In this document: positions 1 to 64,000 of the stretch, one piece after another | Layout: every line of letters starts with the position of its first letter | Numbering within the stretch: the stretch's first letter is position 1 | Assembly: GCF_008386465.1 (NCBI RefSeq) | Contig: NZ_VUOD01000002.1 | Location: 62,001 to 126,000 of the forward strand | From: Arenimonas fontis | Lineage (GTDB): Bacteria; Pseudomonadota; Gammaproteobacteria; Xanthomonadales; Xanthomonadaceae | Reading direction: 5' to 3' | DNA: 64,000 nt | Position numbers and translations under genes: made by a program | Notes under the pieces: generated by a model | What the model was told of the DNA's origin: nothing | Seen by the model: only the letters and a program-made list of their open reading frames with translations | Database searches by the model: none

Positions 1-908
1 CGCAGGTTGCGGGCGAAACGGTCCACCGTCTCCGCCGGCACTTTGCCGATGGCCAGCACCTGCCAGCCATCGCTCCAGAAAGCGCGGGAATGCACGGCGC
101 CGCGTCGCCGGGCGTCGCTGCCGTGCAGCCCGGCCGGCACCGGCTCGACGTACACCGACACGCTGGCCAGACCGTCGCTGTAGAGCAGATGCGCGCCGCC
201 GCCGTGTGCCCGGGCGGCACGGAGGGCAAAACCGGGCGGCGGCGACCGGACCCGCCAGGCGAGGGCGTTCTCCGCCGGCGATGTCGGCTGCCGCGCCGGC
301 GCCGGCACCGGGGTCGCCGGCGCGCTGGCGGTCAGCTCCCGATCGTCCGGGCGCACGCCGAGCTCCAGTTCGGTAAAGGCCACCCGCTCGACGGCCCTGC
401 CCTCGGCATCCAGCAGATCCACCCGCAGGGGCAGCCCGCTGTCCTGCTCCAGCCACAGCCGGTAGCCGTAGCGCCAGCGGTCGGTCGCGCGCACGTCGAC
501 GATCCGGGCGGCATGGCCGGCCACGCGACCCTGACCCCCGAGGGAAATATCGTATCCCCTGGGCAGTTCGCCCTCGCCCAGCGCGATCGCGGCCCGCAGG
601 TGGCCATTGCCGTCCAGCGCGTAGGCAGCATCACCCCCGCCGGTACCGACGCAGACTACCCGGTCGCCGTCGCGCACCAGCTCCCGCGGCGGTCCGCTCA
701 GCGCCACCAGCCGCTCGCGTTCGCGGCCGTCGTCGTTGCGATGGAACACACGCAGGGTTTCCATGCGGCCCTCGGCCACCACCACCAGGGTTCCGCGATA
801 GTCCAGGCCGCGCAGGGCCGGCCCGATCCTGGCCAGCCACGCCCCGGCCGCCAGCGCCTGCAGGGGCAGCGCCAGCAGCGCAGCCAGCAGGAAAAGCCTG
901 CGCCTCAC
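1..908 (-). CDS. rseB: RseB/MucB, sigma-E regulatory protein (C-terminus cut by window edge)
   Basis: Periplasmic regulator that binds the periplasmic part of RseA and shields it from the first protease of the sigma-E release cascade. The frame starts with GTG at 908 overlapping the rseA stop, and opens with a basic-hydrophobic signal peptide (RRRLFLLAALLALPLQALAA). The mature part has the MucB/RseB fold pattern: LDYRGTLVV near the start, a VDLLDAEGR segment in the middle and a C-terminal SVYVEPVPAG region. About 302 codons are inside the window, against a family length of about 320, so only the last residues are missing. It is third in rpoE-rseA-rseB and translationally coupled to rseA. A mucD/degP-like protease gene may follow beyond the edge, which cannot be seen. 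Confidence 0.88.
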   Translation of the reverse strand, partial: MRRRLFLLAALLALPLQALAAGAWLARIGPALRGLDYRGTLVVVAEGRMETLRVFHRNDDGRERERLVALSGPPRELVRDGDRVVCVGTGGGDAAYALDGNGHLRAAIALGEGELPRGYDISLGGQGRVAGHAARIVDVRATDRWRYGYRLWLEQDSGLPLRVDLLDAEGRAVERVAFTELELGVRPDDRELTASAPATPVPAPARQPTSPAENALAWRVRSPPPGFALRAARAHGGGAHLLYSDGLASVSVYVEPVPAGLHGSDARRRGAVHSRAFWSDGWQVLAIGKVPAETVDRFARNL

Positions 909-1570
909 CTGCCGTCGCCCTCCGCGACCGTCGCCGCGGTCGCTTCCCCGACCACCGGGTCGCCTGCGTCGTGCGCCACCACGTCCACGTAAGGCATGAA
1001 GCCGCCCAGGCCCTGGTCGCCGACCAGGGCATTGTGGCGGACCAGGTAGGCCTCCATTTCACGGGCGCCCGGCGCCAGCGGCGAACGCGGCCAGGGTTTG
1101 GCCTGCGGTCCCCCGGCGACCGCCAGGGTCGCCGGACGCGGATCCGGCGACACCGGCCCCAACGCCGGCGCGACCAGGGGCGCCGCCTCTCCGGCCAGGG
1201 CCGGGGCGTCCGGCAGGCCGGGTCCCGGCTCCCGCCCGGCCATTCGCGGCAGCAGTGCCGCCAGGACCACCGCAGCCGCCAGGCCCAGCGCCCACGGCCA
1301 GGACCGTCGGCGGTCCGGAATCGCGGTCGACGCCGCCAGCCGCTCGCCCAGGCGGGCCGGCCACCCCGCCGGCATCAGGCGCAGCGGTTGGCCGCGCAGG
1401 CAGGCCGAGGCCAGCTGCCACCGCTCCCACAAGGCCCGCAGATCGGGGTCATGGGCCAGACGCCGCTGCAGGAAGGCAGCCTGATCAGGCGGCAGTTCGC
1501 CGTCCATCCAGGCACACAGCTGCTCGCGCAGGTCGGCGGGAAGCTCTTCATGGCGCTGATCGCGGTTCAT
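905..1570 (-). CDS. rseA: RseA/MucA, anti-sigma-E factor
   Basis: Inner-membrane anti-sigma factor of 221 residues that holds RpoE inactive until envelope stress triggers its proteolysis. Residues 8-60 form the cytoplasmic anti-sigma domain, with the family pattern LSAWMDGEL-like at 18-26 (CAWMDGEL here) and a helical DPDLRALWERW segment. A single membrane span lies at about 91-109 (WPWALGLAAAVVLAALL), followed by a periplasmic Pro/Ala-rich region that binds RseB. The start ATG overlaps the rpoE stop (ATGA at 1567-1570), giving translational coupling. The length is typical for the family (E. coli RseA is 216 residues). The call rests on position and domain layout, because the family diverges strongly in sequence. 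Confidence 0.9.
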   Translation of the reverse strand: MNRDQRHEELPADLREQLCAWMDGELPPDQAAFLQRRLAHDPDLRALWERWQLASACLRGQPLRLMPAGWPARLGERLAASTAIPDRRRSWPWALGLAAAVVLAALLPRMAGREPGPGLPDAPALAGEAAPLVAPALGPVSPDPRPATLAVAGGPQAKPWPRSPLAPGAREMEAYLVRHNALVGDQGLGGFMPYVDVVAHDAGDPVVGEATAATVAEGDGR

Positions 1571-2160
1571 GGGCGCACTCGCTCGTGTTCCAGCAGGGGG
1601 CGCAGGCGGGCGTCGATCGCCTCGCGGGCGCGGAAGATGCGCGAACGGACGGTGCCGATCGGGCATTGCATCAGTTGCGCGATCTCTTCGTAGCTCAGGC
1701 CATCCACCTCGCGCAGGGTGATGGCCTGGCGCAGCTCCTCGGGCAGCTGCGCCACGGTGTCGGCGACCGCCTGTTCGATCTCCTGGCGCAGCAGCTGGTG
1801 CTCGGGCGTGTCGTGATCGTGCAGGCGGGCGGCCACCTCCAGGTGCTCGGCCTGGTCGGCGGCCAGATCGCTGGCCGGCGGACGCCGCTTCCGGGCGACC
1901 AGGTGGTTCTTGGCGGTGTTCACGGCGATCCGGTACAGCCAGGTGTAGAACCGGGCGTCGCCGCGGAAATTGGGCAAGGCCCGGTAGGCGCGGATGAAGG
2001 CATCCTGGACCACGTCCTGGCATTCGGCATGGTCCGGCACGAACCGGGCCACCACGGCGCCGATCCGGTGCTGGTACTTGCGCACCAGCAGGTCGAAGGC
2101 CGCGTTGTCGCCGGCTTGCACACGTCCGACCAGTGCCAGGTCCAGTTCTTCGTCGCCCAT
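1567..2160 (-). CDS. rpoE: RNA polymerase sigma factor RpoE (sigma-E/AlgU)
   Basis: ECF sigma factor of 197 residues that directs RNA polymerase to envelope-stress promoters. Region 2 is clear (DLLVRKYQHRI, then DVVQDAFIRAYRAL and FYTWLYRIAVNTAKN), and region 4 follows with the helix-turn-helix (LREVDGLSYEEIAQLMQCP, then GTVRSRIFRAREAI). These match sigma-E/AlgU nearly residue for residue. The start ATG at 2160 is preceded by a GGAG about 11 bases upstream. An upstream in-frame ATG would lengthen the protein but lies beside the promoter and is unlikely. The gene is autoregulated by sequence: a consensus sigma-E promoter sits at 2198-2225. It is followed by rseA in an ATGA overlap. Confidence 0.96.
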   Translation of the reverse strand: MGDEELDLALVGRVQAGDNAAFDLLVRKYQHRIGAVVARFVPDHAECQDVVQDAFIRAYRALPNFRGDARFYTWLYRIAVNTAKNHLVARKRRPPASDLAADQAEHLEVAARLHDHDTPEHQLLRQEIEQAVADTVAQLPEELRQAITLREVDGLSYEEIAQLMQCPIGTVRSRIFRAREAIDARLRPLLEHERVRP

Positions 2161-2197
2161 CCGGGCCGCTGCTCCCGCGGCCGTCCAGGCCGCACCG

Positions 2198-2225
2198 TGT
2201 GACATCACCGTTCCGGGAAAGTTCC
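2198..2225 (-). promoter_or_regulatory. sigma-E (RpoE)-dependent promoter of rpoE-rseA-rseB
   Basis: On the minus strand, GGAACTT (2219-2225) is followed by a 16-base spacer and TCACA (2198-2202). This matches the sigma-E consensus GGAACTT-N16-TCNNA. Transcription would begin about 30 bases before the rpoE ATG at 2160. It is the expected autoregulatory promoter, found by reading rather than by search. Confidence 0.82.
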
Positions 2226-2310
2226 GCCGGCCGTTTGCTCGGCGTTGACCCTCCGGGGCTCGGCCCGGATGATACGGAACTCCTTCCCTACCCCGACGTA
2301 CGGAGCCGCC

Positions 2311-4350
2311 ATGTTCGACGGACTTCGCCTGCAGCACTGGAAGCCGGAAGCCCGGCAGGACGGCATCATGCTGCTGCGCCTGGACCGCGCCGACCTGGGC
2401 GTGAATGCCCTGAACCGGGCGGTGCTGGACGAGCTGGACGCCATGCTCGAGCGCATCGCCCTGGAGCCGCCCAAGGGCCTGGTGATCCTTTCCGGCAAGG
2501 CCGCCGGCTTCATTCCCGGTGCCGACATCAAGGGCTTCGAGCAGATCGCCGCCAAGGGCCAGATCGAGGCCTGGATCCGCCACGGCCAGCAGGTCTTCCA
2601 GCGCCTGGCCGACTTGCGCTGCCCGACCGTGGCCGCCATCCACGGCCATTGCATGGGTGGCGGCACCGAGCTTTCCCTGGCCTGCCGCTACCGGGTGGCC
2701 AGCGACGACGAGAAGACCCGGATCGGCCTGCCCGAAGTGAAGCTCGGCATCTACCCCGGCTGGGGCGGCAGCGTGCGCGCCCCACGCCTGCTGGGCGCGC
2801 CGGCGGCCATGGACCTGATGCTGACCGGCCGCGCCCTGTCGGCGAAGGCGGCCCGGGCCATGGGCCTGGTGGACCGGGTCGTGCCGGCGGCCCTGCTGCT
2901 GGACGAGGCGGTGAAGCTGGCCCAGCGCGGCACGCGGCGGCCGTTCAGGCAACGCTTCCTGGCCTGGGCCAGCAACACGGCGCCGGCCCGCGCCCTGCTG
3001 GCGCCGCAGATGGCCAGGCAGGTCGCCCGCAAGGCACGCCGCGAGCACTATCCCGCGCCCTTCGCCCTGATAGACACCTGGCGTCGCAGCGGCGGCCTGC
3101 CGGTGCAGGCCGCGCTGAAGGCGGAAGCGAAGTCGGTGGTGAAACTGGCCGGTACGCCCACCGCGCACAATCTGGTGCGGGTGTTTTTCCTGATGGACCG
3201 GCTCAAGGGCCTGGGCGGCAAGGACCCCGCCGGGCACGGCATCCGCAAGGTGCATGTGGTGGGCGCCGGCGTGATGGGCGGCGACATCGCCGCCTGGTGC
3301 GCCCTGCGCGGTTTCGAGGTGACGCTGCAGGACCGGGAACTGCAGTACGTGCAGCCGGCCCTGGAGCGCGCCGCCGGGCTGTTCGAGAAGAAGGTCAAGG
3401 ACGAGGGCAAGCGCGCCGAGACCACCGCTCGCCTGCGGGCGGACGTCGAGGGCGCCGGCGTGGCCGAGGCCGACCTGGTCATCGAGGCCATCTTCGAGAA
3501 CCTGGAGGCCAAGCAGGGGCTGTTCGCCAAAATCGAGGAAAGCCTGAAACCGGGCGCCCTGCTGGTGTCCAACACCTCGTCCATCCCGCTGGAGAAACTG
3601 CGCGAGGGCCGCCGCGATCCGGGCCGCTTCGCCGGCCTGCATTTCTTCAATCCGGTGGCGATGATGCCGCTGGTGGAAATCGTCCGGCACGACCGCGTGG
3701 ACGAGGACACGCTGCGCCGTCTGGCCGCCTTCTGCCGCGCCATCGACAAGCTGCCGGTGCCGGTGGCGGGCACGCCGGGCTTCCTGGTCAACCGCATCCT
3801 GGCGCCGTACATGCAGGAGGCGATCATCGCCTTCTCAGAGGGCATCCCCGGCCCGGCGATCGACAAGGCGGCGCTGAAGTTCGGCATGCCCATGGGCCCG
3901 ATCGAGCTGGTGGACACCGTCGGCCTGGACGTGGCCGCCAGCGTCGGCCGGATCATGGCCGAGTTCAAGGGCCAGACCCTGCCGGACGCCTTCAAGGTCG
4001 AGGAAGGCAAGCGTGGCCGCAAGGATGGCCAGGGCCTGTACAAGTGGGAGAACGGCAAGCCGGTAAAACCCGAGCTGCCGAAGGGTTACCAGGCCCCGGA
4101 GGATCTGGAAGACCGGCTGATCCTGCCGTTGCTGAACGAGGCGGTGGGCTGCCTGCACGACGGCGTCGTGGCCGATGCCGACCTGCTGGATGCCGGCGTC
4201 ATCTTCGGTACCGGCTTCGCGCCGTTCCGGGGTGGCCCGATCGCGCACATCCGCACCGTCGGCGCCGAAAAACTGAAGGCGCGCCTGGAGCAGCTGGCCG
4301 GCCGCTACGGTAGCCGCTTCAGTCCGGCGCCGGGCTGGGATTCGCTCTGA
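2311..4350 (+). CDS. fadJ: Bifunctional enoyl-CoA hydratase / 3-hydroxyacyl-CoA dehydrogenase (FadJ type)
   Basis: A 679-residue beta-oxidation enzyme that hydrates trans-2-enoyl-CoA and oxidises the 3-hydroxyacyl-CoA with NAD+. The hydratase half (1-190) carries the oxyanion-hole segments GADIKGF (70-76) and MGGGTE, and both catalytic glutamates (E120 and E142). The dehydrogenase half starts at about 311 with the NAD motif GAGVMGG (318-324) and has the catalytic histidine in LHFFNPV (443-449). A second dehydrogenase C-terminal repeat follows at about 590-670. The ATG at 2311 was chosen because the protein then begins as the family does; an in-frame upstream ATG adds a tail without similarity. 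No thiolase gene (fadI) lies next to it, so the partner must be elsewhere. Confidence 0.93.
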   Translation: MFDGLRLQHWKPEARQDGIMLLRLDRADLGVNALNRAVLDELDAMLERIALEPPKGLVILSGKAAGFIPGADIKGFEQIAAKGQIEAWIRHGQQVFQRLADLRCPTVAAIHGHCMGGGTELSLACRYRVASDDEKTRIGLPEVKLGIYPGWGGSVRAPRLLGAPAAMDLMLTGRALSAKAARAMGLVDRVVPAALLLDEAVKLAQRGTRRPFRQRFLAWASNTAPARALLAPQMARQVARKARREHYPAPFALIDTWRRSGGLPVQAALKAEAKSVVKLAGTPTAHNLVRVFFLMDRLKGLGGKDPAGHGIRKVHVVGAGVMGGDIAAWCALRGFEVTLQDRELQYVQPALERAAGLFEKKVKDEGKRAETTARLRADVEGAGVAEADLVIEAIFENLEAKQGLFAKIEESLKPGALLVSNTSSIPLEKLREGRRDPGRFAGLHFFNPVAMMPLVEIVRHDRVDEDTLRRLAAFCRAIDKLPVPVAGTPGFLVNRILAPYMQEAIIAFSEGIPGPAIDKAALKFGMPMGPIELVDTVGLDVAASVGRIMAEFKGQTLPDAFKVEEGKRGRKDGQGLYKWENGKPVKPELPKGYQAPEDLEDRLILPLLNEAVGCLHDGVVADADLLDAGVIFGTGFAPFRGGPIAHIRTVGAEKLKARLEQLAGRYGSRFSPAPGWDSL

Positions 4351-4359
4351 GCGGCGCGC

Positions 4360-4382
4360 CCCGGCCGCCGGCCGCGGCCGGG
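4360..4382. terminator. GC hairpin between converging genes, possible bidirectional terminator
   Basis: CCCGGCCG (4360-4367) pairs perfectly with CGGCCGGG (4375-4382) across a 7-base loop, in the 60-base gap between the converging fadJ and amidohydrolase genes. There is no T-run on either side, so it is not a canonical intrinsic terminator. The GC-rich background makes chance hairpins common. Confidence 0.35.
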
Positions 4383-4410
4383 ACGCAGGTGGCCGGAGAG
4401 CAGCGCTGGC

Positions 4411-5874
4411 TCAGCCGCCCCAGGCCTTGAGGTTGAGGAACTCGCGGCGCGTCCTGGGGCCGTAGGTGAGGAAGGCGGGATCGGGCCGCTCGCGATAGCG
4501 CTGGCGCTCCTGCGCCACCCTGTCGCCGGCCCCGTGCACGGCCAGCACCTCCTCGGGCACCGGGTACAGCTTCAGGGCGTTCAGGCCGAAGATCTTCGCC
4601 CGTATCGCCGGCGTGATCTCGGGGTAGCCGTAACGTTCGCGGAAGGCCGGCGAGATCTGAAAGGTACGAAAGGCCTGGATCTGGTCCTGCGGGCTGCCGT
4701 ACCAGATCGAATCGGTGCCCCAGAGGATGTTGTCCTCGCCCAGGTGCAGCAGCAGCTTGCCCAGGGTGTGCGCGGCCGAGTCCGGATCGCGCATCAGGAA
4801 GCGCCAGGTCGAGCCCAGCTCGGCATAGACGTTGCCGCCCTTGCCCAGGCCGGCGGCCAGAACCGCGTTCACCAGGCCATCCACGCCGTCGCTGCGCTGT
4901 GGATCGTGCGGACCCTCCGCCCGGGTGGTGACGAAACCGGAGTGGTAGATCAGGAAGTTCACGTCCGGGAAGCGTTTCGCCACCCGGCCGATGTCGGCGC
5001 AGGTACTGTGCTCGTAGCTGCGCGGACCGAAGGGCAGGCCCTTGTGGATGGCGATGTTGCGCACGCCCAGCCGGCGCGCGTTTTCGATCATGGCCAGGCC
5101 GGGCTCGTCGTCCATCCAAAAGCCCCGGCCGTCCGGGCCCCACTGGGTGTAGGTCTTCCAGGCGCTGATCCGGAACCGGCTGGCCAGCCGCTCCATGTCC
5201 TCCAGGTCACCCGGCTGGTTGGGGTTGACCCGTCCGTGCAGATACAGCCGGTGCGTGCCTTCCAGGCGTTCGACGATGGCGGCGGTGGCGGCCGCCTCCT
5301 CGATGGTCAGCGGCTCGCCCTCGCGGGTCGAGGGCACGAAGCTCAGCACCATCAGGTCGGTGTCGGAATCCAGGAAGATGTCGCGCACGAAGGTGTCCGG
5401 CCCGAAACACTGCAGCCGGTCCAGCGGCCCCGGCAGGGCCGCCGCCACGCATCCCTCGGCCTGAAAGCCCGACAGCGGCCGCGCGCCTTCCGGCAGGCGC
5501 CGGGTCCAGGCGCCGGTCGGGTTCACGAAGTGCCCCTGCACGTCGAAGATGAACTCCTTGCCCTCCACCGCCGACGCCGCCGCGGCCTGGTCCAGCGGCG
5601 CCTCCGGCGGCAGCGCGAAGTAACCACCCGCCTTGCCGGCAGCGGCATAGGCGGCGTTCATCGCCGCCAGGGTGGTGGCGGCGCCGCAGGCCGAAACCAG
5701 GAAGTCGCGGCGCGACAGACGCAGTCGCCGGGCGTTGAGGTCGGCCTGCTCCAGGGCGAGATGGCGTGCCTGCAGGTGCTGCGGCTGCAGGGGCACCGGC
5801 TCGAACTCGCCGTTGCTGGTGCTGTCGAGCTTGATCGGCAGGCGCAGGCCTTCCGGATCGTTGCGGCGACGCAT
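4411..5874 (-). CDS. Tat-exported amidohydrolase-2 family metal-dependent hydrolase
   Basis: A 487-residue protein with a twin-arginine signal (SRRDFL at 54-59, then a hydrophobic AAMNAAYAAA stretch ending near 80), so it is predicted to fold in the cytoplasm and be exported. The mature part is an amidohydrolase-2 (ACMSD-like) TIM barrel: FDVQGHF near its start, a central NIAIHKGLPFG strand, IYHSGFV, and a late LWGTDSIWYG. The usual HxH metal pair reads Q-G-H, so the first ligand is altered. An SD sequence (GGAGG) lies 7 bases before ATG 5874 but only 1 base before ATG 5880, which decides the start. The arginine pair sits unusually far from the N-terminus. The substrate cannot be told from sequence, and the gene has no operon partner. 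Confidence 0.8.
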   Translation of the reverse strand: MRRRNDPEGLRLPIKLDSTSNGEFEPVPLQPQHLQARHLALEQADLNARRLRLSRRDFLVSACGAATTLAAMNAAYAAAGKAGGYFALPPEAPLDQAAAASAVEGKEFIFDVQGHFVNPTGAWTRRLPEGARPLSGFQAEGCVAAALPGPLDRLQCFGPDTFVRDIFLDSDTDLMVLSFVPSTREGEPLTIEEAAATAAIVERLEGTHRLYLHGRVNPNQPGDLEDMERLASRFRISAWKTYTQWGPDGRGFWMDDEPGLAMIENARRLGVRNIAIHKGLPFGPRSYEHSTCADIGRVAKRFPDVNFLIYHSGFVTTRAEGPHDPQRSDGVDGLVNAVLAAGLGKGGNVYAELGSTWRFLMRDPDSAAHTLGKLLLHLGEDNILWGTDSIWYGSPQDQIQAFRTFQISPAFRERYGYPEITPAIRAKIFGLNALKLYPVPEEVLAVHGAGDRVAQERQRYRERPDPAFLTYGPRTRREFLNLKAWGG

Positions 5875-5941
5875 GGGCATGCCTCCGGTCGGAACCTAGC
5901 AAGCCTAGCTCGGCCGCGCGCGGACGCAAGCCGCCGCGGGC

Positions 5942-7366
5942 TCAGCCTCGACAACCCTCGAGACGCAGGGTTTGCCCCGGCCGGATGAGATAGGGCTTGC
6001 GCAGGCCGTTGGCCCTGGCCAGGGCTGTCGGCCCTTGGCAACGATAGCGGCGCGAGATTGCGCTCAGGGTGTCGCCTGCCTTGACCCGGTGACTGCCGGT
6101 GCCGGGCAAGGCCGATTGCGCCGGCTTGCGCGCGGCCACCAGGCGTGCCGCCAGCTCGGCCCGCTCGCCCTGCAGGCAATGCTCGCGATAGGCCGGCGGC
6201 ACCGCCACCGGCACGCGCAGCTCGGTACCGGCGGCCAGGCCCTGGTGCGGCTCGTAGCGCGGATTGAGGTTGCGCAGGGCCCGGAAATAGCCGTTGCCCG
6301 GCCCGCCCAGGCAGATCGCCAGCTGGTACAGCGAGGCCGGCTGCTCCAGCCTGATCACCGTGGCGGCGCCCTGCACCTGCGGGAACTCCAGGCCGTAGTC
6401 CTCCGGATGCAGGAACAGCCAGGCCGCGGCCAGCACGTAGGGCACATAGTCGCGGGTCTCGGGCGGCAACTGGCCGTACACCGCCGGATCCCAGAATGGC
6501 TTGCCGCCGGCGGACTCCTTCAGCCGGCGGGCCCGGCCCTCGCCGCCGTTGTAGGCAGCGAGGGCGAATTCCAGCTCGTCGCCCAGTTCGGCGAAGCGCT
6601 CGTTGAAGTACAGCACGCTGGCGCGTGCGGCCAGCTGCGGGTCGTAGCGGGTGTCGAAACCGTCGCGCCAGCCCAGGCCGAAGCGGGCGCCGGTGGCCGG
6701 CATGAACTGCAGCGGCCCGGCCGCGCCGGCACGCGAAACCGCGTGCACGCGGCCGTTGGATTCCTTGGCCAGGATCCCGAACAGCAGCGCCTCCGGCAGG
6801 CCCGCCTGCTCGTATTCGGGCCACATCAGGAAACGCATGTACTGGTAGTTCTCCCAGCTGGTCATCAGGGCGGGGCGCATCCAGGTCAGCCAGTCCATCA
6901 GGGCCGCCTGCACCGGTTCGTTGAGCTCGATCAGCTCGCGCAGGTCGCGGCCACGCAAGGTGGCGACCGAGCGGGCGGCCTCGGGCAGGTGCGCCAGCAC
7001 ACCCTCGCCGGCCCCGGCCTTGTCGCCGTTCTCGCGGCTGAAGCCCTCGCCGCCGCCGGCGGCCTGTTCGGCGCCCAGATGCAGGAGCGCGTCATAGGCG
7101 GCGACGAAGCGGCCGACATCGCAGCCGCGGGTGTCCTGGCAGCGGCCGGCGGCGTCCAGCAGCTGGCCGGCCGCCTGGCGCAGGGTTTCCCGTCCCCGCT
7201 CGCCATCGCCGCCGGCGACCTGTTCCAGGCCCAGGCGATAGGCCTGGCTGGCGTGATCGAGTTCGACGTACAGGGCTTCGGCGCGGGCCTGGCGGCGCGC
7301 CGACGCTTCGGGGCTGGCCAGCGCCAGCAGCAGGGCCGCCAGGGCCAGGCATCGGGACAGGGGCAT
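5942..7366 (-). CDS. Lytic transglycosylase with LysM domain (MltD-like)
   Basis: A 474-residue exported murein lytic transglycosylase that cleaves the MurNAc-GlcNAc bond. Residues 1-23 form a signal peptide ending in ASA. The SLT domain spans about 186-285: catalytic E202 in LAKESNG, the GPLQFMPATG segment at 217-226, and the conserved AAYNGGEGRARR (270-281). A C-terminal LysM (about 428-472, HRVKAGDTLSAISRRY and IRPGQTLRLEG) binds peptidoglycan. A weaker LysM-like stretch lies before it around 330-375. The roughly 160-residue region between signal and SLT is charged and not recognisable. ATG 7366 was chosen because it begins the signal peptide. A 61-base gap separates it from the downstream amidohydrolase gene. 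Confidence 0.87.
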   Translation of the reverse strand: MPLSRCLALAALLLALASPEASARRQARAEALYVELDHASQAYRLGLEQVAGGDGERGRETLRQAAGQLLDAAGRCQDTRGCDVGRFVAAYDALLHLGAEQAAGGGEGFSRENGDKAGAGEGVLAHLPEAARSVATLRGRDLRELIELNEPVQAALMDWLTWMRPALMTSWENYQYMRFLMWPEYEQAGLPEALLFGILAKESNGRVHAVSRAGAAGPLQFMPATGARFGLGWRDGFDTRYDPQLAARASVLYFNERFAELGDELEFALAAYNGGEGRARRLKESAGGKPFWDPAVYGQLPPETRDYVPYVLAAAWLFLHPEDYGLEFPQVQGAATVIRLEQPASLYQLAICLGGPGNGYFRALRNLNPRYEPHQGLAAGTELRVPVAVPPAYREHCLQGERAELAARLVAARKPAQSALPGTGSHRVKAGDTLSAISRRYRCQGPTALARANGLRKPYLIRPGQTLRLEGCRG

Positions 7367-7452
7367 GTGACGGACTTGCGGAGAAAGCGCAGCGCGCAGC
7401 CTAGCGATGCCCCGGCGCCGGCCGCAAGCGTGGCGCGTTGGCGGGTGACGGC

Positions 7453-7458
7453 TAGAAT
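7453..7458 (+). promoter_or_regulatory. Putative -10 element for the HerA-like ATPase gene
   Basis: TAGAAT lies 33 bases before ATG 7491 and is followed by CCGGCC. The same GC-flanked TAGAATC context recurs before dcd, fdxA, apbC and nnrD in this window. No convincing -35 is seen. Confidence 0.4.
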
Positions 7459-7490
7459 CCGGCCATCCCAGCCGCCCCGGAGCACCACGC

Positions 7491-9002
7491 ATGAGCGACA
7501 TCCTGATCGGCCAGGGCGAGCAGCCCGTCCGCCTGCTCGGCCGCTACGGCAATCGCCATGGCCTGGTCGCCGGCGCCACCGGCACCGGCAAGTCGGTGAC
7601 CCTGATGGTGATGGCGGAGGGCTTCTCGCGTCTGGGCGTGCCGGTGGTGATGGCCGACGTCAAGGGCGATATCGCCGGCCTGGCCGTCGCAGGCACGCCC
7701 AATCCGAAGATCGAGGAAAGGCTGCGCACGATCGGCCTCGAAGGCTATGCCAACGAAGCCAGTCCGGTGGTGTTCTGGGATCTGTTCGGCAAGCTCGGCC
7801 ACCCGCTGCGGACCACAGTGTCCGAGGTCGGCCCGACCCTGATGGGGCGCATGCTCGAGCTCAACGACACCCAGGCCGGCGTGCTCGACATCGCCTTCAA
7901 ACTGGCCGACGACCGAGGCCTGCTGTTGCTCGACCTGGACGACCTGCGCGCCCTGCTCGGCTTCGTCGCCGAAGCACGCAGGGAGATCTCGCAGGCCTAC
8001 GGCCTGGTCAGCCCGCAGTCCATCGCCGCGATCCAGCGCGCCCTGCTGCGCCTGGAACAGGACGGTGGCAAGCAGTTCTTCGGCGAACCGGCGCTGCAGC
8101 TGGCCGACCTGATGCGGCAGGACATGTCCGGGCGCGGCATCGTCAACCTGATCGCCGCCGATCAACTGATCCTGCGTCCGCGCCTTTACTCCAGCTTCCT
8201 GCTCTGGCTGCTGAGCGAGCTGTTCGAGACCCTTCCCGAGGTCGGCGACCTGGATGTGCCGAAGCTGGTGTTCTTCTTCGACGAGGCGCACCTGCTGTTC
8301 GACGACTGCCCACCGGCGTTGCGCCAGCGGGTCGAGCAGGTGGTGCGACTGATCCGCTCGAAGGGCGTGGGCGTGTACTTCTGCTCGCAGAACCCGGACG
8401 ACGTGCCCGACGAGGTGCTGGGCCAGCTCGGCAACCGCGTGCAGCACGCCCTGCGCGCCTTCACCCCGCGCGATCAGAAGGCGGTGCGCGCGGCCGCGGA
8501 GACCTTCGTGCCCAACCCGAACCTGGACGTGGCCCGGGTGATCGGTGAACTGGGCGTAGGCGAGGCCCTGGTCTCCACCCTGCAGGACAAGGGCGTGCCG
8601 ATGCCGGTGCAGCGTACCCTGATCTGTCCGCCGCGCTGCCGGATGGGCACGATCAGCGAGGAGGAACGCGCCGTGGTGCGGGCGCGCTCGCCGGTGGGCG
8701 GCAAATACGATATGCCGCTCAACCGCGACTCGGCCTTCGAGATGCTGGCCCGGCGCGCCCAGCAGGCGGCCGCGCCGGAACCGGCGCCGGAACCGCCCTC
8801 GTCGCCAACTCGTTCCGGCACGCCGGCGCCGCAGGCCGGCAACCAGCCGCGCTCGCGACTGGACGAGTTCCTCTGGGGCACCGGGCGCCGCCAGGGCGCG
8901 GTCGAGACCGCGGCCAAATCCGTGACCCGGACCGTGGCCAACGGCATCGGCCGGCAGATCCTGCGCGGTCTGCTGGGCGGTCTGCTGGGCGGGAAGCGCT
9001 GA
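7491..9002 (+). CDS. HerA-like P-loop ATPase, DUF853 family (YjgR-like)
   Basis: A 503-residue cytoplasmic ATPase of the HerA/FtsK superfamily, DUF853 branch (E. coli YjgR). The Walker A is GATGTGKS (28-35); the strand VVMADVKGD follows at 52-60; the Walker B is [11 protein letters not shown] (260-270) with D264 and E265. An Arg/Gln-rich sensor region includes [15 protein letters not shown] and YFCSQNP. The last 80 residues are Ala/Pro-rich and then end in a glycine-rich [11 protein letters not shown] tail. An SD sequence (CGGAG) lies 8 bases before ATG. The physiological role of the family is unsettled: nucleic-acid translocation is expected from the fold, but the gene stands alone with no nuclease partner. 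Confidence 0.88.
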
Positions 9003-9145
9003 GGCCACTGCCCGACCGCTCGCAGCCCGCCCCCGCAGGCTGGCAACGGCAGGGCCGGACGCCCGCACCCCCGGGCAGCCGGATGATGGCTTGGGTATCA
9101 TCGCCCCCTTTCGGGCCTCCGCCCGCAAGCAGGGAGTCAGCACGC

Positions 9146-10726
9146 ATGACCGACGCCAAGCCCGCCAAGCGCAGCGCCATGGACCGATTCCTGGGCATCA
9201 TCGAACGCGGCGGCAACGCCCTGCCGCATCCAGCCACGCTGTTCGCCCTGCTGGCCCTGGCGGTGGTGCTGGCGTCCTGGCTGGCCTCGCTGGCGGGCCT
9301 CAGCGTCGCCCACCCGGCCACCGGCGAGCCGGTCGCTCCGGTCAACCTGCTGAGCATCGAAGGCCTGCACCGGATGCTGACCGGCGCGGTCAGCAACTTC
9401 ACCGGCTTCGCCCCGCTGGGCGTGGTACTGGTGGCCCTGATCGGCATCGGCGTGGCCGAGCACAGCGGCCTGATCGGCGCCTCGCTACGCCTGCTGGTGC
9501 TGTCGGCCCCGCGTTTCCTGCTGACGCCGGTGCTGGTGTTCGCCGGCGTGATGTCGAACATGGCCAGCGAGATCGGCTATGTGCTGCTGGTGCCGTTGGG
9601 CGCGCTGATCTTCATCAGCGCCGGCCGGCACCCGATCCTGGGCATGGCGGCGGTATTCGCCGGCGTTTCCGGCGGCTACTCGGCCAATCTGCTGATCGGC
9701 ACCATCGACCCGCTGCTGGCCGGCCTGTCGCAGGAAGCCGCCCGCATCATCGATCCGGACTACACGGTCAGTCCGCTGGCGAACTGGTACTTCATGATCG
9801 TGTCCACCCCGGTGATCACCCTGCTGGGCTGGTTCGTCACGGAAAAGATCGTCGCCCCGCGTTTCCCCGATACTCCGCCGGCGACGGTGAAGATGGCCGA
9901 CGACGCCAGTCCGGAGGACCAGCGCCTGAGCCCGGCGGAGAAGCGCGGCATGCTCTACGCCCTGGCTGCGGTCGGCCTGTTCACCCTGCTGCTGGTCTGG
10001 GCGGCCTTGCCCCAGGGCAGCCTGCCCGGCGCCGGCTTCCTGCGCGGCGCGGACGGCGACCTGCTGCGCTCGCCCTTCCTCAGCGGCGTGGTGGTGATCA
10101 TCTTCCTGTACGGCGTGATCGCCGGCGTCGCCTTCGGCATCGGCGCCGGCACCATCAGGTCCGACAGCGACGTGATCAAGGGCATGGCCGCCAGCATGAG
10201 CACCCTGGGCGGTTACCTGGTGCTGGTGTTCTTCGCCGCCCAGTTCGTCGCCTTCTTCAACTGGACCCAGCTGGGCCTGATCTTCGCGGTCGAGGGCGCC
10301 GAGTTCCTCAGGACCCTGGGCCTGCCGACCATTCCGCTGTTCGTCTGCTTCATCCTGCTTACCGCCGCCGTCAACCTGTTCATGGGCTCGGCCTCGGCCA
10401 AGTGGGCGCTGATGGCGCCGGTGTTCGTTCCCATGTTCATGCTGCTGGGTTATTCGCCGGAGATGACCCAGGTGGCCTATCGCGTCGGCGACAGCGTGAC
10501 CAACATCATCTCGCCGATGATGAGCTACTTCGCCCTGATCATCGCTTTCTTCCAGCGCTACGAACCCAAGGCCGGCATCGGCACCCTGGTGGCGACCATG
10601 CTGCCTTATTCGCTCGTGTTCCTGCTGGGCTGGAGCGCGATGTTCGGCCTGTGGATCTGGCTGGAACTGCCGATAGGCCCCGACGCGCCGCTGACCTACA
10701 TTCCGGCGGCGCCCGCGGCGGAGTGA
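9146..10726 (+). CDS. AbgT-family transporter (p-aminobenzoyl-glutamate / antimetabolite efflux)
   Basis: A 526-residue inner-membrane transporter with a dozen or so hydrophobic segments. Family marks are the N-terminal [19 protein letters not shown], the [13 protein letters not shown] hairpin, and the C-terminal [21 protein letters not shown] and [15 protein letters not shown] segments. AbgT proteins import p-aminobenzoyl-glutamate or export sulfonamide-like drugs, and sequence alone does not separate the two. AGGGAG precedes ATG 9146 by 9 bases. The gene lies only 3 bases ahead of greB and is probably cotranscribed with it. No abgA/abgB hydrolase genes are nearby, which leans slightly toward the efflux role. 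Confidence 0.88.
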
Positions 10727-10729
10727 GCC

Positions 10730-11230
10730 ATGGGCCGCTGGCGGCCGCCCGGCGAGAAGTCCACGGCGATCATCACCCGTGCCGGTTTCGAGCGTCTGCG
10801 TGCCGAGCTCGACGAGCTCTGGCGCCGACGCCGGCCGGAGGTGGTCAAGGCACTGGCCGCCGCGGCCGCCGAAGGCGACCGCAGCGAAAACGCCGAATAC
10901 ACCTACCGCAAGAAGCAACTGGCCGAGATCGATCGGCGGGTCCGCTACCTGAGCAAGCGCCTGCAGACGCTGAAGGTAGTGGAGGGCCGTCCGGCCGATC
11001 CGGAGGTCGTCTACTTCGGCGCCCGGATCGAGCTGGAACGCATGAGCGACGGCGAAATCGTACGTTACCGCATCGTCGGCGCCGACGAGGCCGATGCCCG
11101 CGCCGGCCTGATCAGCGTGGACTCGCCCCTGGCCCGGGCGCTGCTGCGCCGCCGCCTGGACGACGAAGTCGAGGCGCAACTGCCGTCCGGACCGGTGCGT
11201 TACATGATCGTCGCCATCGAGTACGACTGA
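10730..11230 (+). CDS. greB: Transcription elongation factor GreB
   Basis: A 166-residue factor that rescues backtracked RNA polymerase by stimulating transcript cleavage. The N-terminal coiled coil (about 15-85) carries the acidic tip [10 protein letters not shown] (48-57), whose D50 and E53 hold the catalytic magnesium. The C-terminal FKBP-like domain includes the [13 protein letters not shown] segment and SPLARALL (family SPIARAL). The N-terminal basic stretch and the 166-residue length fit GreB rather than GreA. GGAG lies 6 bases before the ATG, inside the end of the transporter gene, so the two are likely one transcript. It converges on rimO. Confidence 0.93.
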
Positions 11231-11267
11231 GGCGGCAGCCGGCGCCGGCGGCAAGGGTTTGCGCCGG

Positions 11268-12608
11268 TCAGTCCCCGTCGTCCGGGTCGCCGACCAGGCC
11301 GAACAGGTCGTGCTCGTCGCTGCCCATGATCCGCACGTCGCAGAAGTCTCCCGGCTTCAGACCGGCGGCGGCGCCGTCCTGGATCTGTACCAGACCGTCG
11401 ATCTCCGGGGCGTCGGCCATCGAACGGGCGATGGCCAGCTCGCCGTCGATCGCGTCCACCAGACAGCGCTGCACGCTGCCGACCTTGGCTTCCAGCCTGG
11501 CCGCGCTGATCTCTGCCTGCCGCGCCATGAAGCGGGCCAGCCGCTCCTGCTTGACCTGCTCCGGGACCGGGTCGGGCAGCGCATTGGCGGCGGCTCCTTC
11601 CACCGGCGAGTAGGCGAAGGCGCCGACGCGGTCAAGCTGCGCCTCGCCCAGGAAGGCCAGCAGTTCCTCGAACTCCTGCCCGGTCTCGCCGGGAAAGCCG
11701 ACGATGAAGGTGCTGCGGATGGTCAGCTCCGGACAGATCTCCCGCCAGCGGCGGATGCGCTCGAGGGTCCTGTCCACCGCGCCGGGCCGCTTCATCAGCT
11801 TCAGGATGCGCGGACTGGCGTGCTGCAAGGGAATGTCCAGGTAGGGCAGCAGCCTGCCCTCGGCCATCAGCGGGATCACCTCGTCCACGTGCGGATAGGG
11901 GTAGACGTAGTGCAGCCGGACCCAGACGCCCAGTTCGGCCAGTCCTTCGCACAGCGCCTTCAGGCGGGTCTGGTAGCGGCGTTCGCGCCAGCTGCGTTCG
12001 GAGTACTTGAGATCCACGCCGTAGGCGCTGGTGTCCTGGGAGATCACCAGCAGCTCGCGCACGCCGCCGCGGACCAGCCGCTCGGCCTCGCGCAGCACCT
12101 CGTCCACCGGCCGCGAGACCAGGTCGCCGCGCATCGAGGGGATGATGCAGAAGCTGCAGCGGTGATTGCAGCCCTCGGAAATCTTCAGGTAGGCGTAGTG
12201 GCGGGGGGTCAGCTTCAGTCCGTAATCCGGCACCAGGTCCAGGAAGGGGTCGTGTTTCGGCGGCAGGGCCTGGTGCACCGCCGCCATCACCGAGGCGTAA
12301 TCCTGCGGCCCGGTGATGGCCAGCACATCCGGATGGGCCTCGCGGATCTGCTCGGGGCGCTTGCCCAGGCAGCCGGTGACGATGACCTTGCCGTTCTCGG
12401 CCAGGGCTTCGCCGATCGCCTCCAGACTCTCGGCCACCGCCGATTCGATGAAGCCGCAGGTGTTGACCACGACCAGGTCGGCGGCATCGTAGCTGGGCAC
12501 GATGTCGTAACCCTCGACCCGTAGCTGGGTGAGAATGCGTTCGGAATCCACGAGGGCCTTCGGGCAGCCGAGGCTGACGAAACCCACCTTGGGCTGGCTG
12601 GCGGACAT
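11268..12608 (-). CDS. rimO: Ribosomal protein S12 methylthiotransferase RimO
   Basis: A 446-residue radical-SAM enzyme that methylthiolates the conserved aspartate of ribosomal protein S12. The N-terminal UPF0004 domain has the three auxiliary-cluster cysteines (LGCPK near 13-17, NTCGF and TGCLGK). The radical-SAM motif is CNHRCSFC, followed by IIPSMRG, the RimO (not MiaB) version. A C-terminal TRAM-like domain ([13 protein letters not shown], then [12 protein letters not shown]) ends the protein. The start [17 protein letters not shown] matches the family. A perfect TATAAT lies 28 bases upstream. It is a single gene, convergent with greB and divergent from the dienelactone hydrolase gene. 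Confidence 0.96.
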
Positions 12609-12635
12609 GGCGGCGCGGGCACGGGAGGGGCGCGG

Positions 12636-12641
12636 ATTATA
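12636..12641 (-). promoter_or_regulatory. -10 element (TATAAT) of rimO
   Basis: A perfect TATAAT on the minus strand, 28 bases before the rimO ATG, with downstream bases CCGCGCC. No good -35 hexamer is seen 16-18 bases upstream, where the sequence is almost pure G+C. Confidence 0.55.
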
Positions 12642-12705
12642 GCCTCCCGGGCCGGGCCAGCCGGTGTAGGCTAGTTGCCGCGCGACCTGCAGGGGAGGAT
12701 TGCCG

Positions 12706-13368
12706 ATGGGCCAGTCTATCTCGCTCAACACCCGCCACGGCCGCATTTCCGGCTGGATCGCCCGGCCGCACATCGCTCCCCGGGGCGCCCTGGTGCTGGT
12801 GCACGAAGTGTTCGGCCTGACCCCGCACATGCGCCAGACCGCCGACCGCTTCGCCAACTATGGCTACGTCACCCTCGCGCCCGCCCTGTTCGACCGGGTT
12901 CACCCCGGCACGGTGCTCGAATACGACGAGGCCGGCCTGGCCCGGGGCCGGCAGATCGTCGAGGAGCTGGGTTTCAACGGCGCCCTGGACGGGGTACGCG
13001 GCGCCTACGACTACCTCGAGGCCGACCACCGGGTCGCCGTGGTCGGCTATTGCTGGGGCGGCACCGTCGCCTACCTGGCCAATGCCCGCATGGGCATCCC
13101 CGCGGTCAGTTACTACGGTGCCCGCACCGTGCCCTTCCTCGGCGAGCGGCCGAAGGCGCCTCTGCTGCTGCACTTCGGCGCCGAGGACCCGCTGATTCCG
13201 CCCGACGACGTGGAGAAGCACCGCGAGGCGCTCTCGGGGGCCGAAATCCACGTCTGGCCGGGCGCCGGCCATGGCTTTTCCTGCTCGGCCCGACCGGATT
13301 TCCATGCCGAAAGCGACCGCCTGGCCATGGAACGCACCCTGATGTTCCTGCAGAAGGTGTTGCGCTGA
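12706..13368 (+). CDS. Dienelactone hydrolase family protein
   Basis: A 220-residue alpha/beta hydrolase of the dienelactone hydrolase (carboxymethylenebutenolidase) family. The Cys-Asp-His triad is visible: C116 in VGYCWGG, D161 in FGAEDPLIP and H189 in GAGHGF. E34 in LVHEVFGL is the glutamate that pairs with the nucleophile in the family. The SD AGGGGAGGA ends 6 bases before ATG 12706; an in-frame TTG at 12700 is too close to it. It lies 1 base ahead of the HIT gene. The true substrate is unlikely to be a chlorocatechol product, since no catechol pathway genes are present; many such proteins remain uncharacterised. Confidence 0.9.
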
Positions 13369-13369
13369 C

Positions 13370-13813
13370 GTGCCCGCCGCCTTCGAACCGGACCCGCGCC
13401 TGGCCGCGGACAGCCTGCTGGTCGCCGAGGGCCCGCTGTCGCAGCTGCGGCTGATGGACGACGCCCGCTTCCCCTGGCTGCTGCTGCTGCCGCGGGTCGC
13501 CGGCGTCGAGAACTGGGTGGACCTGGACGGCGCCAGCCAGCGCCTGCTGCTGGCCGAGATCAACCAGGCCAGCGACCTGCTGCGGGCGGTGTCCGGCCTG
13601 GGCAAGCTCAACATCGGCCAGCTGGGCAACGTGGTGCGGCAGCTGCACGTGCACGTGGTCGCCCGCCGGGAGGGCGACGCCGCCTGGCCCGGGCCGGTAT
13701 GGGGCAGCGGCCCGCGCCAGCCCTACCCGGCCGATCGGCGCGAGGCCCTGCTGTGGGCGCTGCGGCAGCGCCTGGGTGGCCAGGAACCCGTCCGCATGCC
13801 GGAGACGGGCTGA
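13370..13813 (+). CDS. HIT-family hydrolase (Ap4A/histidine triad protein)
   Basis: A 147-residue protein of the histidine triad superfamily, which hydrolyses dinucleoside polyphosphates or nucleotidyl conjugates. The triad region reads NVVRQLHVHVVARR: the last two histidines are present and the first position is glutamine, as is usual in the short proteobacterial branch ending in a WPGPVWG motif (also present). It starts with GTG at 13370, one base after the preceding stop, and is probably coupled to the dienelactone hydrolase gene. The C-terminal 40 residues, rich in Arg and Leu, form the usual tail helix. The specific substrate is not visible. Confidence 0.86.
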   Translation: MPAAFEPDPRLAADSLLVAEGPLSQLRLMDDARFPWLLLLPRVAGVENWVDLDGASQRLLLAEINQASDLLRAVSGLGKLNIGQLGNVVRQLHVHVVARREGDAAWPGPVWGSGPRQPYPADRREALLWALRQRLGGQEPVRMPETG

Positions 13814-13894
13814 GAGCCGGCCCCGGGACGCCGGCGAGCCCGCCGGCACACCAGCGGCCTGCAGAAGGACGGCATGGAGCCGGGCGGCACCTGC

Positions 13895-14461
<567 letters not shown>

Positions 14462-14496
14462 GCTCGGGAAGGTCCAGGCGTGGGACGGAAGCGGCG

Positions 14497-14502
14497 ATTC
14501 TA
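14497..14502 (-). promoter_or_regulatory. Putative -10 element of dcd
   Basis: TAGAAT on the minus strand 35 bases before the dcd ATG, in the same GGC-TAGAAT-CGCCG context seen before fdxA. No clear -35. It lies downstream of the apbC stop, so dcd could be transcribed separately. Confidence 0.45.
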
Positions 14503-14513
14503 GCCGGACCGGC

Positions 14514-15599
14514 TCAGCTGTTGCTGAGCACGATGTTGGGCAGGCCGATGGCCTTGTTGCGCGCCTGCAGCGACAGCCGGGCCGCCGCCCGCCGGGCCAT
14601 CAGCCGGTAGGCCGCGGCCAGGGACGAACCCGGCTCGGCTGCCACCGTGGGCGCCCCGGAATCGGCCTGCTCGCGGATGTGGATGTCCAGCGGCAGCGAG
14701 GCCAGCAGCGGCACCCCGTATTGCGCCGCCATGCGCTCGCCACCGCCGGCGCCGAACACGTGCTCGGCGTGCCCGCAGTTCGGGCACACGTGCACGGCCA
14801 TGTTCTCGACGATGCCCAGTACCGGCACCTGCACCTTGTTGAACATCTGCAGGGCCTTGCGCGCATCGAGGGTGGCGATTTCCTGCGGCGTGGTGACGAT
14901 GACCGCGCCGGAGACCGGGATGCGCTGGGCCAGGGTCAGCTGGATGTCGCCGGTGCCCGGCGGCAGGTCGATGACCAGGTAATCCAGGCCTTCCCAGCGG
15001 GTGTCCCCCAGCAGTTGCTGCAGGGCCTGGGTGACCATCGGGCCGCGCCAGATCATCGGCGTGTCCTCGCCGACCAGCAGGCCAATGGACATGGCCTGCA
15101 GGCCATGACCGATCTTCGGGGTGATGGACTTGCCGTCAGGGCTGTCCGGCCGGCCTTCCAGGCCCAGCATCCTGGGGATGGAGGGACCGTAGATGTCGGC
15201 GTCCAGCACGCCGACCCGGGCGCCCTCGGCCTGCAGGGCCAGGGCCAGGTTCACGGCGGTGGTGGACTTGCCGACACCGCCCTTGCCCGAGGCCACGGCG
15301 ATGATGTTCTTGACCTGCGGCAGGGGCGTGAGCTCGCCCTGTACCTTGTGCGAGAGCATACGCGAGGACACCGCGACAGTGACCCTGGCCACGCCCGGCA
15401 CGGCCAGGGCGCGCCGGCGGATCTCCCCGGCCAGGACCTCGTGCCAGCCGGCAGCCGGATAGTCCAAACGAACCTCGATGGCCACGGCCTCGCCGTCCAC
15501 GCCGATGCCACGCAGCGCGCCGGTGTCGGCCAGGGGCCGCTCGAGATGGGGATCCTGCAGGTCGGCCAGCGCCGCCCGCACGGTGTTTTCCAGGGACAT
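14514..15599 (-). CDS. apbC: ApbC/Mrp iron-sulfur cluster carrier ATPase
   Basis: A 361-residue P-loop ATPase that carries and transfers [4Fe-4S] clusters. The N-terminal MIP18/DUF59 domain spans about 1-80. The deviant Walker A is [11 protein letters not shown] near 105-115, followed by [10 protein letters not shown]. Switch II is IDLPPGTGD, and the cluster-binding CxxC is VCPNCGH. An SD (GAGGAG) stands 7 bases before ATG 15599 but 1 base before the in-frame ATG at 15605, so the inner ATG is the better start. It is divergent from metG, as in Pseudomonas, and is followed by dcd. Confidence 0.94.
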
Positions 15600-15637
15600 T
15601 GCCATACTCCTCGGCCGGATGCGGCCTGCCGGCACCG

Positions 15638-15643
15638 ATTCTA
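15638..15643 (-). promoter_or_regulatory. Putative -10 element of apbC
   Basis: TAGAAT on the minus strand, 38 bases before ATG 15599, followed by CGGTGCC. No clear -35. It lies back-to-back with the metG promoter at 15677-15685. Confidence 0.42.
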
Positions 15644-15676
15644 CCGGCCCCGGGCCCCCGGCCGGCGGCGCGGACA

Positions 15677-15685
15677 TGGGATAAT
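15677..15685 (+). promoter_or_regulatory. Extended -10 promoter of metG
   Basis: TGG followed by GATAAT is an extended -10 (TGn-NATAAT), 27 bases before the metG ATG. It has no -35 in its GC-rich upstream region, which fits a promoter relying on the extended element. Confidence 0.55.
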
Positions 15686-15712
15686 GCCGCCTCCTTGATT
15701 CCGGTCAGAAAG

Positions 15713-17803
15713 ATGCCGCAACCCCGCCCTGCCCTGGTCACCACCGCCCTGCCCTACGCCAACGGTCCGCTGCACCTGGGCCACCTGGTCGGCTACGTTC
15801 AGGCCGACGTCTGGGTACGGGCCCGGCGCATGGCCGGCGGCGAGGTCCATTTCGTCTGTGCGGACGATGCCCACGGCACGCCGATCATGCTGGCGGCGGA
15901 AAGGGCCGGCATGGCCCCGGAAGACTTCATCCGCGGCATCCAGGCCGGGCACGAGGCCGACTTCAAGGCATTCTCGGTCGAATTCGACCACTATCACTCG
16001 ACCCACAGCGATGAGAACCGCGAGCTCGCCTCGCTGATCTATACCCGGCTGCGCGACGGCACGCACGGACCGAAGGCCATCGCCGTGCGTTCGATCCAGC
16101 AGTTGTACGACCCGGTCCGGCAGATGTTCCTGCCCGACCGCTACATCAAGGGCGAGTGTCCGAACTGCGGTGCCGCCGACCAGTACGGCGACAACTGCGA
16201 GGTCTGCGGCAAGGCCTACTCGCCCACCGAGCTGAAGAACCCGCGCTCGGTGGTCTCCGGCGCCAGCCCCGAGCTACGCGATTCCGAGCACTACTTCTTC
16301 GAGCTGGGCCGTTTCGAGGACTTCCTGCGCAGGTGGCTGGCCGGCGAGGTGGCGCATCCGGCGGTGAAGGCCAAGCTGGCCGAGTGGCTGGAGGGCGGCC
16401 TGCGCGACTGGGACATCAGCCGCGACGCGCCCTATTTCGGCTTCCCGATCCCGGACGCGCCGGGCAAGTTCTTTTACGTCTGGCTGGACGCGCCGATCGG
16501 CTACCTGGCTTCGTTCAAGGCCTGGTGCGCACGCCGCGGCCTTGATTTCGCCGCCTTTACCGATGAAGCCCGCAACCGCTCCGGCGAGACCGAGATGCAC
16601 CACTTCATCGGCAAGGACATCATCAACTTCCATGGTCTGTTCTGGCCGGCCATGCTGCACGGCGCCGGCCTGCGCCCGCCGACCGCGCTGCACGTCAACG
16701 GCTACCTCACCGTCAACGGCGCCAAGATGAGCAAGTCGCGCGGCACCTTCATCATGGCCCGCACCTACATGGAAGCGGGCCTGGACCCGGAGGCGCTGCG
16801 CTACTACTTCGCCGCCAAGACCGGCGCCGGCATCGTCGACCTCGATCTCAATCTGGACGACTTCGTCGCCCGGGTGAACAGCGATCTGGTCGGCAAGTTC
16901 GTCAACATCGCCAGCCGCTGCGCCGGTTTCATCGGCAAGCGCTTCGACGGCCGCCTGGCGGAGGCATTGCCGGAGCCGGAGATGCAGGCCCGCTTCGCCG
17001 CCGCCCTGGACGACATCGCCGCCAGCTACGCCCGCGACGAGTACGGCCAGGCGATCCGCCAACTCATGGCCCTGGCCGACGAGGCCAACCGCTACATCGA
17101 CGAACGCAAACCCTGGGTCATCGCCCGGCAGGAAGGCGCCGAGGCCGAGCTGCAGGCGGTCTGCAGCCAGGGCCTGAACCTGTTCCGTGTGCTGGCCGCC
17201 GGCCTCAAGCCGGTACTGCCGGCGCTGGCCGAGAAGGCCGAGGGCTTCCTGCGCGCGCCGGTGCGGCGCTGGGAAGACGCCAAGCAGCCGCTGTTGGGCC
17301 ACCGCATCGATGCCTTCCAGCCCCTGATGACCCGAATCGATCCCAGGCAGATCCAGGCCATGACCGACGCCAGCAAGGAAGACCTCAAGCCCGCCGAAGC
17401 CGAAGCCGCCAAGGCGGCCGACATGCCCGCCGCGGAAAAGAAGGCGGCCGCTGGCGATGCCGCCACGGTGCAGCACGTCGGCATCGAGGACTTCGCCAAG
17501 CTCGACCTGCGCATCGGCAAGGTGCTGGAGTGCGGCTTCGTCGAGGGCTCGGACAAGCTGCTGCGCTTCCTGCTCGACGCCGGCGAGCTCGGCCAGCGGC
17601 AGATATTCAGCGGCATCCGCGCCAGCTACGGCGAGCCGGAGAAGCTGGTCGGCCGGCACGTGGTGTTCATCGCCAACCTGGCCCCGCGCAAGATGCGCTT
17701 CGGTGTGTCCGAGGGCATGATCCTCTCGGCCGGCTTCGACGGCGGGTCCCTGGCCCTGCTGGGCGTGGACGAGGGCGCGCAGGCCGGCATGCCCGTGAGG
17801 TAG
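15713..17803 (+). CDS. metG: Methionyl-tRNA synthetase
   Basis: A 696-residue class I synthetase that charges tRNA-Met. The HIGH-type motif is HLGH (21-24) and the KMSKS loop is at 338-342. A zinc knuckle with CPNC and CEVC lies at about 149-165. The DALR-type anticodon domain follows (WVIARQEG near 470). The C-terminal tRNA-binding OB-fold, from about 583 (DFAKLDLRIGKVL), makes it the long dimeric form. A Lys/Ala-rich linker (about 555-580) joins the two parts. The ATG at 15713 gives the standard start MPQPRPALVTTALPYANGP. Only 6 bases separate its stop from rsxA, so metG-rsxA-rsxB look cotranscribed. Confidence 0.97.
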   Translation: MPQPRPALVTTALPYANGPLHLGHLVGYVQADVWVRARRMAGGEVHFVCADDAHGTPIMLAAERAGMAPEDFIRGIQAGHEADFKAFSVEFDHYHSTHSDENRELASLIYTRLRDGTHGPKAIAVRSIQQLYDPVRQMFLPDRYIKGECPNCGAADQYGDNCEVCGKAYSPTELKNPRSVVSGASPELRDSEHYFFELGRFEDFLRRWLAGEVAHPAVKAKLAEWLEGGLRDWDISRDAPYFGFPIPDAPGKFFYVWLDAPIGYLASFKAWCARRGLDFAAFTDEARNRSGETEMHHFIGKDIINFHGLFWPAMLHGAGLRPPTALHVNGYLTVNGAKMSKSRGTFIMARTYMEAGLDPEALRYYFAAKTGAGIVDLDLNLDDFVARVNSDLVGKFVNIASRCAGFIGKRFDGRLAEALPEPEMQARFAAALDDIAASYARDEYGQAIRQLMALADEANRYIDERKPWVIARQEGAEAELQAVCSQGLNLFRVLAAGLKPVLPALAEKAEGFLRAPVRRWEDAKQPLLGHRIDAFQPLMTRIDPRQIQAMTDASKEDLKPAEAEAAKAADMPAAEKKAAAGDAATVQHVGIEDFAKLDLRIGKVLECGFVEGSDKLLRFLLDAGELGQRQIFSGIRASYGEPEKLVGRHVVFIANLAPRKMRFGVSEGMILSAGFDGGSLALLGVDEGAQAGMPVR

Positions 17804-17809
17804 GCCGCG

Positions 17810-18394
17810 ATGCTCGACGAAATCGCCCTGCTGTTGGTCGGCGCGGCCTTCGTCAACAACTTCGTGCTGGTGAAGTTCCTGGGGCTGTGCCCCTTCATGG
17901 GCGTCTCGCGCAGGCTGGACGCCGCCTACGGCATGGCGCTGGCGACCGGCTTCGTGCTCACGCTGTCGTCTGCCCTGGCTTGGGCCGTGCACCACTGGCT
18001 GTTGCTGCCGCTGGGCCTGGAGTACCTGCGCACCCTCGGTTTCATCCTGGTGATCGCGGCGGTGGTGCAGTTCACCGAGTTGGTGCTGCACAAGCAGAGT
18101 CCGCGGCTTTACCGCGTGCTGGGCCTCTACCTGCCGCTGATAACCACCAACTGCGCCGTACTGGGGGTGGCGCTGCTGAACGTGCAGGCCCGGCGCGGAC
18201 TCTTCGAGGCGGTGCTGTACGGCTTCGGCGCCGCCCTCGGCTTCGGCCTGGTGCTGGTACTGTTCGCGGCCATGCGCGAGCGGCTGGAAACCGCCGACGT
18301 GCCTGCCGCCTGGCGCGGCGCGCCGGTGGCGCTGGCGACAGCCGCGCTGATGTCGCTGGCCTTCATGGGCTTCGCCGGCATGGTCCCGGCCTGA
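17810..18394 (+). CDS. rsxA: RsxA/RnfA membrane subunit of Rnf-type electron transfer complex
   Basis: A 194-residue integral membrane protein with six predicted spans, matching RsxA/RnfA almost throughout ([18 protein letters not shown] near the start). The conserved cysteines in LGLCPF and TTNCAVLG are those that, in solved Rnf complexes, hold a membrane iron-sulfur centre shared with the homologous subunit RnfE. GAGG stands 9 bases before the ATG. It follows metG and is one base ahead of rsxB. The remaining partners rsxC, D, G and E are not found downstream: the next gene runs on the other strand. Confidence 0.93.
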
Positions 18395-18395
18395 G

Positions 18396-18941
18396 ATGGC
18401 CACCGCCCTGCTCGCCCTGGGCCTGCTGGCGGCCGCGCTGGGTGCCTTGCTCGGCTGGGCGGCGGTGCGGTTCCGGGTCGGGGCCGACCCCATGGTGGAA
18501 CGCATCGACCGGCTGCTGCCGCAGACCCAGTGCGGCCAGTGCGGCTACCCAGGCTGCCGGCCCTACGCCGAGGCCATCGCCAGGGGCGAGGCCGACATCA
18601 ACCAGTGCCCTCCCGGCGGCGAGGCCGGCGTGCGCGCCCTGGCCGAGCTGCTGGGCCGCGAGCCCAAACCGCTCAACCCGGACAACGGCGAGGCAAAGCC
18701 CGCCCTGGTGGCGCTGATCGTCGAGGAGGATTGCATCGGCTGCACCAAGTGCATCCAGGCCTGCCCGGTGGACGCGATCGTCGGCGCGCCCAGGCTGATG
18801 CACACCGTAATCCCTGCGCTCTGCACCGGTTGCGAGCTGTGCCTGCCACCCTGCCCGGTGGACTGCATCGTGATGGTGCCGCCGGCGCCGAAGCCGAGCC
18901 GGCCGGCCTGGCCGGCGCCTCAGAGCCGCTCGACCGTGTAG
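18396..18941 (+). CDS. rsxB: RsxB/RnfB iron-sulfur subunit
   Basis: A 181-residue protein with an N-terminal membrane anchor (1-26) and three predicted [4Fe-4S] sites. These are a PGC-type site (CGQCGYPGC and a later cysteine, about 45-70) and two ferredoxin sites ([12 protein letters not shown] and [12 protein letters not shown]). In the Rnf/Rsx complex RnfB passes electrons from soluble donors toward the membrane subunits. The last 20 residues are Pro/Ser-rich. Its 3' end overlaps the convergent TraB-family gene by 22 bases. No further Rnf genes follow, so an A+B pair is all that is seen here. The E. coli function of the complex is to switch off SoxR; that role here is inference. Confidence 0.93.
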
Positions 18942-19807
18942 CCCTCCGCCTCCAGCAAGGCCACCAGCCCGTCCTCGCCCAGCAGGTGCAGGGCGCCGAC
19001 CACCACCAGCACGTCCTGGTCCGTCGAACCGTCCAGCATCGCTTTCAGGCGTGGCAGCCAGGCCCGGTTGCGCTCGGTATTGACCCGCGCGTACAGCTCG
19101 GGTTGTTCGGCTTTCATCTCCGCGCCGGTCATGGCGTACAGGCCGTCGGCGTCGCCATCGCGCCACAGCCCATGCATGCGTTCGACCCGCCCGCGCAGAT
19201 CCTCGATCTCCTCCAGGGTCCGCTCCAGGCTGCGCACCTGCAGCTCCGGGTCCATGTCGTCGAACAGGGCGATCTGCTCGGCGACGGTTTCCAGCCCCTC
19301 GGCGGGTTTTCCCGCGGCGGCGGCGCGTCGGGCGAAGTGCTTGTCCAGACCATGCTCGGGCAGCATGCCCTGGGCCTGCATCTCCGACAGGCTCACCATC
19401 AGGCCGACGTACCAGGCCTCGAGGTTCTGCATGGGCTCCAGGGGCAGACGCCGGCGCTGGGCATGCGCCTGAAGACGTTCCCAGGCCGCTTCCGGCAGTT
19501 CGTCGCGCAGACGACTGCCGTCGGTGCGTTGCGCGGCCTGGATCATCAGCCGGGTCGTGGCCGGATCGGCCATGGCATCGGGCGGCAGCTCGAAGACCAG
19601 GCGCTCGGCATCCTCGAAGGCAAGGTCGGTCGCCGGATCCAGGGGATAGTCGCTCTCCTTCAGCAGGTGGAAGGAGCCCAGCAAGTACAGATGGTTGTCG
19701 CCGTCGCCAACCTTCCACAGCAGGGGCCGCGGCGGTGGCTCGGCACAGGCGGACGCGGTCGCCGCCAGGAACAGGACCAGCAGCAGGCGGACCGCGCTCG
19801 CGAGCAT
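18920..19807 (-). CDS. TraB/GumN family protein, exported
   Basis: A 295-residue TraB/GumN (TIKI-like) protein. It has a signal sequence ending near ATASACAEP; a lipobox is possible but weak (ASAC). The family landmarks are LLGSFHLL near 42-49, a central [16 protein letters not shown], and the closing [14 protein letters not shown]. The paired His-containing GSFH and GALH motifs are proposed metalloprotease-type sites in the TIKI group; activity in bacteria is unproven. GAGG lies 6 bases before the ATG. It is the last gene of the minus-strand nnrD operon, 8 bases after the DUF1684 gene, and overlaps the end of convergent rsxB. Confidence 0.85.
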
Positions 19808-19815
19808 CCCTCACC

Positions 19816-20787
19816 TCATGGCTGATAGGGCAAGGGTTTCTTTTCGCCTGCCGTCACCCGCAGGTCAAGCCGGTTCTCCGGCGGCGGCAGCGGGCAGGTG
19901 GAGAACTCGGTAAAGGCACAGGGCGGGTTGTAAGCCCGGTTGAAGTCCAGATCCACGAGGCCGTCCGGTCCGGGCGGATCGGCGTACAGGAACCTGGCCG
20001 CGGCATAGCTCTCGTGCCCGCTGGTGCGGTCGGCAAAGGTGAAGAACAGGCGACCGTCGCCCTGGTCCACTGCCTCCAGGCTGTAGGCCTTGCCGTCCTT
20101 CTCGAAGTGCACGCGACCGATGTGCGGCATCTTCTCGACCATGCCGTTGACGTCGATGATCTCCATGGTGGCGCCGGCTGGCGCCGGTTCCAGCCGGGCC
20201 CGGAAGCGGTAGTCCGGGTCGATGTCGAAATAGGCGATGCCCGGGAACTGCGTGCGCGTGCGCGCCATTGCGTCGCGCACGCGCAGGGCGAAGCGGCCGC
20301 CGCGCTCGATCACGATGAAGCTGGCATCGCCGCGGTTGAAGCCGACGACCGTCGCCTTTTCCGCCTGGCGGTCGCTGCGCAGCAGCACCCGGCCGCTGGC
20401 CGGCTCGCCATCGACGGTGACTTCGCCCTCGGCGCCAGGATGGATGTCCAGGCGAAGCGTGCCGTCCTTGCCCACGTGCAGCGTGCCCAGGTAGGGCGGG
20501 CCCAGCGCCAGGCGGGTGCCGTTGTCAGGGGCGCTGCCGACGAAGGTGGTCCCCGGCTTGAGCCAGTGCAGGCCGACCAGGGACAACCAGCCGTCCGGCC
20601 GCTGCAGCGAGCGCAGGCGCTGTTCGCGCCAGTCCAGGATCGTCTTCTCGTAGGCATGCCTGGCCGCTTCGGCGGCACGCGCCTCGGCGTCGTCCGGGGC
20701 GGCGTCGCCGCCACCGCCACAGGCGGCCACGCCTGCCAGCAAGGCGGCGGCCAGGACGGGGCGTGCAAGTCGCTTTAATCCGCTCAT
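19816..20787 (-). CDS. DUF1684 family lipoprotein
   Basis: A 323-residue DUF1684 protein predicted to be a lipoprotein: the signal sequence ends in the lipobox AGVAAC with C23, followed by four glycines. The DUF1684 marks are WREQRLRSLQRPDGWLSLVG near the start, the central TQFPGIAYFDIDPDYRF, and the C-terminal LDFNRAYNPPCAFTEFSTCP block, which is the most conserved part of the family. The biochemical role is unknown. The ATG abuts the mutL stop codon with no gap, and GAGGGG sits 7 bases upstream inside mutL, so it is translationally coupled. In E. coli, miaA and hfq occupy this place after mutL. Confidence 0.88.
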   Translation of the reverse strand: MSGLKRLARPVLAAALLAGVAACGGGGDAAPDDAEARAAEAARHAYEKTILDWREQRLRSLQRPDGWLSLVGLHWLKPGTTFVGSAPDNGTRLALGPPYLGTLHVGKDGTLRLDIHPGAEGEVTVDGEPASGRVLLRSDRQAEKATVVGFNRGDASFIVIERGGRFALRVRDAMARTRTQFPGIAYFDIDPDYRFRARLEPAPAGATMEIIDVNGMVEKMPHIGRVHFEKDGKAYSLEAVDQGDGRLFFTFADRTSGHESYAAARFLYADPPGPDGLVDLDFNRAYNPPCAFTEFSTCPLPPPENRLDLRVTAGEKKPLPYQP

Positions 20788-22590
20788 CTAGCGTCCCCTC
20801 AGGAAAAGTCGGTCGAGTTCGGCCCTGGTGAGCTGCACCCAGGTCGGACGGCCATGATTGCACTGACCGCTGCGCTCGGTGGACTCCATGTCGCGCAACA
20901 GTGCATTCATCTCCGGAACGGTCAGCCGCCGATTGGCCCGCACCGATGTGTGGCAGGCCAGGGTGGACAGCAGCTCGTTGCGGGCCTGCTCCACCCGGCG
21001 GCTGTCACCGTGTTCGCGCAGGTCCGCCAGCACGTCCAGCACGAGGGCGCGCGGATCCAGGTCGGCCAACAGGGCCGGCACCGCACGGATGCTCAGGCTT
21101 TGCGGACCGGAACGGCGCAGCTCGAAGCCCCAGCCGGCCAGGGTCTCGGCCTGCTGCTCGGCGATGTCGGCTTCGCGCTCGCTGACCGACAGCGTCTCCG
21201 GCACCAGCAGGGGCTGGCTGCGGAGTCCCTCGCCGTCGCGGGCAGCCTTCAAGCGCTCGTAGGTGATGCGCTCATGGGCGGCGTGCATGTCCACCAGCAC
21301 CAGGCCTTCGGCGTTCTCGGCGAGGATGAATACGCCGTGCAACTGTGCCAGCGCGTAGCCCAGCGGCGGTGTTCCGCCCGCTTCCGCCGGACCCGCCACG
21401 GCCGCAGCCGGCGGTGCGGGCGCCTTGTACAAGGCCGCATAAGCGGCTGCCGCTTCCGCCAGGCCCAGGCCACCTTGGCGTGGCGATGGCGCCCATCCCG
21501 GCATGTTCCCGCTAGCCGCGCCGGCCGCGGCCACCCCGGAAGACAGGGGGTGCGCTGCCGGCAAGGCCACCGGTTCTCCGCCCACGGCGCCGGCGCGGGC
21601 GCCGGCCAGGGCTTCGTGCAGGCTACGGTAGATGAACTCGTGCACCAGCCGCTGCTCGCGGAAACGCACTTCGTGCTTGGCCGGGTGCACGTTCACGTCC
21701 ACCTGGCGCGGATCGCATTCCAGGAACAACACGAAGGCCGGATGCCGGCCGTGGAAAAGCACGTCGGCGTAGGCCTGACGCACCGCGTGCGCCACCGTGC
21801 GATCGCGCACCGCGCGGCCGTTGACGTAGAAGAACTGCTGGTCGGCGCTGGAACGGGCCGCGGTCGGCAGGCCGACCCAGCCGTACAGGCGCAGCCCGGA
21901 GGCGGCATGCTCGATCTGCAGGCACTGGCGGGTGAAGTCATCGCCCAGGGCCTCGGCCAGGCGACGCAGGCGCTCGCCGGCGTCGGCCACCGGCCGGTAA
22001 TGTCTGGACAGCCGCCCGTTGTGGCTGACGCGCAGTTCGACTCCCGGCCGGGCCAGGGCCAGCGACCGCAACCAATCTTCGATATGGCCCAGTTCGGTGC
22101 GTTCGGCGCGCAGGAAACGGCGCCGGGCCGGCACGTTGTAGAACAGGTCGCGCACCTCGACCGTGGTCCCGAGCGGGTGCGGATGCGGCAGCACGGGCGC
22201 GGCCTTGCCGCCTTCCACTTCCAGGCGAGCACCGTGGCCGGACCCGGCTACGCGCGAACTCAGCGTGAAACGCGACACCGAGGCGATGGACGGCAAGGCC
22301 TCGCCACGAAAGCCGAGGGTGGCCACCCGCTCCAGATCCTCCAGGCTGGCTATCTTGCTGGTGGCATGACGCGCCACCGCCAGCGGCAGCTCGTCGGCCG
22401 GAATGCCGCCGCCGTCGTCGCGGACACGGATCAGGCGGACGCCGCCCTCCTCCAGCTCGATGTCAATGCGGGCAGCACCGGCATCCAGGGCATTCTCGAC
22501 CAGCTCCTTGACCACCGACGCCGGCCGCTCCACCACCTCGCCGGCGGCTATCTGGTTGACCAGGGTGTCGGGCAGGGGCTGGATCGGCAC
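20788..22590 (-). CDS. mutL: DNA mismatch repair protein MutL (endonuclease type)
   Basis: A 600-residue GHKL ATPase and mismatch-repair coordinator. The N-terminal ATPase has [12 protein letters not shown] (12-23), the ENALDAG helix (32-38), DDGGGI (58-63) and TLGFRGEAL (91-99). A low-complexity Ala/Pro/Gly linker spans about 330-405. The C-terminal domain contains D434-M-H-A-A-H-E440-R-I-T-Y-E445, the DQHA(X)2E(X)4E endonuclease motif with Q replaced by M, plus ACHTSVRA and the CPHGRP-like QCNHGRP. So this is the nicking MutL type found where MutH is absent. The start codon is GTG at 22590. A 7-bp hairpin lies just upstream. Confidence 0.96.
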
Positions 22591-22602
22591 GTCGCTTCAT
22601 TT

Positions 22603-22620
22603 CCGGAGCAATGGCTCCGG
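22603..22620 (-). repeat. Perfect stem-loop in the amiB-mutL gap
   Basis: CCGGAGC and GCTCCGG pair perfectly (7 bp) around a 4-base loop, ending 12 bases before the mutL GTG. It could be a weak terminator after amiB or a structure masking the mutL start region. There is no T-run on the minus strand (AAATGAAG follows). Confidence 0.4.
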
Positions 22621-22660
22621 ATGATAGCAGCGGCACGGAGGGGCCCGGCCCGGGCAGCGC

Positions 22661-23995
22661 TCAGTCCGGCGCGGCTGCGACCTGGGGCGGCACCGGAATG
22701 GTCAGGCGCTCGCCGGCACGCACCATGTCGCCCCTGAGCCCGTTGGCGGCGCGGATGCTGGCCATGGGTACGCCGTGACGGGCGGCGATCTGGCTGAGCG
22801 TCTCGCCACGCGCGACCACGTGCTGGCGGTTGCCGCCGAGCTGGCCCTGACGGGCTGCATACCAGGTGCCGGGCGGCGCCTGGACGGAGAAATAGTTGCG
22901 TACCCCATCCACGATGGCCGCGGCCAGGCGCGAACGGTACTTCGGATCGGAGAGCTTGCTTTCCTCGCCCGGATTGGAGATGAAGCCGGTTTCCACCAGC
23001 AGCGACGGCACGTCAGGCGAACGCAACACCACGAAGTTCGCCCTCTCGACCTGAGGTTTGTGCGCCTTGCCCACGCCCTTGAGCGCCGCCAACACCTGGC
23101 TGGCGATGTCGTCGGACACGCGCATGGTCGCGTTCTGCGAAAGGTCCAGCAGCACGGCCGCGAGGTTGCGGTCGCGGGCATCCAGTTCGACCCCGCCGAC
23201 CAGGTCGGCAGCGTTTTCCTGGTCGGCCAGCCAGCGCGCGGCCTCGGAAGAGGCGCCGCGCAGCGACAGTACGTACACCGAGGCGCCGGTCGCCGAACGA
23301 TTGTGCGCGGCATCGGCATGGATGGAGATGAACAGGTCGGCCTGGGCCTCGCGCGCCTTCATGTAGCGCTGCTGCAACGGAATGAACACGTCGCTGTCGC
23401 GGATCAGCACCGCTTGCATGCCGGGGTCGGCATCTACCAGCCGGGCCAGCTCACGCGCCACGGCCAGGGTGATGTCCTTTTCGCGCTTGCCGCTGAGCCC
23501 GATCGCACCGGGATCCTTGCCACCATGCCCGGCGTCGATGGCGATGACCAGCTTGCGCTCGCCGGCGCCGATCACGTCTTCGATGGTGCGCGCCGGCGCC
23601 TGGGCCACCGCCTGACCGTCCATCAGCTCCACCACCAGGCGGGTACGGTCGCCCTCGCGCTCGATGCGGGAACGCGGCTTCACCGCGCCCTGCAGGTCCA
23701 GCACCACCCTCAACAGGCGCTCCTCCGGCTTGCCGGTGCGGACGCCGGTGACCACGCCGTTGGGCGGCGGCGCACTGAAGCCGGAGGCCAGGCGGGTGTC
23801 GGCCAGGTCCAGGACCAGACGATCGGGGCCGCCCAGGGTGAACAGCTTGTAGTCGGCGGGGCGGTCCAGCTCGAGCACGGCCCGGGTGCCCGTTTCTCCG
23901 GCCAGGACCTGTACCCCCTTCAACTGCGCGGCAAAGGCAGGCAGGCCCGAAAGGACCAGCATCAGGACCGCGGCGAGGGCAGGCATCCGGCGCAT
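22661..23995 (-). CDS. amiB: N-acetylmuramoyl-L-alanine amidase, AMIN-amidase_3-LysM (AmiB type)
   Basis: A 444-residue exported zinc amidase that removes peptide side chains from septal peptidoglycan during daughter-cell separation. A signal peptide (1-23, ending AFAA) is followed by an AMIN domain (about 24-125). The amidase_3 domain (about 150-370) shows IDAGHGGKDPGAIG, the glutamate helix REKDITLAVARELA, ISIHADAAHNRSATG and LLVETGFISNPGEE (zinc His/Glu/His and catalytic Glu). A C-terminal LysM (about 385-433) carries HVVARGETLSQIA. This domain order and the position before mutL match E. coli AmiB. ATG 23995 begins the signal peptide; a -10-like TTCAAT is 7 bases upstream. Confidence 0.93.
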   Translation of the reverse strand: MRRMPALAAVLMLVLSGLPAFAAQLKGVQVLAGETGTRAVLELDRPADYKLFTLGGPDRLVLDLADTRLASGFSAPPPNGVVTGVRTGKPEERLLRVVLDLQGAVKPRSRIEREGDRTRLVVELMDGQAVAQAPARTIEDVIGAGERKLVIAIDAGHGGKDPGAIGLSGKREKDITLAVARELARLVDADPGMQAVLIRDSDVFIPLQQRYMKAREAQADLFISIHADAAHNRSATGASVYVLSLRGASSEAARWLADQENAADLVGGVELDARDRNLAAVLLDLSQNATMRVSDDIASQVLAALKGVGKAHKPQVERANFVVLRSPDVPSLLVETGFISNPGEESKLSDPKYRSRLAAAIVDGVRNYFSVQAPPGTWYAARQGQLGGNRQHVVARGETLSQIAARHGVPMASIRAANGLRGDMVRAGERLTIPVPPQVAAAPD

Positions 23996-24002
23996 GGCCG
24001 CG

Positions 24003-24031
24003 ATTGAATCACCGCCGGGCCGGGAAGGCAA
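24003..24031 (-). promoter_or_regulatory. Putative promoter of amiB, possibly giving a leaderless mRNA
   Basis: On the minus strand TTGCCT (24026-24031) and TTCAAT (24003-24008) are separated by exactly 17 bases. The -10 ends 7 bases before ATG 23995, so transcription would begin at or next to the start codon. Each hexamer matches the sigma-70 consensus at 4 of 6 positions. Confidence 0.42.
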
Positions 24032-24082
24032 GCACTTTTCCCTTTGGAATCCGAAGACTGGGGAATCTTCCTCGGATCAGCT

Positions 24083-24580
24083 TCAGGAAATGCCCGGAAC
24101 GCCTTGGCCGCCCCCCTGTCGAAGCTCGGCCAGGCGGCCCAGCCAGGCCTCGCCGGACTGGGTGCCGGGCACCAGTTTCGCCCGTCGGCCCTTGCCGTGC
24201 ACCGCCAGTTGGATCCGGAGGTCGGCCGGCGGCAGCAGGCCCTTGCCGCGCTCCGGCCACTCCACCAGCCACAGGGTGGCGTCGGCGGCCAGCTCGTCCA
24301 GACCCAGGAAGTCCAGTTCGGCGGCGCTGGCCAGGCGGTACAGGTCGAGGTGGGCCGCCTCGCCGCCGGGAATGGGATAACGCTCGACCAGGGTGTAGGT
24401 CGGGCTGCGCACCGCCCCCTTCACGCCCAGGGCACGCAACAGGGCCCGGGCCAAGGTGCTCTTGCCGGCCCCCAGGCCGCCTTCCAGATACACCACCGCC
24501 CAGGCGGGCCGGCAGCCGGCCAGATCGGCCGCCAGGGCAGCCGTTGCGTCCGGATCGGGCAGGTCGAGCTCGCGCTTCAT
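24083..24580 (-). CDS. tsaE: tRNA t6A37 synthesis ATPase TsaE
   Basis: A 165-residue P-loop ATPase that works with TsaB and TsaD in making N6-threonylcarbamoyladenosine at position 37 of ANN-decoding tRNAs. The Walker A is GGLGAGKST (34-42). Other family marks are VRSPTYTLVERY with its conserved SPT, HLDLYRL, and LVEWPERG. Its ATG overlaps the nnrD stop (ATGA at 24577-24580), so the two are coupled, as in E. coli yjeF-yjeE. The C-terminus carries a short Gly/Gln-rich extension. An 87-base gap with an imperfect hairpin separates it from amiB. Confidence 0.95.
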   Translation of the reverse strand: MKRELDLPDPDATAALAADLAGCRPAWAVVYLEGGLGAGKSTLARALLRALGVKGAVRSPTYTLVERYPIPGGEAAHLDLYRLASAAELDFLGLDELAADATLWLVEWPERGKGLLPPADLRIQLAVHGKGRRAKLVPGTQSGEAWLGRLAELRQGGGQGVPGIS

Positions 24581-26055
24581 TCGGGATTGGCCATCCGTCG
24601 AAGGTGTGGAAACAGGTCCGAGGGCAGCAGGCCGCGCTCTCCCCCGATCCGCGCCGCCTCGTCACCGGCGGCCGCGTGCAGGAGCGCCCCGGCCACGGCG
24701 GCAAAGTAGGCCGGCAGATGCTGGGCGCGCAAGGCCGCGATCACGCCTGACAACAGGTCGCCCATTCCGCCGGTCGCCATGCCCGGGTTGCCGGCGCCGA
24801 TCACCGTCGGCACCTCGCCCGGCGCCGCCACGATCGTTCCGGCACCTTTAAGCACCACCACGCAGCGATAGCGCTGCACCAGGGCCTCGGCGGCGGCGAA
24901 ACGGTCGGCTTGAACCGTTCCGCTGGCGATGCCCAGCAATCTGCCCGCCTCCCCCGGGTGCGGGGTGAGAATGGCCTGCGGCAAGGGACCGGGGCGGGTC
25001 GCCAGGAGGTTCAGGGCGTCGGCGTCCAGCACCACGGGTTTGCCCGAGGCCAGCGCCGCTTCGAGCAGGGAACGTCCCCAGGCGCCCTGACCCAGCCCCG
25101 GCCCCACGGCCACCACGTCCGCCCGCTCCAGTAGCGGGACGAGGGCGGCGGCATCCTCGACGGCGTGGGTCATGGCCTCCGGCCGGGCCGCGACCAGTGC
25201 AGCGACGCCGGCGGTTCGGGTGGCAACGCTGGCCAGGCCGACGCCGGTACGCAGTGCGGCCTCGGCGCACAGGCGCACGGCACCGCCCATGCCGACCTCG
25301 CCGCCGACGCACAGCACATGGCCGTGCTCGCCCTTGTGCGCATTGGCATGGCGCGGTCCCAGCCAGGTTCCGAGATCGCCTGCCCGGGCCCACCAGGCGG
25401 CCGGCGAAACGCGGACGAACACTTCGTCGGGCAGCTGCAGCGGCTCGATCACCACCTTGCCGGCATAATCGAGGCCGGCCCCGGTGTGACAGCCACGCTT
25501 TCCGCCGATGAAGCTGACGGTGAGTTCGGCCTGCACGGCCGTCCCTGGCGCATGCCCGGTGTCGGCGTCCAGGCCCGAGGGAACGTCCAGGGCGAGCACC
25601 GGCCGGCGGCTGGCGTTCATGCGCTCGATGATCGAACAGGCCGCGTCCGACGGCGGGCGGCTCAGGCCGATGCCATACAGACCATCCACCCACAGGTCCG
25701 CCTCCGGCAGACTGCCGTCGAAGGCCAGCACGCGGCCGCCGGCGGCGCGCCAGTCGGCCAGGGCCTGACGTGCCGCCGGCGTGCGCGGATGCCCGCCCGG
25801 AGGCATCAGCGCCTGCACCTCCAGCCCGGCCTCGCGCGCCAGGCGCGCCAGCACGTAGGCGTCGCCGCCGTTGTTGCCTGGCCCGCAGGCCACGCCGATC
25901 CGGGCAGCGGCGGGCCAGCGTTCGCGCAGGTGCCGGAAAGCGGCAGCGCCGGCCCGGCACATCAGCTCGTAGGCGGGGATGCCAAGCTTGCCGATGGCAT
26001 ATTCGTCCATCGCGCGCACCTGGTCGGGGCGGTACAGCGGCAGGGGCCCGGTCAT
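24577..26055 (-). CDS. nnrD: Bifunctional NAD(P)HX epimerase / ADP-dependent dehydratase NnrD
   Basis: A 492-residue repair enzyme for hydrated NADH and NADPH. The YjeF_N epimerase half (about 1-215) has CGPGNNGGDAYVLAR and LDVPSGLDADTG. The C-terminal ribokinase-like dehydratase half (about 225-490) has GPGLGQG, LTPHPGEAGRLLG, and the signature NPGMATGGMGDLLSGVIAAL. It is the first gene of a minus-strand operon leading to tsaE, amiB, mutL, DUF1684 and TraB. It starts only 22 bases from divergent queG. A TAGAAT sequence lies 6 bases before its ATG, which suggests a leaderless transcript. Confidence 0.95.
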   Translation of the reverse strand: MTGPLPLYRPDQVRAMDEYAIGKLGIPAYELMCRAGAAAFRHLRERWPAAARIGVACGPGNNGGDAYVLARLAREAGLEVQALMPPGGHPRTPAARQALADWRAAGGRVLAFDGSLPEADLWVDGLYGIGLSRPPSDAACSIIERMNASRRPVLALDVPSGLDADTGHAPGTAVQAELTVSFIGGKRGCHTGAGLDYAGKVVIEPLQLPDEVFVRVSPAAWWARAGDLGTWLGPRHANAHKGEHGHVLCVGGEVGMGGAVRLCAEAALRTGVGLASVATRTAGVAALVAARPEAMTHAVEDAAALVPLLERADVVAVGPGLGQGAWGRSLLEAALASGKPVVLDADALNLLATRPGPLPQAILTPHPGEAGRLLGIASGTVQADRFAAAEALVQRYRCVVVLKGAGTIVAAPGEVPTVIGAGNPGMATGGMGDLLSGVIAALRAQHLPAYFAAVAGALLHAAAGDEAARIGGERGLLPSDLFPHLRRMANPE

Positions 26056-26061
26056 GACCGG

Positions 26062-26067
26062 ATTCTA
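26062..26067 (-). promoter_or_regulatory. Putative -10 of nnrD, 6 bases before the ATG
   Basis: TAGAAT on the minus strand ends 6 bases before the nnrD ATG (26055). A start site at the normal distance would fall on or within a base of the ATG. It overlaps the queG -10 on the opposite strand by 2 bases. Confidence 0.45.
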
Positions 26068-26071
26068 TACT
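26066..26071 (+). promoter_or_regulatory. Putative -10 of queG, 6 bases before the ATG
   Basis: TATACT on the plus strand ends 6 bases before ATG 26078. It implies a leaderless queG mRNA and shares bases 26066-26067 with the divergent nnrD -10, so the two polymerases could not bind at once. Confidence 0.45.
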
Positions 26072-26077
26072 TGCGCC

Positions 26078-27169
26078 ATGCGCACGCCGGACGACATGCA
26101 GGCCCTGGCACGGGCCATCAAGGACTGGGGAAGCGAACTCGGCTTCCAGCAGGTCGGTATCGCCGGCACGAACCTGGACCGGGACGTCGCCCACCTGCGC
26201 GACTGGCTGGCCAAGGGTCAGCACGGAACCATGGATTACATGGCGCGCCATGGCGACAAGCGCGAGCAGCCGGACCGGCTGGTCCCAGGCACCCTGCGCG
26301 TGATCTCGGTACGCATGGACTACGGCAGCGGCGGCGACGATGAGGCCTGGGCGGCGCTGGCCGACGGAAACCGCGCCTACGTGGCCCGCTACGCGCTGGG
26401 ACGAGACTACCACAAGGTCCTGCGCAAGCGCCTGCAACGGCTCGCCGACCGGATCGCCGCCGAGGCCGGGCCATTCGGCTACCGGGTGTTCGTGGATTCG
26501 GCGCCGGTGCTGGAGCGGGCCCTTGCCCGGGACGCCGGCCTGGGCTGGATCGGCAAGCACAGTTGCCTGATCAACCGGCACGGGGGCAGTTGGTTCTTCC
26601 TGGGCGAGCTTTTCACCGATCTGCCCTTGCCGGTGGACGAGCCGGCCAGTGCCCATTGCGGCACCTGCCGCCGCTGCATCGACATCTGCCCGACCGGCGC
26701 CATCGTCGCGCCCTATCGGGTGGACGCGCGCCGCTGCATCAGCTACCTGACCATCGAGCTGCGCGGCGCCATTCCCGAACAGTTGCGGCCGCTGATCGGC
26801 AATCGGGTGTTCGGCTGCGACGATTGCCAGTTGATCTGCCCATGGAACAAGTTCGCCGTGCGCAGCCCGGAGCCCGACTTCCGGGTGCGCCACGGCCTGG
26901 ACAGGGCCGGCCTGGTCGAGCTTTTCGGCTGGAGCGAGCAGGAGTTCCTGCAACGCACCGAGGGTTCGGCGATCCGGCGCACGGGTTACGAAGGCTGGTT
27001 GCGCAACCTGGCGGTGGCACTGGGCAACGCCCCCACCTCGCCGGAAGTGCTGTCCGCCCTCGCCTCACGCCGCGACCACCCCAGCGAACTGGTCCGCGAG
27101 CACGTCGCCTGGGCCCTTTCCCGCCATCACGGGGCGCGGAAGGCCGCGGAAGTGGACGAGCGCGGATGA
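26078..27169 (+). CDS. queG: Epoxyqueuosine reductase QueG
   Basis: A 363-residue cobalamin and iron-sulfur enzyme that reduces epoxyqueuosine in tRNA to queuosine. The N-terminal part is the DUF1730 region: ELGFQQVGIAGT near 15-26, HGTMDYMARHG, and the catalytic Asp in VDSAPVLERA. Two ferredoxin clusters follow (CGTCRRCIDICPTGAI and CDDCQLICPWNKF), then C-terminal HEAT-like repeats ending in LVREHVAWALSRH. ATG 26078 was preferred because E. coli QueG aligns from there and 26054 overlaps the nnrD start. The divergent pairing with nnrD is conserved in enterobacteria. A 10-bp hairpin follows the gene. Confidence 0.95.
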   Translation: MRTPDDMQALARAIKDWGSELGFQQVGIAGTNLDRDVAHLRDWLAKGQHGTMDYMARHGDKREQPDRLVPGTLRVISVRMDYGSGGDDEAWAALADGNRAYVARYALGRDYHKVLRKRLQRLADRIAAEAGPFGYRVFVDSAPVLERALARDAGLGWIGKHSCLINRHGGSWFFLGELFTDLPLPVDEPASAHCGTCRRCIDICPTGAIVAPYRVDARRCISYLTIELRGAIPEQLRPLIGNRVFGCDDCQLICPWNKFAVRSPEPDFRVRHGLDRAGLVELFGWSEQEFLQRTEGSAIRRTGYEGWLRNLAVALGNAPTSPEVLSALASRRDHPSELVREHVAWALSRHHGARKAAEVDERG

Positions 27170-27212
27170 AGTTCCGCCCCGCCCCTTCCCCGGCAGGAGT
27201 CTTTCGCCGATG

Positions 27213-27238
27213 CCCTGCCGCACGGACCTGCGGCAGGG
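27213..27238. terminator. Hairpin between convergent queG and pgi, probable bidirectional terminator
   Basis: CCCTGCCGCA (27213-27222) and TGCGGCAGGG (27229-27238) form a perfect 10-bp stem with a 6-base loop, in the 75-base gap between converging genes. No T-run follows on either strand, so termination strength is uncertain. Confidence 0.55.
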
Positions 27239-27244
27239 TCGCGG

Positions 27245-28768
27245 CTAGGCCCGGCCCGGCCAGCGCCTGCGGATCTCGGCGACGAGGTCGCGGGTAACCG
27301 GATCCTGCGCTTCGCCTTCGCCGGCCAGCGGGGATTCCAGTTCCCCGGCGATGCGCTTGCCCAGCTCCACGCCCCACTGGTCGAAGGCGTTGATGCCCCA
27401 CAGGCAGGCCTGGACGTAGACGCTGTGCTCGTGCAGCGCCAAAAGAGCGCCCAGCGATTCCGGCGTCAGCGCGTCCAGCAACAGCAGGGTGCTCGGGCGC
27501 CCGCCCGGGTGGCGGCGGTGTGCCTCGCCCGGGTCGGCGCCGTTGGCCAGAGCCTCGGCCTGGGCCAGCAGGTTGGCGAGAAGGGCGCGATGGCTGTCGG
27601 CGTACGGGTGCATCGGTCGCGCCACCCCGACGAACTCGGCCGGCACGATCTCGGTGCCCTGGTGCAGGGCCTGGAAGAAGCTGTGCTGGACGTCGGTGCC
27701 GGTGCCGCCCCAGATCACCGGCGAGGTGGCCACCGGCACCGCGGCGCCGTCCGTGCGCACCGACTTGCCCAGGCTTTCCATCACCAGCTGCTGCAGGTAC
27801 GCGGGCAACAGGGCCAGCCGCTGGTCGTAGGGGAGCACCGCCAGGGTGGGAAAACCCAGGGCGTTGCGGTTCCAGACCGCCGTCAGGCCATGCCAGGCCG
27901 CGAGGTTGCGCTGCACCGGCGTCTCGCGCACGTGTCTGTCCATGTCGGCGGCGCCGGCCAGCAGGCGGGTGAAACCGCCCTCGCCCAGCGCCAGCCGGAT
28001 CGAGAAACCGACGGCCGACCAAAGCGAATAGCGCCCGCCCACCCAGTCCCACATCGGCAGCACCCGCTCCGGCGCGATGCCGAAGTCCCGGGCGCCGGCG
28101 GTGTTGGCGCTGACCGCGTAAAGACGCTCGGACCCGCCCAGCCAGTCGCGCAGGATGGCGCCGTTGAGCAGCGTCTCCCGGGTGGCAAAACTCTTTGAGA
28201 CCAGGATGCCGGCGGTCCGGGCCGGATCCAGCCGCGGCAGCAGCCGGCCCGCAGCGCTGCCGTCCACGTTGGAGAGGAAGTGGATGCGGAAACGGCCGGC
28301 GTCGAACTCCCGCAGCGCATCCACGACCAGACGCGGGCCCAGATCGCTGCCGCCGATGCCCACGTGCACGATGTCGGTGACCGGGCTGTCGGCGAGCGCG
28401 CCGTGCAGCGCGGCCATGCGCTCGCCGGCCTGCGTTGCCAGGGCCGTGGCCGCAGCGGCGGCCGGACCGCGGCCGGCGCCGGCGCGCAGGGCCATGTGCA
28501 AGGCCGGCCGGCTTTCGCTCGGATTGACCACTTCGCCGTCGAACAGCGATCGCAGCGCGTCGCCGAGGCCGGCCTCCGCCGCCATCGCCAGCAGCATCGA
28601 CCAGGCCTCCCCGTCGATGTGCTGACGGGCGAAGCAGGCGTGGACGGGACCCACGGCCAGGGACATTGCCCTTGTCCGTCCCTGCACTGCCGTCAGCGTT
28701 TTCAGGGCCTGTCCACGCAGCCGTTCGGCGTGACGGCGAATCTCATTCCAGTGCTGGTCGCCAAACAT
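27245..28768 (-). CDS. pgi: Glucose-6-phosphate isomerase
   Basis: A 507-residue glycolytic enzyme interconverting glucose-6-phosphate and fructose-6-phosphate. The PGI signature is [14 protein letters not shown], the substrate loop is [12 protein letters not shown], and the catalytic glutamate region reads [27 protein letters not shown] is near the C-terminus. The length is shorter than E. coli Pgi (549) but normal for the shorter proteobacterial forms. It starts 1 base after the panC stop and is the last gene of pcnB-folK-panB-panC-pgi. Confidence 0.96.
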
Positions 28769-28769
28769 C

Positions 28770-29621
28770 TCAGGGAGTGTCGAACTCTAGGTTGTCGATC
28801 AGGCGGGTACGGCCCAGGCGGGCGGCGACCAGGGCCAGCAGGCCGGGCTCGTCGGCCGTGCGCGGCCGGGACAGGTCGGCGCGGCGGATTTCGCTGTAGT
28901 CCACCTCGAAGCCGGCCGCCTCCAGCCGCTCCCGCGCCTCGTCCTCGATGCCGGCCAGCGGCAAACCCTGCCTGGCCGCCTCGCGCATGAAGCACAGGGT
29001 CTCGTAGATGCGCACCGCGGTACGACGCTGCTCGCCCTCGAGATACTGGTTGCGCGAGCTCATCGCCAGACCGTCGGCTTCGCGCAGGGTCGGCGCCGGC
29101 ACGATCTCGATGGGGAAGCTCAGCTCGCGGGTCATGTAACGGATCACCTGCAGCTGCTGGTAATCCTTGCGTCCGAACACCGCCAGATCCGGCTGCACCA
29201 TGTTGAACAGCCGGGCCACCACCGTCGCCACGCCGTTGAAATGGCCCGGGCGGTGCGCGCCGCACAGGATGTCGGTGATGCCGGGTACGTGCATCTGTAC
29301 ACAGCCGATGGTGCCGAAGGGATACATCTGATCCACCGTCGGCAGGAAGGCCAGGTCGCAGCCCTGCGCCTGCAATCCCTCGATGTCGCGCTCCGGCGTA
29401 CGCGGATAACGGGCGTAATCCTCGTTCGGCCCGAACTGGGTCGGATTGACGAAGATGCTCGCCACCACCTTGTCGGCATGCTGGCGCGCCAGTTGCACCA
29501 GGGCATGGTGGCCGGCGTGCAGATTGCCCATGGTCGGCACGAAGCCGATGCGCGCTCCCTCTTCCCGCCACTGCCGTACCTGCGCGCGCAGGCCGGCGAC
29601 GGTTTCGTGCACCTTGATCAT
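28770..29621 (-). CDS. panC: Pantothenate synthetase PanC
   Basis: A 283-residue enzyme that joins pantoate and beta-alanine with ATP to make pantothenate. The nucleotidyl-transferase HxGH-type site is [14 protein letters not shown] (29-42), and the pantoate-binding segment is [18 protein letters not shown]. The KMSKS-like loop is [10 protein letters not shown]. The start overlaps the panB stop (ATGA at 29618-29621), so it is coupled to panB. No panD is in the window. The length matches E. coli PanC (283). Confidence 0.97.
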
Positions 29622-30445
29622 TCGTAACCGTGCTCCGGCCCGGGAAAGCCGCCGCCACGGACCGCCTCGGCGTAAGCCGTGAAGGCGCCGAGCACCGACC
29701 CGCCCTCGGCCAGGAAGTCCTTGACGAAACGCGGCCGGCGGTGGCCGCTGTCCAGACCGAGCATGTCGTGCATCACCAGGACCTGGCCATCGCAACCGGG
29801 GCCGGCGCCGATGCCGATGGTCGGAATGTCCAGTTCGGCGGTGATGCGCGATGCCAGCGCCGAAGGCACGCATTCCAGCACCAGCAGGTCGGCGCCCGCC
29901 CGCGCCACCGCGTGGGCGTCCGCCAGCAGCCGCTGCGCCGCGGCCTCTTCCCGGCCCTGTACCTTGTAGCCGCCCAGGCGAAGCACCGACTGCGGGGTCA
30001 GGCCGAGGTGGGCGCAGACCGGAATCTCGCGCTCGTGCAGGAAGCGGATCACGTCCAGCTTCGGTCCGGCCCCCTCCAGCTTCACCATCGCGGCGCCCGC
30101 CTGCAGGAAACGGGTCGAGGCATCGAGCGCGCGCTCCGGGGTCGCGTCCGCCTGGAAAGGCAGGTCGGCAACCAGCAGGGCGGTGGCCAGCCCCCGCGCC
30201 ACACAGGCGACGTGGTAACGGATATCGTCCACGCTCACCGCCAGGGTGCTGGCGTGGCCCTGGCACACCATGCCGAGGGAGTCACCGACCAGCACCAGGT
30301 CGATGCCGGCGATTTCCATGCTGCGGGCAAAACTGGCGTCGTAGCAGGTCAGCGAAACGATGCGTCGGCCTTCGGCCTTCATCCGGCGCAGCGACGGCAC
30401 GGTGATCGGCGGCCGGTCATGGGCCTTGGTGGGATTGGCGTACAT
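29618..30445 (-). CDS. panB: 3-methyl-2-oxobutanoate hydroxymethyltransferase PanB
   Basis: A 275-residue TIM-barrel enzyme that makes ketopantoate from alpha-ketoisovalerate and methylene-tetrahydrofolate. The magnesium site is [12 protein letters not shown] follows in the substrate loop, HLGLTPQSV is conserved, and the catalytic region is [11 protein letters not shown] followed by [24 protein letters not shown] 30445 gives a start [19 protein letters not shown] that fits the family. An upstream in-frame ATG would extend it into the folK end. It sits 22 bases after folK and is coupled to panC by ATGA overlap. Folate use links it functionally to its neighbour folK. Confidence 0.97.
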
Positions 30446-30467
30446 GGCGTTTCCCGGGCGGGGGCCC

Positions 30468-30968
30468 CTAAGGTATCGCTTCGATACCGCCCGCATCCAC
30501 CGCCGCCAGCAGATCGGCGACCCTGCCGCGTCCGGGAATCACCAGATCGGGGGCTATCTCGGCCAGGGGAACCAGCACGAAGGCGCGCTCGTGCAGACGC
30601 GGATGCGGCAGGCTCAGACCGGGCAGCTCGACGGGCCGGTCGCCCTGCATCAGCAGGTCCAGATCCAGGGTGCGCGGCCCCCAACGTCGCTCGGCGCTCC
30701 TGTCCCGACCGAACCGTCGTTCGATATCCAGCAGGTGTGCCAGCAGCGCCGCCGGCGGCAACCGGGTCCGCAGCTCGACCGCGGCATTGAGGAAGGAGGG
30801 CTGTCCCGGATCGCCCCAGGGCGGCGTGCGGTAAACGGACGAGCGCCGGAGGACGCCGGTCATCGGCAGCGCGTCCATGGCTCGCACGGCCTCGGCGAAG
30901 GTGGTGCCGACGTCGCCGACGTTGCCGCCCAGCGCCACCCAGGCCTGCTCCGGCGCCGCGGCGTTCAC
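30468..30968 (-). CDS. folK: HPPK, 6-hydroxymethyl-7,8-dihydropterin pyrophosphokinase
   Basis: A 166-residue enzyme of folate synthesis that pyrophosphorylates hydroxymethyl-dihydropterin. It shows [10 protein letters not shown] (strand 1), [20 protein letters not shown], the ATP-loop [24 protein letters not shown], and the C-terminal [22 protein letters not shown]. The start is GTG at 30968 overlapping the pcnB stop (GTGA), which gives translational coupling. The pcnB-folK pair is conserved from E. coli to xanthomonads. The length is typical (about 160). Confidence 0.96.
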
Positions 30969-32317
30969 GCCTCGCCGCCCTCGTCCTCCAGCGCACCCTC
31001 GCCGGCGCGAGGCTTGCGGCGCCGACCCCGGCGTCGGCGCCCGGAGCCTTCCCCGCCGCCGGCCGCCGGTGCCAGCCGCTCGGCAAGCTGCTCCGGCGCC
31101 TGGCTCTGGGCATCGCGCCAAAACGCCAGGTCTTCCGCGAGTTCCGGCGCCGCCGAGGCGCGCAGCTCGAGAAAGTCGAAGGCGGCCCGGAACCGCGGGT
31201 GCGCCAGCAGGCGGAACACCCGCTTCCGGGTCCGTTGCTGGAAACGCGGCTGCAGCAGCCATATCTCCTGCATCGGCAGCGAGAAGCGGCGCGGCAAGGC
31301 GATGCGTTGCGCCTGATGCAGGGTGACCCGGTCGGCGGCGCGTTGCTGGGCGGCCAGGGGATCGACGCCCTGCTTCTGCAGCACTGCCAGTTCGCGGCAA
31401 TAGGCCGGCCACAACAGCGCGGCGAACAGGAAGGCCGGCGTCACCGGCTTGTCCTCGCGCACCCGCCGATCGGTGTTGCGCAAGGCCTGCAGCACCATCG
31501 TCCGCAAGGCGCCGCTGCGATTGGTGGCGATGGCCCGGGCCGATTCGGGAAACAGCGCGGGCAGCAACCGCAACTGTTCCAGCAAGAGGAAACTCTTTTC
31601 GGCGTGCCCGGCCATGAACATCTTCAGGCACTCGTCGAACAGCCTGGCCGGCGGCGCGCCGGCCAGCAGGTGAGATAGCTCCGGAATGGGCGCGGCGGCA
31701 TCGTCGGCTATGCGGAAATCCAGCTTGGCGGCCAGTCGCGCCGCCCGCAGCATGCGCACCGGATCCTCGCGGTAACGCTGCACCGGATCGCCGATCAGGC
31801 GCAGCACGCGTTCGCGGACGTCGCGGAACCCGCCCACGTAGTCGCGCACTGAAAAATCCTCGATGGCGTAGTAGAGCGCGTTGGCGGTGAAATCGCGCCG
31901 GACCGCGTCTTCCTCGATAGTGCCGTAGACATTGTCGCGCAGCAGACGGCCGCCATCGTCGGTCTCGCGATCGTCGTCGTCGGCGGCGCTGTTGGCGCGG
32001 AAAGTGGCCACCTCGATGATCTCCCGGCCGAACACCACGTGCGCCAGGCGAAAGCGCCTGCCGATCAGCCGGCAGTTGCGGAACAGGCCACGAATCTGCT
32101 CGGGCGTGGCGTCGGTGGCGACGTCGAAGTCCTTGGGATGCCCGCCGATGAGCAGGTCGCGCACGGCGCCGCCGACCAGGCATGCCTGGAAGCCGGCATC
32201 GCGCAGGCGGTACAGCACGCGCAGGGCATTGGGGCTGATGTCCTTGCGCGAGATGCCGTGCTCGGCGCGCGGCACCAGCAGCGGCTGGGCGGGAGTGGGC
32301 GTGGGGGTATCCGTCAT
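30965..32317 (-). CDS. pcnB: Poly(A) polymerase I
   Basis: A 450-residue class II nucleotidyltransferase that adds 3' poly(A) tails to RNA and so promotes decay. The head domain has LVGGAVRDLLIGGHPKDFD with the catalytic aspartates, then RDFTANALYY, and RYREDPVRMLRAARLAAKL in the neck. The body contains RLFDECLKMFMAGHAE. The C-terminus is a very basic RRRRGRRRKPRAGEG tail, typical of PcnB rather than CCA-adding enzyme. It heads the five-gene operon and is divergent from the tRNA-Glu gene. The alternating TPTPTPA near the N-terminus is low-complexity. Confidence 0.95.
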   Translation of the reverse strand: MTDTPTPTPAQPLLVPRAEHGISRKDISPNALRVLYRLRDAGFQACLVGGAVRDLLIGGHPKDFDVATDATPEQIRGLFRNCRLIGRRFRLAHVVFGREIIEVATFRANSAADDDDRETDDGGRLLRDNVYGTIEEDAVRRDFTANALYYAIEDFSVRDYVGGFRDVRERVLRLIGDPVQRYREDPVRMLRAARLAAKLDFRIADDAAAPIPELSHLLAGAPPARLFDECLKMFMAGHAEKSFLLLEQLRLLPALFPESARAIATNRSGALRTMVLQALRNTDRRVREDKPVTPAFLFAALLWPAYCRELAVLQKQGVDPLAAQQRAADRVTLHQAQRIALPRRFSLPMQEIWLLQPRFQQRTRKRVFRLLAHPRFRAAFDFLELRASAAPELAEDLAFWRDAQSQAPEQLAERLAPAAGGGEGSGRRRRGRRRKPRAGEGALEDEGGEA

Positions 32318-32370
32318 GGGTTCGGGCGGCGCGTGGTCCTTGCGCGGCGTGGCCGGGGCGTGTCGAGGAC

Positions 32371-32399
32371 TTCCCGGCCCAAGGAAAGCCCGTTATACT
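32371..32399 (+). promoter_or_regulatory. Promoter of the tRNA-Glu gene
   Basis: TATACT (32394-32399) with TTCCCG (32371-32376) 17 bases upstream. The discriminator is GC-rich (ACCGCCCGC), the type associated with stringent control of stable RNA genes. A start near 32406 leaves a leader of about 22 bases before the mature tRNA. Confidence 0.55.
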
Positions 32400-32428
32400 A
32401 CCGCCCGCTTCATGGCTCCGCCATCGCT

Positions 32429-32504
32429 GCTCCCTTCGTCTAGTGGTCCAGGACACCGCCCTCTCAAGGCGGGAACACGAGTTCGAACCTCGTAGGGAGC
32501 GCCA
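32429..32504 (+). tRNA. tRNA-Glu, anticodon CUC
   Basis: A 76-base cloverleaf. The acceptor arm GCTCCCT (32429-32435) pairs with AGGGAGC (32494-32500), followed by discriminator G and an encoded CCA (32502-32504). The anticodon stem CCGCC/GGCGG encloses the loop CT-CTC-AA, so the anticodon is CUC, reading GAG. The T-arm ACGAG-TTCGAAC-CTCGT is intact. The D-arm (GTCTAGTGGTCCAGGAC) matches other bacterial tRNA-Glu. E. coli has only UUC, so this is the additional GAG-reading isoacceptor expected in a GC-rich genome. Confidence 0.95.
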
Positions 32505-32513
32505 CCCTGTTCC

Positions 32514-32547
32514 GGAAACCCGGCCCGCGCCGGGTTTCCTTCGTTTT
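32514..32547 (+). terminator. Intrinsic terminator of the tRNA-Glu gene
   Basis: GGAAACCCGGC (32514-32524) and GCCGGGTTTCC (32529-32539) form a perfect 11-bp stem with a 4-base loop. It is followed by TTCGTTTT. It begins 9 bases after the CCA end, so the tRNA is a single-gene transcript. Confidence 0.9.
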
Positions 32548-32636
32548 GTGTTGTGCCCGCGTTTCAGGGCCACCGCCGGGCGCAGCACTGGTCACGCCCC
32601 CGGACTCCAGGCTGGGCGTCACGCCGGCGCGCCGGC

Positions 32637-32642
32637 TAGAAT
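32637..32642 (+). promoter_or_regulatory. Putative -10 element of fdxA
   Basis: TAGAAT 30 bases before the fdxA ATG in the context GGC-TAGAAT-CGCCG, the same as at dcd. No clear -35. The tRNA terminator upstream means fdxA needs its own promoter. Confidence 0.45.
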
Positions 32643-32672
32643 CGCCGGGTTCGAGCCACCGGAAACACGGCC

Positions 32673-32996
32673 ATGCCCTTCGTCGTCACCGAAAACTGCA
32701 TCCGCTGCAAGTACACCGACTGCGTGGAGGTCTGCCCGGTGGACTGTTTCCACGAAGGGCCGAACTTCCTGGTGATCGACCCGGACGAATGCATCGACTG
32801 CACGCTGTGCGAGCCGGAATGCCCGGCCAAGGCCATCTATCCGGAAGACGACGTGCCAGCCGGCCAGGAAGGCTTCATCGCCCTCAACGCCGAACTGTCC
32901 AGGACCTGGCCGGTCATCACGACCCGCAAGGAGCCGCCGGCGGATGCCGCCGACTGGGACGGCAAGCCGGGCAAGCTGCAGTTTCTGGAGCGCTGA
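32673..32996 (+). CDS. fdxA: Seven-iron ferredoxin FdxA
   Basis: A 107-residue ferredoxin with one [3Fe-4S] and one [4Fe-4S] cluster. The cysteine pattern is the seven-iron type: [17 protein letters not shown] near the N-terminus and [12 protein letters not shown] at about 39-50. The C-terminal 45 residues form the Azotobacter FdI-type extension ([16 protein letters not shown]). This small soluble electron carrier has no redox partner next to it. It is monocistronic: the tRNA terminator lies upstream and the converging bamC downstream. Confidence 0.95.
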
Positions 32997-33100
32997 GCGC
33001 GGGCGAGGCGTCCGAACGGGTTTCGCGGGTTTCGCGCCCGCACCCGACCCGGCCGCCGGAACCCGAACGCCGCCGCAGGCAACCGGCGAGTCGCCGGGGG

Positions 33101-33649
33101 TCAGCCGAGACGGGCTTTCAGCAGGCCCAGCAAGCGGGCCGCGGCGCCGCCGCTCAGCGGACGCCCGTCAGCGCCGAGTGCGACCACGCGCACGGCCTCG
33201 CCGACCTGTTCCGCACGCACCAGGAAGGCCTGGCCCTGGTAACGCACGCTGTAACTGTTGAGCAGCTGCGCGCGCTCGTCCACGGTCACGCCTTCGATCT
33301 TGCCCAAGGCCAGGCCGATGCGCCGCCAGGCGCTGGCCAGCGAGTCTTCGAGCGTGAACGAGTCCATCGCCGGAACGGTGGCGGCCGCACCGGGACCGCC
33401 CGGCACCGGCCCTTCGACCGGCGCGCTCGCACGGGGGCTGGCCGACACTTCCGGAATCGCCACGCCGCCGGCGGTGGACGGCGTGTCAAGACCCGGCGGC
33501 ACCTCCAGCGGCCGATTCTGCACGCTGCGCTGGTAGGCGTTCTCGGTACCGAACTTGCTGCGCAGCCAGCTGCAACCGCTGGTGCCGACCAGGGCGGCGG
33601 CGAGGACGGCCGAGAGGGCGGCGCGGGCGAGGGAGCGGGTCGGGGTCAT
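33101..33649 (-). CDS. bamC: BamC-like (NlpB/DapX family) outer-membrane lipoprotein, short form
   Basis: A 182-residue lipoprotein placed directly after dapA, as is bamC in E. coli. The signal ends at the lipobox GTSGC (C24). The mature start has the BamC unstructured segment pattern (ENAYQRSVQNRPLEVPPGLDTPS), which in E. coli contacts BamD. A Pro/Ala-rich linker is followed by one helix-grip-like domain (about 95-180, SFTLEDSLASAWRRIGLAL). E. coli BamC has two such domains and 344 residues, so this is about half size. ATG 33649 begins the signal peptide. The name is given by synteny and N-terminal pattern, since overall similarity is low. Confidence 0.75.
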   Translation of the reverse strand: MTPTRSLARAALSAVLAAALVGTSGCSWLRSKFGTENAYQRSVQNRPLEVPPGLDTPSTAGGVAIPEVSASPRASAPVEGPVPGGPGAAATVPAMDSFTLEDSLASAWRRIGLALGKIEGVTVDERAQLLNSYSVRYQGQAFLVRAEQVGEAVRVVALGADGRPLSGGAAARLLGLLKARLG

Positions 33650-33701
33650 TCGCGGGTCTCCAGGGGGCCGGGCCGAGGGGCACGGCGATCGGTCGGTAAG
33701 C

Positions 33702-34592
33702 TTACGCCAGTTCGGCTTCCAGCTGCGCACAGGCTTCGGCCATGGCCCGGGCCTGCTCCCGGTACGCGGCCGACAGCGGCAGCAGCGGCAAGCGCAGGCC
33801 GTGGCCGATGCCCTGCAGGGCCAGAAGCGCCTTCACCGGGATGGGATTGGGTTCGACGCCGAGGAAGTCGTAGAGCCCGCGCAGACGCGCATCCAGGGCC
33901 CACGCCTCCTCCGCCCTGCCCTCCGCGGCCAGCGTGCACAGAACGGCGAAGGCACGCGGTACCACGTTCGAGGCCACCGAGATGACCCCCCGGGCGCCGC
34001 CCAGCACGGCCCGCACGAAGGTCGGGTCGTCGCCGCTTAGCAGGCTGAAGTCGGAGCCGGCCAGCGGATAGAGCGCGTTCCAGCGCTGCTCGTCGCCACG
34101 CGCTTCCTTCAGGGCAATGATGTTCGGATGCCGACACAGGCGCGCCACCGTCTCCGGCTGCATGTCGCAGCCGGTGCGGCCGGGCACGTTGTACAGCACC
34201 ACCGGCAGGCCGCCCTGATCGGCCACCGCGGTGTAGTGGGCCACCAGCCCTTCCTGGGTGGGCCGCACATACGGTGGCGTCACCACCAGCGCGGCATCGG
34301 CGCCGAGGTCGCGAGCCAGGCGAGTGCGGGCGATGGTGGCGGCGGTGGCGGACTGGCCGGTACCGGCCAGGACCGGGATGCGGCCACCGAGCCTGGCGAC
34401 GGCTGCACGCAGGAGCTGGCCGTATTCCTCTTCGGACAGGGCGGCAGCCTCGCCGGTCGAGCCGGCCACGACGACCGCGGCGGTGCCGGCCTCCACTTGC
34501 ATGGCGAGCAGCCGCGCCCAGGCGTCCATGTCGAGCCGGCCGTCGGGCGCGAACGGACTGGCCAGCGCGGTGATGCTGCCGGAAAGATGCAA
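33702..34592 (-). CDS. dapA: 4-hydroxy-tetrahydrodipicolinate synthase
   Basis: A 296-residue TIM-barrel aldolase, the first committed step of lysine and diaminopimelate synthesis, condensing pyruvate with aspartate semialdehyde. Marks are AGSTGEAAAL (44-52), VTPPYVRPTQEGL, Y134 and R139 in LYNVPGRTG, and the Schiff-base K162 in IIALKEARGD. No ATG fits the N-terminus: TTG at 34592 gives MHLSGSITALASPF, aligning with E. coli DapA, and GAGAGG lies 9 bases upstream. It is divergent from gcvR, and the two promoters interleave. bamC follows after 52 bases. The TTG start may limit expression. Confidence 0.95.
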   Translation of the reverse strand: MHLSGSITALASPFAPDGRLDMDAWARLLAMQVEAGTAAVVVAGSTGEAAALSEEEYGQLLRAAVARLGGRIPVLAGTGQSATAATIARTRLARDLGADAALVVTPPYVRPTQEGLVAHYTAVADQGGLPVVLYNVPGRTGCDMQPETVARLCRHPNIIALKEARGDEQRWNALYPLAGSDFSLLSGDDPTFVRAVLGGARGVISVASNVVPRAFAVLCTLAAEGRAEEAWALDARLRGLYDFLGVEPNPIPVKALLALQGIGHGLRLPLLPLSAAYREQARAMAEACAQLEAELA

Positions 34593-34620
34593 GGAAGTCG
34601 GCCTCTCGTGGTTGCCGGCG

Positions 34621-34650
34621 ATGTTACTTGCGGCCGGAAAGCGCCGGCAA
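34621..34650 (-). promoter_or_regulatory. Putative promoter of dapA-bamC
   Basis: On the minus strand TTGCCG (34645-34650) and TAACAT (34621-34626) are separated by 18 bases, with a start expected about 22 bases before the TTG codon of dapA. It interleaves with the gcvR promoter on the other strand. Confidence 0.5.
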
Positions 34651-34656
34651 GTATGC
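34628..34656 (+). promoter_or_regulatory. Putative promoter of gcvR-bcp
   Basis: TTGCGG (34628-34633), a 17-base spacer and TATGCT (34651-34656) lie 50 bases before the gcvR TTG start. It occupies nearly the same 36 bases as the dapA promoter, in the opposite direction. Confidence 0.5.
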
Positions 34657-34705
34657 TGGCCGGGTATTTCGAGCGCCGCTTTCCGGCGCTGCCAGGACCA
34701 CTGCA

Positions 34706-35266
34706 TTGAGCTCTCCCGCCGCGCGCCCGACCGCCAACGAGAACCACCTGCTGATCAGCGCGTACACCACGCATCCGCAGTCGCCCCTGCTGGCGGTCAC
34801 CCGCCGCATTTCCGACAGCGGCTGCAACCTGCTGGACGCCCGCCTGGCCACGGTCGGCCGCGACGTTTCGGTGACCGCGCTGGCGGTGGGCTCCTGGGAC
34901 GCGGTGGCCAAGCTCGAGGCCATGCTGTCCCGGCTCGAGCGCGAGGAGGGCTTCAAGCTGGTCTGGTACCGCACCGGCCCCAAGCCGCTGCAATCCAACC
35001 TGCTGCCCTACGTGGTGGAAGTGGTCGCGGCCGACAAGCCGGGCATCCTGTTCCAGCTGGCCGACTTCTTCGACCGTCAGGGCATCACCATCGAGAACCT
35101 GCACTCCAGCCGCTACCGGGCCATGCAAACCGGAGCGGACATGTTCTCGGCGCAGATCACCATAGGCATTCCGGCCAACATGCACATCGCCGCCTTGCGC
35201 GACGATTTCCTCGAGTTCTGCGATCACCTCAACCTCGATGCCATCATGGATCCGATGAAGTTCTGA
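34706..35266 (+). CDS. gcvR: Glycine cleavage system transcriptional repressor GcvR (two ACT domains)
   Basis: A 186-residue protein made of two ACT domains (about 14-90 and 104-180). E. coli GcvR binds glycine and antagonises the activator GcvA. Marks are LLISAYTTHPQSPLLAVTRRISDSGCNLLDARLA-like strand-helix order, and ADKPGILFQLADFFD in domain two. The only plausible start is TTG at 34706, with CCAGGA 8 bases upstream; an earlier in-frame TTG lies at 34628 inside the promoter. It is divergent from dapA and 8 bases ahead of bcp, the same order as in E. coli. No gcv genes are in the window, so its target is elsewhere. Confidence 0.87.
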   Translation: MSSPAARPTANENHLLISAYTTHPQSPLLAVTRRISDSGCNLLDARLATVGRDVSVTALAVGSWDAVAKLEAMLSRLEREEGFKLVWYRTGPKPLQSNLLPYVVEVVAADKPGILFQLADFFDRQGITIENLHSSRYRAMQTGADMFSAQITIGIPANMHIAALRDDFLEFCDHLNLDAIMDPMKF

Positions 35267-35274
35267 GGCCCGGC

Positions 35275-35757
35275 ATGCTCGACGTTGGCGACAAGGCACC
35301 CGATCTGGAGCTGGCCCTGGGCAACGGCGCGACCGCCCGCCTGTCCGACTATCGCGGCAGGTGGCTGGTGCTGTACTTCTATCCGAAGGACAACACGCCC
35401 GGATGCACCGCCGAAGGGCTGGATTTCAATGCCCTGCTGACCAGGATCCGTCGTGCCGGCGGCGACGTGCTGGGGGTCTCGCGCGATTCGGTGAAGTCGC
35501 ACGCGAACTTCTGTTCCCGGCAGGGGTTCCGCTTCGACCTGGTCTCCGATCCGGACGAAACGCTGTGCCGGGCCTTCGGGGTGATCAAGGAAAAGAACAT
35601 GTACGGCCGCAAGGTGCTTGGCATCGAACGCAGCACCTTCCTGCTCGACCCGTCGGGGCGGGTCGCCAGGGCCTGGCGCGGGGTCCGGGTGCCCGGACAC
35701 GCCGAAGCCGTGCTGGCCGCGCTGCAGCAACTTTCCAAGGCCGCAAGGGCAAAGTGA
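35275..35757 (+). CDS. bcp: Thioredoxin-dependent peroxiredoxin Bcp/PrxQ
   Basis: A 160-residue peroxiredoxin that reduces hydrogen peroxide and organic peroxides. The peroxidatic cysteine is C44 in KDNTPGCTAE. The E. coli-type resolving cysteine five residues later is absent (L49). Instead C80 in SHANFCSRQGF is placed like the resolving cysteine of Xylella PrxQ, so an atypical two-Cys mechanism is expected. LVLYFYPKD and GVIKEKNMYGRKVLGIERSTFLLD are conserved. It lies 8 bases after gcvR, an order kept from E. coli. Confidence 0.94.
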   Translation: MLDVGDKAPDLELALGNGATARLSDYRGRWLVLYFYPKDNTPGCTAEGLDFNALLTRIRRAGGDVLGVSRDSVKSHANFCSRQGFRFDLVSDPDETLCRAFGVIKEKNMYGRKVLGIERSTFLLDPSGRVARAWRGVRVPGHAEAVLAALQQLSKAARAK

Positions 35758-35848
35758 TTCCGATCCAGCACATCCGGCCGCCGGCCCGCAGCGCGGGTAC
35801 CGGCGGCGCTGCCGTTTCCGGGGCCGGCGCCCCCAGTCAGAGAAACCC

Positions 35849-37246
35849 ATGACCCGAAGCAAGCGCATCTACGTCCTGGACACCAACGTGCTGATGCACG
35901 ACCCGACCGCGCTGTTCAAGTTCGAGGAGCACGACGTGTTCGTGCCGATGATGGTGCTGGAGGAACTGGACAACGCCAAGAAGGGCCATTCGGAAGCCAG
36001 CCGCAATGCCCGTCAGGTCAGTCGCTTCCTCAACGAGATCATCGAGGCGCACGGCGGCGAGCGCCTGGATGGCGGCATCAGGCTGGAACGGCCCAGCGGC
36101 CTGCAGTTGCGCGCACCCGATTCCGCCGGCCGTCTGCTGTTCCAGCTCAAGCCGGTGGAGGTGGGCAAGCGTTTCGGCAACGTGCTGCCGGACAACCAGA
36201 TCCTCGGCGCGATCCTGCAGTTGATCGAGGACCACCCGAAGGTGCCGGTGGTGTTAGTCTCCAAGGACATCAACCTGCGCATCAAGGCTTCGATCTGCGG
36301 GGTCAAGGCCGAGGACTACGAGAACGATCGCGCCATCGACGACTTCAACCTGCTGTTCACCGGTGCCAGCGAACTGCCGGCGGATTTCTGGGAGCGGCAC
36401 GAAGGCAGCCTGCGCAGCTGGACCGACCGGGGCCGTACGTTCTATGAGGTTCGCCGCACCGACGACGACGGCTGGTTTCCCAACCAGTTCCTGTACATGC
36501 CTGGCGAGGAAGAGGTCGAGATGAAGGTGGCCCGGCTGGAGGGCGACCGGGCAGTGCTGCAGATCGTCGACGACTTCCGCAACCCGCAGCATCAGGTCTG
36601 GGGCATCAATGCCCGCAACCGCGAGCAGAACTTCGCCTTCAACGCCTTGATGGACCCGGAGATCGACTTCGTCACCCTGCTCGGCACCGCCGGCACCGGC
36701 AAGACCCTGCTGGCGCTGGCGGCAGGGCTCACGCAAACCATGGACATCCAGCGCTATCGCGAGATCATCATGACCCGCGCCACGGTCAGCGTCGGCGAGG
36801 ACATCGGTTTCCTGCCCGGCACCGAGGAGGAAAAGATGACGCCCTGGATGGGCGCCCTGACGGACAACCTGGAGGTGCTGACCCACACCGAGGACCATGG
36901 CGCCTGGGGCCGCGGCGCCACCAACGAGTTGCTGGCCAGCCGGATCAAGATCCGCTCGATGAACTTCATGCGCGGCCGAACCTTCCTCAACCGCTGGGTG
37001 ATCGTGGACGAGGCGCAGAACCTCACGCCCAAGCAGATGAAGACCCTGGTCACCCGCGCCGGCCCGGGCACCAAGATCATCTGCATGGGCAATGTCGAAC
37101 AGATAGACACGCCCTACCTCACCGAAACCACCTCGGGCCTGACCTACGCCGTGGACCGGTTCAAGAACTGGGACCACAGCGCCCACATCACGCTGCGTCG
37201 CGGCGAGCGTTCGCGCCTGGCCGACTACGCTTCGGAAGTGCTCTGA
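35849..37246 (+). CDS. PIN domain-PhoH ATPase fusion protein
   Basis: A 465-residue protein joining an N-terminal PIN ribonuclease domain (about 1-155, [13 protein letters not shown] with the first acidic residues and [10 protein letters not shown]) to a C-terminal PhoH ATPase. The Walker A is GTAGTGKT (279-286), the Walker B is [11 protein letters not shown], and a sensor region [13 protein letters not shown] follows. Related PIN-PhoH proteins act as RNA helicase-nucleases in mycobacteria; here that is inference. It begins 91 bases after bcp and is followed by thiD after 8 bases. Despite the family name it has no Pho box that I can see. Confidence 0.92.
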
Positions 37247-37254
37247 GACCGGCG

Positions 37255-38067
37255 ATGGCCAGTTCCGACCCGCGTCCGCTTTGCGCCCTGACCATCGCCG
37301 GTTCCGACTCGGGCGGCGGCGCCGGCATCCAGGCCGACCTGAAGACCTTTGCCGCGCACCGGGTGCACGGGCTGTCGGCGCTGGCGGCGCTGACCGCCCA
37401 GCACACCCGTGGCGTCACCGCCGTGCACGTACCGCCGACGGCCTTCCTGCGCGCCCAGATCGACGCCTGTTTCGACGACTTCCGTATCGGTGCGGTCAAG
37501 CTCGGCATGCTGGCCACGGCCGAGGTCATCCATGCCGTCGCCGACGCGCTGGATGCGCACCGCCCGCCCCGGGTGGTGCTGGATCCGGTGATGGTCGCCA
37601 CCTCCGGCGCCAAGCTGCTGGCCGACGATGCCCTGGAGGCGCTGCGCGTCCGGCTGCTGCCGCTGGCCGACATCGTCACGCCCAACGTTCCGGAGGCGGA
37701 GCTGCTGCTGGGCCGGGGCATCCACGACCAGGCCGGCGCCGAGGCCGCTACCGGGGAATTGCTCCAGGCCGGCGCCCGTGCCGTGCTGCTCAAGGGCGGC
37801 CACTTGCCCGGCGACGGCGAGATGGTGGACTGCTTCCGCGACGCCGAACGCATTGCCCGCTTCCGGCATCCGCGCCTGCCGGTGAATGGCCATGGCACCG
37901 GCTGCACCCTGGCCTCGGCCATCGCCGCCAACCTGTGCCTGGGCCACGACCTGCCCGACGCCTGCGCGGCTGCCGCCGACTACGTGCACGGCGCGCTGCG
38001 CCAGGCCTGCCGACCGGGACGCTCGGAGGTGGCGGTGCTTGACCATTTCTGGCTGCGGGCCGGCTGA
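37255..38067 (+). CDS. thiD: Hydroxymethylpyrimidine/phosphomethylpyrimidine kinase ThiD
   Basis: A 270-residue ribokinase-fold enzyme that phosphorylates HMP and HMP-phosphate for thiamine synthesis. Conserved parts are [20 protein letters not shown] (14-33), [43 protein letters not shown], and the catalytic-aspartate segment [17 protein letters not shown]. No thiE fusion and no TPP riboswitch is seen upstream: only 8 bases separate it from the phoH-type gene, so it is probably cotranscribed. The length is typical (266 in E. coli). Confidence 0.96.
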
Positions 38068-38071
38068 GCCC

Positions 38072-38092
38072 TGTGATGCCTGGTGCATCACA
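38072..38092. promoter_or_regulatory. 21-bp perfect palindrome, candidate operator of the HTH-sulP unit
   Basis: TGTGATGC and GCATCACA are perfect inverted arms around CTGGT. It lies 74 bases before the HTH gene and about 37 bases before its -10. The arms look like a dimeric repressor site. They resemble CRP half-sites (TGTGA/TCACA), but the spacing is 11 bases instead of 6. Confidence 0.5.
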
Positions 38093-38128
38093 ATGAATGG
38101 TTCAGGCCTGCATTCCGATAGCCTGTCG

Positions 38129-38137
38129 TGGAATAAT
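38129..38137 (+). promoter_or_regulatory. Extended -10 promoter of the HTH-sulP unit
   Basis: TGG followed by AATAAT, 28 bases before the HTH gene ATG. No -35 hexamer of good match is visible. The palindrome at 38072-38092 lies just upstream. Confidence 0.45.
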
Positions 38138-38165
38138 GGCACCCGCCTTACCGGGAGCCCCCAGC

Positions 38166-38444
38166 ATGATCTCCGCCGCCCAGCTTCGCGCCGCCCGTGC
38201 CCTGCTCGGCCTGGACCAGCGCCGCCTGGCCGCGCTTGCCGGCGTTTCCGTACCCACGGTGCAGCGCATGGAGGCCAGCCCCGGCCAGGTCAGGGCGACG
38301 GTGGAAACGCTGACGCGCATCGTGACCGCGCTGGAGAACGCCGGCGTCGAACTGATCGGCAACGAACAGCCCAGCCACGGGCGCGGACGCGGCGTGCGCC
38401 TGAAGGAACCGCCCACGGCCGGCACCGGCCACACCGAAGGCTGA
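38166..38444 (+). CDS. Small XRE-type helix-turn-helix regulator
   Basis: A 92-residue protein with one XRE/Cro HTH domain at about 4-60 (QLRAARALLGLDQRRLAALAGVS, then VPTVQRMEAS). It is followed by a short basic, disordered C-terminus (GRGRGVRLKEPP). GGGAG stands 10 bases before the ATG. It lies 16 bases ahead of sulP and is probably cotranscribed. No ligand or toxin domain is present, so it is not an obvious antitoxin. A palindrome and an extended -10 stand directly upstream, which suggests autoregulation and control of the transporter; that is inference from position. Confidence 0.85.
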   Translation: MISAAQLRAARALLGLDQRRLAALAGVSVPTVQRMEASPGQVRATVETLTRIVTALENAGVELIGNEQPSHGRGRGVRLKEPPTAGTGHTEG

Positions 38445-38460
38445 GCCGGAGCCCGGGCCG

Positions 38461-40179
38461 ATGCCGCCCTTGCCCGAGCCGCCCGTATTCCTGCCCAAAC
38501 TGCTGACCGTTTGGCGAGAGGGTTACGGACTGCGCGATCTGCGCGCCGATGCCGTCGCCGGCCTCACCGTCGCCATCGTCGCCCTGCCCCTTGCCATGGC
38601 CCTGGCCATCGCCAGTGGCGCCAAGCCCGAGACCGGCCTGCTAACTGCCATCGTCGCCGGCTTCCTTATCTCGGCCCTGGGCGGTTCACGTTTCCAGATC
38701 GGTGGCCCCACCGGCGCCTTCATACCGGTGGTCTATGCCGTCATCGCCAGGCACGGCTTCGACGGACTGGTACTGGCGACGCTGATGGCCGGCGTGATGC
38801 TGGTGGCCGCCGGCCTGCTGCGGATCGGCACGCTGATGAAATACGTCCCGCAGCCGCTGGTGACCGGCTTTACCTCGGGCATCGCCGTGATCATCCTGGC
38901 CAGCCAGTTCAAGGACCTGCTCGGCCTGCAGGTGGCCGACGTGCCGGCCGACTTCCTGCCCAAGCTCGAGGTGCTCTGGCAGCACCTGGGCGAGTTCAAT
39001 CCCTGGGCCTTCGGCCTGGCCCTCGGCTGCGTGGCGCTGATCATCGGCCTGCGCCGGCTGTCGCAGACGGCACCGGGTTTCCTGATCGCGGTGGTGGCCG
39101 CCTCGGTGCTGGTGGCGGCGGCCGGCATCCCGGTGGACACCATCGGCTCGCGCTTCGGCGGCATCCCGACCTCGCTGCCGGCGCCGCAGTTGCCCTCGCT
39201 GGACTGGGCGCGAATGGTGGAACTGCTGCCGGCAGCCTTCACCATCGCCTTCCTGGCCGGCATCGAGTCGCTGCTCTCGGCCGTGGTCGCCGACGGCATG
39301 AGCGGCGGCCGGCACCGCTCCAACACCGAACTGGTCGCCCAGGGCCTGGCCAACTCCGCCTCCGCCCTGTTCGGCGGCCTGCCGGCCACCGGCGCCATCG
39401 CCCGCACCGCCACCAACATCCGCGCCGGCGCCCGCACGCCGGTGGCGGGCATGCTGCATGCGCTGTTCCTGCTGCTGTTCGTGCTGGCGGGCGCCAGGCT
39501 GGCCGCCTGGGTGCCGCTGCCGGCCCTGGCCGGCGTGCTGGTGGTGGTGGCCTGGAACATGAGCGAACACGGCCATTTCCGCCACGTGCTGCGCTCGGCG
39601 CCGCGCGGCGACCGCGCCGTGCTGCTGCTGACCTTCCTGCTCACCGTGTTCGTGGACCTGAGCCTGGCCATCCAGGTCGGCATGGTCGTCGCTGCCTTCG
39701 TGTTCATGTACCGCATGTCGGAGGCGGTGCAGGTCGGCGCCGGCCTGACCCTGGTGGACGAGGACGAGGACATCGACGCCGAGGCGGCCCGCCGCGCCAG
39801 CGAGGACGCCCGCCAGCGCATCGGCCTGCCGCCGGGCGTGGAGGTGTTCCGCATCGCCGGGCCGCTGTTCTTCGGCGCCGCCAACCGCCTGGACAATCTG
39901 CTGGACCGGCTTGTACCCAAGCCAAAGGTGTTCATCCTGCGCATGCGCATGGTCCCCATCGTGGACGCCAGCGGCGTGCATGCGCTGGCCAACCTGGCCG
40001 AACGCTGCCGTCGGCAGGGTATCGTCCTGATCCTCTCCGGCCTGCAGGAGCAGCCGCACGAGGTGCTGAGGCGGATGGGCCTGCAGCCGTGCGAAGGCGC
40101 GCTGTACCTGGCCGCCGACTTCGACGAGGCACGTCGCCTGGCGGAACGGCTGCTCACCATGCCGGCGCCCGACGCCTAG
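38461..40179 (+). CDS. SulP-family anion transporter with STAS domain
   Basis: A 572-residue SLC26/SulP secondary transporter. The membrane part (about 25-420) starts with LRADAVAGLTVAIVALPLAMA and contains the SulP signature region GPTGAFIPVVYAVIA, the GGLPATGAIARTATNIRAG segment, and about 12-14 hydrophobic spans. A cytoplasmic STAS domain (about 455-565) closes it (VFRIAGPLFFGAA, MRMVPIVDASGVHAL). Substrates in the family range over sulfate, bicarbonate and dicarboxylates, and the sequence does not decide. No carbonic anhydrase or cys genes are adjacent. Its likely regulator is the small HTH gene upstream. Confidence 0.92.
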   Translation: MPPLPEPPVFLPKLLTVWREGYGLRDLRADAVAGLTVAIVALPLAMALAIASGAKPETGLLTAIVAGFLISALGGSRFQIGGPTGAFIPVVYAVIARHGFDGLVLATLMAGVMLVAAGLLRIGTLMKYVPQPLVTGFTSGIAVIILASQFKDLLGLQVADVPADFLPKLEVLWQHLGEFNPWAFGLALGCVALIIGLRRLSQTAPGFLIAVVAASVLVAAAGIPVDTIGSRFGGIPTSLPAPQLPSLDWARMVELLPAAFTIAFLAGIESLLSAVVADGMSGGRHRSNTELVAQGLANSASALFGGLPATGAIARTATNIRAGARTPVAGMLHALFLLLFVLAGARLAAWVPLPALAGVLVVVAWNMSEHGHFRHVLRSAPRGDRAVLLLTFLLTVFVDLSLAIQVGMVVAAFVFMYRMSEAVQVGAGLTLVDEDEDIDAEAARRASEDARQRIGLPPGVEVFRIAGPLFFGAANRLDNLLDRLVPKPKVFILRMRMVPIVDASGVHALANLAERCRRQGIVLILSGLQEQPHEVLRRMGLQPCEGALYLAADFDEARRLAERLLTMPAPDA

Positions 40180-40293
40180 GCCTGGCCGGCAGCGGAGACG
40201 GGCATCACCGCTGTCGCTGCGGCGCCGGCATGAGCTATGCTCGGGCGGCGCCGGCGCAGGGCCGGCCACGAACCGCAAATCCGGGAGCGACAG

Positions 40294-41049
40294 ATGCGCA
40301 GCGGCAACCCCGCCCTCAACCAGAACACCTTCCTCGACGTCGGCAGTGGCCAGGTGCTGGCCCGCGGCGGCGACGTCATGACCCTGAACGGGACGGTCAA
40401 CAAGACCGGCCTGCTCCTGCTGCTGGTGGTGCTGACCGCCAGCTACACCTGGAGCCTGTTCGACCCCTACAACCCCTCGGCGACCATGCCCTGGATGCTG
40501 ACCGGCGGTATCGGCGGCTTCGTCGTCGCCATCGTCACCGTGTTCAAGAAGCAGTGGGCGCCGGTCACGGCGCCGCTGTACGCGGCCCTGGAAGGCCTGT
40601 TCATCGGCGGCATCTCGGCCTTCTTCGAGGCGCGCTTCCCCGGCATCGTGATGCAGGCGGTGATGCTGACGCTGGGCGTGCTGGCCTCCCTGTTGCTGGC
40701 CTACAAGTCCGGTCTGATCAAGGCCACGGAGAACTTCAAGCTGGGCGTGGTCGCGGCGACCGGCGGCATCGCCCTGCTGTACCTGGTGAACATCGGCCTG
40801 CGCCTGTTCGGTTTCGAGGGCTTCGGCTTCATCCACGAGTCCAGCACCATGGGCATCGTGTTCAGCGTGTTCGTGGTGATCATCGCCGCCCTGAACCTGG
40901 TGCTGGACTTCGACTTCATCGAGTCGGGCGCCGAAGCGGGCGCGCCCAAGTACATGGAGTGGTATGGCGCCTTCGGCCTGGTGGTCACCCTGGTCTGGCT
41001 GTATCTGGAAATCCTGCGCCTGCTGGCCAAGTTGCAATCGCGCGACTGA
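40294..41049 (+). CDS. Bax inhibitor-1/YccA-like membrane protein (BaxI_1 family)
   Basis: A 251-residue integral membrane protein with about seven predicted spans, of the BaxI_1 family (Bax inhibitor-1 superfamily). The family start is SGNPALNQNTF, then the spans LLLLLVVLTASYTW, WMLTGGIGGFVVAIV and ALEGLFIGGISAFFE, and the late conserved LVLDFDFIESGAEAGAPKYMEWYGAFGL block. Function in bacteria is not settled: ion leak or membrane-protease modulation is proposed for relatives. ATG 40294 has GGGAG 7 bases upstream. A TATGCT at 40236 could be its -10. A strong intrinsic terminator follows the gene. Confidence 0.9.
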   Translation: MRSGNPALNQNTFLDVGSGQVLARGGDVMTLNGTVNKTGLLLLLVVLTASYTWSLFDPYNPSATMPWMLTGGIGGFVVAIVTVFKKQWAPVTAPLYAALEGLFIGGISAFFEARFPGIVMQAVMLTLGVLASLLLAYKSGLIKATENFKLGVVAATGGIALLYLVNIGLRLFGFEGFGFIHESSTMGIVFSVFVVIIAALNLVLDFDFIESGAEAGAPKYMEWYGAFGLVVTLVWLYLEILRLLAKLQSRD

Positions 41050-41072
41050 AGCGGGCACACGATGCCGACAAG

Positions 41073-41103
41073 GAAGGCCGGGCCATGCCCGGCCTTCTCT
41101 TTT
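41073..41103 (+). terminator. Intrinsic terminator after the Bax-inhibitor-1 gene
   Basis: GAAGGCCGGGC (41073-41083) and GCCCGGCCTTC (41087-41097) form a perfect 11-bp stem with a CAT loop. A TCTTTT tail follows. It separates this gene from the following hydrolase gene, which must have its own promoter. Confidence 0.9.
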
Positions 41104-41206
41104 CCGCGCTCGCGGAAGCATCCAGGGGCACCCCGCGGCCGGAGTCGCACGGCGCGGACGGCCATGGCACCCTCCCCGGCGAAGCACGATGCCCGGAGGG
41201 CGGCCT

Positions 41207-42193
41207 ATGCGGCGTGGCGGGATGGTGGTGCTGGTGGGCGGCAAGCCGGTGCGGAGCATCCGTTGGCGGCGAGCCGTGCTTGCCTCCGCGGCCACCCTGG
41301 CCTTGCTGCTGGGCGCGCCCTGGCTGCTCTCGCATCCCGAGCCCCTGCGCCTGGATGCCACCGCCCGCACGGCCGCGCCCGGCCGCTTCGCCGAGCTGTC
41401 GGCCGGCCGTACCCACTACCAGCTGCACGGACCGCGGCGGGGCCGCCTGGTGGTGCTGGTGCATGGCGCCATCCTGCCCGGGCTGGTCTGGCGCCATAAC
41501 ATCCCGGAGCTCGCGGACGCGGGATACCGGGTACTCAGCTTCGACCTCTATGGACGCGGCTATTCCGACCGGCCGGCGCGCCGACACGGGCTGGACCTGT
41601 ACGTCGGCCAGCTCGAGGAACTGCTGAACGAGGTGGCGAAAGGCGAGCCGGTGGACCTGGTCGGCCATTCCATCGGCGCGATCATCGCCGCCGAATACAC
41701 CCGCCGCTACCCTGGCGCGGTCCGCCGCCTGGTGCTGGTGAGTCCGGCCGGCCTGGAAACCGACCTGCCGCTGAGTGCGCGGATCGCCAGAACGCCCTGG
41801 GTCGGCGAATACCTGCTGGAAGTCGCCGGCACCCGGTTGCTGCGTCCGTCGCGAAACATGCTCTTCGCGCCGGACAGGCACCCCGACCTCGATGCCGCCT
41901 ACCTGGACTCGATACGTTTTCGCGGCTCCCGCGACGCGGTGCTGCAGGGCCTTCGCCGCCTGCCATGGGATCGTTATGGCGACCGTTACCGCGAGCTGCG
42001 CCGCCTGGGCATCCCGATCCTTCTGGTCTGGGGCAGGCACGACCGGATCGTGCCGATCGCCGCCGGCGATCGCCTGCGCCGCCTGACCGGCGCCCGGGAC
42101 CTGCTGGTGGTCGAGCAGGCGGCGCACCTGCCACACTACGAGCAACCGGCACTGGTCAATCGCGCGCTGCTGGATTTCTTCGCGCAGCGCTGA
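41207..42193 (+). CDS. Alpha/beta hydrolase with N-terminal membrane anchor
   Basis: A 328-residue alpha/beta-hydrolase fold protein. A hydrophobic segment (about 24-42, AVLASAATLALLLGAPWLL) forms an anchor or uncleaved signal. The triad is S155 in VGHSIGA, an aspartate in WGRHDRIVP and a histidine in AAHLPHYEQP, and the oxyanion HG appears in VLVHGAILPG. It resembles the MhpC/BioH group, but the substrate is not visible. GGAGGG lies 6 bases before ATG 41207, which decides between three in-frame ATGs (41189, 41207, 41222). It is isolated: terminator upstream, convergent icd downstream. Confidence 0.85.
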   Translation: MRRGGMVVLVGGKPVRSIRWRRAVLASAATLALLLGAPWLLSHPEPLRLDATARTAAPGRFAELSAGRTHYQLHGPRRGRLVVLVHGAILPGLVWRHNIPELADAGYRVLSFDLYGRGYSDRPARRHGLDLYVGQLEELLNEVAKGEPVDLVGHSIGAIIAAEYTRRYPGAVRRLVLVSPAGLETDLPLSARIARTPWVGEYLLEVAGTRLLRPSRNMLFAPDRHPDLDAAYLDSIRFRGSRDAVLQGLRRLPWDRYGDRYRELRRLGIPILLVWGRHDRIVPIAAGDRLRRLTGARDLLVVEQAAHLPHYEQPALVNRALLDFFAQR

Positions 42194-42251
42194 CCGCCAT
42201 TTTCCCGGCGCCGAAAGGCACCCTCTGCCCGGGCGTCGCCGGCTGCCGGAC

Positions 42252-43262
42252 TCAGCCGGCCGCGCGCGCGGCGATCGCCCTGGCGAAGTCCTGGGTGGTG
42301 CCGCTGCCGCCCAGGTCGGGAGTCAGACCGTCCCTCGCCTGCAGGGTGTCCACAATGGCCTGGCGCAGGCGCCTTGCCTCGTCGCAGCGGCCCATGTGGT
42401 CGAGCATCTGGCCGGCAGCCAGCAACAGCGCGCAGGGATTGGCGATGCCCTTGCCTGCGATGTCCGGAGCCGATCCGTGCACGGCCTCGAAGATCGCCGC
42501 CTCGGTGCCGATGTTGGCTCCGGGCGCCAGCCCCAGACCACCGACCAGGCCGGCGCAGAGGTCGGAGATGATGTCGCCGAACAGGTTGGTGGTAACGATC
42601 ACGTCGAACTGCTGCGGGTCCATCACCAGCTTCATGCAGCAGGCATCCACGATCGCCTCGTTGCACTCGATGTCCGGGTACTGCTGCGCCACCTCGCGCG
42701 CCACCTTCAGGAACAGGCCCGAGGTGGTCTTGAGGATGTTGGCCTTGTGCACCACGGTCACCTTCTTCCGGCCCAGGCGCCTGGCCAGGTCGAAGGCGTA
42801 GCGGACGATGCGCTCGGAACCGCGGCGGGTGATCTTCTGGGTCAGGGTGGCGGTTTCGCCGTCGGCGCTGAGTTGCTGGCCTTCGCCGATGTAGGCGCCC
42901 TCGGTGTTCTCGCGCACCGTGATCAGGTCGATGTCGGTATAGCGCGAACGGGTATTCGGGAAGCTGATCGCCGGCCGCACGTTCGCGTACAGGTCGAAAC
43001 GCTTGCGCAACTCGACGTTGATCGAGCTGAAACCGCCGCCGACCGGCGTGGTCAGCGGCGACTTGAGGGCGATGCGGTGACGGTGGATGGCGTCCAGGGT
43101 GGCTGCCGGTAACAGCTCGCCCTGCTTTTCGTAGGCGCCGAGGCCGGCCTCGACGAACTCGTACTGCAGGCCCAGCTTCAGGGCATCCAGCACCTGCAGG
43201 GTGGCGTCCATGATCTCCGGGCCGATGCCGTCGCCGCGGATCACCGCGATGGTCTGGGTCAT
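42252..43262 (-). CDS. NAD-dependent isocitrate dehydrogenase
   Basis: A 336-residue beta-decarboxylating dehydrogenase of the isocitrate/isopropylmalate family, of the short NAD-using type known from Xanthomonas. Marks are IRGDGIGPEI (8-17), substrate loop GGGFSSINVELRK, LYANVRP, ITVRENTEGAYIGE, VHKANILKTTSGLF (catalytic Lys), TTNLFGDIISDLCAGLVGG, and the cofactor loop VHGSAPDIAGKGIANP. Homoisocitrate or isopropylmalate dehydrogenase are alternatives, but the VHGSAPDIAGK loop and lack of leu genes favour isocitrate. An extended -10 and an 8-bp hairpin lie in its upstream 60 bases. It follows the grxC-AhpD pair on the same strand. Confidence 0.87.
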   Translation of the reverse strand: MTQTIAVIRGDGIGPEIMDATLQVLDALKLGLQYEFVEAGLGAYEKQGELLPAATLDAIHRHRIALKSPLTTPVGGGFSSINVELRKRFDLYANVRPAISFPNTRSRYTDIDLITVRENTEGAYIGEGQQLSADGETATLTQKITRRGSERIVRYAFDLARRLGRKKVTVVHKANILKTTSGLFLKVAREVAQQYPDIECNEAIVDACCMKLVMDPQQFDVIVTTNLFGDIISDLCAGLVGGLGLAPGANIGTEAAIFEAVHGSAPDIAGKGIANPCALLLAAGQMLDHMGRCDEARRLRQAIVDTLQARDGLTPDLGGSGTTQDFARAIAARAAG

Positions 43263-43287
43263 AAGATTCCGATTCCGATGAGGATCA

Positions 43288-43308
43288 CGGCGACCGGAGC
43301 GGTCGCCG
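43288..43308 (-). repeat. 8-bp stem-loop in the predicted 5' leader of the isocitrate dehydrogenase gene
   Basis: CGGCGACC and GGTCGCCG pair perfectly around a 5-base loop, between the -10 (43319-43324) and the ATG (43262). It lies in the part of the leader that would be transcribed, so it may affect translation or mRNA stability. Confidence 0.4.
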
Positions 43309-43318
43309 GAAGCCGGAC

Positions 43319-43327
43319 ATTATGCCA
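43319..43327 (-). promoter_or_regulatory. Extended -10 promoter of the isocitrate dehydrogenase gene
   Basis: TGG followed by CATAAT on the minus strand, 57 bases before the ATG. The nine bases are identical to the element before map. No clear -35. Confidence 0.45.
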
Positions 43328-43409
43328 GAGACGACGGTACGCCGCCGTACTGGACCTTGGTCGACACCCGGACGGGGGGCGGCGCCGGAACCCCGGGCCG
43401 ACCACGGAT

Positions 43410-43805
43410 TCAGCCGTGCGAGTGACCGGGCTGGCCGCCGGGCTCTCCGGCTTCGCCGGCTTCGAGCCGGTCGAGGAAGTCAACCGCCCTGCGCAGGTGC
43501 GGGATGACGATGGAGCCACCGACCACCAGGCCAACGGAAAATGCCTCGAAGAACTGCTCGCGGGTGACGCCTGCCTCGCGGCACTGGGCGACGTGGTAGC
43601 TGATGCAGTCGTCACAGCGAAGCACCAGCGAGGCGACCAGGCCGAGGAGTTCCTTGGTCTTCACGTCCAGGGCGCCGGCCCGGTAGGCCTGGGTGTCCAG
43701 GGCGAAGAAACGCCGGACCACCTGGTTGTCTTCGGCCAGGATGCGCTCGTTCATGCGCTGCCGGAACTCGGTGAAGGCCTTGATCCGGTCCTCGCCGCCG
43801 CTCAC
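43410..43805 (-). CDS. AhpD-like carboxymuconolactone decarboxylase family protein
   Basis: A 131-residue all-helical CMD-fold protein with the AhpD-type redox site: C64-x-x-C67 and H71 in VLRCDDCISYH, with the upstream glutamate in KTKELLGL. Proteins of this form act as alkylhydroperoxidases or disulfide carriers. The C-terminus is a His/Gly/Pro tail (QPGHSHG). The start is GTG at 43805, overlapping the grxC stop (GTGA), with GGAGG 7 bases upstream, so the two are translationally coupled. Pairing with glutaredoxin supports a thiol-redox role; the partner peroxidase is not seen here. Confidence 0.87.
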   Translation of the reverse strand: MSGGEDRIKAFTEFRQRMNERILAEDNQVVRRFFALDTQAYRAGALDVKTKELLGLVASLVLRCDDCISYHVAQCREAGVTREQFFEAFSVGLVVGGSIVIPHLRRAVDFLDRLEAGEAGEPGGQPGHSHG

Positions 43806-44062
43806 GACACCGCCTCCAGCAGGGGCTTGAGCTCACCGGCCCGATCCAGGGCCGCCAGCTCCTCGTAACCGCCGACATGGCGGTCGCCGATGAATATCTG
43901 CGGCACGCTGCTGCGGCCGGTCAGGCGCTGCATGCGCTCCCTGGCGGCGGAATCCAGATCCACCCGGACCTCGGTCCAGGCGGCGCCGCGGCTCTTGAGC
44001 AGGTTCTTGGCGGCAACGCAGTAGCCGCACAGCCCGGTGGTGTACAGGGTGATGCCGGACAC
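43802..44062 (-). CDS. grxC: Glutaredoxin 3 (GrxC type)
   Basis: An 86-residue class I glutaredoxin that reduces protein and mixed disulfides with glutathione. The active site is C12-G-Y-C15 (E. coli GrxC has CPYC, so the proline is glycine here). SSVPQIFIG gives the cis-proline, and HVGGYEEL the glutathione-binding GG. The start is GTG at 44062 with the SD GGAGGA 5 bases upstream; upstream in-frame ATG codons would add a long basic tail without similarity. It leads the grxC-AhpD pair and is divergent from bepA. Confidence 0.92.
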   Translation of the reverse strand: MSGITLYTTGLCGYCVAAKNLLKSRGAAWTEVRVDLDSAARERMQRLTGRSSVPQIFIGDRHVGGYEELAALDRAGELKPLLEAVS

Positions 44063-44227
44063 GTTAGTCCTCCGGTTTGACCGCGGCAAGTGTGGCGGTC
44101 GGGCCGGCGCTTTTCCAGCCGGCGGCTGCAACGCAGCGGGCCACCGCGCCGGCATGGGTCAGGACGGATTCACCCGGACCGGGACGCAGCCGGTATGCTG
44201 CGGCCGGACAGCCGACCAGGAGCTCCC

Positions 44228-45838
44228 GTGCGTATCCCCGCCGCCCTCGCCTGCACCGTCGTCTTCGCCCTGGGCCTTGCCCGGGATGCGCACGGACAGG
44301 ACAGTCGCCTGCCCGACATCGGCTCCTCCGCCGGGGAGGTGGTGGATCCGGCGACCGAGGCCCGTTATGGCGCCTACGTGCTGTACGAGCTGCGGCGCAT
44401 GGGCCTGGTGCTGGAAGACCCCCTGCTGGATGGCTGGCTGCAGGGCATGGGCTACCGCCTGGTCGCCGCCAGCGACACGCCGAATCAGGATTTCACCTTC
44501 TTCATGATGCGCGAACGGCAGATCAATGCCTTCGCCACCCTGGGCGGCTACATCGGCGTCAACTCCGGCCTGGTGCTCACCGCCGAGAGCGAGGGCGAGG
44601 TGGCCAGCGTGATGGCGCACGAGATCGCCCACGTCAGCCAGCAGCACGTGCTGCGCGGCATCGAGCGGGCCAAGCGCGACCAGGTGCCGATCCTGCTGGC
44701 CATGCTGGGCGCCATCGCCGCGTCGCAGGCGATCAACACCGACTCGCGCACCGACAATTCGCGCAGCAACGCCTCGGCCGCCGCGGTTGCCGGCGCCATG
44801 GCCTTGATCCAGCAGCGGCAGATCGACTACACCCGCTCCAACGAGTCCGAAGCCGACCGCATCGGCATCCAGACCCTGGCCCGGGCAGGTTACCCGCCGG
44901 AGGCCATGGGTGACTTCTTCGAGCGCATGCAGCGTGCCTATCGCAGCAACAGCGGCGGCTACCAGCTGCCCGAGTACCTGCGCACCCACCCGGTCACCAT
45001 CACCCGCATCAGCGAGGCCCGGCAGCGTGCCGCGCAGTTGGCCGCGGCCGGGCCCGGCGCTTCCCCATCGCCGTCCCCCGGGGTGGTCAGTCCGCTGTTG
45101 CCGGACCGCTACCGGCTGAGTGGCGCCGGCCTGGGCCAGCAGTCGCCGGGCGATCAGTTCGAATGGGCGCGCGAGCGGCTCCGGGTGCTGAGCGCCAGCG
45201 ATGCCAAGGCCGCCGTCCGGGAATACGAGGCCTTGGCCGGGGCGCCGGGTGCCCGCCCCAGCGATCCGCGCCGTTACGGGCTGGCCCTGGCGCGCGTCCG
45301 GGCCGGCGACCCGGACCTGGCGATCGGCGAATTCGAAGAACTGCTGGCGCGGCATCCGGGTCACCTGTGGATCGAACTGGCCCTGGCCGAGGCCCTGGCC
45401 CGGGCCGGCCGGGAGGGAGAAGCCACCGAACGCTTCGAGCGTCTCCTGCGCCGCCACACGGGCAGCCGGGCGGTCCGCCTTGCCTACGCCGACGTCCTCG
45501 GCGAACGTGGTACGGCGGCCTCGGGCCGCCGTGCCCAGGAGGTGCTGCGACCCTTGCTGGCCGAAAGTGGCGACGACCCGCTGTTCCAGCGCAGTTTCGC
45601 TCGCGCCTGCGAGCTGGCCGGGGACCTGGTCCGGGCGGGCGAGGCGCACGCGGAAGCGGCCTTTCTGACCGGCCGGGCCATCGATGCCCTGGGCCTGCTG
45701 GACCGCCTGCTCAAAGAGGAAGACCTGGACTACTACCAGCGCGCCCGCATCGAAGCCCGGATCGCGGCCATCACCCCCTATGTGCTGGAAATGCGCCGAC
45801 GCGGCATCGAGCCGGGAAGACAGCCCGCCGGTCCCTGA
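44228..45838 (+). CDS. bepA: M48 metalloprotease / chaperone BepA (YfgC), TPR-containing
   Basis: A 536-residue periplasmic zinc protease that assists or degrades outer-membrane proteins such as LptD at the BAM machinery. A signal peptide (1-23, ending AHG) precedes the M48 domain with HEIAH (131-135) in MAHEIAHVSQQH and the third ligand glutamate in SNESEADRIG. The second half is a TPR array (about 300-520) with repeated GLALARVRAGDPDLA and LALAEALARAGREGEA helices. The GTG at 44228 has AGGAG 5 bases upstream; earlier in-frame ATG codons lie before the signal. A TATGCT lies at 44194. The phoB Pho box begins 9 bases after its stop. Confidence 0.92.
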   Translation: MRIPAALACTVVFALGLARDAHGQDSRLPDIGSSAGEVVDPATEARYGAYVLYELRRMGLVLEDPLLDGWLQGMGYRLVAASDTPNQDFTFFMMRERQINAFATLGGYIGVNSGLVLTAESEGEVASVMAHEIAHVSQQHVLRGIERAKRDQVPILLAMLGAIAASQAINTDSRTDNSRSNASAAAVAGAMALIQQRQIDYTRSNESEADRIGIQTLARAGYPPEAMGDFFERMQRAYRSNSGGYQLPEYLRTHPVTITRISEARQRAAQLAAAGPGASPSPSPGVVSPLLPDRYRLSGAGLGQQSPGDQFEWARERLRVLSASDAKAAVREYEALAGAPGARPSDPRRYGLALARVRAGDPDLAIGEFEELLARHPGHLWIELALAEALARAGREGEATERFERLLRRHTGSRAVRLAYADVLGERGTAASGRRAQEVLRPLLAESGDDPLFQRSFARACELAGDLVRAGEAHAEAAFLTGRAIDALGLLDRLLKEEDLDYYQRARIEARIAAITPYVLEMRRRGIEPGRQPAGP

Positions 45839-45846
45839 CGATGCCG

Positions 45847-45880
45847 GTGTCACCGGACCGTCACGAAAGTGATATCTAAT
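45847..45880 (+). promoter_or_regulatory. Pho box and -10 of the phoB operon
   Basis: GTGTCAC (45847-45853), CGGA, CCGTCAC (45858-45864): two half-sites of the PhoB-box type (CTGTCAT-N4-CTGTCAC) with the required 11-bp period. TCTAAT (45875-45880) lies 10 bases downstream, the standard PhoB-activated arrangement in which the box replaces the -35. It indicates autoregulation of phoB. Confidence 0.82.
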
Positions 45881-45909
45881 GCCTCCGGGCCCACCCGGCG
45901 ACCCCGTCC

Positions 45910-46602
45910 GTGCAGAAGCGCATCCTCATCGTCGACGACGAACCCGCCATCCGCGAAATGGTCGCTTTCGCCCTGCGCAAGGGCGAATACGAGCCGGTAC
46001 ATGCCGGGGACGCCCGCGAGGCCCAGACCGCCATCGCCGAGAAGGTGCCGGACCTGATCCTGCTGGACTGGATGCTGCCCGGCGCCAGCGGCCTGGAGCT
46101 GGCCCGGCGCTGGCGCAAGGACGAACTGACCCGGGACATCCCGATCATCATGCTGACCGCCCGCGGCGAGGAGAACGATCGGGTCAGCGGCCTGGAATCG
46201 GGTGTGGACGACTACGTCGTCAAGCCCTTCTCGGCCCGGGAACTGCTGGCGCGAATCCGGGCGGTACTGCGGCGCTCCCGCGAGGACGACGATGACGGTT
46301 CGGTGACGGTCGGCAGCCTGCGCATAGACGGCGCCGCGCACCGGGTCTTCGCCGGCGAGCAGTCGGTGCATCTGGGCCCGACCGAATACCGGCTGCTGCA
46401 CTTCTTCATGACCCACACCGACCGGGTTTATACCCGGACCCAGCTGCTCGACCACGTCTGGGGCGGCAACGTCTACGTGGAGGAGCGTACGGTGGACGTG
46501 CACATCCGGCGGTTGCGCAAGGCCCTGGAGCCACATCGGCTGGACGGGATGGTGCAGACGGTACGCGGCTCCGGCTATCGCTTCTCGGCTGCCACCACTT
46601 GA
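45910..46602 (+). CDS. phoB: Phosphate regulon response regulator PhoB
   Basis: A 230-residue OmpR-family response regulator. The receiver domain has acidic residues DDE (9-11), phospho-acceptor D53 in LLDWMLPG, T in MLTARGEE and K in DDYVVKPFS. The winged-helix DNA-binding domain (about 135-225) includes GPTEYRLLHFFMTH, VYTRTQLLDHVWG, and EERTVDVHIRRLRKAL, which is very close to E. coli PhoB. The start is GTG at 45910. The operon promoter has a Pho box. phoR follows after 19 bases. No pst-phoU genes are in the window. Confidence 0.96.
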   Translation: MQKRILIVDDEPAIREMVAFALRKGEYEPVHAGDAREAQTAIAEKVPDLILLDWMLPGASGLELARRWRKDELTRDIPIIMLTARGEENDRVSGLESGVDDYVVKPFSARELLARIRAVLRRSREDDDDGSVTVGSLRIDGAAHRVFAGEQSVHLGPTEYRLLHFFMTHTDRVYTRTQLLDHVWGGNVYVEERTVDVHIRRLRKALEPHRLDGMVQTVRGSGYRFSAATT

Positions 46603-46621
46603 GCGGGGGCGGCGGCCTCGC

Positions 46622-47968
46622 ATGAGCCTGTCCCTGCTGCTGCGCCTGGCCTGGCGACAGTCCCTGATCCGCCTGTTGCTGTTCTACGCCCTGGCCCTGG
46701 CCGTCGGCCTGGCCCTGGACGAGCCCTGGTGGGCCCTGGGCCTGGCCACGGCCGTCGTGGCGTTACGGGCCTACTGGCGGCTGTACCGGGTGCTTCGTTT
46801 CCTGGACTGGCGCAAACAGCTGCAGACCGTGGACGGCCAGGGCCTGTGGGCTGCGCTGGAGACCCTGATCCATCGGCGCCAGACCGAAAACCGGGCGCGG
46901 ACCCGCCGGCTGGTGCGGTTGTTGCGCGCCTACCGGCAGGCGGCCACCGCCATGCCCGACGGAGCCCTGATCGTGAACCGGCACGACGGCCGCCTGGTCT
47001 GGTTCAACAAGACCGCCCGCCACCTGCTGGGCCTGCGCTACCCGCAAAGCCTGGACACGCCGCTGGCCGAGGTGTTCGAGGGCCAGCCGCGGGTGCGGGA
47101 CTGGTTCGCCGCCGGCATCACCGACGAGCCGCTGACCGACCTGCCCAGCCCGGCCGAGCCGATGGCCCGGCTCAGCCTGCGCCTGATCCCCTATTCGCCG
47201 ACCCAGTGGCTGGTGGTGGTGCGCGACGTCACCAAGCTGATGCGGCTGGAGCAGGTGCGCCGGGATTTCGTCGCCAACGTCTCGCACGAGCTGCGCACGC
47301 CCCTGACCGTGGTGCACGGCTACCTGGACATGATCGAGCCGGACGAGCACCCCGAACTGGCCCACATGGTCGAAGAAATGCGGCGGCAGTCCCAGCGCAT
47401 GACCCAGCTGGTCGAGGATCTGCTGACCCTGTCGCGACTCGAGGCCCAGGAATCCCTGCCGGAAGAACCGCTGGCGATGGCGCCGATGCTGGTGACCCTG
47501 CGCCGCGAAGCCGAGGCGCTGAGCCAGGGACGGCACCAGGTCCTGGTGGAGGACCGTGCCGGCGTGGACCTGACCGGCTCCACGAAGGAACTGCACAGCG
47601 CCTTCTCCAACCTGGTCAGCAACGCGGTTCGCTACACGCCGACCGGCGGCCGTATCCTGATCCGCTTCGAGCGCAGCGCCGACGGCGGCGCGCGGCTGGC
47701 AGTGCAGGACAGCGGCTATGGCATCCCCGCCCAGCACCTTCCGCGCATCACCGAGCGCTTCTACCGGGTATCCACCAGCCGCTCGCGCGAATCCGGCGGC
47801 ACCGGTCTGGGCCTGTCCATCGTCAAGCACGTGCTCAGCCTGCATCAGGCCAGGCTGGAAATCGAAAGCGAGGTCGGCCGCGGCAGCACCTTCGCATGTG
47901 CGTTCGGGCCGGCCCGGGTCCGGCAGCGGGAAACGGCTGAAGCCGGGGCCGGCGGCAGCGTAGACTAG
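46622..47968 (+). CDS. phoR: Phosphate regulon sensor histidine kinase PhoR
   Basis: A 448-residue inner-membrane kinase. Two hydrophobic segments (about 15-32 and 36-52) without a large periplasmic loop, a basic linker, a PAS domain (about 108-205, MPDGALIVNRHDGRLVWFNKTA), and the HisKA helix with H222 in FVANVSHELRTPL. The ATPase domain has N-box SNLVSNAVRYTP, G1 VQDSGYGI and G2 GGTGLGLSIVKHV. Lack of a periplasmic sensor fits PhoR, which reads phosphate status through PstSCAB-PhoU. ppk starts 5 bases after its stop. Confidence 0.95.
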   Translation: MSLSLLLRLAWRQSLIRLLLFYALALAVGLALDEPWWALGLATAVVALRAYWRLYRVLRFLDWRKQLQTVDGQGLWAALETLIHRRQTENRARTRRLVRLLRAYRQAATAMPDGALIVNRHDGRLVWFNKTARHLLGLRYPQSLDTPLAEVFEGQPRVRDWFAAGITDEPLTDLPSPAEPMARLSLRLIPYSPTQWLVVVRDVTKLMRLEQVRRDFVANVSHELRTPLTVVHGYLDMIEPDEHPELAHMVEEMRRQSQRMTQLVEDLLTLSRLEAQESLPEEPLAMAPMLVTLRREAEALSQGRHQVLVEDRAGVDLTGSTKELHSAFSNLVSNAVRYTPTGGRILIRFERSADGGARLAVQDSGYGIPAQHLPRITERFYRVSTSRSRESGGTGLGLSIVKHVLSLHQARLEIESEVGRGSTFACAFGPARVRQRETAEAGAGGSVD

Positions 47969-47973
47969 CCGCC

Positions 47974-50055
47974 ATGAGCCCCGACCTGCCCGAACCGGTA
48001 GACCTGCAGTCCCCCGAGCTGTACCTGAACCGGGAGCTGTCGCAGCTGGAGTTCAACTTCCGCGTCCTGGCCCAGGCCCAGGATCCCTCGGTGCCGCTGC
48101 TCGAACGCCTGCGCTACCTGTGCATCAGCTGTACCAACCTGGACGAATTCTTCGAAATCCGCGCCGCTACCGTTCGCACCGCCTTGCAGTTCGGTGGGCC
48201 GACGCCGCCGGACGGCATCGCGCCGGCGCGCGCGCTGGAGCTGATCCACGAAAAGGCCGGCCGCCTGGTCGACGCCCAGTACCGCTACTGGAACGAAACG
48301 CTCCGCCCCGAACTCAACCGTGCCGGCATCCGCATCCTGGCCCGGGACAGCTGGAACGCCAGGCAGAAACGCTGGCTGCACAAGTACTTCCGTGACGAGC
48401 TTCTGCCGGTGCTGTCGCCGCTGGGGCTGGACCCGGTGCATCCGTTCCCGCGCATCCTCAACAAGTCGCTGAACGTGGTGGTGGTGCTGGAAGGCAAGGA
48501 CGCGTTCGGGCGCGAAGGCGGCATGGCGATCGTCCGGGCGCCGCGCTCGCTGCCGCGGATCATCCACCTGCCGCCGGAGGTTTCCGGCGGACCCTATGAC
48601 TTCGTCCTGCTGTCGGCAGTGCTGACCGCCTTCGTGGACGACCTGTTCCGGGGCATGAAAGTCAAGGGGGCCTGGCAGTTCCGGGTGACCCGCAACTCGG
48701 AACTGTTCGTGGACGAGGAGGAAGTCGAGAACCTTGCCAGCGCGCTCAAGGACGAACTGGCCAGCCGCGGCTTCCGGCCGGCGGTGCGCCTGGAGATCGC
48801 CGACAACTGCCCGCGCCACATCGTCGACACGCTGCTGGAGAACTTCGGCCTCAGCGAAAACGCGGTCTACCGCATCAACGGCCCGGTCAACCTGAACCGG
48901 GTGATCCAGGTCTACGACCTGGTCACCGACCGCCCCGAGCTGAAGTTCCCGCCTTTCACCCAGGGCGTCGCCAGGCTCGATCCCGAAGCGCCGTTCGAGA
49001 CCCTGCGCAAGGGCGACGTGCTGCTGCACCATCCCTACCAGAGCTTCCAGTCGGTACTGGATCTGCTGCAGGCCGCCGCCAACGACCCGGACGTGCTGGC
49101 GATCAAGCAGACGCTGTATCGCACCGGCAAGGACAGCAAGATCATCGAGCATCTGATCACCGCCGCGCGCAACGGCAAGGACGTGACCGTGGTGGTGGAG
49201 CTGCGCGCACGTTTCGACGAGGAGGCCAACATCCGTCTGGCCGACCGCCTGCAGGAAGCGGGCGTGCAGGTGACCTACGGCGTGGTCGGGCACAAGACCC
49301 ACGCCAAGATGATGTTGATCGTCCGGCGCGAAGGCGGGCGCTTGCGTCGCTACGCGCACCTGGGTACCGGCAACTACCATGCCGGCACCGCCCGCATGTA
49401 CACCGACATCGGCCTGATGACCGCCAACGCCGACATCGCCGCCGACGTCCATGACATCTTCCAGCAGCTGTCCGGGCTGTCGCCGGCGATCAAGCTGCGC
49501 CGTCTGCTGCAATCGCCCTTCACCCTGCACAAGAGCCTGCTGGCCAAGATCGCCCGCGAGGCCGAACATGCCCGCGCCGGCCGCGGCGGCCACATCATCG
49601 CCAAGATGAACGCGCTCAACGAAGCCAGCGTGATCCGGGCGCTGTATGAGGCTTCCCGGGCCGGGGCCCGCATCGAACTGATCGTGCGCGGCGCCTGCTG
49701 CCTGCGGCCGGGCGTACCCGGCGTATCCGACAACATCACCGTGCGCTCGGTGGTCGGGCGTTTCCTCGAACACAGCCGGGTGTACTGGTTCGGCAACGCC
49801 GGCAAACCGGAGATCTTCTGTTCCAGCGCCGACTGGATGGAACGCAACCTGTTGCGCCGGGTGGAAACCTGTTTCCCGATCCTGGATCCGAAGCTGGCGG
49901 CGCGCGTGTTCGACGAGGAACTGGCCAACTACCTGGCCGACAACCTCCAGGCCTGGCGCTTGCTGCCGGACGGCAGTTACGAGCGCGTGCGGCCAGAGGG
50001 CGACGAGATGCCGCATTCGGCCCAGGCGGCTCTGCTGGCGAGGTTCTGCCGCTGA
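47974..50055 (+). CDS. ppk: Polyphosphate kinase 1
   Basis: A 693-residue enzyme that polymerises ATP gamma-phosphate into polyphosphate. The N-domain begins YLNRELSQLEFNFRVL; the head domain follows; the two phospholipase-D-like catalytic domains hold the autophosphorylated histidine H440 in VGHKTHAKMM and the second site region with SSADWMERNLLRRVE. RGACCLRPGVPGVSDNI is the conserved loop before it. The length matches E. coli Ppk (688). It lies 5 bases after phoR, inside the PhoB-driven operon, so polyphosphate synthesis is probably induced by phosphate limitation. Confidence 0.97.
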   Translation: MSPDLPEPVDLQSPELYLNRELSQLEFNFRVLAQAQDPSVPLLERLRYLCISCTNLDEFFEIRAATVRTALQFGGPTPPDGIAPARALELIHEKAGRLVDAQYRYWNETLRPELNRAGIRILARDSWNARQKRWLHKYFRDELLPVLSPLGLDPVHPFPRILNKSLNVVVVLEGKDAFGREGGMAIVRAPRSLPRIIHLPPEVSGGPYDFVLLSAVLTAFVDDLFRGMKVKGAWQFRVTRNSELFVDEEEVENLASALKDELASRGFRPAVRLEIADNCPRHIVDTLLENFGLSENAVYRINGPVNLNRVIQVYDLVTDRPELKFPPFTQGVARLDPEAPFETLRKGDVLLHHPYQSFQSVLDLLQAAANDPDVLAIKQTLYRTGKDSKIIEHLITAARNGKDVTVVVELRARFDEEANIRLADRLQEAGVQVTYGVVGHKTHAKMMLIVRREGGRLRRYAHLGTGNYHAGTARMYTDIGLMTANADIAADVHDIFQQLSGLSPAIKLRRLLQSPFTLHKSLLAKIAREAEHARAGRGGHIIAKMNALNEASVIRALYEASRAGARIELIVRGACCLRPGVPGVSDNITVRSVVGRFLEHSRVYWFGNAGKPEIFCSSADWMERNLLRRVETCFPILDPKLAARVFDEELANYLADNLQAWRLLPDGSYERVRPEGDEMPHSAQAALLARFCR

Positions 50056-50058
50056 GCC

Positions 50059-51579
50059 ATGCCGGCCCGCGCCCTGCCACCACTGGAGGACGGCGAACTG
50101 CTGGCGGCGGTGGACCTGGGTTCCAACAGCTTCCACATGGTGGTCGCCCGACACGTACTCGGCCAGTTGCGCATCGTCGACCGCATCAAGGAGACCGTGC
50201 GCCTGGCCGAAGGCCTGGACGGCCGCGGTGGCCTGGACCCGGCCGTGATGCCGCGCGCCCTGGACTGCCTGGCCCGTTTCGGCCAGCGCATCGCCAGCAT
50301 CCCGCCGCACCGGGTCCGGGCCATCGCCACCAATACCGTGCGCCAGCTGGCCAATCCGCAGGCCTTTCTGCTGCCGGCCGAAACGGCCCTGGGCCATGGC
50401 ATAGACGTCGTCGCCGGCCGCGAGGAAGCGCGCCTGATCTACCTGGGTGTCGCCCACGGCAAACAGCTTCCGCCCGGCAAACGGCGCCTGGTGATCGACA
50501 TCGGCGGCGGCTCCACCGAGTTCATCGTCGGCCAGGGCTTCGAACCGATCGAACGCGAGAGCCTGCAGATGGGTTGCATCGCCAGCACCCGGCGCTTCTT
50601 CCCCGACGGCAAGCTTTCGCGCAAGCGCTGGAAGGAGGCGCGCACCGAGATCACGGCGGAGTTCCAGCAATTCGCCCAACTGTTCCGCGCCCGCGGCTGG
50701 GACGAGGCGATGGGATCCTCCGGCACGATCAAGTCGGTCTGCGACATCTCCATCGCGCTGAAGCTGACCAAGGCCTCGATCACCGCCGAATCGCTGGCCG
50801 AGATCCGCGAGCGGGTGCTGGAGTTCGACCGGGTCGCCGAGGTGAAGCTGCCCGGATTGTCCGGCGACCGCCGGCCCATCCTCGCCGGTGGCCTGCTGGT
50901 GCTGGATGCCGCCTTCGCCGAACTCGGCATCGAACGCATGTACGTCAGCGACTACGCGCTGCGCGAGGGCGTGCTCTACGATCTGCTCGGGCGCAGCCGC
51001 GACGAAGATCCGCGCGAAGCGTCCATCCAGGCGCTGTGCGACCGGTACGGCGTCAACCTCGAGCAGGCAGGACGGGTCGAAGCCACTGCCCTGCGCCTGT
51101 TCGACCAGGTGCAGGCGGACTGGAAGCTTGAACCCGACGAACGCCGGCTGCTCGGCTGGGCGGCGCGCATCCACGAGATCGGCCTGGCCGTCGCCCATAG
51201 CCAGTACCACGTCCACGGCGCCTATCTGGCCGAGCACTCCGACATCGCAGGTTTCTCCCGCACCGAACAGCAATGGCTGGCTGCCCTGCTCCGGAACCAG
51301 CGCCGCAGTCTGTATCTGGCCGCTTTCGATCGCCTGCCCGACCGGCTGATGGCCAATGCGGTCAACTGCGCACTGCTGCTGCGCCTGGCGGTGCTGCTGC
51401 ACCGCAGCCACCACCGGGAGCCTTTGCCGGTGGTCGAGCTGGACATCGGCGAAGGCCAGATGGTGCTGCGCCTGTCCAGGCGCTGGCTGGACGCCCATCC
51501 GCTCACCCGCGCCGACCTCGACACCGAACGCGAACATCTGCAGGACATCGGCCGCCGGCTTTCGATCAGGGCGGTCTGA
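50059..51579 (+). CDS. ppx: Exopolyphosphatase Ppx
   Basis: A 506-residue actin/HSP70-fold enzyme that removes terminal phosphates from polyphosphate (and possibly the pppGpp 5' phosphate). Motifs are AAVDLGSNSFHMVVAR near 15-30, ATNTVRQLAN, EEARLIYLGV, VIDIGGGSTEFIVG and GSSGTIKS; the C-terminal HD-like helical domain follows from about 320 (HEIGLAVAHSQYHVHGAYLAEHSD). It starts 3 bases after ppk and is the last gene under the phoB promoter before a second Pho box that begins 2 bases after its stop. Confidence 0.95.
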   Translation: MPARALPPLEDGELLAAVDLGSNSFHMVVARHVLGQLRIVDRIKETVRLAEGLDGRGGLDPAVMPRALDCLARFGQRIASIPPHRVRAIATNTVRQLANPQAFLLPAETALGHGIDVVAGREEARLIYLGVAHGKQLPPGKRRLVIDIGGGSTEFIVGQGFEPIERESLQMGCIASTRRFFPDGKLSRKRWKEARTEITAEFQQFAQLFRARGWDEAMGSSGTIKSVCDISIALKLTKASITAESLAEIRERVLEFDRVAEVKLPGLSGDRRPILAGGLLVLDAAFAELGIERMYVSDYALREGVLYDLLGRSRDEDPREASIQALCDRYGVNLEQAGRVEATALRLFDQVQADWKLEPDERRLLGWAARIHEIGLAVAHSQYHVHGAYLAEHSDIAGFSRTEQQWLAALLRNQRRSLYLAAFDRLPDRLMANAVNCALLLRLAVLLHRSHHREPLPVVELDIGEGQMVLRLSRRWLDAHPLTRADLDTEREHLQDIGRRLSIRAV

Positions 51580-51580
51580 G

Positions 51581-51609
51581 CCGTCACCTCGGCGTCATCG
51601 CAGCGTCAC
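51581..51609 (+). promoter_or_regulatory. Triple Pho-box-like repeat in front of the glycosyltransferase-PAP2 pair
   Basis: CCGTCAC (51581-51587), GCGTCAT (51592-51598) and GCGTCAC (51603-51609) repeat with GTCA at 51583, 51594 and 51605, an exact 11-bp period over three half-sites. This fits tandem PhoB binding. A clear -10 is not visible; TGGCAT (51615-51620) is the nearest weak candidate. Confidence 0.72.
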
Positions 51610-51654
51610 GGTCCTGGCATGGCCGGGCACCAGCATGGCGCCATGGACGCGCGC

Positions 51655-52788
51655 ATGCACATCGAACTGGTCACCGAGACCTGGCCGCCCGAGGTCAACG
51701 GGGTGGCCCTGACCGTCCAGTCCATGGCCGAGGGTCTGCGCCAGCTCGGCCACCAGGTCGGGGTGGTGCGACCGGAGCGGCCTGAAGAATCGCCCCGACC
51801 GGATCCGATGCTGATGCTGGTGGAAGGCGCGCCGATGCCGCGTTATCCCGGGCTGCGCTTCGGCCTGCCGGCCGGGCGGCGACTGACGGCACGCTGGTCG
51901 GCCGCCCGGCCCGATGCCGTATACATCGCCACCGAAGGCCCGCTGGGCTGGTCGGCGCTGCGCACCTGCCGGCGCCTGGGCATTCCGGTGGCGACCGGAT
52001 TCCACACCCGTTTCGACGACTATGTCGGCCGTTACGGTGCCGGCTTCCTCGGCCCCTGGGTGCTGGCCTGGCTGCGCCGTTTCCACAATCGGGCCGATGC
52101 TACCCTGGTGCCTACCGAGGAGCTGCGGGAGAGTCTGCTCCGGAACGGCTTCCGGCATCCGGTCCGGCTGGCGCGGGCGGTGGACACCCGGACTTTCCAC
52201 CCCGGCTGGCGCGATTCGGCCTTGCGTGCCGATTGGCAGGCCGGTCCGGACACGCCGGTGGTCATGCACGTGGGCCGGATCGCCCCGGAAAAGAACCTGG
52301 AGCTCGCGGTACGGGCCTTCCGCGCCCTGCAGGCCGAACGGCCGGATGCCCGTTTCGTCTGGGTCGGCGATGGCCCGGCGCGGGAACGCCTGCAGTCCGC
52401 CAATCCCGACTTCCTGTTCGCCGGCATACGGCGCGGCGACGACCTGGCGCGCCACTTCGCCAGCGCCGACCTGTTCTGCTTCCCCAGCCTCTCGGAAACC
52501 TTCGGCAATGTCACCCTGGAGGCCATGGCAAGTGGCGTCGCCACCGTCGCCTTCGACTACGGTGCCGCCCGCGAACACCTCCGCGACGGCGAGCATGGCG
52601 CGGCAGTGCCCTTCGGCCACGAAGACGGGTTCGTGCAGGCCTTCGTCCGGACCGCGCTGCACCCACGGCGCGCCGCCATGGGCGCTGCGGCCCGCAAGGC
52701 CGTGGAACACCTGCACCCGCTGGCGGTGGCGGGCGATCTGGCCAGCCTGCTGGCGGCCCTGGGTCCACGTCGGGAGCGGGCGGCGTGA
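51655..52788 (+). CDS. GT4 family glycosyltransferase, probably Pho-regulated glycolipid synthase
   Basis: A 377-residue retaining GT-B glycosyltransferase of the GT4 family. The N-domain begins MHIELVTETWPPEVNGVA and has GFHTRFDDYVGRYG. The C-domain has VMHVGRIAPEKNLELAV, WVGDGPARE, and the EX7E nucleotide-sugar motif in SETFGNVTLEAMASG. It is nearest in pattern to lipid glycosyltransferases (SqdX, MgtA and Agt types) that act on diacylglycerol, but the acceptor is inferred. In-frame ATGs at 51619 and 51643 lie close to the Pho box; 51655 fits the family N-terminus. The stop overlaps the PAP2 start (GTGA). The triple Pho box upstream suggests expression in phosphate limitation. Confidence 0.87.
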   Translation: MHIELVTETWPPEVNGVALTVQSMAEGLRQLGHQVGVVRPERPEESPRPDPMLMLVEGAPMPRYPGLRFGLPAGRRLTARWSAARPDAVYIATEGPLGWSALRTCRRLGIPVATGFHTRFDDYVGRYGAGFLGPWVLAWLRRFHNRADATLVPTEELRESLLRNGFRHPVRLARAVDTRTFHPGWRDSALRADWQAGPDTPVVMHVGRIAPEKNLELAVRAFRALQAERPDARFVWVGDGPARERLQSANPDFLFAGIRRGDDLARHFASADLFCFPSLSETFGNVTLEAMASGVATVAFDYGAAREHLRDGEHGAAVPFGHEDGFVQAFVRTALHPRRAAMGAAARKAVEHLHPLAVAGDLASLLAALGPRRERAA

Positions 52789-53318
52789 ACGCCCGCGCCC
52801 GCCGGCTGGCGCGGCAGGAGCAGGTCTGGTGCCTGGCCGCCAATCGTCTGGGCGCGCGGGCGGCAGTCCGCGCCTGGTTCCGCCTGGTCAGCCGCCTGGG
52901 CGACGGAATGTTCTGGTACGCGCTGATGGCGGGCCTGGTACTGCTGGACGGTTGGCGCGGCCTTGCCGCCTCGGCGCAGCTGGCGGCCACAGGACTGGTG
53001 GCTCTGCTGCTGTACCGCCGCCTGAAGCGCTGGACGCGCCGGCCGCGTCCGTTCGCGGTGGACGGCCGGATCCGCGCCTGGATCGCGCCGCTGGATGAAT
53101 ACAGCTTCCCTTCCGGCCACACCCTGCATGCCGTCGCCTTCACCCTGGTCGCGCTGGCCCACTATCCGGCCCTGGCACCGCTGCTGCTGCCCTTCACCGG
53201 CTGCGTGGCGCTGTCGCGGGTGGTCCTTGGCCTGCATTACCCCAGCGACGTGCTGGCGGCCACCGGCATCGGCGCGCTCCTGGCAGGCATTTCCCTGCTG
53301 CTCTGGCCGGTCGGCTGA
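52785..53318 (+). CDS. PAP2-family membrane phosphatase
   Basis: A 177-residue integral membrane phosphatase with about five spans. All three PAP2 motifs are present: KRWTRRPRP (KX6RP), PSGH in YSFPSGHTLHA, and SRVVLGLHYPSD (SRX5HX3D). Such enzymes dephosphorylate phosphatidate, phosphatidylglycerophosphate or undecaprenyl pyrophosphate. The start is GTG at 52785 inside the glycosyltransferase stop, with GGGAG 8 bases upstream, so it is translationally coupled to it. Coupling suggests that it supplies diacylglycerol from phosphatidate to the glycosyltransferase and frees phosphate; this is inference. Confidence 0.88.
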   Translation: MNARARRLARQEQVWCLAANRLGARAAVRAWFRLVSRLGDGMFWYALMAGLVLLDGWRGLAASAQLAATGLVALLLYRRLKRWTRRPRPFAVDGRIRAWIAPLDEYSFPSGHTLHAVAFTLVALAHYPALAPLLLPFTGCVALSRVVLGLHYPSDVLAATGIGALLAGISLLLWPVG

Positions 53319-53377
53319 GGGTCGTCCGCGCCGCCGTCCGGACCGCGACACAGGACCCGGCGCGCCGCCGGCAAGGC

Positions 53378-53974
53378 TCACAGCCGACGCAGCCAGAAGG
53401 TCAGCGGCTTCTCGCTGGCGACCGCCTCGCCGATCTCCCGCCAGGCCAGGCGCACCGTCATGCCAGGCTGGCGGACGTAACCACGCCGGGCCCAGAAGGC
53501 CTCATTGCCGCGATGACCGGCTGGCCGGCGCGGGTCGTCCGGGTCGCGGTCCACGGCGCAGAAGGCGGTCCAGGCGAAGCGGCCCAGAGCGCGGGCATGG
53601 GCCTCGCGCTCGTCGAAGAAGCGATGGCCGATACCGCGGCCGCGCCAGGCCGGCAGCAGCACGGATTCGCCGAAATAGAACACGTCCTCGAACGGACGTC
53701 CGGCCTCGACGAAGGGCTGGCGGAATTCCGGCGTGTCGTCGGCCAGCGGCAGGCCGGTCGAAGCGCCCACGACCTCGTCGCCGGCGATGGCCAGCACGAA
53801 CACGCTGTCGGCCGACTCGGCATAGGCTCGCAGGTAGTCACGCTCGTAACCGAAGTCGCCCTCGTACAGGTAGGGCCAGTCGCGGAACACCGCTACCCGC
53901 AGCCGGGCCACGGCATCCAGCCAGGGGGCGATCCCGCTTCCGCTCAGCCGCCGGATCCGGATGTCGTCCTGCAT
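53378..53974 (-). CDS. GNAT-family N-acetyltransferase
   Basis: A 198-residue acetyltransferase. The GNAT core shows the acetyl-CoA loop in ESVLLPAWRGRGIGHRFFDERE (R/Q-x-x-G-x-G/A type: RGRGIG), preceded by the strand DEVVGASTGLPLAD and followed by AVDRDPDDPRRPAGHRGNEAFWARRGYVRQ. The N-terminal half (FRDWPYLYEGDFGYERDYLRAYA) recurs in a GNAT group of unknown substrate. GGAGG lies 8 bases before ATG 53974. It is a single gene, convergent with the PAP2 gene and divergent from rlmJ; TACAAT (minus, 54003-54008) is a possible -10. Confidence 0.86.
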   Translation of the reverse strand: MQDDIRIRRLSGSGIAPWLDAVARLRVAVFRDWPYLYEGDFGYERDYLRAYAESADSVFVLAIAGDEVVGASTGLPLADDTPEFRQPFVEAGRPFEDVFYFGESVLLPAWRGRGIGHRFFDEREAHARALGRFAWTAFCAVDRDPDDPRRPAGHRGNEAFWARRGYVRQPGMTVRLAWREIGEAVASEKPLTFWLRRL

Positions 53975-54079
53975 GGGGTGTCCTCCGTCGCCGATGCCGG
54001 CGATTGTAGCGGCCGGCTGGCGTAGACTCCCGCCGCATTCCGGTCGCAGGCGCGACCGTGCCCCGCCCGCGGAGCCGCA

Positions 54080-54940
54080 ATGAACTACCGCCACGGATTC
54101 CATGCCGGCAACCACGCCGACGTGCTCAAGCACCTGGTGCTGCTGGCGCTGCTGGACGCGCTGCGGGGCAAGGACGCGCCCTACTTCGTGCTCGACACCC
54201 ATGCCGGCCGCGGCAACTACCCGCTGGCCGCTGAGCCGGCGCAGCGCACCGGCGAGGCTGCCGGCGGCATCCTGCGCCTGCAGGCGGCGGCTCCGGACGG
54301 GCCGCCGGCACTGCGCCGCTATCTCGAGGCGGTCGCCGCAGCGCAGTCGGAGAGCCCCGGCGACTATCCCGGCTCGCCGCGCCTGGTCGCCGCCGCCCTG
54401 CGCGCCGACGACCGACTGGCTGCCTGCGAACTGCAGCCGGAGGAAGCGGCGGCTCTGAAAGCCTGCCTGGCCGGCGACCGCCGCTGCCACGTGCACCGGC
54501 GCGACGGCTACGCGGCGGTGAAAGCCCTGCTGCCGCCGCGCGAGGGCGAACGCCGCATCGGTCGCGCCCTGGTGCTGATCGACCCGCCCTACGAAGCGCA
54601 GGAGGCGGAGTATCCGAAGGTGCTGAAGGCCCTGCGCGAAGGCCTGGCGCGCATGCCGCAGGCGCAGTTCGCGGTCTGGTATCCGATCAAGCGGCGCGCC
54701 GCGCTGGCGCCGTTCCTGCGCGAGGCCGCCCGCATGCCGGTCCGCTCGCTGCTGGTGGCCGAGCTGCTGGTACGCCCGGACGACTCGCCGCTGCGCATGA
54801 ACGGCAGCGGCATGTTGCTGGTCAACCCGCCCTGGCGGTTCGACGAGCGCATCGCCCCCGCCCTGCCGGCACTGGTGCGCCTGCTGGGCGAAAACGGCGC
54901 CGGCTCGCGCCTGGAATGGATCCGGCGCGAGCCGGGCTGA
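54080..54940 (+). CDS. rlmJ: 23S rRNA (adenine2030-N6)-methyltransferase RlmJ
   Basis: A 286-residue SAM-dependent methyltransferase that modifies A2030 of 23S rRNA. It begins NYRHGFHAGNHADVLKHLVL, the [15 protein letters not shown]. The SAM region is VLDTHAGRGNY, an ACELQPEEAAAL strand follows, HRRDGYAAVKALLPP is conserved, and the catalytic motif IV is DPPYE (181-185 region). ALRMNGSGMLLVNPPW marks the C-terminus. TAGACT at 54023-54028 may be its -10, facing away from the GNAT promoter. It converges on the ABC permease gene with a 3-base gap. Confidence 0.96.
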   Translation: MNYRHGFHAGNHADVLKHLVLLALLDALRGKDAPYFVLDTHAGRGNYPLAAEPAQRTGEAAGGILRLQAAAPDGPPALRRYLEAVAAAQSESPGDYPGSPRLVAAALRADDRLAACELQPEEAAALKACLAGDRRCHVHRRDGYAAVKALLPPREGERRIGRALVLIDPPYEAQEAEYPKVLKALREGLARMPQAQFAVWYPIKRRAALAPFLREAARMPVRSLLVAELLVRPDDSPLRMNGSGMLLVNPPWRFDERIAPALPALVRLLGENGAGSRLEWIRREPG

Positions 54941-54943
54941 GCC

Positions 54944-56164
54944 TCACTCGTAGCGCAGCGCCTCGATCGGGTCCAGGCTGGCCGCCTTGGATGCCGGCAT
55001 GATGCCGAACACGACGCCCACCAGCGCCGAGAATCCCGCCGCCGCCACCACCACCCACAACGGCACCTGGGCCGGCGGAAAGCCGGGAATCAGCGCTGCC
55101 ACGCCGACGCCGGCGCCGTAACCCAGGACGATGCCGATCAGGCCGCCCAGCAGGGCCAGCAGGCCGGCTTCCAGCAGGAACTGTACCAGGATGTCGCGCC
55201 TGGTCGCGCCCAGGGCCTTGAGGATGCCGATCTCCCGGGTCCGCTCGGTCACCGACACCAGCATGATGTTCATGATGCCGATACCGCCGACCAGCAGGGA
55301 GATGCTGACGACGCCCGCCACCACCGCGGTGGCGGTGCCGGCCACCTGCTCGAACTGCTTGACGAAGGAGTCCGCTGCCTCGACCCGGAAGTCGTCCGGC
55401 TGACCCGGCTTGAGCTTGCGCGACAGCCGCACCGCCCGCTTGACCCGCTCGCGCACCGCTTCGACCTCGGTCAGATCGGCGACGTTGAAGCTGATGGACA
55501 TGAAGGGCCGGGTGCGGTCGCCGGACATGGCCCGGCCGACCTCGAACGGGATCACCACGAAGTTGTCCTGGGAAAACCCCAGGATCTCGCCGCGGTGCTC
55601 CAGCACGCCGACCACCTTGAACCACTCGCTGCCGATACGGACGTACTCGCCGATCGGGTCGGCCGGCATGTCCAGGTCCTCGACCACCTTGCTGCCCAGC
55701 ACCACGACCCGGCGCCGGCCACGGTCGTCGCTGGCCACGATGAACCGGCCCCGCTCCACGTAACGCCCCTGCACCACCTGGAACTCCGAGGTGGTGCCGA
55801 CCACCGAGGGGTTGATCGTGCGGCCGCGGTAACTGACGCCGGCGGCGTTGATCTGCATGGTCGGCGTTACCTGCTGCACGCCGGGCACCCGGTAACGCAG
55901 CACGTCCACGTCGTCGAAGGTGATGAAGTTGAGCCTTCCGGTACGGAAGTTCTCGTTGGTGTTGACCGCGTGCAGGGTCAAGGTGCTGCCGCCCATGTCG
56001 GCGAACTGGTCGGAAATGGAAGCGGAGAAACCCTGTACCAGCGACACCACCGCAATCACCGAGCCGGTGCCGATGAGGATGCCGAGAGTGGTCAGGAAGC
56101 TGCGCATCCGGTGCGCCGACAGGTTGGCCAGGGCCGCACGCAGTGCTTCGAGATAGGCCTGCAT
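54944..56164 (-). CDS. MacB-type ABC transporter permease (FtsX domain)
   Basis: A 406-residue permease of the MacB/FtsX type: TM1 near 20-45 (MRSFLTTLGILIGTGSVIAVV), a large periplasmic MacB_PCD domain (about 46-275), and three C-terminal spans (about 280-395) with LLVGGIGIMNIMLVSVTERTREIG and LGATRRDI. The C-terminus LDPIEALRYE is the family ending. The ATPase is a separate gene upstream, whose TGA shares a base with this ATG (TGATG). Exports of macrolide-like drugs, peptides or lipoproteins are possible; no TolC-type gene is present. Confidence 0.92.
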   Translation of the reverse strand: MQAYLEALRAALANLSAHRMRSFLTTLGILIGTGSVIAVVSLVQGFSASISDQFADMGGSTLTLHAVNTNENFRTGRLNFITFDDVDVLRYRVPGVQQVTPTMQINAAGVSYRGRTINPSVVGTTSEFQVVQGRYVERGRFIVASDDRGRRRVVVLGSKVVEDLDMPADPIGEYVRIGSEWFKVVGVLEHRGEILGFSQDNFVVIPFEVGRAMSGDRTRPFMSISFNVADLTEVEAVRERVKRAVRLSRKLKPGQPDDFRVEAADSFVKQFEQVAGTATAVVAGVVSISLLVGGIGIMNIMLVSVTERTREIGILKALGATRRDILVQFLLEAGLLALLGGLIGIVLGYGAGVGVAALIPGFPPAQVPLWVVVAAAGFSALVGVVFGIMPASKAASLDPIEALRYE

Positions 56165-56862
56165 CAGTGTGTCCCCCGCTTGCGGCCAGGATTCGGCGCG
56201 TCCTCGACGACGCGGCCGTCGCTGACCCGGACGATGCGCTCGCAATGGGCGGCGATGTCCGGTTCGTGGGTCACCAGCAGCACGGTCTGGCCGTCGTGAT
56301 GCAACTCGTCGAACAGCGCCATGATCTCGGCGGACGTCCGCGAATCGAGGTTACCGGTGGGCTCGTCGGCCAGCAGCAGCGAGGGCCGGCCGACCAGGGC
56401 CCGCGCCACCGCCACGCGCTGGCGCTGTCCGCCGGAGAGCTGATTGGGCCGATGGCCGAGGCGGTTGCCCAGGCCCACCCGTTCCAGCGCCTCGGCTGCC
56501 AGCCGGCGCCGTTCGGCACGCGGCACGCCGCGGTAGACCAGCGGCTGGGCGACGTTGTCGAGCACGCTCATGCGCGGCAGCAGGTGAAAGCTCTGGAACA
56601 CGAAGCCGATCTCGCGGTTGCGCACCTGCGCCAGTTCGGTATCGCGCAGGGTCGAGGTGTCGCGGCCGTTGAGCAGGTAGCGGCCGCTGCTGGGCGTGTC
56701 CAGGCAACCGATCAGGTTCATCAGGGTGGACTTGCCCGAACCGGAGGCGCCGACCAGGGCGACGTATTCGTTCCGGCCGATGTCCAGATCCACGCCGTCG
56801 AGGGCCAGAACCTCCTCCTCGCCCATCTGGTAGCGCTTGCTGATGCCGCGCAGGGAAATCAT
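56164..56862 (-). CDS. MacB/LolD-type ABC transporter ATPase
   Basis: A 232-residue ABC ATPase. Walker [10 protein letters not shown] (38-46), Q-loop [14 protein letters not shown], signature [15 protein letters not shown], Walker [14 protein letters not shown], and the H-loop [17 protein letters not shown]. This is the LolD/MacB subfamily by the ADEPTGNLD sequence and [15 protein letters not shown]. The start ATG overlaps the stop of the membrane-fusion gene (ATGA at 56859-56862), and the stop overlaps the permease start, so the three are tightly coupled. Confidence 0.95.
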
Positions 56863-58067
56863 TCGGCCGCCGCCTCCACGGTCGAGCCGGCCCTGTCCTC
56901 CGCGCCCTTCTCCTTGACCGCCACCGCGTCGCCCTCGCGCAGGGTACGCAGGGCCTTGGCCGGGCCGGTGATCACCCGGTCGCCCGCCTGCAGGCCGGAG
57001 CTGACGGCTTCCCAGCGATCGTCCGACAGTCCGGTTTCGATGGCGCGCTTCTCGGCGCGGCCCTCGCGCTCCAGCCAGACATGCCGGCGCACCTGCCGGT
57101 CCTCGCCCTCCTCGACGACGACGGCCTCCACCGGTACTGCCAGCGAACGGCCGCCGTCGCCCAGATGGATGTCGGCGCGGGCGCTCATGCCCGAACGCAG
57201 TGCCAGGCCTTCGGGCACGTCCAGCAGCAGCTTGACCTCGTAGGCACGGCCTTGGGCCTCGACGGTCGGGGCCAGGGCGATCTGCCGCACCACGCCCGGC
57301 ACACCGGTGTCCTGGAAGGCGGCGGCGTAGACGTCGGCCTTTTGGCCCAGCCGGATGCGGGCGATGTCCGCCTCATCCACCTTCATGCGCGCCTCGATGG
57401 CCGAGGTGTCGGCAATGGTCATCAGCACCGAGCCGGCCAGGGCATTGGTGGAGGGAATCGCCGTCTCGCCGACCTTGATCGGCAGGCTGACGATGGTGCC
57501 GGCGATGGGTGCGCGGATGTCGGTCTTGGCCAGCTGCTCGCGGGCCTCGCCCAGCACCGCCTCGGACCGGCGCAGGGCCTCTTCGCTGCCCTGCAGCTCG
57601 ACCTTGGCGAGGTCGCGGGCGTTGCGAAGCTCGTCGTACTGCTCCTGACCGATCATACGCTGCTCCAGCAGCCGGGCGCCGCGCTCGAGCTTCTTCTCGG
57701 CCAGGGCCAGAGCCAGGCGCTGGCGCTCGATGCTGATCAGGCTCTGCCGGCGGCTGGCCTCCTCGCGCTCGACCGCGTTGCGGTAGGTTTCCGGATCCAG
57801 GCGCAGCAGCAATTGGCCAGCCTCGACCTGGTCGCCTTCCTTGACCAGGATCTCCTCGACCTTGGCCACCACCTCGGAAGTCAGGTTGACCTCGGTGAGG
57901 TAGTTCACCGTGCCCGAGGCAAGGATGGTCGGGTTGATCTCCTGCTCTGCGGCCGTGACCACCTCGACCTCGGTGCGGGCCTCGCCACGCACCGACTTGA
58001 TCAGCACCGGCAGCACGATCACCGCCAGCACGACGCCGGCGGCCAGCCATTTCCTGTGCAACTTCAT
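56859..58067 (-). CDS. HlyD/MacA-type periplasmic adaptor (membrane fusion protein)
   Basis: A 402-residue periplasmic adaptor anchored by an N-terminal segment (about 7-24, [17 protein letters not shown]). Order: beta-barrel and lipoyl halves ([19 protein letters not shown] and [18 protein letters not shown]), a coiled-coil hairpin between them (about 105-180, long Glu/Arg/Leu heptads), then the barrel and membrane-proximal domains. It links the inner-membrane permease to an outer-membrane channel. ATG 58067 was chosen over an earlier in-frame ATG that adds a Ser-rich tail. It lies 19 bases after yip1 and overlaps the ATPase gene. Confidence 0.92.
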
Positions 58068-58086
58068 CGAAAGTTCCCGATCCGGA

Positions 58087-58776
58087 TCAGAGGATGGCGA
58101 AGATCGCCATGACGCCGTAGACAAGCACGCCCGGCAGCACCGACACGACGATTGCCTGGCCCCAACCGGTGTTGAACCAGGTGCGCCAGCCCAGCGCCGC
58201 CAGGAACCAGCTCCAAAGGTTCAGCAGGCTGAAGGACTTGGCCAGCCGCGCCCAGTCATGGTCCATGGGCAACTGCACGAACAGCGGATCCACATTGAGC
58301 ATCTGCAAGGACTCGAAGCCCACCTGGTTGGAACCCGCGTACATGGCCGCCAGGCCGGCGAGCACGCCCAGCACGCCGGGCAGACCGGCCCAGGCAGACA
58401 GGCAGAGGCCGCGCCGGAAGCTGATACCGGTGCCGGTGACCTTGCCGGCCAGCAGGTAGTACAGGGCCATGATCAGGTTGACCACGACCACGGTGACGAT
58501 GGCCATCGGCGCGGTGATCCAGGCCAGGGTGCGGGCGCCAGGCATGAACCGGCGCATCTGCTCCAGCTCCTGCGGGCTCATGTCGGGATTGCCGGCCAAC
58601 ACCTGGGCCTCCTGATGGCGGGCGAACCACTCCGGATCCACGTACAGGAAATACAGCAGCCCGAACAGGCCCGAACCGACCGCCAGCAACAACATGGGCA
58701 GGACGAAGCCGGGCTTGTCCTGCAGCGCGCGGAAGGCCTTGGCCGGCTCGAGAAAGATGTTGATCAGCTGGGACAT
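58087..58776 (-). CDS. Yip1-domain membrane protein
   Basis: A 229-residue protein with a short cytoplasmic N-terminus (MSQLINIFLEPAKAFRAL) and about five predicted spans, of the Yip1 (PF04893-type) family. The SLINIFxEPxKAFxxL start is the family hallmark, and GISFRRGLCLSAWAGLPGVLG is the conserved middle region. Yip1 proteins in bacteria have no settled function. AGGAG lies 6 bases before the ATG. It leads a four-gene operon (yip1, adaptor, ATPase, permease), which suggests a role linked to the exporter, perhaps assembly. The 220-base upstream gap (58777-58996) holds only a weak TATGCT (minus, 58838-58843) and a repeated GGCGACGAA. Confidence 0.85.
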   Translation of the reverse strand: MSQLINIFLEPAKAFRALQDKPGFVLPMLLLAVGSGLFGLLYFLYVDPEWFARHQEAQVLAGNPDMSPQELEQMRRFMPGARTLAWITAPMAIVTVVVVNLIMALYYLLAGKVTGTGISFRRGLCLSAWAGLPGVLGVLAGLAAMYAGSNQVGFESLQMLNVDPLFVQLPMDHDWARLAKSFSLLNLWSWFLAALGWRTWFNTGWGQAIVVSVLPGVLVYGVMAIFAIL

Positions 58777-58996
58777 GGACGGCTCCTGGTCAGGGGACGG
58801 ACAGTCGCGCCATCGCGCGACGCGGTTCGGCGCCGGAAGCATACGCGCCTGCCACCTGCGCAGGCGAACTGGCGACGAATGTCCCTGTGACGGCGACGAA
58901 CCCGATGACGGGCGGACGGAATCCGATGTGACCGGCCCTTCGCCGTCCGGGCGATCGACGGGGCGCACGGCCGGGCGGACCGCTCGCCCGTGGGGC

Positions 58997-59950
58997 TCAA
59001 GGCTGGCCGGAGAACTGCCGGGCCAGGCCGCTGCTGGCCAGGAAGGCTTCTGCGTCCTCGATGGCCAGCATGTCGCGCAGGGCCTGGGACTTGTCTTCCG
59101 CCCGCTCGTAATAGGCCTTGGCGATGCGGTAACCCATCCAGTAGCCGAGGTCGGCGGGGCGGCCTTCCACCTGGCCGCCGTACAGCCATCCGGCGAGATC
59201 CGTACCGTCCTTGCGCCGCCGGAACTCCTCCCAGAGCTCGGCCGCCCTCGGTTCCGCCCACTCGTGCACATGGCTGTTGATGTGGCTGCCGGCGACCAGT
59301 TCACCGACGAAGTCGGCCACGCCCTCGTTCAGGACCGCCTGCAGCAAGGTGGGCTGGCCGGAAAGGGACCCGCGCTGCTGGTAGTGCACCAACTCGTGGG
59401 CGACGATGGCGGGTAGCGCGTCCATGCCGCGCAGGACCTGGCGGTGCCATTGGCCCAGTTCGTGTTCGGGAGCACCGGCTTCGCGGCCGTACATCTCCAG
59501 GCCGATCAGCAATCCGGTGTCCGCCAGCGTCCCGCCGGAGTTCATCCGCCCGATCAGGAAGTAGACGTCGGGAATCCTCGCGTCCGGCAGCAATCGCGAC
59601 ATGCCGGCGAACACCCGGCGTATCGCCGGTTCCGTCTCCGCCAGGCGCCGTTGCTGCCACCGCAGGGAGGCGTAGTACGCCGGTGCGGCATCCACCGCCG
59701 CTGCCAGGCTGGCACCGTCGCCGATCCGTAGTTCGGCGAAGGCGCGCAGGCCCGGGCTGCCCTGGTCCAGGTATTGTGTCTGGTAGATGGCGGCCCGCCG
59801 GGCCGGATCGGACTCGTGCGCAGCCAGGTCATGCGCCCGCCAGAACCGGGCCAGGTCCTCGGAGACCAGGCGGGGCACGGCATCGGCCGCCAGGACCTGC
59901 CGTCCGGCCAACAGCAGGGACAACAGTATCGGGAGCAATCGTCGGTACAT
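58997..59950 (-). CDS. Exported putative zinc protease (gluzincin, DUF2268-like)
   Basis: A 317-residue protein with a signal peptide (about 1-22, LLPILLSLLLAGRQVLA). The central AIVAHELVHYQQ gives an HExxH zinc motif (H185, E186, H189), and LNEGVADFVGEL supplies a glutamate (E209) 20 residues on, the gluzincin spacing. The region before (DVYFLIGRMNSGGT and EMYG) resembles DUF2268-type predicted proteases. The C-terminal half (GYWMGYRIAKAYYERA) is also typical of that group. ATG 59950 begins the signal. No partner genes are adjacent; it is divergent from map. The substrate is unknown. Confidence 0.75.
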   Translation of the reverse strand: MYRRLLPILLSLLLAGRQVLAADAVPRLVSEDLARFWRAHDLAAHESDPARRAAIYQTQYLDQGSPGLRAFAELRIGDGASLAAAVDAAPAYYASLRWQQRRLAETEPAIRRVFAGMSRLLPDARIPDVYFLIGRMNSGGTLADTGLLIGLEMYGREAGAPEHELGQWHRQVLRGMDALPAIVAHELVHYQQRGSLSGQPTLLQAVLNEGVADFVGELVAGSHINSHVHEWAEPRAAELWEEFRRRKDGTDLAGWLYGGQVEGRPADLGYWMGYRIAKAYYERAEDKSQALRDMLAIEDAEAFLASSGLARQFSGQP

Positions 59951-60023
59951 GGCCTGCCTCGTTTCCGGGGGATCGGGAGCATGGATGCCATGTGCCACCC
60001 GAAGGTTTCATCCAGCGCGGGGC

Positions 60024-60032
60024 TGGCATAAT
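60024..60032 (+). promoter_or_regulatory. Extended -10 of map, 6 bases before the ATG
   Basis: TGG followed by CATAAT ends 6 bases before ATG 60039, so the transcript is probably leaderless. The same nine bases occur before the isocitrate dehydrogenase gene. Confidence 0.5.
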
Positions 60033-60038
60033 TCCGGC

Positions 60039-60851
60039 ATGGACTACACGATCAAGCGCCCTGAGGAGATCGCCGCCATGCGCGTGGCAGGCCGGCTGGC
60101 CGCCGAGGTGCTGCAGGTGGTGGCCCCGCACGTGAAACCAGGGGTCAGCACGGCCGAACTGGACCGCATCTGCCACGAACACATCGTCAAGGTCCAGAAC
60201 GCCGTCCCGGCCAACATCGGCTATGGCGGCGACCGCAGCCGCCCTCCCTTCCCCTGCGCGGTCTGCACCTCGGTCAACAACGTGATCTGCCACGGGATCC
60301 CGAGCGCGTCGAAGATTCTCCGGGACGGCGACATCGTGAACATCGACGTCACCGTCATCAAGGATGGCTGGCATGGCGACACCAGCCGCATGTACTACGT
60401 GGGCACGCCCTCGGTGCTGGCGCGGCGGCTGGTGGAAACCTGCCGCGAGGCGATGTTCGCCGGCATCCGTGCAGTGCGCCCGGGAGCCACGCTCGGCGAT
60501 GTCGGCCACGCCATCCAGCAGGTCGCCGAGGCGGCCCGGTTCTCGGTGGTGCGCGACTACTGCGGGCACGGCATCGGTCGGGTCTACCACGAGCCGCCGC
60601 AGGTGATGCATTACGGCCGGCCGGGCCAGGGTCTGGTCCTGCGCGAGGGCATGAGTTTCACCATCGAGCCGATGCTCAACGCCGGCCGGCCCGATACCCG
60701 CCTGCTGCCCGACGGCTGGACCGTGGTGACCCGTGACAAGTCGCTGTCAGCGCAATGGGAGCACACCGTGGCGGTGACGGCCGACGGCGTCGAGGTCCTG
60801 ACCATGCTGCCCGGGGACGACAACGCCGCCTTCCTGGCCCGGGCTGCCTAG
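60039..60851 (+). CDS. map: Methionine aminopeptidase, type I, with a small insertion
   Basis: A 270-residue type I methionine aminopeptidase that removes the initiator methionine from nascent proteins. Metal ligands appear in VNIDVTVIKDGWHGDTS (two Asp), CGHGIGRVYHEPPQV (His), TIEPML (Glu) and AQWEHTVAV (Glu). Compared with E. coli Map, about six residues are added after GYG (GGDRSRPPFPC), just before the conserved CTSVNNVICHGIP. The start MDYTIKRPEEIAAMR is standard. No SD is visible, which fits the leaderless promoter placement. Its stop overlaps the converging small gene by 4 bases. Confidence 0.95.
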   Translation: MDYTIKRPEEIAAMRVAGRLAAEVLQVVAPHVKPGVSTAELDRICHEHIVKVQNAVPANIGYGGDRSRPPFPCAVCTSVNNVICHGIPSASKILRDGDIVNIDVTVIKDGWHGDTSRMYYVGTPSVLARRLVETCREAMFAGIRAVRPGATLGDVGHAIQQVAEAARFSVVRDYCGHGIGRVYHEPPQVMHYGRPGQGLVLREGMSFTIEPMLNAGRPDTRLLPDGWTVVTRDKSLSAQWEHTVAVTADGVEVLTMLPGDDNAAFLARAA

Positions 60852-61099
60852 CCAACCCGGACCAGGCGCAGGCCGTTACCGTCCACATAGCTGCGCGCAG
60901 CGGCGTAGCCGCTGCTGCGGCCATAGCCGCGGCCGACGGTGCGCTCGCGGTAGCGGTCGGGCCGGATGGGCGCCGCGGATGGGCTGGAGGTCGCGGGGGC
61001 CGGGATGTCGGCGGCGGTCGTGACCGCCGGACGGGACGACCGCGCCGGCAGGGCCGGGCGGGCGGGGAACAGCCGGTAGAAGTCGCTCAGGGTCTTCAT
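60848..61099 (-). CDS. Hypothetical 83-residue protein
   Basis: I do not recognise this gene. The frame begins MKTLSDFYRLFPARPA with GAGG 7 bases before the ATG. The middle is Ala/Pro/Ser/Thr-rich (about 17-48) and looks disordered, and the end is basic with an RGYGRSSGYAAARSYVDGNG segment. There is no signal peptide or membrane span. It lies between map (converging, 4-base overlap) and the DUF481 gene. A -10-like TAGTCT lies about 20 bases upstream on the minus strand. It could be a lineage-specific small protein or a spurious frame. Confidence 0.45.
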   Translation of the reverse strand: MKTLSDFYRLFPARPALPARSSRPAVTTAADIPAPATSSPSAAPIRPDRYRERTVGRGYGRSSGYAAARSYVDGNGLRLVRVG

Positions 61100-61206
61100 G
61101 GTCGGGCCTCGTGAGTTGGTGTGCTGGTAGACTACAACACCTACCCAGTCCCGCAATGGGCCGGAAGTCATGCCGGCAACCCGTTGATGTATCAGACAGT
61201 TTCCCT

Positions 61207-61956
61207 TCAGTCCGCCTTGGGCGCGGGCGACCAGACGATGGTGATCGAACTCAGGGTGTCGGTCCGCTCGGTTCCGGGCTGCACCTCGGTGTTGTGCCGG
61301 GCCTGCAGGCTGGCCTTGAGCGCCAGCGAGGCATTGATGCTGACCTGCAGGCCGATGTCGTTCTGGGCGAAGATGTTGTCCCTGCCTGCCTCGACCAGGA
61401 AGGTGTTGAAGAAGCGCGTCGTGCCGGTCAGCTGGTGGCGATAGTCGGCGTAACCGCGCAGCAGGCCGTCGCGCTGGAATTCCCGGGTTTCCGCGTCGCG
61501 GGCCTGGCGCAGGCCCGGGCCGAACTCCGCCTGCAGGGATTTGTCTTCGTCCCGTATCAGCCAGGCGCCGTAGTTCAGCGCCAGCGTACTTTGATGGGCA
61601 TAGGCGCCGAAATCATCGTTCTCGTAGCGGCCGACACCGGCCAGATAACGACGTTCGCCGAACAGGCGCCCGACTTTGGCGCCAGCCTCGAACCGGTCGG
61701 CAGTGGCCTGGCCGGACTCCTCGGCACGCAGTACGGACAGGTAGTGATCGTGCAGCCAGGCGGCCGTCACACCCTTCAGGCCGAAACGTCCACGCGCGCT
61801 GGCGGTGTCCGAGTTACCTGTGGTGGCCACCAGGCCCAGCTCCGCTTCCGGCTTCCAGCCCTGCAGGGAAGGGTCGACCTTGGGCAGGTCGGCCCGCGCC
61901 GGCGCGGCCAGCACCGCCGAAACGGCCAGCACGGCCGGGAATACATGCTGCTTCAT
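61207..61956 (-). CDS. DUF481 family outer-membrane protein (YdiY-like)
   Basis: A 249-residue DUF481 protein. A signal peptide (about 1-22, ending ARADLP) is followed by alternating beta-strand segments: WKPEAELGLVATTGNSDTASARGRF is the family-defining start, then aromatic strands such as RYLAGVGRYENDDFGAYAHQ, and it ends in the C-terminal strand SSITIVWSPAPKAD. It is predicted to form a small barrel. Relatives are described as salt- or acid-induced, but function is unknown. The ATG at 61956 begins the signal peptide; an in-frame ATG at 61971 is the alternative. It follows the acyl-CoA dehydrogenase gene on the same strand. Confidence 0.87.
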   Translation of the reverse strand: MKQHVFPAVLAVSAVLAAPARADLPKVDPSLQGWKPEAELGLVATTGNSDTASARGRFGLKGVTAAWLHDHYLSVLRAEESGQATADRFEAGAKVGRLFGERRYLAGVGRYENDDFGAYAHQSTLALNYGAWLIRDEDKSLQAEFGPGLRQARDAETREFQRDGLLRGYADYRHQLTGTTRFFNTFLVEAGRDNIFAQNDIGLQVSINASLALKASLQARHNTEVQPGTERTDTLSSITIVWSPAPKAD

Positions 61957-62029
61957 GCCGATATCGTCCATGTCAACCGGTCGCACATTACACCCGGCCA
62001 TCCATGAACGAAGCCTCAGCCGCGGCGGC

Positions 62030-63676
62030 TCAGGGCAGCGCACGCTCCAGCAGCGTCGCTATCGGCGCCTCGGCGGGAAGCATCCCGTAGACGCCGGTCG
62101 CCTCGCCCAGGCGCGAGTCGCAGAAGGCCGCGGCCAGGTCGGCACGGCCGGCGCGGAACAGCAGCGTCGCCTGCAGGGCCAGGGCCATGCGCCCGACCAG
62201 CCGACGGGCGCCTGCTTCCTGCGCCTCGCGGTCCCCACAGGGCTGCAAGGCTTCGCGCAGCCGGGCCGTCATCGCGTCCAGCTGCGGATGGGCACCGCGT
62301 GCGGGCTCCAGCTCGGCCAGCAATGCCCGCCCGCATTCCGGCTCGCGTTGCAGGGCACGCAGCACGTCCAGGCACTGGATGTTGCCGCTGCCTTCCCAGA
62401 TCGAGTTCAGCGGCGCCTGCCGGTACAGCCTGGGCATCGGCGTGTCCTCGACGTAGCCGATGCCGCCCAGGCACTCCTGGGCCTCGTTGACGAAGGCCGG
62501 CGCGCGCTTGCACACCCAATACTTGCCCAGCGCAGTGCCCAAGCGCGCCAGGGCGGCCTCGGACGGGTCCCTGCCGCCGGCATCCACGGCCCGGGCGACG
62601 CGGAAGGCGAGCGCTGTCGCCGCCTCCGATTCCAGGGCCAGGTCGGCCAGCACGTTGCGCATCAGCGGCTGCTCCGCCAGCGGCTTCCCGAAGGCACGAC
62701 GCTGTCGGCAGTGGTGCAGGGCTTGTACCAGGGCCTGCCGCATCAGCGCCGCCGAGCCCAGCAAACAGTCCAGCCGGGTCAGGGCCACCATCTGCAGCAC
62801 GGTGGCCACGCCCCTGCCTTCCTCGCCCACGCGCCAGGCCAGGGCATCCTGGAACTCGACCTCGCTGCTGGCATTGCTCCAGTCGCCCAGCTTGTCCTTC
62901 AGGCGCTGCAGGCGCAGGCCGTTGCGCGAACCGTCGGGGGCGAAGCGCGGCAGCAGGAAGCAGGTCAGCCCGCCCGGCGCCTGCGCCAGCACCAGGAAGG
63001 CATCGCACATCGGCGCCGAGAAGAACCACTTGTGCCCGACCAGGGCGTACATGCCATCGCCGGTGGGCGTGGCCACGGTGGAGTTGGCGCGCACGTCCGA
63101 GCCGCCCTGCTTCTCGGTCATGCCCATGCCGAGCGTGTTGCCGGCCTTTTCCCAGGCCGGCCGCTGCGCCGGGTCGTAATGCGGCGCCACCACCCGCGGC
63201 AGCCACTCGCGGGCCAGGATGGGCTCGGCGCGCAGGCTGGGCACGCAGGCATAGGTCATGGTCAGCGGACAGGCCGTGCCCTGGTCGGCCTGGTAGTGCA
63301 GGTACATCAGCGCCGCGCGCGCCACGTGCGCGCCGGCCTGGTCGGCATGGCGCCAGGCGAAGCCGGTGACGCCGTGGCTGATCGCCGCCTCCATCAGCCG
63401 GTGGTAGGCCGGGTGGAATTCGACCTCGTCCACCCGCCGGCCGTAGCGGTCGAAGGGACGGAAGCGCGGGCGGTTCTCGTTGGCCAGGCGGCCCAGCTCC
63501 ATCAGCTCGCCGCCGGCCAGCCGGCCATAGGCGGCCAGTTCGGCAGTGGCCCAGTCGCCGCCCTCGCGGCCGACGGCCTCGCGCAGCGGCAGGTCGGTGG
63601 CCCAGGCGTCGTAGGGTTCCAGCGGCAGCGGCTGGTTCTCGACCCGGTGGGTATCGAAGCGAGTCCGGCTTTCCAT
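62030..63676 (-). CDS. AidB-type acyl-CoA dehydrogenase
   Basis: A 548-residue flavoprotein of the AidB branch of acyl-CoA dehydrogenases. Marks are LTMTYACVPSLR near 135, the FAD segment GMGMTEKQGGSDVRANST, WFFSAPMCDAFLVLAQ, LKDKLGDWSNASSEVEF, RRAFGKPLAEQPLMRNVLADL, and the C-terminal ECLGGIGYVED and PLNSIWEGSGNIQCLDVLR. E. coli AidB (541 residues) is induced in the Ada response and protects DNA from alkylation. Whether this protein binds DNA or oxidises an acyl-CoA cannot be told. No ada gene is near. The ATG at 63676 gives the family start. Confidence 0.9.
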   Translation of the reverse strand: MESRTRFDTHRVENQPLPLEPYDAWATDLPLREAVGREGGDWATAELAAYGRLAGGELMELGRLANENRPRFRPFDRYGRRVDEVEFHPAYHRLMEAAISHGVTGFAWRHADQAGAHVARAALMYLHYQADQGTACPLTMTYACVPSLRAEPILAREWLPRVVAPHYDPAQRPAWEKAGNTLGMGMTEKQGGSDVRANSTVATPTGDGMYALVGHKWFFSAPMCDAFLVLAQAPGGLTCFLLPRFAPDGSRNGLRLQRLKDKLGDWSNASSEVEFQDALAWRVGEEGRGVATVLQMVALTRLDCLLGSAALMRQALVQALHHCRQRRAFGKPLAEQPLMRNVLADLALESEAATALAFRVARAVDAGGRDPSEAALARLGTALGKYWVCKRAPAFVNEAQECLGGIGYVEDTPMPRLYRQAPLNSIWEGSGNIQCLDVLRALQREPECGRALLAELEPARGAHPQLDAMTARLREALQPCGDREAQEAGARRLVGRMALALQATLLFRAGRADLAAAFCDSRLGEATGVYGMLPAEAPIATLLERALP

Positions 63677-63776
63677 GCGTGCATGACAGCCCAGGCCGGC
63701 GGCCGGTGCAAGCCGGCGCTTGCCCGCGCCCCCGCGCGGCTGCCTAAACTCCGGCCAGGCCCCCCGGAGGTTCCCC

Positions 63777-64000
63777 ATGAAGAAGCCCGTCCTGCGCAAG
63801 TCCACGCCGGTCCTGCCGGTGCCGAGCATCGAAGCCAGCCTGCCCTTCTGGGAAGCCGTCGGATTCACCCGCACGGTGGAAGTGCCGCACGGCGAGTCGC
63901 TGGGCTTCGTGATCCTGGCTGGCCACGGCATCGAGCTGATGCTGCAGAGCCACGCCTCGGTGGCCGAAGACGTGCCCGCCCTGGCCGAAGATGCCCGCCA
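63777..64000 (+). CDS. VOC/glyoxalase-fold protein (cut by window edge)
   Basis: The first 74 residues of a vicinal-oxygen-chelate family protein. LRKSTPVLPVPSIEASLPFWEAVGFTRT gives the first beta-alpha unit with the typical VxSIExSxxFW pattern, and GHGIELMLQSHASV the next strand. It resembles bleomycin-resistance/glyoxalase-like small proteins. The SD GGAGG stands 6 bases before the ATG, and TAAACT (63745-63750) is a likely -10. The remainder lies outside the window, so metal ligands and substrate cannot be judged. Confidence 0.82.
   Translation, partial: MKKPVLRKSTPVLPVPSIEASLPFWEAVGFTRTVEVPHGESLGFVILAGHGIELMLQSHASVAEDVPALAEDAR

Follow-up and report, generated by a model that had tools for sequence, protein, structure and literature searches.

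PlcP-Agt lipid-remodelling systems have been described from P. aeruginosa (PA3219-PA3218), from S. meliloti (PlcP) and from marine bacteria (PMC4796936). The P. aeruginosa glycosyltransferase Agt2 makes glucuronosyl-diacylglycerol both in E. coli and in phosphate-starved P. aeruginosa, and a plcP mutant of this species still made some of the lipid, which the authors ascribed to another source of diacylglycerol (PMC8528852). Here we describe a gene pair of Arenimonas fontis, a GT4 glycosyltransferase gene followed by a PAP2 phosphatase gene, which on the available sequence evidence very likely makes a sugar-based membrane lipid that replaces phospholipid under phosphate starvation.

The locus and its promoter

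The window, by which we mean the entire 64,000-nt stretch of DNA that was analysed, is part of contig C12 of a 2.63-Mb genome, to which A. metalli, A. donghaensis and A. terrae are the closest among named species. An earlier note on this DNA had proposed the gene order phoB-phoR-ppk-ppx-GT4-PAP2, and Pfam and NCBIfam assignments bear it out (Table 1). The GTGA overlap between the GT4 and PAP2 genes that it also described is present at 52785-52788. A 4-nt overlap is the usual one in Arenimonas and across its order, and this length is kept in 20 of the 23 order-level relatives measured.

Table 1. Features of the phoB to PAP2 region, numbered from the first nucleotide of the window
Feature	Position	Strand	Details
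phoB, presumed activator	45910..46602	+	TIGR02154 above cut-off
phoR, presumed sensor kinase	46622..47968	+	TIGR02966 above cut-off
ppk	starts 47974
ppx	50059-51579
Pho box, four half-sites at 11-bp steps	51583..51619	+	GTCA 51583, GTCA 51594, GTCA 51605, GGCA 51616
-10 element CAGCAT	51631..51636	+	15 nt past start of last half-site
GT4 glycosyltransferase, 381 aa, Agt2 clade (by sequence)	51643..52788	+	AlphaFold pLDDT 94.8
PAP2 phosphatase, 177 aa	52785..53318	+	GTG start overlapping GT4 stop; AlphaFold pLDDT 96.5

Upstream of the GT4 gene, the three GTCA half-sites at exact 11-bp steps reported in the earlier note were found, together with a degenerate fourth, GGCA, that its list did not include. 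The spacing from the last half-site to the -10 element is the same 15 nt as in E. coli phoA. An ATG stands 6 nt past the -10 and is most likely the GT4 start, instead of the longest-ORF start at 51619, which is disfavoured because it lies upstream of the -10. Given so short a distance between -10 and start codon, the GT4-PAP2 mRNA probably has little or no leader.

Could such an array arise by chance? The exact GTCA triple occurs once in the genome, and the only matches in the window with at most one mismatch are the Pho box itself, in two registers, where shuffles lead one to expect 0.10. A fuller pattern, composed of four half-sites plus the -10 and drawn from orthologous promoters, has a single perfect match genome-wide, which is the GT4 promoter. 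Together these results rule chance out. With up to two mismatches allowed, the fuller pattern has four matches in the host genome, and reversed-pattern controls have none; apart from the GT4 promoter, one site is doubtful and two are the divergent Pho-box promoters between the start of pstS-pstC and a porin-like gene (C12:262675-262809; L220 3176-3310), genes that were named by eye from their translations. Association of the box with the ppx neighbourhood was likewise ruled out, as it accompanies GT4 where ppx lies elsewhere (e.g., L011, L014, L015 and L021). Within the window, phoB has a Pho-box-like promoter of its own at 45849-45880 (GTCA at 45849 and 45860, with TCTAAT 15 nt after the second), a sequence that suggests phoB autoregulation.

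The promoter is conserved with the gene. Across 122 orthologous loci, which are non-independent (the named set, made up almost entirely of Xanthomonadaceae and their kin, contributes 79), the best half-site array scores a mean of 12.8 out of 16, compared with 8.6 in shuffles, and reaches p ≤ 0.01 in 88%. Among loci of other families, 8 of the 15 scored reach that level. The -10 was not used in locating the arrays; NANNNT nevertheless falls exactly at +15 in 111 of the 120 orthologous promoters with a readable -10, and at each other offset from 10 to 21 in only 0-3 of the 120. The P. aeruginosa agt2 promoter consists of GTCA, GTCA, TTCA and TACA, then GACACT at +15, and after 6 nt the ATG. The promoter of a GT4-PAP2 pair in A. 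baumannii combines four half-sites with TAATCT at +15.

The glycosyltransferase and the phosphatase

The nearest solved relatives of the GT4 protein by sequence are PimA and PimB', and the NCBIfam models that it matches best, none of them above cut-off, describe lipid glycosyltransferases. Its best match in P. aeruginosa (51% identity across 87% of the protein length; global identity 47.8%) is encoded downstream of plcH-like and plcR genes. We take these to be PA0844 and PA0843, respectively, and from these neighbours the match is almost certainly PA0842/Agt2. A midpoint-rooted GT4 tree, made by a short search with no bootstrap and with outgroup GT4 genes left out, resolves into two clades, both at 100% SH-aLRT: one holds Agt1 and the plcP-linked genes, the other Agt2 and all of the GT4-PAP2 genes. 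By this sequence-based placement the host GT4 is a member of the Agt2 clade. Three NDP-sugar dehydrogenases over cut-off are encoded in the host genome, and a supply of UDP-glucuronate is therefore plausible.

It is very improbable that the GT4 protein instead serves polysaccharide or LPS synthesis, with diacylglycerol not the acceptor. GT4 is a large, mixed family, and a structure search with the predicted model (predictions were run on alignments without plasmid-derived rows) ranks BshA, MshA, sucrose-phosphate synthase and PimB' together, but sequence groups the protein with a proven lipid enzyme, Agt2, its best NCBIfam models point the same way, and its neighbours in the window are Pho genes, with no polysaccharide cluster. 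Fold comparison, which had been put forward as a way to discriminate between lipid and polysaccharide enzymes, was uninformative here because all kinds of GT4 share the fold.

The PAP2 protein scores above cut-off for PF01569 and has the signature motifs K-x6-RP, PSGH and SR-x5-H-x3-D, the motif residues of which are invariant in 44 homologs. Its predicted fold is nearest to LpxE (Z 21.0 over 161 residues, 21% identity), a B. subtilis PAP2 phosphatase and human G6PC1. PgpB ranks lower (Z 14.7 over 163 residues), and identities to PgpB and LpxE are 21-23%. The best NCBIfam hits are the undecaprenyl-diphosphatase SepP and PgpB, all far below cut-off. The modelled fold is no closer to PgpB than to LpxE and acid phosphatases, and fold by itself does not give the substrate.

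These resemblances leave room for a reading in which GT4 makes a phosphate-starvation glycolipid while the PAP2 substrate is some other lipid phosphate: the lipid A phosphate on which LpxE acts, PGP or undecaprenyl diphosphate. PAP2 would then save phosphate but supply GT4 with no diacylglycerol. The LpxE match and the SepP and PgpB hits favour this reading, yet identity to LpxE is just 21%, and neither the conserved translational coupling to GT4 nor the linkage of PAP2 with PlcP absence, documented below, is explained by it; we consider it unlikely. PAP2 enzymes of known structure work on the periplasmic side. With PAP2 periplasmic and GT4 cytoplasmic, diacylglycerol would have to cross the membrane, which counts against our preferred explanation, a PAP2 that supplies diacylglycerol to GT4.

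Distribution of the pair and of PlcP

The GT4-PAP2 arrangement occurs widely among gammaproteobacteria, Xanthomonas and Stenotrophomonas included. PAP2 follows GT4 in all 80 named Xanthomonadaceae-type loci. Of 232 gammaproteobacterial genomes sampled evenly, 25 encode an Agt2-like GT4 (E ≤ 1e-77), one of them at a contig end, and in 20 of the 24 decidable genomes PAP2 is close by, as read from coordinates: it is adjacent in 18, and in the other two (G109 and G163) PlcP lies between. The earlier note had called for a survey of the overlapping pair beside ppx; the pair and its overlap recur, but ppx is not always a neighbour. In A. baumannii (L142 4777-6731), a GT4 gene whose product is about 38% identical and a PAP2 gene lie 24 bp apart behind the four-half-site Pho box, which predicts phosphate-starvation glycolipid synthesis in Acinetobacter.

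The PAP2 link goes together with the absence of PlcP. Twelve of the 20 genomes with PAP2-linked GT4 have a PlcP-family gene (E ≤ 1e-70), as against every one of the 34 remaining Agt carriers (Fisher p = 1.2e-4, in a test that ignores species relatedness). The eight absences hold at E 0.001, where the remaining hits are distant (E ≥ 6e-14). Among 37 named genomes with the pair, a PlcP-family protein was not found at E ≤ 1e-8 in 11, including the complete chromosome of X. hortorum. Close relatives without the pair carry plcP-agt instead (e.g., G006, G030, G032 and G040).

Replacement of PlcP by PAP2 everywhere is ruled out, given its coexistence with a PlcP-family gene in 12 of the 20 PAP2-linked genomes of the class sample. 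PlcP and PAP2 are both kept, side by side, in G109, G163 and G167, and PAP2 is divergent from plcP-agt1 in G264 and G117. The earlier proposal that PAP2 takes the PlcP role therefore fits the PlcP-free genomes but is incomplete, given that some genomes, these three among them, keep both genes side by side. Because the two sometimes co-occur, PAP2 is better seen as a second source of diacylglycerol than as a replacement for PlcP. Such a source fits both patterns, since it would make PlcP dispensable yet allow the two to work jointly.

Several individual loci are of interest in their own right. GT4, PlcP and PAP2 are clustered in G109 (L192) and G163 (L194), and in G109 the order GT4-PlcP-PAP2 looks operon-like. 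In G017 (L055 2236-2616 and L056), of the same genus as the host, plcP apparently lacks its middle part and stands beside an intact agt1-type gene, with a PAP2 of the host subfamily elsewhere in the genome; perhaps this genome is in the course of losing PlcP, or the assembly is at fault. An Agt1-type GT4 gene is divergent from a host-subfamily PAP2 gene in G027 (L027), a genome without PlcP, and in G224 a gene for a distant metallophosphoesterase (PF00149) directly follows PAP2 (L174 3186-3932).

In the host, PlcP is absent from the operon, and its sole homolog in the genome is a distant paralog (C23:136909-137640) located behind an OlsF-like gene (PF19576 and PF13444). The host and G087 are the two of the 12 PlcP-family carriers with a PAP2 link that apparently hold the paralog alone. 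In a PlcP tree whose bootstrap is not fully settled, the P. aeruginosa and S. meliloti PlcPs group with the operon-borne PlcPs at 98/91, and the paralog falls into a separate 100/100 clade; its identification as a true PlcP is thus not supported. The reference PlcPs were identified from adjacent genes (a glycosyltransferase gene downstream; genes for AHL synthase and LuxR) and from a mutual identity of 45%, in accord with the published 46%.

The paralog could nonetheless work as a PlcP and be the source of host diacylglycerol, with PAP2 an auxiliary only. It is 39% identical to operon-borne PlcP, has kept the metallophosphoesterase motifs and sits behind a lipid gene. Against this are its clade, apart from that of the proven PlcPs, the lack of a clear Pho box on its stretch, and the occurrence of GT4-PAP2 with neither PlcP nor the paralog in G002, G021, G025 and Xanthomonas species, and we regard such a role as quite improbable. 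On C23 the gene for the OlsF-like bifunctional acyltransferase runs into that of the PlcP-like metallophosphoesterase (L041 2356-4876). The two genes are found together in many other Xanthomonadaceae genomes, where they may form a lipid module of their own.

Proposed mechanism and comparison with known systems

The earlier note saw in this locus a variant of the PlcP-Agt lipid-remodelling systems, and that proposal is strengthened by the Agt2-clade GT4, the promoter layout shared with agt2 and the PAP2 link with PlcP absence. We favour, as moderately probable, a PhoB-driven, PlcP-independent variant in which PAP2 supplies diacylglycerol from phosphatidate. When phosphate is scarce, phosphorylated PhoB would bind the four-half-site Pho box and start the nearly leaderless mRNA for GT4 and PAP2. 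PAP2 would then strip phosphate from phosphatidate, giving diacylglycerol and free phosphate, and the Agt2-type GT4 would transfer onto the diacylglycerol the sugar of a UDP-sugar donor, with glucuronate or glucose the probable choice. The product would be a phosphorus-free glycolipid in place of phospholipid. In phosphate-starved plants, phosphatidate phosphatases supply the diacylglycerol for galactolipids. PAP2 would use newly made phosphatidate, and PlcP existing phospholipid.

A broader claim, on which we are evenly divided, is that GT4-PAP2 constitutes a widespread second route, in which PhoB-induced PAP2 draws diacylglycerol from phosphatidate and by which whole lineages, Xanthomonas among them, remodel their lipids without PlcP. 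A literature search of openly accessible papers found nothing relevant on phosphate-starvation glycolipids of Xanthomonas, Stenotrophomonas or Acinetobacter or on a GT4-PAP2 operon. The pair predicts glycolipid remodelling in plant- and human-associated Xanthomonas, Stenotrophomonas, Lysobacter and Acinetobacter, which plcP-based surveys would miss. It also makes PAP2 a concrete type of candidate for the diacylglycerol source, independent of PlcP, to which the P. aeruginosa work pointed without naming it (PMC8528852).

So, is this a PlcP-Agt system? The host has an Agt-type GT4, of the Agt2 clade, and a PhoB-type promoter, but a search found no PlcP in the operon, and the sole homolog in the genome falls outside the clade of the proven PlcPs. 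The unit is therefore no PlcP-Agt system by membership, yet very probably works like one. Like PlcP-Agt operons, it combines Pho-box control with a diacylglycerol-type GT4 beside a putative diacylglycerol-releasing gene; unlike them, it has PAP2 where they have PlcP and a GT4 of the Agt2 rather than the Agt1 clade. The host PAP2 shares fold and catalytic motifs with PgpB and LpxE, but differs from both in being coupled to a glycosyltransferase and under putative Pho control. P. aeruginosa Agt2 (PA0842) resembles the host GT4 in clade, Pho-box layout, -10 spacing and a start 6 nt after the -10, whereas its gene lies downstream of plcH-plcR, is not followed by PAP2 and belongs to a genome that has PlcP.
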